From assembly GCA_024640845.1 (NCBI GenBank), contig JAHEEE010000044.1:1-32026 (forward strand): a stretch of 32,026 nucleotides of DNA, given 5' to 3'. This document shows positions 1 through 32,026 of this stretch, piece by piece. Positions within the stretch are counted from its first letter, which is position 1, and every line of letters begins with the position of its first letter. The translations under genes and the position numbers were made by a program. The notes under the pieces were generated by a model, which ran no database searches, was not told the DNA's origin, and saw only the letters and a program-made list of their open reading frames with translations. This stretch comes from Myxococcales bacterium. Lineage in GTDB: Bacteria > Myxococcota_A > Polyangia > Polyangiales > Houyiibacteriaceae.

Positions 1-333
1 CGCGATTCGAAGGGTGACCGGAGCACCCGTTCGAGCACGGACACACCACATGGTCGAGCAGCCACCCGGCGCGCGAGTACGACCCGAGACTAGATAGTGC
101 GGCTTGAATAAGCTCGGTCCCGGGACGAGCAAAGGATCGGTTCGATCGGGCGCTGAAACCGCATCAACGACTTCCCCAGCGTTCAGCCCGCTGAGATCCG
201 AAGAACCGTCGCCGCTCTCTACCAACAGGACCCTCTTGCCGCCTGCCGCGGCGCGCAAGGCGACTGCGAGGCCTGCGGGCCCGCTTCCGACGACACAAAC
301 GGCTGGACTATCGACTTCCCGCACCGTGACCAC
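1..333 (-). CDS. FAD-dependent (GMC-like) oxidoreductase, N-terminal part only
   Basis: Reading the minus strand from a GTG at 333, the frame is open to the window edge (111 codons). The protein begins with a beta strand and the dinucleotide-binding motif VCVVGSGPAGLAV (about residues 12-24), then a second strand ending in an acidic residue (RVLLVESGDG). A Gly-rich loop RAPGGCSTMW lies near residue 88 and recalls the GG(S/T)SxxW loop of GMC-family flavoproteins. These features support FAD binding. The substrate cannot be told because the catalytic C-terminus lies outside the window. An in-frame TAG lies two codons upstream of the GTG, so the start is 333 or the GTG at 324. The gene sits 29 bases behind the methyltransferase on the same strand and probably shares its transcript. 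A second, full-length GMC oxidoreductase is at 8265-9704. Confidence 0.72.
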   Translation of the reverse strand, partial: MVTVREVDSPAVCVVGSGPAGLAVALRAAAGGKRVLLVESGDGSSDLSGLNAGEVVDAVSAPDRTDPLLVPGPSLFKPHYLVSGRTRAPGGCSTMWCVRARTGAPVTLRIA

Positions 334-362
334 AAGCTAAAGGTTCGATCATGCCTGGAGAC

Positions 363-1121
363 CTACTGCTGCGTGTTCCGTCTCATCGTCATGATGAAGC
401 CGTGACATCGATCGAAGGAGCTCCCGATACAGTGTCTTCTATATCGCTCGGTCAATCGATGATATAGGGGGTGGATCGTGTAAAAGCGATTCTTCACGAA
501 ACGCGCCAACCTCCAGTGCAAGTCCTCGGCCTTGACGTCCCCGTAGCCCTCGATGTCGAGGATCTCCAAGCCTTCAGCCTCAGCCACAAGATCTCGAAGC
601 CCTTGCTCCGTGAAGTGCCGATAGTGCTGCGGGTTATCGTTCGGAAAATTCACGGACGGCGTGGTTAGGACGAAGGTCCCACCAGGGCGAATCAAATTTC
701 TAATGTCTCGTATCGCCGACACGCAGTCCGCAGGTGGAATGTGCTCGATGACCTCCACCAGAATTGCCGCGTCGAAAGGCTTGGCAAAACGTTGGATGAA
801 TTCCGAGTCCCTGATATCGCCGCAGTGAAAACGAGCCTTCGGAACCAGCTGCTTGGCGTACGCTATGGCGTTTCGACTCCAGTCAACTCCGACGACCTCT
901 AAGTCACGCTCTACGAGTTGCCCGCAGTTCCATCCATCTCCGCATCCAACCTCAATGACGCGCCGCGCGCCACTACGCTCCACGATTTCAATGACACGCT
1001 GCACATACGCATGGTGCATCATTGCCCCGATATCGGTGCTTTCATCCAACAACCAATGATCGGGAAATCTATAGCCGTAGTCCTCGGCAGTTAGCTGTCT
1101 GTTCTCGATAGCTGCGGGCAT
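363..1121 (-). CDS. Class I SAM-dependent methyltransferase
   Basis: The 252-residue protein has the Rossmann-type SAM-binding motif I, VIEVGCGDGW (residues 55-64), the acidic end of strand beta2 at GVD (D80), and a post-motif block VEVIEHIP followed by LRPGG-like (LIRPGGTFVLTTPS). The segment after it, with NPQHYRHFTEQGLRDL, is typical of methyltransferases linked to glycan or lipid-linked sugar modification. It probably O- or N-methylates a sugar or the growing polysaccharide, which is inferred from the neighbouring polysaccharide genes. The start is supported by AGGAG 9 bases upstream of ATG. It is cytoplasmic, with no signal peptide. The truncated flavoprotein gene follows 29 bases downstream. 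A degenerate copy of that gene's 5' end lies just upstream (see the remnant at 1123-1264). Confidence 0.85.
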   Translation of the reverse strand: MPAAIENRQLTAEDYGYRFPDHWLLDESTDIGAMMHHAYVQRVIEIVERSGARRVIEVGCGDGWNCGQLVERDLEVVGVDWSRNAIAYAKQLVPKARFHCGDIRDSEFIQRFAKPFDAAILVEVIEHIPPADCVSAIRDIRNLIRPGGTFVLTTPSVNFPNDNPQHYRHFTEQGLRDLVAEAEGLEILDIEGYGDVKAEDLHWRLARFVKNRFYTIHPLYHRLTERYRRHCIGSSFDRCHGFIMTMRRNTQQ

Positions 1122-1122
1122 T

Positions 1123-1264
1123 CTAGATCGCTCCTAGGGTCGACATAAATAGCACGGACGCGCCACGTGTTTGAACAACAATGAGGTGCGCGAGCTCGGC
1201 CCGACCTGCGGGTCCGCTGCCGACTGCCCAAACATCCGCGTTGGGGATGCCGTGCCGTAAACAC
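1123..1264 (-). pseudogene. Decayed remnant of a flavoprotein N-terminus
   Basis: The minus strand here encodes a short stretch, ADVWAVGSGPAGRAEL... ending in VLFMSTLGAI and a TAG at 1125-1123. It resembles the first 40 residues of the oxidoreductase at 1-333 (AVCVVGSGPAGLAVAL... VLLVESGDG). The DNA around the GSGPAG codons is also similar (gtcggaagcgggcccgcagg against gtcggcagcggacccgcagg), and both copies follow a GTG with TTACGG/TCACGG just after it. The reading frame shifts between the GTG and the motif, and no catalytic domain follows, so it cannot make a working enzyme. Its tail carries the ribosome binding site of the methyltransferase gene. The similarity is short, so independent origin is possible. 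Confidence 0.45.
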
Positions 1265-1342
1265 TACCCGAACCAGAGTGAAGGCTCTTCGCATTCGATG
1301 CAATCGTCCTTCAACACCGTGCTAGCATGAGGACGGTTGAGT

Positions 1343-2338
1343 ATGTCTGCCTTGCTCCTGCACGTTGGTTACCACAAGACCGCCACGACCTGGTTGCAGA
1401 ACGCGGTTTTCAGCCACGAATCGCTTGGGTTCATCTCCCCCTGGGGTCCGCAAGCGGGAATTGCAGTCGATGAATTCGTCTTGGTGAGCCCGTTCCGCTT
1501 CGACGCGAAACAGGCCCGTTCTCGGTTCGATGCGGGCCTCGCGGAAGCGCGCGACAAGGATCTCGTGCCGGTGCTCTCCAATGAGGCCCTTTGCGGACAG
1601 CCGATCAGCGGTGGACGGTTCGAATACGGCAAGTATGTCCTGGATCGTCTCCACGAGACTTTCCCCGACGCAAAGGTCCTGATCGTCGTCCGGGAGCAGC
1701 GCGCGGCTCTTCTCTCGCATTACCGTCAGTATATCGCCAACGGGTTTTCCGGAGACCTTGCGCGCTTCATCGGTGGCCCCGTACTGCCACCCGGCTTTGC
1801 TGCTGATTGTCCCCTGGATCACTTCGAGTACCACGCCTTCGTCGGTCACGCGCAGGCGCTATTCGGGGCCAAGAGCGTCGTGGTCTTGCCCTTCGAGATG
1901 CTCAAGGAGGAGCGCAAGCGGTTCCTGGCCGAGATCTATCGGCTCGTCGATCGGCCCATGGCGGTGGTGCCCGACCCCGCCCCGCAGCGGGTCGGCACCA
2001 AGGGCCTCGGCCTTGCTTTCAAGCGGGCCTGCAATCGGATCAACCTCGGCAAAGCGGACTGGACTCAAGCGCGCCAATCCCTAGCTGTGCGAGCCGTTTC
2101 AAGAGGCACGGGCTGGGTCCAGCGCCTTGCGCCGGAAGCATGGCAAAGCGCCTATGAAGAGCGACTTCAAGGCTACGTCGAGGCTCGAATCGGCTCCCGA
2201 TACGCACAAAGCAACGCCCTATTGGAGCGACGAACAGGTCTGAAGCTGCGCCAATACGGCTACGCTCTTCCATCATCGGGGGCTTCCGCGACCAACGACT
2301 CGGCTCGAAGCGACCCGACCTTCGGTCAGCGGCCGTAG
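1343..2338 (+). CDS. Sulfotransferase family protein
   Basis: The 331-residue cytoplasmic protein opens with LLLHVGYHKTATTWLQ (about residues 4-19), the 5'-phosphosulfate-binding loop of PAPS-dependent sulfotransferases. It also has VLIVVREQRAALLSHYRQY near residue 115, the 3'-phosphate-binding segment (the usual Arg and Ser are both present). Such enzymes move a sulfate group from PAPS onto a hydroxyl, often of a sugar. The ATG at 1343 follows GAGGACGG by 6 bases; a TTG two codons earlier is an alternative. It is the first gene of the plus-strand polysaccharide run, so a sulfated glycan is a reasonable inference. The C-terminal 25 residues are Ser/Asp-rich and probably disordered. A second, unrelated-looking sulfotransferase lies at 21553-22269. 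Confidence 0.8.
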   Translation: MSALLLHVGYHKTATTWLQNAVFSHESLGFISPWGPQAGIAVDEFVLVSPFRFDAKQARSRFDAGLAEARDKDLVPVLSNEALCGQPISGGRFEYGKYVLDRLHETFPDAKVLIVVREQRAALLSHYRQYIANGFSGDLARFIGGPVLPPGFAADCPLDHFEYHAFVGHAQALFGAKSVVVLPFEMLKEERKRFLAEIYRLVDRPMAVVPDPAPQRVGTKGLGLAFKRACNRINLGKADWTQARQSLAVRAVSRGTGWVQRLAPEAWQSAYEERLQGYVEARIGSRYAQSNALLERRTGLKLRQYGYALPSSGASATNDSARSDPTFGQRP

Positions 2339-2513
2339 ACGGACGAAGAACAGCCGCTCGCCTGGGTGACATCACTGGGCCACTGGAAGTCCAAGCATGT
2401 ACTGACTGTACGGTAATTTAGCTCACTTCGGGGCTGAAAAACTGCGCCACCGAGCCGCGCAATGAGTTCCCTCGTCTTGCGTCTCAGAGAAAAACACGGC
2501 AGCGTTGCGCGTC

Positions 2514-3239
2514 ATGATTGCACGCAACCTCAACTACTCGACTCTCTTCCTTGTTGTCTGGGCGATTGCCGGGACATCGCTCGGCCTTTCCAACGGCGGC
2601 TGCGGCTCCGGAGAAAATACCAGCCCAGCAACCATTAGAGTTACCGAATACCTCAGTCAGTCTAACCTAAACACTCCGATGCCGGACGCCACGATATGCC
2701 AGACCGACACGGAAAACTGCGTCATGACAGACGCGGAGGGTATGGCGACGATCGAGCTTCCGAGCGACTCCGAGGTCAGCTACACGATCACGAAAGAAGG
2801 GTACGGCTCCTATCTGATCTCCGATGTGAACGACGGACGAGTGGATCATCGGTTCATCATGTATGGCGACGAGGAGCTCGCGCGCCTGGCTCCACTGATG
2901 GGAACCACATATCCTTGGACGGACACCGGGATCATGATTCTTCGGGTATACAGCGAACCCGGCGTAGTGTTCGACCTCGTAGGCCAGTCGGACACGCCGT
3001 TCTATTTCTCGAATGGAGACACCCCGAGCACCGAGCTCGATGCCACTACCGCCGACGGACGTGGCGGTTTCACCGATCTTGCGGAAGGCGAATATCAAGT
3101 CGAGTTCGTCGACCCGCAGGTGCTTTGTCGGCCGTTCACTGCTTGGCCGGGCGACATGGACAATCGCGTCAAAGTTCCCGTCAAACCAGGCTACATCAGC
3201 TACGCAAGCATGGCTTGCGGGCAGGCTGAGACGCCCTGA
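2514..3239 (+). CDS. Secreted or lipoprotein-like protein with a carboxypeptidase-regulatory-like fold
   Basis: The protein has about 241 residues. A hydrophobic N-terminal segment (STLFLVVWAIAGTSLGL) is followed by NGGCGSG, a plausible though imperfect lipobox, so it is probably anchored in a membrane facing the periplasm or exterior. The body has a repeat-like beta pattern: PMPDATICQTD, then TDAEGMATIELPSDSEVSYTITKEGY, and later GRGGFTDLAEGEYQVEF. The DAEGMATI..GEY layout is typical of carboxypeptidase-regulatory-like or SdrD B-like Ig domains. No catalytic motif is visible. Start choice is uncertain: ATG at 2514 or TTG at 2505, neither with a clear ribosome binding site. It lies between the sulfotransferase and a glycosyltransferase and may be a surface accessory protein of the polysaccharide system. 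Its function is unknown. Confidence 0.7.
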   Translation: MIARNLNYSTLFLVVWAIAGTSLGLSNGGCGSGENTSPATIRVTEYLSQSNLNTPMPDATICQTDTENCVMTDAEGMATIELPSDSEVSYTITKEGYGSYLISDVNDGRVDHRFIMYGDEELARLAPLMGTTYPWTDTGIMILRVYSEPGVVFDLVGQSDTPFYFSNGDTPSTELDATTADGRGGFTDLAEGEYQVEFVDPQVLCRPFTAWPGDMDNRVKVPVKPGYISYASMACGQAETP

Positions 3240-3265
3240 CGCGAGGCCTTCACTACGCTCTGGTC

Positions 3266-4507
3266 TTGCCCGTGCAGGCGTATCCGCTCGGGCACCAGCG
3301 ATTCGCGGTCGAGAGTGCGTTTGCCGACCATCTTCGCCTGATGCTGAAGATGCACCGCCCACGATTCTCGAGAATGACACTAGCTGGGCCGATCATGTCC
3401 GACGCGACTTACCGGGAGCGCAGCGCGTATCTCGCCGAGATCGACTCGTCCCGCGAGTCGATTCACTTCGTCGGGACGTACGAAGCTGGCACGAGCGACG
3501 GCGCGTTTCTTCGTGGCCTGCCCAAGACGACGAGGACGTTGCGATCTTTGGTCCACGAGGCCGATCTCGTACAAACGGGGATGAATCAGGATCTGAAACG
3601 ACCGGTGGAATTCCGCGCGGCGATGCTCGCCAGCCGCCTCGGCAAGAAGACGATCAGCGTGACGGACATCGACAACCGAGAATCGGCTCGCATGTTTCAT
3701 GCATCGGGCAAGTGGTCTCGCCGCGCATACCTCGCCAACCGTTTCGTCTACGATCCCATCCGCGCCTGGCAGCAGCGGCAAGTCGTCGACAAGTGTTCAC
3801 TCGTCTTGTTGAAAGGTCAGCAGCTCGTCGATGACTACGGCCGAGGCGCTGCGCACGTGAAGTTTTTTCAGAACACAGCCTTCACCGTTGACCAGATCAT
3901 CTCCGAGGAGGAGCTCGCCCGCCGCTCCGAAGAGGCGGCCAGGTCGACTGCACCCCTCAAACTGACGCATTTTGGACGCCTCGAGTTCTACAAGGGCATG
4001 CATCACGCAATCGAGGCCCTCGCTCTCACCGGCGAAGGGGAGGGCTCTGCGCCCCGCGCGCAGCTCACGCTCATCGGCATGGGAAGCGAGGAATCGTCCC
4101 TGCGACAGCTCGCTAGCAGGCTGGGCGTGAGCAATTGCGTCGAGTTCTGTCCTCCGATGAGCTACGGAGACGCGTTTCTGAGCCGTGTGCGTTCCCAGGA
4201 CATGTTGATCGCACCGTCCCTCGCGCCGGACACCCCGCGAAGCGCGTGGGATGCAATCGCGAGTGGGGTGCCTATCCTGGCGTACGACACCACATACTAC
4301 TCGGAGCTCCGTGACAAGACCGGATGCGTCCATACGGTTCCATGGGGAGACGTGCAGGCGCTGGCCGATGCGATCCGCTTCTTCGCCAAAGACCGCGCGA
4401 GCGTGGTGCGGATGAAGCAGCAGAGCCGTGCACCTGCCCTCGAAAACGCTCAGGAGCGATGGCTCGCCCGCCGCGTTGCATGGACGGAAGCGTTGTTCGA
4501 GGACTAG
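3266..4507 (+). CDS. Glycosyltransferase family 4-like (GT-B fold)
   Basis: The protein has 413 residues from TTG 3266. The C-terminal half has the GT4 layout: KLTHFGRLEFYKGMHHAIEAL, where the acceptor domain passes to the donor domain, then AQLTLIGMGSEESSLRQLA, and the donor-binding segment TPRSAWDAIASGVPILAYD near residues 320-340. Asp replaces the usual first Glu of the EX7E pattern there. It is probably a cytoplasmic enzyme adding one sugar to the lipid-linked repeat unit. In-frame codons upstream (LHYALVLPVQAYPLG) look like the missing first beta strand, so translation may begin earlier, for example at the CTG at 3236 that overlaps the stop of the preceding gene. The next gene, the flippase, starts 80 bases downstream. 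Confidence 0.82.
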   Translation: MPVQAYPLGHQRFAVESAFADHLRLMLKMHRPRFSRMTLAGPIMSDATYRERSAYLAEIDSSRESIHFVGTYEAGTSDGAFLRGLPKTTRTLRSLVHEADLVQTGMNQDLKRPVEFRAAMLASRLGKKTISVTDIDNRESARMFHASGKWSRRAYLANRFVYDPIRAWQQRQVVDKCSLVLLKGQQLVDDYGRGAAHVKFFQNTAFTVDQIISEEELARRSEEAARSTAPLKLTHFGRLEFYKGMHHAIEALALTGEGEGSAPRAQLTLIGMGSEESSLRQLASRLGVSNCVEFCPPMSYGDAFLSRVRSQDMLIAPSLAPDTPRSAWDAIASGVPILAYDTTYYSELRDKTGCVHTVPWGDVQALADAIRFFAKDRASVVRMKQQSRAPALENAQERWLARRVAWTEALFED

Positions 4508-4587
4508 CCGCGCACCGGGAGCGCATCGATCGGCGAGGAGTGGTCAAGAGTTGGGCAATTTGACACGGGACCTCGAAGCACGTCAGC

Positions 4588-6132
4588 GTGAGTCGAGCCG
4601 TGGGCAAAGCAAACCTGGATTCGGACGAGATGCAGTCATCGAGTGAGTCAGGCCGCCCGGAAGGCATCGGCGTACTTACCAGCAAGGCATCCGCCGGCGC
4701 GGTCTGGACCATCGCGGGCCACGGGGGCGAACAGGTCGTACGGCTCGCCTCCAATTTGATCGTGACCAGGCTTCTGCTGGCTGAGTACTTCGGCCTGATG
4801 GCTCTGGTAAGCGTCTTCCTGATAGGCTTGCAGCTCTTTTCCGACATCGGCATTGGGCCGGCCCTCGTCCAGAACAAGCGCGAAGACCCGGGGTTCGTGA
4901 ATACGGTCTGGACGATACAGGTTTTCCGCGGGCTCGCGCTTTGTTCCATTGCGTTTCCACTGGCACCTCTGTTCGCGAATTTCTACGACGAGCCGGTTCT
5001 CACTGCGCTGATTCGCGTGTCGGCGCTGACCGCGGCGATTCGAGGATTCACGTCGACGTCGTTTTACACCCAAACCCGTCACCTCCAGTTGAAGGGGCCG
5101 GTCGTCGTTCAGTTTGTGTCACAGCTCGCTGGCACGCTCGTCATGGTGGCCTGGGCCTGGGTTACGCGCAGCGTTTGGTCGCTCGTCACCTCCGGTATCG
5201 TCGCATCGCTCGTCCTGATGGTGCTCAGTCATGTCTGGCTCCCAGGAATCCGCAATCGATTCCACTTCGAGCGACGAGCTGCCCGCTCCCTTTTCGTTTT
5301 CGGTAGTTGGATTTTCCTGAGCACCGTGGCCACATTCGCGGCGAACCAGGTAGACCGCCTCATCTTCGGCAAGCTCACGACGATGACCATGTTGGGCATC
5401 TACAGCATCGCGGTCATGCTTGCCCTCGCCCCCACGCAAGCCCTGTCGACCGTTTCGAACCGTGTTCTGTTTCCTCTTTACACCCGGGTACACCATTCCC
5501 CCGAGGATCTTCCCAGCATGTTTCGGACGGCCCGCTGGCCTCTGCTCGTTTTGGGTGGATGGGCCATTGCCGGCTTGATCGGAGGAGGGCCGACGATCAT
5601 AGAGCTTCTCTACGATTCGCGATACTGGGAAGCGGGTTGGATGCTTCAGATCATTGCCAGCGGTCTTTGGTTCGGCATCGTGCTCAGCGGCACCTATGGA
5701 GCCGTCGTGCTCGCGGTCGGCCGTAGCGATTGGAGCGCTTCCATGTCCCTCTCGAAGGTGTTTGGGATGGTCGCGTTCATTCCGCTTGGCTACTGGATCG
5801 GAGGGTTCCCCGGCGCCGTGGGCGGCTTGGCAATGTCGGAGTTCGTCCGGTACTGCATTGCGGTGTACGGGGCCAAAGGGTTGGGCTTCGACGAACGCCG
5901 TGAAGATCTCGCGTTCACAGTCCGAGTTGCCATCTCCGCGCTCGCCGGCTGGGCCTCCGTGGCCGGGCTTACAGAGCTCGGGGTCACTCACATCGTGCTC
6001 CATGCATTGATCGTCTTCGTAGTCATCACCGCATTCTGGGCGCGACCATTCATCAACCTCATCGCAAGAGTTCGACGCGAGAAGTCGTTTTTCGGGAACG
6101 CCGGAGCTCTTTCGAAAGCGAACAGCGTCTGA
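4588..6132 (+). CDS. wzx: Wzx-type polysaccharide flippase (MOP superfamily)
   Basis: This is a 514-residue membrane protein with about 12-14 predicted transmembrane segments. It opens with the characteristic GAVWTIAGHGGEQVVRLASN...TRLLLAEYFGLMALV segment of the MOP/RfbX family of lipopolysaccharide and capsule translocases. The next block, FSDIGIGPALVQNKREDPGFVNTVW, is also typical of the WzxC-like branch. The length fits the family. It should flip the undecaprenyl-linked repeat unit across the inner membrane. The start is GTG 4588 or ATG 4630; the first membrane segment begins after both, so either is possible. It lies 17 bases ahead of the GT39-like gene and in the same run as the GT4 gene. 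The wzx label is by family, not by a close named relative. Confidence 0.87.
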   Translation: MSRAVGKANLDSDEMQSSSESGRPEGIGVLTSKASAGAVWTIAGHGGEQVVRLASNLIVTRLLLAEYFGLMALVSVFLIGLQLFSDIGIGPALVQNKREDPGFVNTVWTIQVFRGLALCSIAFPLAPLFANFYDEPVLTALIRVSALTAAIRGFTSTSFYTQTRHLQLKGPVVVQFVSQLAGTLVMVAWAWVTRSVWSLVTSGIVASLVLMVLSHVWLPGIRNRFHFERRAARSLFVFGSWIFLSTVATFAANQVDRLIFGKLTTMTMLGIYSIAVMLALAPTQALSTVSNRVLFPLYTRVHHSPEDLPSMFRTARWPLLVLGGWAIAGLIGGGPTIIELLYDSRYWEAGWMLQIIASGLWFGIVLSGTYGAVVLAVGRSDWSASMSLSKVFGMVAFIPLGYWIGGFPGAVGGLAMSEFVRYCIAVYGAKGLGFDERREDLAFTVRVAISALAGWASVAGLTELGVTHIVLHALIVFVVITAFWARPFINLIARVRREKSFFGNAGALSKANSV

Positions 6133-6149
6133 GCGCAAGGGGAGGGGCT

Positions 6150-7859
6150 TTGGACGAACCGTCGCAGTCTCCGGCCTCATCGAGTGCCGGTAAGATGACG
6201 TGGCTCGAGCGCACAGGACCACCGATGGCTGTCCTGGCATTCGGGTGGATCGTAGCGGCAGTGCTCGTCAACCCGGTGGCGGAGCTCCCGCTCAACGACG
6301 ACTGGGCCTACTCCCATGTCGTACGTACACTCATCGAACAAGGGCGATTCGAGTTCACCGATTGGCAGAGCATGCCGCTGCTGACGCAGGTGCTGTGGGG
6401 CACACTGTTCTGTTTGCCGTTTGGCTTTTCATTCACGGCCCTGAGGCTATCCACGCTCGTCGCGGCGTATCTTGGCGCGCTCGCGTTGTTCGGCCTGCTC
6501 TGCGAATTGGGCGCAACCCGGCGTGACGCCTTCTTCGCGGCGGTCTGTCTACTTTGCTCGCCGCTATACTTCTCCCTGTCGTTCACCTTCATGACCGACG
6601 TGCCCTTCGTCGCGACGTGCCTGGGGGCGGTATGGCTGTGGGTGGGGGGCATCAAGCGCAGCAGCGCGACTTGGGCAGTCGCGGCCGTCGGGCTCAGCAT
6701 CTGCGCGACACTGAATCGCCAGCTGGGCCTGGCTCTGCCGCTAGCTTTTGCTGCCGGCGAGCTCCTGCGGCTCGGCGTCACGCGACGTGCCCTGCTGCGG
6801 GGGGCTCTTCCGGTTGCCTGCGCGGCGGCGGCATTGCTGCTCTACCAGCTCTGGTTGGCAAACGGCCCTGGGACGCCTGCTCTCTACCACCAGAAAGAAG
6901 ACGCTCTGAGAGTCGCGATCTCAGGCTTGTTGTCGCTTCGCGGATGGCGGCTGCCGCTAGAGCGAACGTTGGGCGCTCTCTTGCTGCTTGGTGGCATGCT
7001 GCTCCCTTTGATCTGGTTGTTGCCGCTACCGGGGCTCGAGAAAAAACCCACCCGTCGAGGCGCGATCGCGGCCGCGGTGATCATTGCGCTCGTGGCAGCG
7101 GCTCTGGGGCTGCCGGAATCGACCCCTGGGGGAGACGTCATGGACGGCGCTGGGCTCGGCGTTCACACCAGCCTGGGCACCCATTGGCAGCGTCCCGACT
7201 GGCTCGGCACAGCGGTGTTGGTCGTAGCCTGTCTCCCCGCAACTGCAATCGCAGCACTGCTCGCCCGTGCTCTGATGGACGTTGCCCTCGCACTGTGGCC
7301 CTTCGGTGGCCGGGCTTCCACCGCGGTGCGCAAGCTGCTCCGTCGGCTGCCATCGTTGGCGCTCGAGCCCTGGCGCGCGGCCATCTTCGTGGCTCTGCTT
7401 GCCCTGTTGCATGCTCCAACGGCGATCGCGCATGCGGCCTACTTCGACCGGTACGTCGTCGTGTTGATTCCGTGGGTCTTGGTGCTCTGGTGGGCAGCAT
7501 CCGCGAGTGGACGCAGGGCAACCTCGACACCCTGGGCCGGCATGGTCCTACTGGCCCTGTTTCTGATCGCGGACGTCGCCGCCACCCACGACTATCTAGC
7601 GTGGCAGCGCGCGCGCTGGAGCGCGGTCGAGTACTTGTCGGAACGCGGCGCGCAGCCTGCGCAGATTCGTGCCGGCTTCGAAGTGGACCGATACGGCCCC
7701 TGGGCGGAACCCCGCACCTCTAGCCCCGATCACGTCTCTCCGTTCTACCTCGTGGCAATCTCCCCGATCCCAGGGCACCAGACACTGCACGCCGTGCCTG
7801 TGAATCGTTGGATCCCGTTCACTCCATCGCAAGTTTTGGTCCTGCAACCCGACCCGTGA
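6150..7859 (+). CDS. GT39/ArnT-like integral membrane glycosyltransferase
   Basis: This 569-residue protein has about 10-12 hydrophobic segments. A short cytoplasmic N-terminus and first membrane helix are followed by the acidic loop ELPLNDDWAYSHVVRTL (near residues 45-62). That is the place where GT-C enzymes of the PMT/ArnT group keep their catalytic Asp. A second periplasmic acidic site, FTFMTDVPF, is conserved in the same group. Such proteins use polyprenyl-phosphate sugars on the outer face of the inner membrane. The TTG start at 6150 is supported by a strong GGAGGGG 3-9 bases upstream, and the gap from the flippase stop is only 17 bases, so coupling is likely. It could decorate the flipped glycan. 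It is the last gene of this run and converges on the gene ending at 7876. Confidence 0.78.
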   Translation: MDEPSQSPASSSAGKMTWLERTGPPMAVLAFGWIVAAVLVNPVAELPLNDDWAYSHVVRTLIEQGRFEFTDWQSMPLLTQVLWGTLFCLPFGFSFTALRLSTLVAAYLGALALFGLLCELGATRRDAFFAAVCLLCSPLYFSLSFTFMTDVPFVATCLGAVWLWVGGIKRSSATWAVAAVGLSICATLNRQLGLALPLAFAAGELLRLGVTRRALLRGALPVACAAAALLLYQLWLANGPGTPALYHQKEDALRVAISGLLSLRGWRLPLERTLGALLLLGGMLLPLIWLLPLPGLEKKPTRRGAIAAAVIIALVAAALGLPESTPGGDVMDGAGLGVHTSLGTHWQRPDWLGTAVLVVACLPATAIAALLARALMDVALALWPFGGRASTAVRKLLRRLPSLALEPWRAAIFVALLALLHAPTAIAHAAYFDRYVVVLIPWVLVLWWAASASGRRATSTPWAGMVLLALFLIADVAATHDYLAWQRARWSAVEYLSERGAQPAQIRAGFEVDRYGPWAEPRTSSPDHVSPFYLVAISPIPGHQTLHAVPVNRWIPFTPSQVLVLQPDP

Positions 7860-7875
7860 TGCGCGGCGAAGGGAG

Positions 7876-8268
7876 CTAGCTCTGATGACGGCAAAACGGG
7901 TTGTAGCAAGGGCTGACGTACGGGTCGTAGAGCGCGACGAAGCGGACCGGGCGCGATTGGTCGGCGTCGTTGATGAAGAAGTCTGTGGAGCTCAGATAGT
8001 TCATGTAAATCTCGTCGGGTAGGGGGCTGAACAGCAACTTGAGCGGGTTGCGCCGAATGGGATAGCGGTATTGCTCGAAGACGTCGACGAAGCGTCTCAC
8101 CCCAGCGGGATCGATGTCGAGGTAGTCGAAATGGGCGGTCAGCTTCCGCACGATCCACTCGCGTCGAAGCGAGTCCCAGCGCCAAACGCCTGCACCAGCG
8201 GTGAGCGCGGCGGCCCCGAGCAGCGACGCAACAAAGACCCTCCGAGTGACCCGAAGCGACTTGCTCAT
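7876..8268 (-). CDS. Small Tat-signal protein, probable partner of the GMC oxidoreductase
   Basis: The 130-residue protein begins with a twin-arginine signal: R9-R10 in TRRVFVAS followed by a hydrophobic stretch LLGAAALTAGAG. The remainder is a small soluble domain without recognisable catalytic residues. It ends in YVSPCYNPFC, with two cysteines six residues apart. Its ATG overlaps the TGA of the upstream GMC oxidoreductase (ATGA), which shows tight translational coupling. In gluconate and FAD-glucose dehydrogenases a small Tat-signal subunit carries the signal-less GMC subunit to the periplasm. The same role is likely here by analogy, although the sequence match to the known subunit 3 families is not obvious to me. 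Confidence 0.72.
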   Translation of the reverse strand: MSKSLRVTRRVFVASLLGAAALTAGAGVWRWDSLRREWIVRKLTAHFDYLDIDPAGVRRFVDVFEQYRYPIRRNPLKLLFSPLPDEIYMNYLSSTDFFINDADQSRPVRFVALYDPYVSPCYNPFCRHQS

Positions 8269-9704
8269 ATTGCCTGCCCCCCGAATAGGCTTCTAGCGGA
8301 GCGCAACGCCAACGCAGACAGCGTCAGTGTCGGGTTGGCCGGCGCTGCCGACGGGAATACGCTCGAGCCCGCCACCAGGAGGTTCCGAATGCGGTGATGA
8401 AGACAGTTTGCGTCGACTACGGAGTCGTCGGGGTTGTGACCCATCATGGTCGTGCACTGGATGTGGTAGTCGGTCTTTTCGATCTCGTCTTTCATCGCAA
8501 ACGACTCGACCGGAAGTGGCTTGAGCAGCTCTTGCAGGGAGGCTCGGACAGCTTCCAGGCCGCGACGCGTGTACTCGGAATGGCCGTGGTACTCGGTGAC
8601 TGGTCGGCTGGTGTCGTCCGCGTCTAGACGTACACGGTTGCGCTCCTGGGGGAGATCCTCGAGCACGAACTTGATCACGTATCTCTGGCGCCAGCGGCCG
8701 CGTAGATTCCGCAGTGTCGGCACGTTGTAGCTCTCGAACATGGCCGCAGCTCGCTCTCGTCGGTGCGGCCCATCATACAACATGTAGCCAAGCGCAGTCT
8801 GGGTCGTGCTTCCTTGAAAGCCGTCCATGCCGTCCAGCTCGACCGTGCACAACCCGCTGACCTGCTCGCACAGTCCGCGCCCAACCCAAGGGCCATCGAG
8901 GCCGGAGCGCAGAAGAAGGTGTGGATTGAAGAGGCCGTTGGCGCCGAGGACCACCAGCTCGGCCTTCGCGTAAAGCTCCGCGCCTTCCGAGCTAAAATGC
9001 ACACCCTTTGCGACCCCTGCGGCATGCTCGATTCGCTCGGCGGTCGCGTTGGCGCGCAGCTCGACGCGCGGATCCGCGTATTCGGTCCGCATCCCATTCA
9101 AAATGGTGAACTTGGAATCGATCGGACATAGATTGCAGCGAAGCGAAGAGCAACACTTGGGGCGCGCGGGCGGCCGTGAACGGGTGGGTTTGGCCACGGG
9201 TAGCGAGAAGAACAGTCCGGGATACGCGGCCGCCATGGCACGGTCTGGATCGCTCATCTGGTGCGGCGGACACGGATACGGCTTGCTGCGAGGGTATACG
9301 GTGTCGTCCGGCCCAGCGACTCCGAAGATCTCCTCGACCTCACAGTAATACGGTTCGAGGTCGTCGTAGCTGATTGGCCAGTCGAAGCCGACCCCGTAGC
9401 GCGAGCGCAGACGGAAATCGTTCGGGATCATCCGAGGCGTGTTGCCGCCCCAGCAGTTGGAGCTGCCGCCATGCGCCAGCGTGAACATCCAAGGCTTTGT
9501 GGGCGTCTCGTTGATGAACGTGTGCTGGAAGGATTCGTAGGTTAGCTCGTCCCTCCGGGCGATGCGCTGCGAGTGCGAAAGTGCTGGTCCACGCTCGAGC
9601 ACCAGAACTCGTGCCGTCTCCGGTGCGTGGCGCAAATACTCCTTTAGAAAGAAGGACGACGCGAACCCGCTCCCGATGCAAACAACATCGTAGCTCTGCA
9701 CCAT
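8265..9704 (-). CDS. GMC-family FAD oxidoreductase with a Cys-rich loop
   Basis: The 479-residue flavoprotein opens with VVCIGSGFASSFF and VLVLERG, the two halves of the FAD-binding Rossmann motif, then HGGSSNCWGG (near residue 77), the flavin-contact loop of the GMC family. A loop with Cys184, Cys185, Cys190 and Cys193 (KCCSSLRCNLCPID) resembles the Fe-S-binding loop of the catalytic subunit of FAD-dependent glucose dehydrogenase. The C-terminal domain has His423 (MMGHNPDD) and Asn457 (AAPANPTLT), matching the His/Asn catalytic pair. There is no signal peptide, so export would depend on the coupled Tat-signal protein downstream. It probably oxidises a sugar or alcohol. No cytochrome c subunit is adjacent. 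The gene lies in a five-gene run with Wzy-like and glycosidase-like genes. Confidence 0.85.
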   Translation of the reverse strand: MVQSYDVVCIGSGFASSFFLKEYLRHAPETARVLVLERGPALSHSQRIARRDELTYESFQHTFINETPTKPWMFTLAHGGSSNCWGGNTPRMIPNDFRLRSRYGVGFDWPISYDDLEPYYCEVEEIFGVAGPDDTVYPRSKPYPCPPHQMSDPDRAMAAAYPGLFFSLPVAKPTRSRPPARPKCCSSLRCNLCPIDSKFTILNGMRTEYADPRVELRANATAERIEHAAGVAKGVHFSSEGAELYAKAELVVLGANGLFNPHLLLRSGLDGPWVGRGLCEQVSGLCTVELDGMDGFQGSTTQTALGYMLYDGPHRRERAAAMFESYNVPTLRNLRGRWRQRYVIKFVLEDLPQERNRVRLDADDTSRPVTEYHGHSEYTRRGLEAVRASLQELLKPLPVESFAMKDEIEKTDYHIQCTTMMGHNPDDSVVDANCLHHRIRNLLVAGSSVFPSAAPANPTLTLSALALRSARSLFGGQAI

Positions 9705-9751
9705 AATCGTATCGGGTAGCAGACGCCGATTCCGACTTCAAACGCAATGAA

Positions 9752-11413
9752 TCACCACCAGCGCGGGTTCTGTTCGATGAACCGCATCACGCCGTCCAAC
9801 TTTGACGCCTCTGTGCGAGGTTGATCGACGTACTCTCGTAGCCCCCAGCGCCCCCACTTCGTGTACGCACCGCAGTTGTTGTAGTGGACAAACAGCTTCC
9901 CACCGGCTTCTCGCCATGCCGTCAGGTAGCGAAGATAGAGATCGCTCATCCTGGGGTGGCGATTGATCGCGTCGAAAAGCGTATTGATTTTCTCGTCATT
10001 CTCGACGCCAGCCGCCGCTGAGAAGTGCTGCCCGCCCTCGTATGCGACCAGGGTCAAGCCAAAGCGGGAGGCCATCTCGGCCTGCTCCTGCATCCGTTTG
10101 GTCGCCTTGGGGATGAGCTCGGCTTCAGTGCGCCGGAGGAGCTCATCGAGCGACATCTCAGCGTACTCGGCTCGGTCCTTTCGATTGACGGCGACGCCAA
10201 AGTACGGGGCTATCGCGAGAGCGTCCACCCGCTGGTACAGGTCACGCTGCATCAGTATCTTCTTGCTGGTCCAGGCGTTGGCGGCCTGACTCGCGACGAC
10301 GCGAACAACCCGGGAAGCGGATGCTCCGAAGACTTGATGCCAAGTTTTGAAAATCGCGTCGCTTCGCTCTGCTTGGCAAACGAGTGCTGCCCCGAATTTG
10401 CCTCCTTCGCTCTTTCCCGCCGGGCACCGCGCGACTTCCTTATGCTGATCGAACTGCGAGTTCCAGATTTCGTTGGAGTACTCGAGCCACACGCGAAACT
10501 CTTCCGGCAGAGTGTCGCGGACCAGAGTCGCAAACCGACGTATGTAGTCGTCGTCTGCCAGATGAGGGATGTTGACCCAGGGCTCTGCCCGTAGACGCGT
10601 AGCAAGCGACATCATGACCTCGACGGGTACGCCTCTTCGATTCCAGGTCGCATGCGTCACCTTGGGTCGATCCGCCCAAGTGCGGATTGTCGAATCGTTG
10701 GTGCGCATCCAATCCATGAAGCGCAAGACCAAGTAGTGACTCGTAGACTGCAAGAACTTTGGATGAAAGATCCGGTCTGGATACGTCTTCTCGAAAGCAA
10801 GACAGCGGCCGCTCGGGCAGGGATGGGAACGATCGCACCAGCGCGCGTCGTCTTCCTCGCAAGATCCCCCGGGCGGAAACACGCGGATGTTGCGGATGGG
10901 GTTGCCAGGACTCGTCTTGGAGATCGCGAAACGGACGGCGCCGTCTTTCTTCACCCGGATCACCTGCCGACCGGGGCGCGATTGGTTCTGCAGCAGCTCG
11001 TTACCGTGAGCGATCTCGCCCTCTCCGTCGTAGACGACGATGAACTCGCCCCCGGGGTGACCGCCTTTCGTCAACATGAGCGTCCTGGCGACCTGACCTG
11101 GCTTCAAAGAGCGGACCCAACCGTATTCGTCGAGATCGAGTGGGCGGCCATCGTCCCATTTCTCGTGGCTGCCGCTAATCCACGGTCGCGATGATTTGAA
11201 CAGATCCACGAACGGCATGTCTGTGCTGTAGTCGACGACCCCGGCCAAGTTGGACCCTATCGCTGACGTTCGATTGAGCTCGGAGCTCGGTCCCGAAGCC
11301 CGGGCGTGAACGCCGATCCGCTCCGCTGCAATCGGTTCGCTACGGGAACGGCTGCACGAGACGCACAATGCGACCCCGAGCAACCCGATCGCCAAAAGAA
11401 GCCTTCTTCTCAT
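9752..11413 (-). CDS. Glycosidase-like lipoprotein (TIM-barrel, clan-A-like motifs)
   Basis: The 553-residue protein has a lipoprotein-type N-terminus (MRRRLLLAIGLLGVALCVSC, Cys20). After a beta-rich region (about 60-180) that may bind carbohydrate, a barrel-like domain follows. It contains VWLEYSNEIWN, with Asn-Glu at 314-315 in the position of the acid/base of clan GH-A enzymes, and VAYEGGQH with Glu459, a candidate nucleophile. Many bacterial cellulose- or polysaccharide-linked proteins share the YSNEIWN motif. It would sit on the periplasmic or outer face and could trim or bind the polysaccharide. The specific GH family is not clear to me. The GMC oxidoreductase gene follows 47 bases downstream, and the upstream membrane gene ends 75 bases before it. 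Confidence 0.7.
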   Translation of the reverse strand: MRRRLLLAIGLLGVALCVSCSRSRSEPIAAERIGVHARASGPSSELNRTSAIGSNLAGVVDYSTDMPFVDLFKSSRPWISGSHEKWDDGRPLDLDEYGWVRSLKPGQVARTLMLTKGGHPGGEFIVVYDGEGEIAHGNELLQNQSRPGRQVIRVKKDGAVRFAISKTSPGNPIRNIRVFPPGGSCEEDDARWCDRSHPCPSGRCLAFEKTYPDRIFHPKFLQSTSHYLVLRFMDWMRTNDSTIRTWADRPKVTHATWNRRGVPVEVMMSLATRLRAEPWVNIPHLADDDYIRRFATLVRDTLPEEFRVWLEYSNEIWNSQFDQHKEVARCPAGKSEGGKFGAALVCQAERSDAIFKTWHQVFGASASRVVRVVASQAANAWTSKKILMQRDLYQRVDALAIAPYFGVAVNRKDRAEYAEMSLDELLRRTEAELIPKATKRMQEQAEMASRFGLTLVAYEGGQHFSAAAGVENDEKINTLFDAINRHPRMSDLYLRYLTAWREAGGKLFVHYNNCGAYTKWGRWGLREYVDQPRTEASKLDGVMRFIEQNPRWW

Positions 11414-11488
11414 CCCCGACCCCTGCCATGGAAGCGTCGGCTCAGCAATTGGCTCGATACATTCGACATGTTCGCAGCGAGAGAAAAC

Positions 11489-13165
11489 CTAGAGCGGCTT
11501 GAAGCGAATGAAGCCGGTGCGGGTCGGCTCGTGCACCCACAGAAGCTCGAAGTCGAATGAGTCGAGCTCGGACCTGAGCTCGTCCTGCACCGCGCCACTT
11601 TCTCGGAGGCGCGCGCGAATCGCCTGAGCGTCCATATGCGGATCGATGCCCACATAGCCATTCGAAGCGAAGATATCGTAGCCGCGCTCGTAAGCGTGCG
11701 CGAGCATGCGGCCCTGGCGTAGCGCCATCGCGGAGTCTTTGTCCGCCGCAAACCCGAATGCATGAATCGATGGCGACTCGATCGAAAAAGAGATGATCCC
11801 GTCGTCGAGCTCGAGCAATTTGGCGTCAGGATCGATTTGGTCCAGCGCCTCTTGGATTGCGACTCGATCCGCCCAGAAATCGTATGATGGGTTGTGATCG
11901 ACGTAGGCCGAGCTGAGGATCTGTCGGCCCATCGAGAAGAGCAAGACGATGGCGTAGCCGATGTAGAGAGCCTTCCTCGCGACGCCTCGGGCATCGAGTC
12001 TCGCGTACGCACCTCCGACCAGAACGGCGAAGAAGAAGGTCGTCATGAGCATCGAGAGCGCGAAGTACCAGCTTCCCTGATGCCAGAGGTGCACGTACGT
12101 GAGGTTGTAGGCGAGCTTGACCAGGATGCCGAGCGCGAATCCGATGGGCAGAATGTAGCGAGGCTGCCGCCTGTGCGAGACGCCGACCGACCAGACGTAG
12201 ATCACGGACATCAGCGCGGGGCCGATGATCTGGACGAATCGAAACAGGTTCGCCTGGATATCTCCGGGGACGCTCGGTCTCCCCGTTGCCGACTCCTTGA
12301 TGTCGATCAGGAAAGGAAAGGCCCCGGAGAGACCCACATAGAGAGAGCGAAACAGTACGAACCCACCCTTGACGCTTCCGCTCACCGGAAGGAAGGCCCC
12401 GGCATAGGCCTTGTTGTAGACGAGATACAGTCCGAGCACGACGGTGCTCAGGGCGACCACGTTGAACGCGGGTCGGATCCGATCGCGCAATGGAACACCC
12501 GGGGTCAGCAAGAAGACGAGGAAAAAGGCGGGGATCACGAAAACATCGTCCAGGCGGGACAACATGATGAGCGGCAACACGAGCCCAAGCCGCCACGAGA
12601 CACCTCGGACCGAGGGGTCGTACATCGATTCCAATGTGAACCCTGGACGATGGACCTCGCGAGACAACACCAAGAGCGAAAGGCCGCCACAGAATAGGGA
12701 CACTCCGCTTTCGAGGCAGTTCACGCTGGACCAGATAGGCCAGTTGTCGTAGCCGACGCCGAGCGTCAGGTAGTAGACACCCGGCACGGTCAGGAAGCTG
12801 AGGAAGGCGGAGCCCGTGTAGCGGAAGATGGCCGCGCTGGTCATTGCGACCCCTGCGCTGGCAACCAGTACACTGAGTAGGAATCCGGCTATCAGCAGGC
12901 GCTCGGTGTCGCCCCCGATGACCCGATGAAGGGACGTCAGCATGAACTGCCAAAGGGGGTGGAATCCGTTGGTCGCGGTCTCGCCGTCGAAGGTATACCA
13001 GCTTAGCGAGGAGCGCTTCGCAACCGCCAAATACAGAAACGCGTCGGCGCGCACGAAGTTGAAGACTCCGCGCGATCCGGAACGGAGCAGGGTGTAGAGA
13101 GGGGGGATGGCTACGAGTGACCCGGTGCCCGCCGCCACCAGCCAAGGGGTCCACTTTTTCGTCAT
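11489..13165 (-). CDS. Multi-pass membrane protein, GT-C glycosyltransferase-like
   Basis: From the ATG at 13165 the protein has 558 residues, with about 10-11 hydrophobic segments and a C-terminal soluble tail. The first loop carries ADAFLYLAVAKRSSL and, soon after, ETATNGFHPLWQF. This acidic first loop with TNGFHPLW recurs in uncharacterised bacterial GT-C-type membrane proteins. The soluble tail (LDQIDPDAKLLELDDGIISF) is also seen in such proteins. It is probably a membrane glycosyltransferase, but the donor and acceptor are unknown. The start is chosen because ATG overlaps the TGA of the preceding gene (13164-13162), an ATGA coupling; an upstream in-frame start would overlap the other gene much more. 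It belongs to the five-gene minus-strand run. Confidence 0.73.
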   Translation of the reverse strand: MTKKWTPWLVAAGTGSLVAIPPLYTLLRSGSRGVFNFVRADAFLYLAVAKRSSLSWYTFDGETATNGFHPLWQFMLTSLHRVIGGDTERLLIAGFLLSVLVASAGVAMTSAAIFRYTGSAFLSFLTVPGVYYLTLGVGYDNWPIWSSVNCLESGVSLFCGGLSLLVLSREVHRPGFTLESMYDPSVRGVSWRLGLVLPLIMLSRLDDVFVIPAFFLVFLLTPGVPLRDRIRPAFNVVALSTVVLGLYLVYNKAYAGAFLPVSGSVKGGFVLFRSLYVGLSGAFPFLIDIKESATGRPSVPGDIQANLFRFVQIIGPALMSVIYVWSVGVSHRRQPRYILPIGFALGILVKLAYNLTYVHLWHQGSWYFALSMLMTTFFFAVLVGGAYARLDARGVARKALYIGYAIVLLFSMGRQILSSAYVDHNPSYDFWADRVAIQEALDQIDPDAKLLELDDGIISFSIESPSIHAFGFAADKDSAMALRQGRMLAHAYERGYDIFASNGYVGIDPHMDAQAIRARLRESGAVQDELRSELDSFDFELLWVHEPTRTGFIRFKPL

Positions 13166-14637
13166 GAGAACGCTCCCCACCCAGCTGCGGCGGCGCGCGC
13201 CCGCAATCGCTTCTCTCGCATCGCGTCCACAACCTCCTGCAAAATCCCCGACAGGCAACCCCAAAGCGCCCCGCCCAGAAACAAAGCCAAGCGAGTGAAG
13301 TCACCGTTGGGGATCAAATCGAACGCAGCGAAGCCGACCATCAGGCCAAGTCCGCCGAGAAGACGCCGATCAGAGATTCGCGGCACATATTTCATCCGTC
13401 GTACCAGGGCGATGAGAGGAAAGAGCAGCAAGCCGAAAGCGCCGATGAAACCGACGATCCCGTGATCGCCGAACCGTATGATCCAGGCTCCGTCACGTAT
13501 CGATACCGTAGACGATTCGCCCGACCAGCGCTCGAACACGCACGCCCGGCAGTAGCTTCCCCACCCGAACCAGGGACGCTCCAACGCCCGATCGAGCAAC
13601 CGTCCTTCGTTCTCGAGGCGAAGCGTCATCGATCGGGCTCGTTCGCGCCCGTATTCATCCTCGGCCCAAGCTTCGAGAGCCTCGACCGGAATGACATCGT
13701 TCGCACGAAGCAGGGGATAAAGGAACAAGAACCCCGCGAGGCCCGCGGCAGTCAGGGCTTGGCCGCGGGGGGAAGCCAGCAACACGAGTGGAGCCGCGAC
13801 CATAGTATAGAGAAAGGCGGCGAGGCTCTTTGAAAGAATGAGAACCACCCACAGATAGGACGCAACCCAGCCGGCAGAGAACCGAAAGACTTTGAGGCTA
13901 CTCTTGTACAGAGCCGCGGCTGCCATCACCGCGAGTGCTGTAAAGATGGCGACCGCAAGCCCATGGGCCATGAAGACCATGGGACGATAGCCACCATCGC
14001 GCATCGCCTGCAAGAAGGAATGCTGATGGAATCCGTATACCCAGCGATGCAACTGCGGGCTGAGGATGAGCTCGATGAACTGAAGAGGGGAATAGAGGAG
14101 CGCCGCGGCCACCAGCGTGGTGAGCAGCACACGAAGATCCGACGCGCTCCGGAACATCACGCTGCCCAAATAGAACGGAAGGACGACGGTGAGTAGAGCG
14201 TTGAGCACTGCGTGGACAGCGTCGTACGGAACGTGCCCCGGCACATCTCGAGCGCCGATCTGGTAGGGATCGGTATTGAGAAAGACCGTGACGACCGCGC
14301 CGCTCACGAGGAGCCCAACACAGAGTCTGAACCAGCGACTCTTGGGCGCATGGGCGAAGCGTTCGCGTCGAAAGACGGCTCCCCAGATCAATATCCAAAG
14401 CGGTACGATTTCTAGCTTGGAGAAGTCCGGAAGTCCTGGCGGCTTGAAGAAGACGATCTCGGGGAGCAGGAGCAAGCCTCCCAGAAAGAGAACCGCTGTC
14501 GCCTTGGCCGGTGGCCAGCGCCAGGCTCCGAAATAGCTAACGGGAATCCACAGGAAGAACGCGAGGACGCTCAGGATGTTGCCGTCGGAGTAATACTGCA
14601 CACCTGGCTCAGAAATCCTCGCGCATCCACGGCGCAA
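13162..14637 (-). CDS. O-antigen ligase/Wzy-like polymerase membrane protein
   Basis: The 491-residue protein has about 11-12 hydrophobic segments and a large periplasmic loop. The loop includes RSMTLRLENEGRLLDRALERPWFGWG (written here as one known landmark; key residues are R, E, R, and the PWFGWG end). That is the usual signature of the Wzy_C (O-antigen ligase/polymerase) superfamily. With the Wzx flippase it would polymerise or ligate repeat units on the periplasmic side. The start is uncertain: TTG 14637 is the longest, and GTG 14601, close to the first membrane segment, is a plausible alternative. The next gene overlaps its stop. Upstream is a 166-base divergent region shared with the GT2 gene at 14804. 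Confidence 0.8.
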   Translation of the reverse strand: MRRGCARISEPGVQYYSDGNILSVLAFFLWIPVSYFGAWRWPPAKATAVLFLGGLLLLPEIVFFKPPGLPDFSKLEIVPLWILIWGAVFRRERFAHAPKSRWFRLCVGLLVSGAVVTVFLNTDPYQIGARDVPGHVPYDAVHAVLNALLTVVLPFYLGSVMFRSASDLRVLLTTLVAAALLYSPLQFIELILSPQLHRWVYGFHQHSFLQAMRDGGYRPMVFMAHGLAVAIFTALAVMAAAALYKSSLKVFRFSAGWVASYLWVVLILSKSLAAFLYTMVAAPLVLLASPRGQALTAAGLAGFLFLYPLLRANDVIPVEALEAWAEDEYGRERARSMTLRLENEGRLLDRALERPWFGWGSYCRACVFERWSGESSTVSIRDGAWIIRFGDHGIVGFIGAFGLLLFPLIALVRRMKYVPRISDRRLLGGLGLMVGFAAFDLIPNGDFTRLALFLGGALWGCLSGILQEVVDAMREKRLRARAAAAGWGAFS

Positions 14638-14803
14638 CCAACACGCTGCTCATCATGCTCTCGTGCCGGCCCGCATCACCTGCACCATTGCTCGATCATG
14701 ACATGTCCGCAAGATTGTCACCAGGTCGCTGAACCCGCCCCCGGCCCCGAAAATGCCCGCGTTTATGTGTGCAACGCCGGGCGTCTCGCTATAGTCGTAT
14801 TCG

Positions 14804-15979
14804 GTGAACCTTCTGACGATCCTAGCCGCTGTGGCGGCCGCAGTTCTTGCGATTCCAGCGCTGGTCTTTTTCGTCGAATGCGTCGCCAGCGTGTTTCTTC
14901 GTGCCGGAAAGCAAGTTGCGAGACCCGGGGGGGTATCCCTCAGAGTGTTGATTCCCGCGCACGATGAGGAACTGGGCATCGGGGCGACTTTGGCCGAAGT
15001 GCAATCCCAGCTGGCGCCCGACGACCGCATCTTGGTCGTCGCCGACAACTGTAGCGATGGCACGGCAGAAATCGCGCGAGCCGCCGGCGTGGATGTAATT
15101 GAGCGGGTGGATCCGGAGCAAGGTGGAAAGGGATACGCGCTGGCCTACGGCATCGATCACTTGGCCTCGAATCCTCCAGACGTGCTCATCGTCATCGATG
15201 CGGATTGCCACCTCATTCCAGGTACGATCGACGCTCTCGTTCGAAACGCCGTCGAAACGGGCAGACCCGTACAAGCCGACTATGTTCTACAGCCCACCGA
15301 ACGTTCGCCGATCTCGATGATCTCCGCGTTGGCGTTTCTCGTACGCAACCGCGTGAGGCCGCGCGGACTCCTCCGGCTGAACCAACCCTGCCACCTGGAC
15401 GGCACGGGAATGGCGTTTCCGTGGAGCGTAGTGCGCACCGCTCCCGGCTTGGGCGGAAGCATCGTCGAGGATCTCACCATGGGAATCGAGCTGGCGCTGG
15501 AAGGACACGAGCCGGTGCTCTGCATCGATGGCGGAGTCCGAAGCCGCCTTCCGGGCTCCGAGAGCGCCGCCATGCAGCAGCGGCGACGTTGGGAGCACGG
15601 ACAGCTGGCGACCCTCATTCAGTGCGGCCCGCGCCTCATCTGCCAAGGGGTTTTGCGGAGAAGGCTGGGACTCATCGCGATGGGTGCGGATCTGATGGTG
15701 CCACCGCTGGCCATGCTCGTGGGCCTCTTGGTTCTGGTCCTGAGCGCCGCCGGGGTAGTCGTTGCCGTTGGCGGCTCGCCAGTTCCGCTTTGGATCGCGC
15801 TCGTGGCGCTCGGCCTCATCGCGCTCGGTGTTGGTGTCGGGTGGGCGCGTTACGGACGAACGGAAGTTCCACTTCGATACCTGCTGCTCGTTCCACTCTA
15901 CATCGTGTGGAAAGCTCCGCTCTATCTCTCTTTTCTACTTGGACGCGGCGAGAAGCGTTGGCGACGAACCGAGCGCTGA
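14804..15979 (+). CDS. Membrane-anchored glycosyltransferase family 2
   Basis: The 391-residue protein starts with one membrane helix (about 4-32), has a GT-A catalytic domain (about 45-270), and ends with two to four membrane helices (295-380). Catalytic landmarks are VLIPAHDEE at the domain start, DNCSDGT, the nucleotide/metal-binding DAD at 132-134 (VIDADCHL), and QQRRRWEHG at 258-266, the QxxRW-type motif of processive and related GT2 enzymes. The donor is a nucleotide sugar and the acceptor a lipid or polymer at the inner membrane. The start is GTG 14804. It opens the second plus-strand polysaccharide run. An 8-bp hairpin lies a few bases after its stop. Confidence 0.82.
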   Translation: MNLLTILAAVAAAVLAIPALVFFVECVASVFLRAGKQVARPGGVSLRVLIPAHDEELGIGATLAEVQSQLAPDDRILVVADNCSDGTAEIARAAGVDVIERVDPEQGGKGYALAYGIDHLASNPPDVLIVIDADCHLIPGTIDALVRNAVETGRPVQADYVLQPTERSPISMISALAFLVRNRVRPRGLLRLNQPCHLDGTGMAFPWSVVRTAPGLGGSIVEDLTMGIELALEGHEPVLCIDGGVRSRLPGSESAAMQQRRRWEHGQLATLIQCGPRLICQGVLRRRLGLIAMGADLMVPPLAMLVGLLVLVLSAAGVVVAVGGSPVPLWIALVALGLIALGVGVGWARYGRTEVPLRYLLLVPLYIVWKAPLYLSFLLGRGEKRWRRTER

Positions 15980-15983
15980 GGGC

Positions 15984-16010
15984 GAGAAGCGATCGCGCAA
16001 AGCGCTTCTC
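15984..16010 (+). terminator. Perfect 8-bp hairpin after the GT2 gene
   Basis: GAGAAGCG (15984-15991) and CGCTTCTC (16003-16010) can pair fully around an 11-base loop. It starts 5 bases after the TGA. No run of T follows, so it is a weak case for an intrinsic terminator; it may act as an mRNA-end or processing hairpin. The rest of the 232-base gap to 16212 holds no gene that I can see. Confidence 0.35.
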
Positions 16011-16211
16011 CAACACAAGAACGGAAACCTCGTAAAAACGGGCCTTGGCCAGCTCAGATCGCCGAGGACAGACGTCGCGATTGTGGTAAAGCTCACATCA
16101 GTTGCTCTCCATGGGACCTCGGTCGAAGAAGCTGGTTGGATGTCTCGATAGGTCTCGATTGCGATGCACAGGCGCGCGGGATAGACTCTCCAGTCGCGAA
16201 GCCCCCATCTC

Positions 16212-17372
16212 ATGCAATCCGGATTAGATCCTACAGAAACCCCAAGGCGCGGTTTTTTCGATGCAAGCAGGCCTTTCGTGGGGCGCGTCGTTCGCGACGC
16301 ACTCGGGAAGGCTTCGGCGCGCCAGGACCGCGAAGCACATCTTATCGCGGCAGTTGGCTGGCTCAAGCGAGCGCAGGCGGCAACTCCCGATGACGGCGTC
16401 AGTTACGGATACTCGATCCGCGGAGGTTGGAGGCCTTCCTACCGGGAGACATCGGGCTATATCGCCATCACGTTTTTCGACCTTGCAAGGCAACGACAGG
16501 ATTCGGAGTCCGGGGCCCTCGCGCGCACGGTGTCGAAGTGGTTGTGCGAAGTCCAAGAACCCGACGGGTCGATTGCGAATCCACAGTATCGGCCCCATAC
16601 GGGAATCGTGTTCGACACCGGTCAAGTGCTTTTGGGTTACGTGCGAGCCCACCGCGAAACGAACGACGCGCGTTTCCACGACGCGGCCGTTCGTGCAGCC
16701 TCGTGGCTTGCAGGCCGCATCGACCCAGATGGGGCGTGGCGGAGAAACACGCACCTCGAAACGCCCCACACGTACAATACACGCGTGGCGTGGTCAATGC
16801 TGGAGTGCAACCAGATCGCTCCAGACGCAGCGGTCGAATCGGCGGCAAGAAGGAACTTGGACTGGGCACTCGAGCAGGAACGAGACGGCTACTTTCGCAG
16901 CTGTGCCTTCACGCCTGGAGTTGCGCCCTTCACGCATACGATCGCATACGCGATTCGCGGCTTCCTCGAGTCGGCCCGTCTTCTGCGCGATGCACGCTAC
17001 GAGGAGACGGCCGTACGCGCTGCCGATGCCATGATCGAGCACGTGCGTGAGGACGGTTGGATCCCTGGGCAGATCGACGAGGACGGTGGCTCTGCGGCGC
17101 GGTACTGCTGCCTGACGGGCAACTGTCAACTCGCGATCATCTGGTTGAAGCTCTACCAATCCACGGGATCGACGCGGTACCTGGACGCAGCGAAGCGAAG
17201 CTTGGGTTTCGTGATGGAACACCAAGACCTGACGACTTCCAACCCAGATCTTCATGGCGCCATCAAAGGCTCCCACCCGATTTGGGGATCGTACGCCCCG
17301 CTGTCCTATCCAAATTGGGCTGCGAAGTTCTTCATCGATGCGCTTCTGCTCTGGGATGAAATCGAGTCATGA
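16212..17372 (+). CDS. Alpha/alpha-toroid (prenyltransferase/squalene-cyclase-like repeat) protein
   Basis: The 386-residue protein consists of repeated helical hairpins with Gly/Trp-rich turns: EAHLIAAVGWLKRAQ, GWRPSYRETSGYIAITFFDLA, DGSIANP, DGAWRRNT, EDGWIPGQID, and so on. This pattern matches the terpenoid-cyclase/protein-prenyltransferase or six-hairpin glycosidase superfamily. There is no DxDD motif of squalene-hopene cyclases, and no signal peptide. In polysaccharide loci such proteins are common but not well characterised. It could bind or cleave a sugar or a polyprenyl-linked sugar. Its stop overlaps the start of the WecG/TagA gene (ATGA at 17369-17372), so the two are co-translated. 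The ATG 16212 start has only a weak ribosome binding site. Confidence 0.7.
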   Translation: MQSGLDPTETPRRGFFDASRPFVGRVVRDALGKASARQDREAHLIAAVGWLKRAQAATPDDGVSYGYSIRGGWRPSYRETSGYIAITFFDLARQRQDSESGALARTVSKWLCEVQEPDGSIANPQYRPHTGIVFDTGQVLLGYVRAHRETNDARFHDAAVRAASWLAGRIDPDGAWRRNTHLETPHTYNTRVAWSMLECNQIAPDAAVESAARRNLDWALEQERDGYFRSCAFTPGVAPFTHTIAYAIRGFLESARLLRDARYEETAVRAADAMIEHVREDGWIPGQIDEDGGSAARYCCLTGNCQLAIIWLKLYQSTGSTRYLDAAKRSLGFVMEHQDLTTSNPDLHGAIKGSHPIWGSYAPLSYPNWAAKFFIDALLLWDEIES

Positions 17373-18160
17373 AATCGGTACGCGTACTCAATTGCGATCT
17401 CGATGCGGCCACGGTCCAGAGCGCCATCGACTGGGCCCGCGAGTGGATCCTCAGCGGGCGGCGCGGCTACATTTGCACGGTCAACGTGGCGATTTTGATG
17501 ATGATGAGATCGAATCGGAAGCTGCAGGGCTTTGTCGATCGCGCGTCGCTGGTGGTCGCCGACGGGCAACCACTGGTTTGGGCATCGCGGCTTCAGGGGG
17601 AGCATGCCCTTCCAGAACGGGTCACGGGTATAGAGCTCGTCGAAGAGCTCTGTGCGCTTGCAGCCAACGAAGGCTTCGGCGTGTACTTCCTCGGTGCCAA
17701 GCCAGCCGTCATCGAAACCGTGGCCCAACGATTGGCTGAACGCCATCCAGGACTCAAGATTTGCGGAGCGTCGCACGGATACTTTGACGCAGCCGAAGCG
17801 CCAAAACGCGCTCAGATGATCCGCGAAACCGGCGCAAGAATCCTCATCGTGGGCATGGGTGTGCCCTTGCAAGAGAAGTTCATCGAGGACCATTGGGAGG
17901 AGCTCGGAGTCGAGCTTGCGATACCGGTAGGGGGTAGCTTCGACGTCATCGCAGGCGCGACTCGGCGCGCGCCAGTTTGGCTGCAACGCATCGGGATGGA
18001 ATGGTTCTTTAGACTCCTCCAAGAACCGCGGCGGCTCTGGAAACGATACTTGGTCACGAACACCCAGTTCATATTTCACTTACTCCTCAGGAGCTTTGGC
18101 CGATCTGACATCCGCAGCTCGTCCGACTCGCGCACATGTCAGCCAAGACGCGAATCCTGA
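17369..18160 (+). CDS. WecG/TagA/CpsF-family glycosyltransferase (GT26)
   Basis: This 263-residue enzyme has all the family landmarks: CTVNVAIL with Thr37 and Asn39, VVADGQPLVW with Asp65, RVTGIELVEEL, GMGVPLQEKFIEDH, and the C-terminal VGGSFDVIAGATRRAPVW...LEP-type segment (LLQEPRRLWKRYL). In characterised TagA the Asp and Thr at these positions are important for activity. Family members transfer ManNAc or ManNAcA to a GlcNAc-diphospho-polyprenol. The next gene makes UDP-ManNAc, which fits. The C-terminal 20 residues (SDIRSSSDSRTCQPRRES) are not part of the family fold and overlap the start of the next gene by 25 bases. It acts at the cytoplasmic face of the inner membrane, where the C-terminal helices associate. 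Confidence 0.9.
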   Translation: MKSVRVLNCDLDAATVQSAIDWAREWILSGRRGYICTVNVAILMMMRSNRKLQGFVDRASLVVADGQPLVWASRLQGEHALPERVTGIELVEELCALAANEGFGVYFLGAKPAVIETVAQRLAERHPGLKICGASHGYFDAAEAPKRAQMIRETGARILIVGMGVPLQEKFIEDHWEELGVELAIPVGGSFDVIAGATRRAPVWLQRIGMEWFFRLLQEPRRLWKRYLVTNTQFIFHLLLRSFGRSDIRSSSDSRTCQPRRES

Positions 18161-19254
18161 TCGTCATGGGCACGCGCCCGGAAGTGATCAAGCTAGCGCC
18201 GGTGGTCATCGCGGCTCGTGATCGCCCGGACGAGTTCGATACGTTCGTCGTGACCACCGGCCAGCACCGGGAGATGCTTCAGCAGATGCTTGCCGTGTTT
18301 CAGGTCGCAGTCGACTTCGATCTCGACATCATGAAACCCGGTCAGGACTTGCCCTATATAACGACCGCAGCGCTCAACGGCCTGCACGAGGTCATCGCGC
18401 AGGTGAAGCCGGACTGGGTCGTCGTGCAGGGTGACACGACAACCACTCTTGCAGGCGCACTGGCAGCCTTCTACCAACAGGTGCCAGTGGCTCACGTGGA
18501 GGCCGGCCTTCGAACGTATGACAAGCGCCACCCCTTTCCCGAAGAGATGAACCGAAGGGTGACGACGCAGATCGCTGACGCACACTTTGCGCCGACGACG
18601 CTGGCGCGAGAGAGACTGCTGCGCGAGGGGATCAGCGATGACGCTATCCGGACCACCGGCAACACGGGCATCGACGCACTGTTTCTGATTCTCGGCTCGA
18701 GCGAGGGGGAGGCCGCTCCAAAACAAGCTGGGGAGCGGCGTCTACTGGTCACGGCCCATCGCCGGGAGAACCAAGGTGAGCCGATGAGGCAAATCTGCCG
18801 AGCTTTGTTGCGCCTCGTCGATCAATTCTCAGATCTTCGCGTGATCTATCCGGTCCACCTGAGCCCTGCAGTGAGAGGTACTGTTTTTCCCTTACTGGGC
18901 GATCATCCTCGCATCGAGCTCCTCGAGCCCCTCGAATATCGTGGCTTCGTCGAAGAAATGGGGCGTGCCCATCTGATTCTGACCGATTCGGGTGGGATTC
19001 AGGAAGAAGCGCCTTCGCTTGGAAAACCGGTCCTGGTGATGCGAGAAACGACCGAGAGGCCTGAGGGAGTCGAGGCAGGGACGGCCCGGCTGATAGGCAC
19101 GAATGAAGAGCGCATCTACTCGGAGGCCGCGGCTCTGCTGAGCGACGACGACGCCTACAAGAAGATGGCTCGAGCGCGGAATCCCTACGGCGACGGACGG
19201 GCATCTGAGAAGATCCTGGCCGCTTTGTCCGGGCGGCCTGGGGAACGTTGCTGA
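18136..19254 (+). CDS. wecB: UDP-N-acetylglucosamine 2-epimerase (non-hydrolysing)
   Basis: The 372-residue length is normal for the family. Motifs in order: MGTRPEVIKLAPVV (residues 11-24, UDP-sugar-binding loop with Lys19), VVVQGDTTTTLAGALAAF with the catalytic Asp, VAHVEAGLRTYDKRHPFPEEMNR with the conserved Glu pair, TAHRRENQGEP with the His, LTDSGGIQEEAPSLGKPVLVMRETTERPEGVEAG at the C-terminal domain. It converts UDP-GlcNAc into UDP-ManNAc. The ATG 18136 lies 25 bases inside the end of the WecG/TagA gene, so the pair is coupled. No UDP-ManNAc dehydrogenase (WecC) follows in this window, so the sugar used is more likely ManNAc than ManNAcA, unless wecC is elsewhere. Confidence 0.93.
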   Translation: MSAKTRILIVMGTRPEVIKLAPVVIAARDRPDEFDTFVVTTGQHREMLQQMLAVFQVAVDFDLDIMKPGQDLPYITTAALNGLHEVIAQVKPDWVVVQGDTTTTLAGALAAFYQQVPVAHVEAGLRTYDKRHPFPEEMNRRVTTQIADAHFAPTTLARERLLREGISDDAIRTTGNTGIDALFLILGSSEGEAAPKQAGERRLLVTAHRRENQGEPMRQICRALLRLVDQFSDLRVIYPVHLSPAVRGTVFPLLGDHPRIELLEPLEYRGFVEEMGRAHLILTDSGGIQEEAPSLGKPVLVMRETTERPEGVEAGTARLIGTNEERIYSEAAALLSDDDAYKKMARARNPYGDGRASEKILAALSGRPGERC

Positions 19255-19383
19255 ACAAGTGGAGCGGGGCCAGTCGTATGGGGCGTGCATCCTGGCCGAT
19301 GACGCCCAGGCTGTTCGTGCTTCCGCGTGGGCCGTGCCTTATGCTTGAAATCATGCTGTTCCGACCGACCGCCGGCTCTCCTC

Positions 19384-20550
19384 ATGCCCATCGCTGCTGA
19401 TTCACCCCCGATTCGCGTCGGTGTCGCCGGCACTGGGTTCATCGCCCGCCGCTTGTTTGACTCTCTTCGCTTGATGGACGACCTCCAGGTCTCCGTCGCT
19501 CTGACCCGCCGCGCGCTCGACAGCGTCAGAGACGCGCCATCGGAGGTGCGGCTGACTCACTCTACGCAAGAGCTACTCGACAACTCCGATATCGTCGTCG
19601 AGTGTTCGGGTGACCCCATCCATGCGGCCGAGGTCGTCCGAGATGCCTTGGCGGCGGGGTTGCCCGTCGTCACAATGAACTCCGAGTTCCACGTGACCTG
19701 CGGCTCGCACTTCGTGGGCAAGGGCTTTCTCTCCGAGGCGAACGGCGACCAGCCAGGCGTACAAGCCCAGCTCCACGATGAGCTGGTCGGTATGGGGTTC
19801 CGGCCCTTGGTGTACGGCAGCATGAAAGGATTTTTGAATCCGAATCCGAGCCTCAAGGAGATGTTGTATTGGTCAGAACGCCAGGGCTTTCGAGTCCAGC
19901 AGACCACCTCGTTCACCGACGGCACCAAAGTACAGATTGAACAGGCGTTCGTCGCGAACGCCTTTGGCGCGAGCATCGCGAAACCCGGCTTGCTGGCAGT
20001 CCAAAACGACAGTGCTGATGCCGCAACCCGCGTTCTCGCCGAAGCTGCAGTCGAGCTCGGTCATCCGATTTCGGACTTCACCGTCGTGCCTGGCCAAGCG
20101 CCAGGTGTATTCGTGATCGCGACGATCGCCGAGTCACAGCGTCCCGTGCTGGCTGCGCTCAAGATGGGGGAGGGGCCTTTCTATACGTTCGTTCGACCCT
20201 ATCATCTCTGCGCCTTGGAGATACCAAACACTCTTCGACGGGCGATGCAGGGGCAACCAGTGCTTTTGAACAACTCCGCGGCACCGACGATTGGCGTAGC
20301 AGCAGTGGCCAAGAGGCGCCTCAAGGCCGGAGAGCGCATCGAGACTGGAATTGGCAGCTTTCAGGTGCGCGGTACCGCGGTGCGATTCCGTGACGAGCCA
20401 CGCCATCTTCCAATCGGTCTCCTCTATGGAGCGACGGTGACGCGCCCCGTGGAGCCAGAGCAAATGCTCACGATAGACGACGTGGACCTGCCGGACAGCT
20501 ATGCGCGAGACATCACTTTGGAGCTGATTCGAGATGCATGCCGCCGATGA
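19384..20550 (+). CDS. NAD(P)-binding homoserine-dehydrogenase-like protein with a SAF domain
   Basis: The protein has about 388 residues. The N-terminal NAD(P) motif is IRVGVAGTGFIARRL, followed by a Rossmann-like domain with VVECSGDPIHAAEVV and VVTMNSEFHVTCG. A central catalytic-like domain has GSMKGFLNPNPSLKEM and FTDGTKVQIEQAF. The C-terminal part, GVAAVAKRRLKAGERIETGIGSF, is a SAF-type domain. This layout matches the group called predicted homoserine dehydrogenase with C-terminal SAF domain (COG4091). The real substrate is unknown; placement behind WecB suggests a sugar or precursor rather than homoserine. The ATG 19384 is preferred because it begins just ahead of the conserved strand, but no ribosome binding site is clear. 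The gene converges with the SRPBCC gene at 20598. Confidence 0.8.
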   Translation: MPIAADSPPIRVGVAGTGFIARRLFDSLRLMDDLQVSVALTRRALDSVRDAPSEVRLTHSTQELLDNSDIVVECSGDPIHAAEVVRDALAAGLPVVTMNSEFHVTCGSHFVGKGFLSEANGDQPGVQAQLHDELVGMGFRPLVYGSMKGFLNPNPSLKEMLYWSERQGFRVQQTTSFTDGTKVQIEQAFVANAFGASIAKPGLLAVQNDSADAATRVLAEAAVELGHPISDFTVVPGQAPGVFVIATIAESQRPVLAALKMGEGPFYTFVRPYHLCALEIPNTLRRAMQGQPVLLNNSAAPTIGVAAVAKRRLKAGERIETGIGSFQVRGTAVRFRDEPRHLPIGLLYGATVTRPVEPEQMLTIDDVDLPDSYARDITLELIRDACRR

Positions 20551-20597
20551 GGGCAGGGCACTTCCTTTGAACCGCTTCGACCTTTTTCCATGCGTTC

Positions 20598-21026
20598 TCA
20601 GGCCTCGAGGACTTCCTTGACGTTTAGAAGCGTGGCGTCCAGGCCACGTCGATTGCGCCTGAGCATGATCGCTTCGGCGAGCTTTCCCAGCACTGGGGTG
20701 GGTATCGAGTACTCGACCTTGATGATTAGCTTCGTTTTCTGGCCGAGGGGCTCGACGATGTTCGTCCAGATGCTCTCGATCATGCCGATGCTCTGATAGG
20801 CAGCGCACTCGTCCTGGACGTAGTTGACGGCAACACTCTGTCCACGGAGCTGGATCCCGACCATCTTGAAGGTCCACTCGTATTGCTGACCTTCGCCGGC
20901 CCCGATGACATGGCGCACATCGATCATGCCATGCACCCAATCGGGGAATGTCTTTGGCTCGTTCACGTAAGAAAAGACGTCGCTCAGAGCAGCGTCAATC
21001 ACAATGCTGTTCTCGTAGGAAGGCAT
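20598..21026 (-). CDS. SRPBCC (START/polyketide-cyclase-like) superfamily protein
   Basis: The 142-residue protein has the SRPBCC layout: SYENSIVIDAALSDVFSYVNEPKTFPDW at the start (the VFxYVxxPxxxPxW signature), then a curved sheet with GAGEGQQYEWTFKMVGIQL and TKLIIKVEYSIPTPVLGKLAEA, and a C-terminal helix (NRRGLDATLLNVKEVLEA). Members bind small hydrophobic ligands; some act in quinone or polyketide metabolism. The ligand here is unknown. GAGGAG lies 11 bases upstream of the ATG at 21026 and 8 bases upstream of the TTG at 21029, so either may be the start. It is not obviously part of the polysaccharide run. Confidence 0.78.
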   Translation of the reverse strand: MPSYENSIVIDAALSDVFSYVNEPKTFPDWVHGMIDVRHVIGAGEGQQYEWTFKMVGIQLRGQSVAVNYVQDECAAYQSIGMIESIWTNIVEPLGQKTKLIIKVEYSIPTPVLGKLAEAIMLRRNRRGLDATLLNVKEVLEA

Positions 21027-21552
21027 CAAGAATCGGGCTCCTCAATCGTTTTTGGTCGGGCGGTCGGGCAGCCTACGTGCTGTTGGCGACTCTGTCCATG
21101 ACTTGTCCATGATCAAATCTCCTGTTGATTGCCCACCACGTCGGGTCGCTCTCCAAGATTGAAATGTCGGGTAGGGGGTCGGTGCGGCGCGGCCGGGAGC
21201 CGTATTTCACGGCGGTTTGTGCAAGGCGGAAGCGGCGGTCCGTCTGGGCGAATCTGAGTGCGGAGCAAGAGGCGGATGGCTTGAGAGGGCGTCGGTAGGC
21301 GTCGAGCGGGCCGGCCGGCTCAGGGTCCCGGCGGCGGCAACCGGTGCATGGGCTGGATGTGCAGAAACGAAGACGTCGACACGGCATTGGAGGCCAGGCT
21401 TCACTATGACGGAGCCAGCTATCCGACGAACCCGACTCTGCACCCGGTGAAACCGCCTAGCGGAACGACGGCGGGCGAGATCGTCGTCCGGAGATTTCAG
21501 TCGTTCACAGAGGGCCAGATACTGCGGTAGGCTCGGAGAGACGGTGTGCACC
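21027..21552. other. Gap of about 525 bases with no supported gene
   Basis: The stretch between the SRPBCC gene (start 21026, minus) and the sulfotransferase (21553, plus) should hold two divergent promoters. Open frames exist on both strands, but they show low-complexity Arg/Pro/Ser-rich translations without recognisable motifs. I saw no transfer RNA, terminator, repeat or insertion-sequence end. It may contain a decayed gene. Confidence 0.5.
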
Positions 21553-22269
21553 ATGCCGATGATCGTTGCGGAAGGTAAACTACTCTTCTTCGTGCACGTG
21601 CCCAAAGCCGGTGGGTCGAGCATCGAGGAGTATCTGGTTCGTCGCTTCGGCAGCCCGCTCTCGATGTATGCCAGGCAGGATTGGGTAGAACGTCGAGAAA
21701 AAGGTGTGATCATTCCGCCGACTCATTTGAGCGCAAAGGCTCTCGAGGACGTCATGCCTCCCAATACGGCCTATTGTTTCACGCAAGTGCGCAATCCGCT
21801 CCAGCGAACGCTGAGCCAATATCGATGGCAGGCCGGACGCTCGCGGATCAGCCGCTTCAGTTTCTCGACGTGGCTTCGCATCGTTCTGCGCTGCGCCCGC
21901 ATCGACGGGCGAGTGTATTACAATCACATTCGACCACAGTCGGATCTGGTGCCCGTGGACTGCGAGGTGTTCAGGCTCGAGGACGGTTTCGAGCCGCTAG
22001 TCCGCCGCCTCGATGAGGTGGTCGGCTCGAGCGCTCCCGAGGTCGAAGTCGGTCACCTCCTCAGAGCGAAATCCGTCCCGACCAGCGTTCACCGCGAGGA
22101 CGTCGAAGCGATCCAGGATTTCTATCGTTCCGACTACGCGCGCTTCGGATACGAGCTCGAGGATGTGACGGCGTTCGATCACGATCCTCTGGCGCCGGCG
22201 CGAGAGGGTCTTGCGAGATCGGTCGCTCCGGCCATCGTCGTCCGCCAATTGTTCAAGATGGTGGTTTAG
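21553..22269 (+). CDS. Sulfotransferase family 2-like protein
   Basis: The protein has about 238 residues. LLFFVHVPKAGGSSIEEYL (about residues 9-27) is the PAPS 5'-phosphosulfate-binding loop. CFTQVRNPLQRTLSQYRW (near residue 76) contains the Arg and Ser that bind the 3'-phosphate. The VPKAGGSS form is typical of Sulfotransfer_2 proteins, which sulfate carbohydrate. The protein is distinct from the other sulfotransferase at 1343. GGAGAG lies upstream; the start is ATG 21553, ATG 21559 or GTG 21544. No close partner gene is visible, but it sits near the polysaccharide locus and could act on the same glycan. Confidence 0.78.
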   Translation: MPMIVAEGKLLFFVHVPKAGGSSIEEYLVRRFGSPLSMYARQDWVERREKGVIIPPTHLSAKALEDVMPPNTAYCFTQVRNPLQRTLSQYRWQAGRSRISRFSFSTWLRIVLRCARIDGRVYYNHIRPQSDLVPVDCEVFRLEDGFEPLVRRLDEVVGSSAPEVEVGHLLRAKSVPTSVHREDVEAIQDFYRSDYARFGYELEDVTAFDHDPLAPAREGLARSVAPAIVVRQLFKMVV

Positions 22270-22470
22270 CACTGGCGCCAGACTCGCGCGAAAGACTCGG
22301 CTTGACCGCAACGCTCTCGATCAGGCTGACAGACTCTTGATCCAGATTGCGGCGCAAGTGTGGATTCAGCCACTCGAATTTCGCAGAACGTATATTATGT
22401 AAACTTTTTTATCAGCAAGCGCTCTCCGCCTCGAATCCCCTCGCTTCGCCCGCGGAATCCAGCGTGGCGC

Positions 22471-22854
22471 CTATTGGGGCGCAAAGATGAACGGGAACGT
22501 GAAGCTCAGGGGCTTGCCAGAGCGGCGCGTTGGGAACTTGATACTGCCGAGGACTCGGGCGACGCAGCGTTCGACCCCCGCATGGCCGGTGGTGTTCTCG
22601 AGCACCCGGACGGCTTGGACCTGGCCCTTGCGCATGACGTCGAAGCGGACCTTCACCTTGCCGGAGAGCTCCGGTTCGTAGCGGAGCGCGGACTCGTAGC
22701 AGCGATTGATCTTCGGGAGGTCCTTGGAGATCTTGTGCCGCACGATGTCGGCGTCGAGCTTCCCGTATGCCGCCTGTGTGGTTCCGCTCAGGCTCAGCGC
22801 CGCCAAGGCGGCAGCAAGTGCGACGACAATCCTGATTCGACCCGCAAAAGGCAT
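22471..22854 (-). CDS. Secreted AgmX/PglI C-terminal-domain protein (TonB-like)
   Basis: The 127-residue precursor has a signal peptide (RIRIVVALAAALAALSLSGTTQA). The mature domain opens with IVRHKISKDLPKINRCYESALRYEPELSGKV (landmarks: NRCYE and LxGKV) and continues with VRFDVMRKGQVQAVRVLENTTGHAGVERCVARVL and the ending FPFIF. The Cys pair (NRCYE, VERCV) and the sequence match the AgmX/PglI C-terminal domain found in myxobacterial gliding and other proteins, which is TonB-like. Usually it is fused to FHA or other domains; here it stands alone. The start at 22854 is chosen because it gives a clean signal peptide. It may act in an envelope machine. About 106 bases separate it from the divergent esterase gene. 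Confidence 0.75.
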   Translation of the reverse strand: MPFAGRIRIVVALAAALAALSLSGTTQAAYGKLDADIVRHKISKDLPKINRCYESALRYEPELSGKVKVRFDVMRKGQVQAVRVLENTTGHAGVERCVARVLGSIKFPTRRSGKPLSFTFPFIFAPQ

Positions 22855-22960
22855 CCCTGGCAGATACGCCTGGACCTGGGCCTGCGGCAAAAAAACCGCG
22901 TGTTCGGCCACTCGACTGCGGATTCCGCGAGGATTTCGCAGAGCGTGATACAATTTCCCC

Positions 22961-23995
22961 ATGTCCCCCAAACGCTCAGACCTGTCTTGTATTCAAAGGA
23001 CGCGCAAGCGGCTCAAGAACATGACGAATGCCGCGATTGGCGAGGGTTTCTTTGGGACCATCGCCCGACTCGGCCGCCTTCACCCAAGCTCGAACCCCGC
23101 CAAGCATGGTGTACAGGTGATCAGGGACGTCGAGTATCAGCAAACCGGCAACCCGCGCCACCGGCTCGACATCTATCGGCCGATCAATCGCCAAGGCGCT
23201 TTGCCGATCGTGCTCTACATGCACGGCGGCGCCTTTCACCTCCTGTCGAAGAACACGCATTGGCTGATGGGCCTCGCGTTTGCGCGCGCCGGCTACCTCG
23301 CATTCAACATCGACTATCGACTTGCACCGCAGAATCCGTACCCGGCGGCCGTGGCGGACCTGTGCTCGGCGCTCGAATGGGTCGCGGCCAACGCGGAAGC
23401 CTACGGTGGCGATCTCAGCCGAATCGTGTTCGCCGGTGAGTCGGCAGGCGGCAACCTCGCAACCGCGCTGACGATCTGTTGCTGCTACCGGCGTCCCGAA
23501 GAGTTCGCACAGCGCGCCTTTGCGACGGGGCTGGTTCCGACCGCCGTCGCGCCTGCGTGCGCGCCGCTCCAAGTGACCAACCCGGGCCGCCTCAACCGCA
23601 AGCGAAAGCTCCCTCGATGGGTCAACGACATTCTCGAGGGCATGAACGAGACCTACATCGGCGCTCTACACGACCCCGCGCCCGGTGAGCTCGACCTCGC
23701 CGACCCCCTCCACGTCTTCGAACGCAAGGAACGCCCCGATCGCGCCCTTCCCGCTTTTTTCGTGCCGATCGGCACCCGAGACCCGCTTCTCGACGACACG
23801 CGCCGCCTCGACCGCGCACTCAAGTCCATGAACGTCGTCTGCGAAGCGCGCTACTACGAGGGCGAGCTTCACGCGTTTCACGCGCTCGTCTGGCGCCGCC
23901 AAGCGCGCCGTTGCTGGCGCGAGCAGCTCTCGTTCCTCGCCCGCGCGCTTCAGCAACCGCGTGAGCCGCGGCACGAGTTCGTGGCGCAGGCCTAG
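22961..23995 (+). CDS. HSL-type alpha/beta hydrolase (esterase/lipase)
   Basis: The protein has 344 residues from ATG 22961; ATG 23021 is an alternative start. It carries the hormone-sensitive-lipase-family oxyanion motif YMHGGAF, the nucleophile elbow FAGESAGGN (Ser in GESAG), a catalytic Asp at GTRDPLLDD and a catalytic His at GELHAFHAL. The segment NIDYRLAPQNPYPAAVADL between the first two is also family-typical. It hydrolyses an ester, probably of a small acyl or acetyl group; the substrate is unknown. A TACAAT at 22949-22954 lies only 6 bases from the first ATG, so a promoter there would give a nearly leaderless message from 22961 and favour a later start. No signal peptide is seen. Confidence 0.85.
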   Translation: MSPKRSDLSCIQRTRKRLKNMTNAAIGEGFFGTIARLGRLHPSSNPAKHGVQVIRDVEYQQTGNPRHRLDIYRPINRQGALPIVLYMHGGAFHLLSKNTHWLMGLAFARAGYLAFNIDYRLAPQNPYPAAVADLCSALEWVAANAEAYGGDLSRIVFAGESAGGNLATALTICCCYRRPEEFAQRAFATGLVPTAVAPACAPLQVTNPGRLNRKRKLPRWVNDILEGMNETYIGALHDPAPGELDLADPLHVFERKERPDRALPAFFVPIGTRDPLLDDTRRLDRALKSMNVVCEARYYEGELHAFHALVWRRQARRCWREQLSFLARALQQPREPRHEFVAQA

Positions 23996-24007
23996 CCGCG
24001 AGCGGGC

Positions 24008-25330
24008 TTAGCCTTGGCTCTCGGTGCCTGACGCGAGCGCGAGCGGCTTTTGCGCCTTGAAGCGGCGTCGACGAACGATGCCCGCTTCGCGCGCGAAATG
24101 GCCCACCATCGCGGACCACGCGCCGAGTGACAGAACGGGCTCGCGACCTTCGCTCAGCTCGATGATCTGCCGGTAAAACCAAGCGACCTCGGCTTGGCCA
24201 TTCAGCGTTCGAATCGTTCGGACCGAGCTCGCGCGACCGAGCAACCCGGGACCGAGGCGAAGCGATTTCTCAGGAGTTGGGAGTACCTCACTCGAACCTC
24301 CGAGAATCCCTTTCGCCAAGTCCGTCTCGACGCAGAACGGCCGCGCGATGCCGATGACGTCGACTTCTCCGGAATCGACGACCTCACGCATGAGATCCGG
24401 CGTTCGAAAGCCGCCCGTGATCATCAGCGGCATGCCATCGATCGCCGCGCGCATGTCTCGCGCGTATTCGAGGAAGTAGGCCTCTCGACGGCGCGTGCTC
24501 TCGGCCTTTTTCTCCAATGCGTCGCCCTTGTCGCCGAAGCTCGCCAACTGTTCGTAGGTTCCGCCGGAAATCTCGATGAGGTCCAACCCGAGCTCGGCGA
24601 GCCATCGGGCGACTTGCACCGACTCTTCCTTGCTGAAGCCGCCTTTTTGGAAATCCGCGGAGTTGAGCTTCGCGGCCACGGGGAAGTCGCTCCCAACGGC
24701 CTCGCGCACCGCCTTGTAGACCTCCAGCACGAAACGCGCCCGATTCCGGAGGGAGCCTCCCCACTCGTCCGTTCTCCGATTCGCGCGCGGGGAGAGAAAC
24801 TGACTTGCAAGGTATCCGTGGGCCGAGTGGATCTGGACACCCGTGAAGCCCGTCTCCTTGGCTGTGCGCGCGACATGCGCGAAGCGCCGGATGACGTCCT
24901 CGATCTCCCACACCTCGAGCGCGCGGGGCGGCGCCATCAGCCCCATCATGCCCTCGAGCTTCTCGGACGAAGGCGACACGGGATGGCTGCTCGACATGCG
25001 TGTGCACTGCCGTCCCGGATGACTGATCTGCATCCACAAGTGGTTGCCGGCGCGCGTGCCCGCCGCGGCCCACCGGCGCAGCGAGTCGTGCCCCCCGTTG
25101 GCGTCGATCACGACGTTGCCGGGTCGTTCGAGGTATCGTCGATCGACCATGACGTTGCCCGTGAGGAGCATCCCCGCGCCGCCATCCGACCAGCGGCCGT
25201 ACAAGGTCTCGTGCCGCCCAGTCGCGTTGTCGTTGACGTCCGCCAACCCTTCGGTCATCGCGCCTTTGGCCAGGCGGTTTTCGAGCACGGCTCCGCACGG
25301 GAGCGTGAGAGGCATAGACAGAGTTTCCAT
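24008..25330 (-). CDS. Old yellow enzyme family NADH:flavin oxidoreductase
   Basis: The TIM-barrel flavoprotein has about 440 residues (ATG 25330; ATG 25351 is also possible). Landmarks are GAVLENRLAKGAMTEGLAD, WMQISHPGRQC, the substrate-binding HSAHGYLASQFLSPRANRRTDEWGGSLRNR block, VAAKLNSADF, and the FMN phosphate-binding ITGGFRTPDLMREVV and DVIGIARPF. The C-terminal 60 residues (FYRQIIELSEGREPVLSLG onward) form an extra tail. It should reduce activated C=C bonds, with FMN and NAD(P)H. The regulator gene ends 22-43 bases upstream on the same strand, so the two form an operon. Confidence 0.87.
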   Translation of the reverse strand: METLSMPLTLPCGAVLENRLAKGAMTEGLADVNDNATGRHETLYGRWSDGGAGMLLTGNVMVDRRYLERPGNVVIDANGGHDSLRRWAAAGTRAGNHLWMQISHPGRQCTRMSSSHPVSPSSEKLEGMMGLMAPPRALEVWEIEDVIRRFAHVARTAKETGFTGVQIHSAHGYLASQFLSPRANRRTDEWGGSLRNRARFVLEVYKAVREAVGSDFPVAAKLNSADFQKGGFSKEESVQVARWLAELGLDLIEISGGTYEQLASFGDKGDALEKKAESTRRREAYFLEYARDMRAAIDGMPLMITGGFRTPDLMREVVDSGEVDVIGIARPFCVETDLAKGILGGSSEVLPTPEKSLRLGPGLLGRASSVRTIRTLNGQAEVAWFYRQIIELSEGREPVLSLGAWSAMVGHFAREAGIVRRRRFKAQKPLALASGTESQG

Positions 25331-25373
25331 CGCGGCCAAGCATAGGGCCATACGCGCGATCGGCGAGCACGGC

Positions 25374-25928
25374 TCAGCGTCGGCCGGATCCGCCTAGCAA
25401 CACGTTCATCAGCGGGCTCCCGTCGACTTTGGCGTCTTTGATCAACGTGTCGAGCAGTTGTTTGCCGAATCGAGCCAGGTCGAGAAGCTCACGCACTCGC
25501 TCCTCTTGGAACTGCGCCCTAGCCCGCGACGCCGGGTCCTTGGCCTTGCCCTTCAGAAACTCGATCGCATCTTCCATGATGTCGATCGCGTCGAGCACCT
25601 CGACCCGCTCACGCTCGTTGAACACGCGCGAGATCATCTTCCAGAAGTTGCCTTCCGCCGTGAAGTGGTCGCGGCGCTCGCCCTGAAGCCAGACCTTCTT
25701 GACGACCCCCCAGCGCAGAAGCTCGTTCAGCGTCATCGAGACCGCGCCCGCGCTGAGCTGGAGCTTCTCTTGTATCTCGGGGGCGCTGTGAGGTCGGTCG
25801 GAGAGATAAAGGATTGACCACAAGCGACCCATGTTCCGCTTGAAGCCCCAGAACTCGATGAGGCGCCCCACCGAATCGCTGATCAGAACCTCGCTTTGCC
25901 AGAGCTCCTCGTCGCTCTCTGCCACCAT
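25374..25928 (-). CDS. GbsR/MarR-family transcriptional regulator
   Basis: The 184-residue protein has a winged-helix DNA-binding domain: SVGRLIEFWGFKRNMGRLWSILYLSDRPHSAPEIQEKL (helices 1-3), QLSAGAVSMTLNELLRWGVVKKVW (recognition helix), and the wing LQGERRDHFTAEGNFW. This pattern is the GbsR branch of the MarR superfamily. A coiled C-terminal helical segment (about 120-170) is likely to dimerise. It is transcribed first and the old-yellow-enzyme gene follows, so it may control that gene and itself. The inducer is unknown. Confidence 0.85.
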   Translation of the reverse strand: MVAESDEELWQSEVLISDSVGRLIEFWGFKRNMGRLWSILYLSDRPHSAPEIQEKLQLSAGAVSMTLNELLRWGVVKKVWLQGERRDHFTAEGNFWKMISRVFNERERVEVLDAIDIMEDAIEFLKGKAKDPASRARAQFQEERVRELLDLARFGKQLLDTLIKDAKVDGSPLMNVLLGGSGRR

Positions 25929-25989
25929 AGCGCCCTAGCCCGAACCCCTACGCTTGACCAGCCGCCCGCTGGCCACAACAGTCTGCGCC

Positions 25990-26274
25990 ATGGAACGACC
26001 CACGTTCGAGGCGATGCTCGAAGCCGCCGCCGGCGTCGAGCGCAAAGGCGACGAATACACAGTCGAGGACGGCTACAGCTTGTCGGTTTACATCGGGCAG
26101 CCCGGCCAGGCGATGGAGGTCTCCGAGGTCGCCACCCTCAAGCTCAGCGCGGCTTTCTGTGAAGCGACCTCGCGCGAGCATCACTCCGCCTACTTCATCG
26201 AATACAGCAGCCTACACGGCCTCTGCGTGCGCCCTCCAAGTGGCGGAGGCGGACGCCGAGCGGGGTTTAGCTAG
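25990..26274 (+). CDS. Small hypothetical protein
   Basis: The 94-residue protein starts from ATG 25990. It consists of a short alpha/beta domain (EAMLEAAAGVERKGDEYTVEDGYSLSVYIG, then MEVSEVATLKLSAAF, then HHSAYFIEYSSLHGLCV) and a Gly/Arg-rich C-terminal tail. I do not recognise its family. It has no signal peptide and no membrane segment. It lies between the GbsR gene (divergent) and the PilR-type gene 52 bases downstream; possibly it is in the same transcript as the latter. Confidence 0.6.
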   Translation: MERPTFEAMLEAAAGVERKGDEYTVEDGYSLSVYIGQPGQAMEVSEVATLKLSAAFCEATSREHHSAYFIEYSSLHGLCVRPPSGGGGRRAGFS

Positions 26275-26326
26275 GAGACTGTGGCCGCCGCGGTGATTTG
26301 ACGTAGGATGTAGTCGGGGGTCCGAG

Positions 26327-27712
26327 GTGTCTGCGCGAATTCTGGTCTGCGACGACGAAGCGAGCCTGCGCGAGATGCTTCAGATCTTGCTGCGGCGCGA
26401 AGGATATCGGGTGGACGCCGTCGACGGGGTTCACGCAGCGCGCGATCAGCTCGGAAGCTCCGATCCATATGATGTCGTGATCACCGACCTGGTGATGCCG
26501 GACGGAACCGGGATGGAAGTGCTCGACGCGGTTCGCGCCCGCAGCAACGACACCCAGATCCTGATGATCACCGCGTATGCCACCACCGAGCAGGCCGTCG
26601 AAGCCATGCGTCGCGGCGCATACGATTACGTCCAGAAGCCCTTCAAAAACCACGAGCTACTGGCCACGCTCGAGAAGGCGCTCGAGAAGCGCGCCATCGT
26701 GGCGGAGAACGAGACGCTTCGCGCTGAGGTCAAGTCGCGATGGACGGAGGGACAACTCATCGGGAAGAGCGCCGCGATGGACCGATTGCGTGACCTCGTC
26801 AAGCGCGTGGCCGGGGCAACGACCAGCGTTCTCATCACCGGGGAGAGCGGGACGGGCAAAGAGATGGTCGCCCGGGCGCTGCACTTTCAGAGCCCGCGCG
26901 CCGAGCAGCCGTTCGTCGTGCTGAACTGCGGCGCCGTGCCCGAAAACCTCATCGAGAGCGAGCTCTTCGGGCACGTCAAGGGCGCCTTCACCGGAGCCAC
27001 TGGCGCCAAAGAGGGCCTGTTTCGGGCCGCCGACGGGGGCACGCTGTTCCTCGACGAGGTCGGCGAGCTCCCGCCATCCCTTCAGGTGAGCCTGCTACGC
27101 GTCCTTCAAGATCGCAAAGTCAGGCCGGTCGGGGGCAGCACCGAGGTCGAGGTCGACGTGCGCGTGCTTGCGGCTACCAATCGTGACGTCGAATCCGAGG
27201 TTCAAGCCGGAACATTCCGAGAAGACCTGTTTTATCGCTTGAACGTGATCCGCATCGAAGTGCCCCCACTTCGCGACCGCAAGGAAGACATTCCGGTGCT
27301 CGCGAACTACTTCCTCGCCAAGCACGCGGCGCTTCAGGGTCGGCACATCGAGCTCTCGCAGGAGGCGATGCGATGGCTCGCCCAGCAGCCCTTCTCCGGC
27401 AACGTTCGTGAGCTAGAAAACATCATCGAGCGCGGCGTGACCTTGGCGCGCGGCAACACGGTGGAACGTGAGGACCTAGGCGACAGCCACCCCGCCAAGA
27501 AGGCAGGCAATCTCTCTCAGATTCCCGAAGGGACCTTCGATCTCGACGACTACCTCACGCAGGTCGAGCGTGAGCTCTTGTTCCGGGCGCTCGACCAAGC
27601 CGGCGGCGTTCGAAAGAAGGCCGCCGAGCTTCTCGGAATGAGCTTTCGGCAATTCAGGTATCGTTTGGCAAAACACATCGACCCTGAAGTGGGCGATGCG
27701 CGCAGCGATTGA
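26327..27712 (+). CDS. pilR: Sigma-54-dependent response regulator, PilR/NtrC type
   Basis: The 461-residue protein has three domains. The receiver (1-120) has Asp9-Asp10, phospho-acceptor Asp54 (VITDLVMPD), and the switch Thr/Ala (MITAYA) and Lys (QKPF). The AAA+ domain (about 140-370) has Walker A GESGTGKE, the sigma-54-contacting GAFTGA loop, Walker [12 protein letters not shown], and the Arg finger region [11 protein letters not shown]. The C-terminal Fis-type helix-turn-helix (about 410-455) has [20 protein letters not shown]. The start is GTG 26327. The pilin genes begin 25 bases downstream and a sigma-54 promoter precedes the third pilin gene, so pilin control is the likely job. No sensor kinase is next to it in the window. 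The pilR label rests on context. Confidence 0.85.
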
Positions 27713-27737
27713 TATAGTGGGCCGTGGAGGATCTTCT

Positions 27738-28265
27738 TTGGCACCTCAGCGACGAAGCGCAGGCTTCACCACCATCGAGCTCTTGATCGGGGTCGTGATC
27801 GTCGGGATCTTGGCCGCGCTCGCCGTCCCGACGTTCAAGGGATACGTCTATCGAAGCCGCGTGAGCGAGGCGGTGACGGTGCTCAACGAGATCAAGGCGC
27901 GGCAGGAGACCTATCGCAGCCGTTACGGCAACTATGCCGAGGTGAGTGGCAATGGAGACTGGGTGTCGGCGACCTTCACGCCAAGCTCGGCTCCCGGTCC
28001 GCAGGCGGTGGCTTGGCCGAGCGGCGCCGGTTGGGAAGAGCTCGGATTGAGCTCACCGGGTCCGGTTCGGTTTCGCTATGCAACGGTCGCCGGCCCGCCC
28101 GGGTCGACACCACCGACGAACAGCAACCTCAGCAACCGAGATTTCTGGTTCGCCGCGCAAGCTCGCGGAGACCTCGATGGGGATGGGACCACTTTCTTTC
28201 TCGAGGTCTATTCCGACTCGCGTCTGATGTACAACAGCGCGGCGGGCATAGGAGGCTACGAATGA
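27738..28265 (+). CDS. Type IV pilin-like protein 1
   Basis: The 175-residue prepilin has its TTG start at 27738 supported by GTGGAGG 7 bases upstream. The leader APQRRSAG is cut before Phe10 (SAG/FTTIELL), with Glu at +5 of the mature protein, as prepilin peptidase needs. The hydrophobic N-terminal helix (IELLIGVVIVGILAALAVPTF) and KARQETYRSRYGNYAE are typical of major and minor pilins. The C-terminal half has ARGDLDGDGTTFFLEVYSDS. This half closely matches the next pilin (FRYATVAG, GDLDGDG, IYNSAxGxGG), so the two arose by tandem duplication. It probably assembles into a pilus. It lies 25 bases behind the PilR-type gene and its stop overlaps the next start (ATGA). Confidence 0.87.
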   Translation: MAPQRRSAGFTTIELLIGVVIVGILAALAVPTFKGYVYRSRVSEAVTVLNEIKARQETYRSRYGNYAEVSGNGDWVSATFTPSSAPGPQAVAWPSGAGWEELGLSSPGPVRFRYATVAGPPGSTPPTNSNLSNRDFWFAAQARGDLDGDGTTFFLEVYSDSRLMYNSAAGIGGYE

Positions 28266-28771
28266 AGCGCAACCAAGGATTCACCATCACCGAGCTCATG
28301 ATCGCGGTCGTGATCATGGGGGTCCTGGCTACGCTCGCGATTCCGACCTTCACCTCGTACATCTACAAGGCGCGCGTGACCGAGGCATCGAACTTCCTCG
28401 GCGAAATCAAGCAGCGACAGGAGTCGTACCGCAACGAGTTCGGCCAATATTGCGCCGTCAACGGCGATGACTGGGGCAGCTACAACCCGACGACGCTTCC
28501 AGGCGCCGACCCGGTGGTGTGGACCTCGACGACCAACTGGGACCAGCTCGGCGCCAGCCCCGACGGTCCCATCCGTTTTCAATACGCCACCGTGGCGGGC
28601 TTCCCCGGCGACGCCGTGCCGAGCGGCACCAACCTCGACAACGACGATCACTGGTTCGCCGCCCGAGCGCTCGGCGATCTCGATGAGGATGGCGACGACT
28701 TCTTCCTCGAGATCTACTCTCAATCGAACACGATCTACAACAGTGCTAGCGGAAAAGGTGGCTGGGAGTGA
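28262..28771 (+). CDS. Type IV pilin-like protein 2
   Basis: The 169-residue prepilin has leader MKRNQG, with cleavage before Phe7 (NQG/FTITELM) and Glu at +5. After the hydrophobic helix, KQRQESYRNEFGQYCAV has a Cys, followed by a globular domain ending in ALGDLDEDGDDFFLEIYSQS and YNSASGKGGWE. It is a duplicate of pilin 1. The start overlaps the preceding stop as ATGA, so translation is coupled. The gap of 186 bases to the third pilin holds a promoter and a repeat array. The function is probably a minor or alternate pilin of the same system. Confidence 0.88.
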   Translation: MKRNQGFTITELMIAVVIMGVLATLAIPTFTSYIYKARVTEASNFLGEIKQRQESYRNEFGQYCAVNGDDWGSYNPTTLPGADPVVWTSTTNWDQLGASPDGPIRFQYATVAGFPGDAVPSGTNLDNDDHWFAARALGDLDEDGDDFFLEIYSQSNTIYNSASGKGGWE

Positions 28772-28796
28772 CAATTTCCGTCACCTGCGGGTGACG
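28768..28796. promoter_or_regulatory. GTGAC/GTCAC half-site array, possible activator site
   Basis: GTGAC (28768-28772), GTCAC (28780-28784) and GTGAC (28791-28795) alternate in orientation at 12- and 11-base spacing, about one helical turn each. The last two also form a hairpin, CGTCACC with GGTGACG around TGCG. The array lies about 110-140 bases upstream of the expected start from the sigma-54 promoter at 28881, a usual distance for NtrC-type activators. It begins inside the stop of pilin 2, so it could instead be a weak terminator. Confidence 0.4.
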
Positions 28797-28880
28797 AATT
28801 CTGTCCTTCTGGCCCGGTTTTCGGCACTGTCGATCGGCGATTCGTCAATAATTTCGAGTCGGGGTCCACTTCGGGACAAT

Positions 28881-28896
28881 TGGCACGGCAGCTGCA
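28881..28896 (+). promoter_or_regulatory. Sigma-54 promoter before the third pilin gene
   Basis: TGGCACGGCAGCTGCA matches the TGGCACG-N4-TTGC(A/T) consensus at all positions but one (C for the first T of TTGCA). The -24 GG is at 28882-28883 and the -12 GC at 28894-28895. Transcription would start near 28906, about 50 bases before the pilin ATG. A PilR-type activator is encoded just upstream, which fits. Confidence 0.8.
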
Positions 28897-28957
28897 TTGT
28901 CATGGAGCAGCAACTTTGAATTATGCGGGCACTGGCCCGGGGGAAAGGTAACGAAAC

Positions 28958-29527
28958 ATGAACAAGCTACTCTCGAAGAAAGAGGGATTCACCCTCATCG
29001 AGCTGATGATCGTCGTCGCTATCATCGGCATTCTCGCCGCGATCGCGATCCCGGCATTCATCAACTACGTGAAGCGTTCGAAGACCTCGGAAGCGGGTGC
29101 GAACCTCAAGTCGCTCTTCCAGGGCGCCGCAGCCTACTACGAGCAGGAAAACTGGAGCCAGGGTCTCGTGACCGCTGGCGGCACCGTTGCCTCGTCGACA
29201 CACTGCACGGTTTCCAGCGCAGCGCAGAGCGGTAACCCGACCGACCAAAAGCGCGTCGTCGACTGGAGCGCGGAAACCAACGCTGCCGAGTTTGCGGCGC
29301 TCAACTTCGGTCCAGCCGATCCGATTTACTTCGACTACAACGTCGTCGCGACGCCGGCTGCTACCGCCTGCGGTATCGGACCGAACTCCGCGATCTACAC
29401 CTTCCAAGCCATCGGCGACCTCGACAACGATGGCACCCTGTCGAACTTCAACCTCGAGGCCGGTTCGAACCCGGACAACACGCTCTACCGAGCGCCCGGC
29501 ATCGAGCAGGTCAACCCGCTCGAGTGA
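28958..29527 (+). CDS. pilA: Type IV pilin, major-type (PilA-like)
   Basis: The 189-residue prepilin has leader [10 protein letters not shown], with cleavage before Phe11 ([10 protein letters not shown]) and Glu at +5. The hydrophobic helix [20 protein letters not shown] is the classic pilin form. The mature protein has Cys in SSTHCTVSS and ATACGIG, likely a disulfide, and ends with [13 protein letters not shown]. It follows its own sigma-54 promoter, has a fair ribosome binding site (GGGGGAAAGG), and is closed by a strong terminator, so it is a single-gene unit. That and the long conserved leader make it the best candidate for the main pilin subunit. The pilA label is by analogy. Confidence 0.88.
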
Positions 29528-29550
29528 TCGATTTCGGATGACCACTGCAG

Positions 29551-29577
29551 GGGCCGCGGCGACAGCCGCGGCCTTTT
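29551..29577 (+). terminator. Rho-independent terminator after the third pilin gene
   Basis: GGCCGCGGC (29552-29560) pairs with GCCGCGGCC (29565-29573) through a GACA loop, followed by TTTT (29574-29577). It lies 24 bases after the pilin stop. It is the clearest intrinsic terminator in the window and separates the pilin from the next gene. Confidence 0.85.
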
Positions 29578-29596
29578 GCATTTAAGGGGCGCCTTG

Positions 29597-30469
29597 GTGT
29601 TCTTGGGTATACTTCGAGCCGTGAAGGCGGGGGCACGGATGCTTGCGGTGGCGGTGGCGGTGGCGGCGCTCGCCGGCGTGTGGTCGCTTCGCGGCCGCGC
29701 GATGGAGCAGTACCTCCAAACCCAGACCTACGAGGACATCTACTATCTGCCGCCCCCCGCTTGGCTGCAGGTGATGAGCCTCGGCTATCGGCGCGCCCTC
29801 GCGGACCTGATCTGGCTCCGAGCGCTGATCTACTTCGGCGACGAGTTCGAGAACAGGGGCGCCGTGAAGCACGTCTTCAACTATGGGGAGTCGATGTTGG
29901 CCCTCGACCCCGACTTCCGTCGCGTATACCGCTGGGTGGGGGTAGCGGGGGTGTACACGCCAACGGGCAGCCCGCCGGAGTTCATGGAGCGGGCGATCAA
30001 TGTGCTTCGGCGTGGCGTAGAGCGCTTCCCCGAAGACGGTCAGCTCGCATGGGACGCGGGCGCGACGATCATGTACGAGCTGCTTCCACACCTTCCAAAG
30101 GACGACCCAGACCGGGAGCGCCTACGCACCGAGGGCACCGAGCACATGATGGCGGCGGCCCGCCTAGGCGCGGGGCCAGACTGGCTCGTCATCACGAACG
30201 CAAGCGCGCTTCGAAAGCTCGGAGAGAAAGAGCGCGAGCTTCACCACCTCGAGGAGATGTACGCCATGGTGCGCGACCCAGTCGTCAAAGGGCAGATCGA
30301 AGTGCGTCTCTCGCAACTTCGTGACGAGGCGTATGCGGAGGCGTTCCGCCGCGCGAACGAGGAGTTCGAGGAACGAAGAAAGGCCGAGTTCCCCTACCTG
30401 CCCCCGACGCTCTACTTCTTCGTCGCCGACCCGATCGAAAGCGCAATCGGCCTCGGGGACCCAAGTTAG
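29597..30469 (+). CDS. Membrane-anchored TPR-like protein of the pilin locus
   Basis: The 290-residue protein starts at GTG 29597 with AAGGGG upstream; an in-frame TTG overlapping the terminator is less likely. One N-terminal membrane helix (about residues 10-30) is followed by YLPPPAWLQVMSLGYRRALADLIWLRALIYFGD, a segment found in envelope proteins next to pilin and pseudopilin genes. Helical hairpins follow (FERA-type, LRRGVERFPEDGQLAWDAG, NASALRKLGEKERELHHLEEMY) that look like TPR repeats. It probably faces the periplasm and binds partner proteins. The next gene follows directly after its stop. The specific job in the pilus system is not known to me. Confidence 0.72.
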   Translation: MFLGILRAVKAGARMLAVAVAVAALAGVWSLRGRAMEQYLQTQTYEDIYYLPPPAWLQVMSLGYRRALADLIWLRALIYFGDEFENRGAVKHVFNYGESMLALDPDFRRVYRWVGVAGVYTPTGSPPEFMERAINVLRRGVERFPEDGQLAWDAGATIMYELLPHLPKDDPDRERLRTEGTEHMMAAARLGAGPDWLVITNASALRKLGEKERELHHLEEMYAMVRDPVVKGQIEVRLSQLRDEAYAEAFRRANEEFEERRKAEFPYLPPTLYFFVADPIESAIGLGDPS

Positions 30470-31003
30470 ATGTCGCGCGGCCGCCCGAGACTGAGCCTCA
30501 TCGAGGCGGCGCTCCTGCTTTGCTTGATCGCGGTGGTGCTAGCCGTGTTCGTGCCGACGTTCGTGCGCCGGATCCGAACCAACAAGATCAGCGAAGCGGC
30601 GGAGCTTCTCCAGGAAATGAGCCAGCGCGCGAGCGCCTACTACGACACGACGCGCCCGTCACTCGAACCGGGCTGCCTACCTCCGGCCGCGGGCCCAACC
30701 CCAAGCGCCCCGAGCGGAGAGCCGCGCGCGATCGATTTCTTTTCGCCTCAAGCCGCGGGCCACGCCACCTGGGAAGCCATCGGGTTTCAGCCGGAGCGCC
30801 CCATCCGATTCAGCTACAGCTATACCCCCTCCGAACACGGGTGCGGCTTGCGCGGCTCGACCGAGGACGTCTCCGTGGTATTTCGCGCCGAGGGTGACCT
30901 CGACGGTGACGGCGTGCGCTCGGTGTTTGAACGGCGCGCTTCCGCTGGGCGGGATGGCTTCGCGCCAGGCGATGCACTGCTCGTCCACCAGCGCACTGAA
31001 TAG
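30470..31003 (+). CDS. Pilin-like protein with a degenerate prepilin site
   Basis: The 177-residue protein has the pilin plan: a basic leader, a hydrophobic helix (SLIEAALLLCLIAVVLAVFVPTF) and a soluble domain. The sequence NKISEAAELLQEMSQRASAYYDTT parallels the other three pilins. The C-terminal loop AEGDLDGDGVRSVFE is also shared. If Glu12 is the +5 Glu, the cleavage site is Arg7/Leu8, lacking the usual Gly and Phe. It may be uncut or be cut atypically. Its ATG directly follows the TAG of the TPR-like gene. It might be a minor pseudopilin or an accessory tip protein. The gene ends 6 bases from the convergent J-domain gene. Confidence 0.75.
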   Translation: MSRGRPRLSLIEAALLLCLIAVVLAVFVPTFVRRIRTNKISEAAELLQEMSQRASAYYDTTRPSLEPGCLPPAAGPTPSAPSGEPRAIDFFSPQAAGHATWEAIGFQPERPIRFSYSYTPSEHGCGLRGSTEDVSVVFRAEGDLDGDGVRSVFERRASAGRDGFAPGDALLVHQRTE

Positions 31004-31009
31004 TGGCGA

Positions 31010-31855
31010 TTACTCGGCGGCACCTGCGGCGATGCGCGCCTCCGCGTCGACCAGGGCGGTCACGATCTCGCCCGAGGCCCGCCTCAGCGCAGGAGGCACG
31101 CTGTCCCCGAAGCGGTCCGGATGGAGGTCTCGAACCAGCTTTCGCAACGCGCGCCGTGCGTCCTGCCCGCCTGCGCCCTCTGGGAGATCCAGGAGCGCAT
31201 GCGCCGAGGCCCGTCTCCTCATCTCGCGGCGCTTGCGGAGGAGCAACGGATACGAGCCCACGGCTTTGGGCGCCGCGCAACGAAGAAGCTTCAGCATCCA
31301 GGCGAAGCGATAAGCGCGAAGCCCACAGCCCGGAAGGCTCGGGATATCTTCGGCTGAGATGCCACGCCGGAGCCAAAAGATGACGGCGGTTTCTTCGGAT
31401 CTGAGCTCCGCGCCGACGAGCATCGCCTCCCCCGCCTCGCTCAAGTAGTACATCGCTGCGCCGAGATCCGAGCGAATGGCAGCCGTGTCGACCTCCCGAA
31501 GCGCGCCGCGCATCACCTGGAGGGCGACCTTGCGCGCGGGCACGGGCTCGCGGAGCTTCCACCAGGTGGTCGACAGGGGCTCTTGCACCAACCGCAGCAC
31601 GAGCCCGTCCCACGCACACACGCGGGCAAGGCTCTCGAGCATCTGGCGGTGCGAGGTCGCGACGCGACGATCCACGTTCGCACCGACGACTAGGCTGTTT
31701 TCGAACGACAGCGTCGCCGTGCGCCCCTCGCCTTGAAGATGAAGCGTGCCGCTCGCGCCGGCTCGGTCGAGTCCGAGCAGAACACGACACAGCATCGTGG
31801 CGCTTGTAAGCGCTTCCATGCATTCCCGATAGGCGATTGCCCCATCGGTGGCCAA
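31010..31855 (-). CDS. DUF4388-like and J-domain fusion protein
   Basis: The 281-residue protein has an N-terminal domain with GTLHLQGEGRTATLSFENSLVVGANVDRR, the usual pattern of DUF4388/PATAN-type regulatory domains. A helical middle part follows (about 110-200). The C-terminal 65 residues, with ARRALRKLVRDLHPDRFGDSVP, carry the HPD motif of J-domains, which stimulate DnaK-type ATPases. It is cytoplasmic, and it could couple a signal or localisation module to a chaperone. The start is ATG 31855 or ATG 31819; neither has a strong ribosome binding site. It is oriented against the pilin-like gene at 30470. Confidence 0.7.
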   Translation of the reverse strand: MATDGAIAYRECMEALTSATMLCRVLLGLDRAGASGTLHLQGEGRTATLSFENSLVVGANVDRRVATSHRQMLESLARVCAWDGLVLRLVQEPLSTTWWKLREPVPARKVALQVMRGALREVDTAAIRSDLGAAMYYLSEAGEAMLVGAELRSEETAVIFWLRRGISAEDIPSLPGCGLRAYRFAWMLKLLRCAAPKAVGSYPLLLRKRREMRRRASAHALLDLPEGAGGQDARRALRKLVRDLHPDRFGDSVPPALRRASGEIVTALVDAEARIAAGAAE

Positions 31856-31859
31856 TTTC

Positions 31860-31909
31860 TAGAGCATATCTCCTAACCCGCGACCGAGGGGGTTAGGAGC
31901 TATGCTCTA
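31860..31909. repeat. Inverted repeat with 20-base arms
   Basis: The arm at 31860-31879 (TAGAGCATA, TCTCCTAACCC) is the reverse complement of 31890-31909 except for one mismatch (31869 against 31900). The arms surround a 10-base loop. No T-run follows on either strand. The right arm contains the stop codon of the minus-strand gene to its right, and the left arm lies 4 bases upstream of the J-domain gene. It may be a bidirectional terminator, an operator or part of a repeated element. Confidence 0.85.
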
Positions 31910-32026
31910 ACGTGACGCGGCGTAGCGCGGATCGCCCGGACGCAGCGCGAGGGCGTTTCGGATCTGTGCGAACCGCGCGGACACCGAGGTCGGGGCGACG
32001 CCGTAGCGGCGTGCGACCTCTGCCTG
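31907..32026 (-). CDS. C-terminal end of an unknown minus-strand protein
   Basis: The frame is open from the window edge to a TAG at 31909-31907, giving 39 residues: AEVARRYGVAPTSVSARF and IRNALALRPGDPRYAAS. The first part looks like a helix-turn-helix (EVARRYGVAPTSVSARF) such as those ending some Myxococcota proteins. The rest of the gene is outside the window, so nothing more can be said. Its stop lies in the inverted repeat. Confidence 0.65.
   Translation of the reverse strand, partial: QAEVARRYGVAPTSVSARFAQIRNALALRPGDPRYAASR

Follow-up and report, generated by a model that had tools for sequence, protein, structure and literature searches.

What does a GMC flavoprotein do inside a polysaccharide gene cluster, and how is it related to the small twin-arginine protein encoded immediately after it? 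The question arises from a 32,026-nucleotide stretch of myxococcal DNA (hereafter, the window), for which an initial annotation had suggested an exported enzyme oxidising the polysaccharide of the locus or its breakdown products. On the evidence set out below, we consider it likely that the pair represents a single periplasmic dehydrogenase, in which an iron-sulfur flavoenzyme would be exported by its Tat partner and would deliver electrons to a c-type cytochrome. The earlier interpretation is right on enzyme type and on the coupling of the two proteins, probable on export, and uncertain on function.

Gene organization around the pair

The catalytic flavoprotein is a product of 479 aa with an ATG start (8265..9704, minus strand), recognised through PF05199, PF00732 and phmmer matches, and its partner is a twin-arginine protein of 130 aa, also with an ATG start (7876..8268, minus strand). 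The stop codon of the enzyme gene and the start codon of the partner gene share bases in an ATGA overlap (...GCAATATGAGC...), as had been claimed. Both genes belong to a minus-strand operon encoding, from head to tail, a Wzy/O-antigen-ligase-like membrane protein (13162..14637), a multi-pass membrane protein of 558 aa (11489..13165), a predicted lipoprotein of 553 aa (9752..11413), the enzyme and the small protein. Since the plus strand around this operon carries Wzx, GT4, GT2, WecG-type, UDP-GlcNAc 2-epimerase and sulfotransferase genes, the pair is surrounded by a polysaccharide cluster. We saw no CXXCH cytochrome gene next to the pair in the window, in agreement with the reported absence of the usual cytochrome c subunit.

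Of the further operon content previously described, the Wzy-like protein is retained on the strength of a Wzy_C match of 19.7 bits, which lies under the cut-off of 31.7; a match to TIGR03097 (E 4.5e-4) is likewise far under its cut-off. The description of the lipoprotein as glycosidase-like found no counterpart in our searches, which returned neither a Pfam match at E 0.05 nor a meaningful PDB sequence match for this protein. The 558-aa membrane protein, which is additional to the operon genes listed initially, matched no Pfam family and possibly represents a GT-C-type glycosyltransferase, its multi-pass character and GT-C likeness being judged by eye. The same protein resembles the one encoded immediately after the pair in a relative, L050 (phmmer E 1e-8). 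A GT-C motif sought by regular expression gave no match. Two sulfotransferase-like genes were also observed in or near the polysaccharide cluster (1337-2338 and 21544-22269), the second by a match to PF03567 and the first by eye.

The truncated gene at the start of the window (1..333, minus strand) had been put forward as a second member of the enzyme type. A 121-base exact overlap connects it to contig C110 of the same genome (locus L034), where the gene continues, yielding a protein of 549 aa in all, of which the window holds the 5' part. Its identity as a GMC protein is upheld by the joined sequence (PF05199, E 2e-21 in the C110 part); its proposed membership is not, as it lacks the Cys loop, has Met at the position of Cys84 as judged by motif, and is not followed by a Tat partner gene. 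To judge from these features, it is a GMC protein of a different kind from the enzyme of the pair. Contig C110 also holds further glycosyltransferase-like genes.

The flavoprotein, its Cys loop and flavin

Matches of the enzyme to PF05199 (67.7 bits; cut-off 24.6) and PF00732 (24.8 bits; cut-off 23) identify a GMC fold, and its N-terminus begins directly with the FAD-binding fold, so that no signal peptide is apparent by eye, as initially described. Among solved structures, the best phmmer matches are to the alpha subunit of the Burkholderia cepacia FAD glucose dehydrogenase (BcGDH, alpha/gamma/beta; 6a2u, 8hdd, 8grj), with an E value of 4e-44 over residues 75-472 (6a2u_B/8hdd_A), followed by the large subunit of the Gluconobacter fructose dehydrogenase (FDH; PDB 7w2j; E 1e-36). 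The likeness to the catalytic subunit of FAD-dependent glucose dehydrogenase that had been noted is thereby supported. For structural comparison we modelled a relative, L052, together with its partner by reading through the intervening stop codon, a modelling device that is available where both genes share a frame, whereas those of the window are in different frames; partner-only rows, which were misplaced when added, were left out of the alignment. The resulting two-chain model (pTM 0.87) has 6a2u_B as its best match, with a Z of 42.2 over 462 residues. Bacterial pyranose 2-oxidase and C-glycoside oxidases (7qva, 8qve, 7dve) are alike in possessing the GMC fold but score lower (Z 32-34), their sequence match being confined to the C-terminal part. 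The predicted catalytic pair, also shared with BcGDH, consists of His414 (8463..8465, minus strand) and Asn457 (8334..8336, minus strand), which align with BcGDH His476 and Asn519, respectively, and are invariant in the family enzyme alignment.

Relatives were collected through a degenerate-pattern scan of 84,980 species, each represented by one genome, from which 80 of 233 relatives were kept. Given that one of the two scan patterns contains Cys84 and the other Cys193, each Cys was assessed for conservation in loci retrieved without relying on it: the full Cys loop is present in 56 of 56 loci found through the first pattern, Cys84 in 60 of 65 found through the second, and both in all 10 loci found through BLAST. 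Overall, the loop, with a spacing of CC-x4-C-x2-C, occurs in each of the 67 non-redundant loci, which argues against a chance occurrence of these residues.

In the window the loop comprises Cys184, Cys185, Cys190 and Cys193 (9126..9155, minus strand), at the positions originally given. The segment RPKCCSSLRCNLCP aligns with RPTCCGNNNCMPICP of BcGDH, placing the four residues opposite C212, C213, C218 and C222. In BcGDH, Cys212, Cys218 and Cys222 hold a 3Fe-4S cluster, and Cys213 forms a disulfide with Cys152 of the gamma subunit (PMC6719666). By this correspondence Cys184, Cys190 and Cys193 are predicted to form a 3Fe-4S site, and Cys185 would be available for an inter-subunit disulfide. From the aligned sequences, an iron-sulfur cluster in the enzyme is probable; that the four Cys come together is supported indirectly, through the sequence and fold alignments to 6a2u. 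The last two Cys residues of the loop are nevertheless one residue closer together in the family than in BcGDH and FDH (x2 versus x3, the latter having CC-x4-C-x3-C). This difference in spacing, together with the predicted status of the cluster in the enzyme, would suit an alternative in which the four residues hold no Fe-S cluster and instead form disulfides or bind another metal, the partner serving as a structural subunit. Weighed against the agreement in position and order with a crystallographically defined cluster loop, and the invariance of all four residues, we regard this alternative as very improbable. Three GMC dehydrogenases from the same order (L015, L016 and L018) also share the GMC fold and a Cys-rich loop, but they possess a C-x5-C-x3-C spacing and Leu or Ile at the position of Cys84, and fall on a separate branch.

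A further difference from BcGDH concerns the flavin. Cys84 (9453..9455, minus strand) aligns without gaps with BcGDH His105, whose bond to FAD was seen in the crystal (PMC6719666). Residue 84 is Cys in 62 of the 67 non-redundant loci and never His, whereas other GMC proteins that were compared have His, Leu, Ile, Arg, Met or Val at this position. As an addition to the preferred reading, Cys84 might thus carry the FAD covalently, as 8-alpha-S-cysteinyl FAD, in place of the His of known GMC enzymes, a proposal to which we assign a little less than even confidence. Opposing it are the Arg, Ala or Ser found in the other five loci and the Met of two further myxococcal loci, which indicate that such a bond would not be essential, as well as the use of Cys84 in one of the two scan patterns. 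With respect to the latter, Cys84 also occurs in 15 of the 20 loci that the other pattern alone detected, in addition to the BLAST-found loci given above. Our search of the literature for GMC enzymes with a cysteinyl FAD gave no report, which does not in itself prove absence. Two Thiotrichaceae loci (L047 and L060) were observed to have Ala as residue 84 and to lack a nearby partner gene.

A dedicated partner family and probable Tat-dependent export

The partner carries a twin-arginine motif, T-R-R-V-F-V, with Arg9-Arg10 encoded at 8239..8244 (minus strand) and a hydrophobic stretch following it; R10 is invariant in the partner-family alignment. The Tat-signal model TIGR01409 matches 13 of 46 family members, the window's own copy not being among them; apart from such signal models, which some members match, the 46 gave no hit to Pfam or NCBIfam. 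At the opposite end of the protein, Cys121 (7906..7908, minus strand), within a C-terminal C-x-N-P-F motif, is the only invariant column among 50 aligned partners, and is the proposed disulfide partner of enzyme Cys185. It recalls Cys152 of the BcGDH gamma subunit, which lies in the C-terminal sequence ...SYCPNKPGFWADKPIERQA (SYCPNKPGFWA); this likeness was noted by eye, and we do not claim common descent from it. In the FDH small subunit the corresponding residue is Ala.

BcGDH and the window pair are alike in their GMC fold, His/Asn pair, placement of a four-Cys loop, signal-less catalytic subunit, and Tat partner with a C-terminal Cys, while the small subunits themselves differ: BcGDH gamma is a PF12318 protein encoded upstream of the catalytic subunit, and the window partner is encoded downstream and is not a PF12318 protein. 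The large subunits of FDH and of PF12318-type sorbitol dehydrogenases show homology and a similar Cys loop, with the same differences as for BcGDH. None of 46 partners matched PF12318 at E 1, compared with three BcGDH/FDH-type gamma subunits that do so at E 1e-31 or better, and PF13618 (gluconate 2-dehydrogenase subunit 3) was not among the families matching any of the 46 at the same threshold; assignment of the partner to either family was rejected for want of sequence support. Profile comparison with BcGDH gamma through hhalign gave a probability of 3.5 and aligned the Tat signal only, and this lack of detectable homology beyond the signal counts against our preferred reading. An AF2 model of the partner is confident (mean pLDDT 89.7), and neither a PDB fold match nor a gamma chain was found for it among Foldseek and VIA-align rows, an absence that is not conclusive. 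The best VIA-align rows (RMI1 N-terminus, Z 5.2; ClpC1, Z 5.0) have scores typical of common helical arrangements and were set aside.

The association between enzyme and partner is extensive. A partner gene lies directly downstream of the enzyme in 60 of the 67 non-redundant loci, 59 of which were recognised by script and one of which, L031, was added after its partner was found to be hidden by a long open frame; in five of the 67 a nearby partner is missing, a further point against our reading. Across 96 related genomes, a full-length enzyme was found in six, and the partner in exactly the same six and no others. Searching 377 genomes of the phylum with the partner only identified it in 15. 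Ten of the myxococcal loci found in this manner, five of which were already in the scan set, were examined, and nine possess a Cys-loop enzyme close by, the tenth ending near a contig edge. Pairwise distances among enzymes and among partners are also correlated (Spearman 0.55), a value reached by none of 2000 permutations (null 0.00, SD 0.08). The coupling of the flavoprotein to a Tat partner, as first proposed, is thus borne out by both gene order and co-occurrence. In one locus, L075, two same-strand partner copies were observed with about 2 kb between them, an arrangement suggestive of a tandem pair.

In a quick maximum-likelihood tree, all 51 sampled members fall on one side of a branch with a support of 100, apart from the BcGDH and FDH types. 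The kept loci derive from Gemmatimonadota, Latescibacterota, Planctomycetota, Nitrospirota, Myxococcota, Pseudomonadota, Bdellovibrionota, Bacteroidota, Verrucomicrobiota, Zixiibacteriota and Eiseniibacteriota. By these sequence criteria, the pair is an unnamed family, present in more than 10 phyla, that forms a branch of a known enzyme type. An unannotated small protein is in this way tied to a large and scattered set of proteins annotated as 'GMC family oxidoreductases'.

The encoding of a signal-less enzyme and a twin-arginine partner in one transcription unit resembles a Tat hitch-hiker pair, and the genome of the window has TatC. From these features, the small protein probably carries the enzyme across the membrane. 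We propose that the flavoprotein would fold in the cytoplasm, taking up FAD and a 3Fe-4S cluster on Cys184, Cys190 and Cys193, and bind the small protein, whose twin-arginine signal would take the folded complex through the Tat pore by hitch-hiking. Following export, Cys121 of the partner would bond to Cys185, next to the cluster, and His414 and Asn457 would oxidise an alcohol group, a sugar or glycan being the likeliest substrate. Electrons may then pass from FAD to the cluster and onward to a c-type cytochrome, supplied in trans in this genome.

Electron acceptor and substrate

The BcGDH operon includes a triheme cytochrome c beta subunit, which the window operon lacks. Five relatives instead have monohaem domains: the partner is fused to a monohaem Cytochrome_CBB3 domain in L030, L031 and L032, three myxococcal loci that alone show this arrangement, and in L040 and L062 the gene ahead of that for the enzyme encodes a monohaem cytochrome c. 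Several cytochrome c domains are also encoded in the genome of the window, elsewhere than at the pair. Taken together, these fusions, adjacent genes and genomic domains make a cytochrome c supplied in trans our best guess for the electron acceptor, against which stands the finding that in most loci, among them that of the window, no cytochrome c gene lies near the pair.

A different set of neighbours was observed in other loci. A predicted HTTM-like membrane protein, its domain likeness being to that of vitamin K-dependent carboxylase, is encoded near the pair in 17 loci (L002, L008, L009, L035, L036, L037, L039, L054, L056, L057, L064, L066, L067, L080, L090, L105 and L110), and a DCC1-like thiol-disulfide oxidoreductase gene recurs in eight, seven of which are shared with the HTTM-like protein. 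One idea suggested by these neighbours is a quinone-binding acceptor.

With regard to substrate, the setting of the window invites the view that the substrate oxidised by the exported enzyme is a sugar of the locus's polysaccharide, or of its lipid-linked or hydrolysed units. Consistent with this, the operon joins the pair to Wzy-like and GT-C-like genes inside a cluster with Wzx, GT2, GT4, WecG-type and UDP-GlcNAc 2-epimerase genes, and Wzx, GT2, GT4, Wzy or GT-C-like markers were found around 38 of 59 relatives with long flanks, compared to none of 19 control stretches, a count that is biased upward by the drawing of markers from the same loci. Polysaccharide markers are present in 18 of 18 rhizobial loci, Wzx and glycosyltransferase neighbours recur around relatives in Proteobacteria, and the nearest sequence to the window enzyme, L077, also lies by Wzx and GT2. 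Conversely, a place in an operon is no proof of substrate, and neighbours outside rhizobia are very mixed, with 129 Pfam families represented in 111 genes. Further, Wzx, Wzy, GT2 and WecG genes are near none of the 16 other myxococcal loci, seven of which have a GT-C-like membrane protein, and searches with the Wzy, GT4, lipoprotein and PMT-like genes of the window turned up no relatives near other pairs. On these counts, the suggested action on the polysaccharide is poorly supported. We hold this view tentatively, a glycan-related substrate being plausible from gene context. A literature search for the pair in exopolysaccharide or rhizobial contexts found no report, which likewise does not prove absence.

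Alternatively, the enzyme could be an ordinary catabolic sugar or polyol dehydrogenase that entered the cluster by chance after horizontal transfer. The sporadic distribution of the partner in the phylum (15 of 377 genomes) accords with such a history, as does the quick tree, which does not group the genus's two copies as sisters (with modest support), and free glucose and fructose are the substrates of the closest characterised relatives. On the other hand, the spacing between the pair and the polysaccharide genes is operon-like, glycan or GT-C-like neighbours recur in several phyla, and no sugar transporter or catabolic gene was recognised beside the pair. On balance, we judge a purely catabolic role to be rather unlikely.

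Returning to the preferred reading of a Tat-exported dehydrogenase, its fullest form would describe a further kind of Fe-S GMC dehydrogenase, found in more than 10 phyla and having its own partner family, a cysteinyl FAD not known for GMC enzymes, cytochrome c fusions, and activity on cell-surface glycans or lipid-linked sugars. That every one of these elements holds jointly appears unlikely, and specific predictions can be offered for several of them, namely the 3Fe-4S cluster, the inter-subunit disulfide and the cysteinyl FAD. Glucose sensors that work by direct electron transfer employ Fe-S GMC dehydrogenases, and a new branch that in some members has a built-in single-haem cytochrome is for this reason of practical interest.

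Additional features were observed in the vicinity of the pair and elsewhere in the window. In 25 loci (L001, L002, L008 and 22 others, mainly rhizobial), a phosphoribosyltransferase-like protein is encoded close to both the pair and Wzx. Just before the pair of a genome from the same genus (L029:6658-8271) lies a membrane protein gene with a third-position GC of 0.42, much below that of its neighbours, and by this measure possibly transferred recently. Finally, at 26327-31003 the window has a gene for a sigma-54 response regulator and, after it, several pilin-like genes, which cluster together by BLAST and one of which carries an N-terminal methylation motif.
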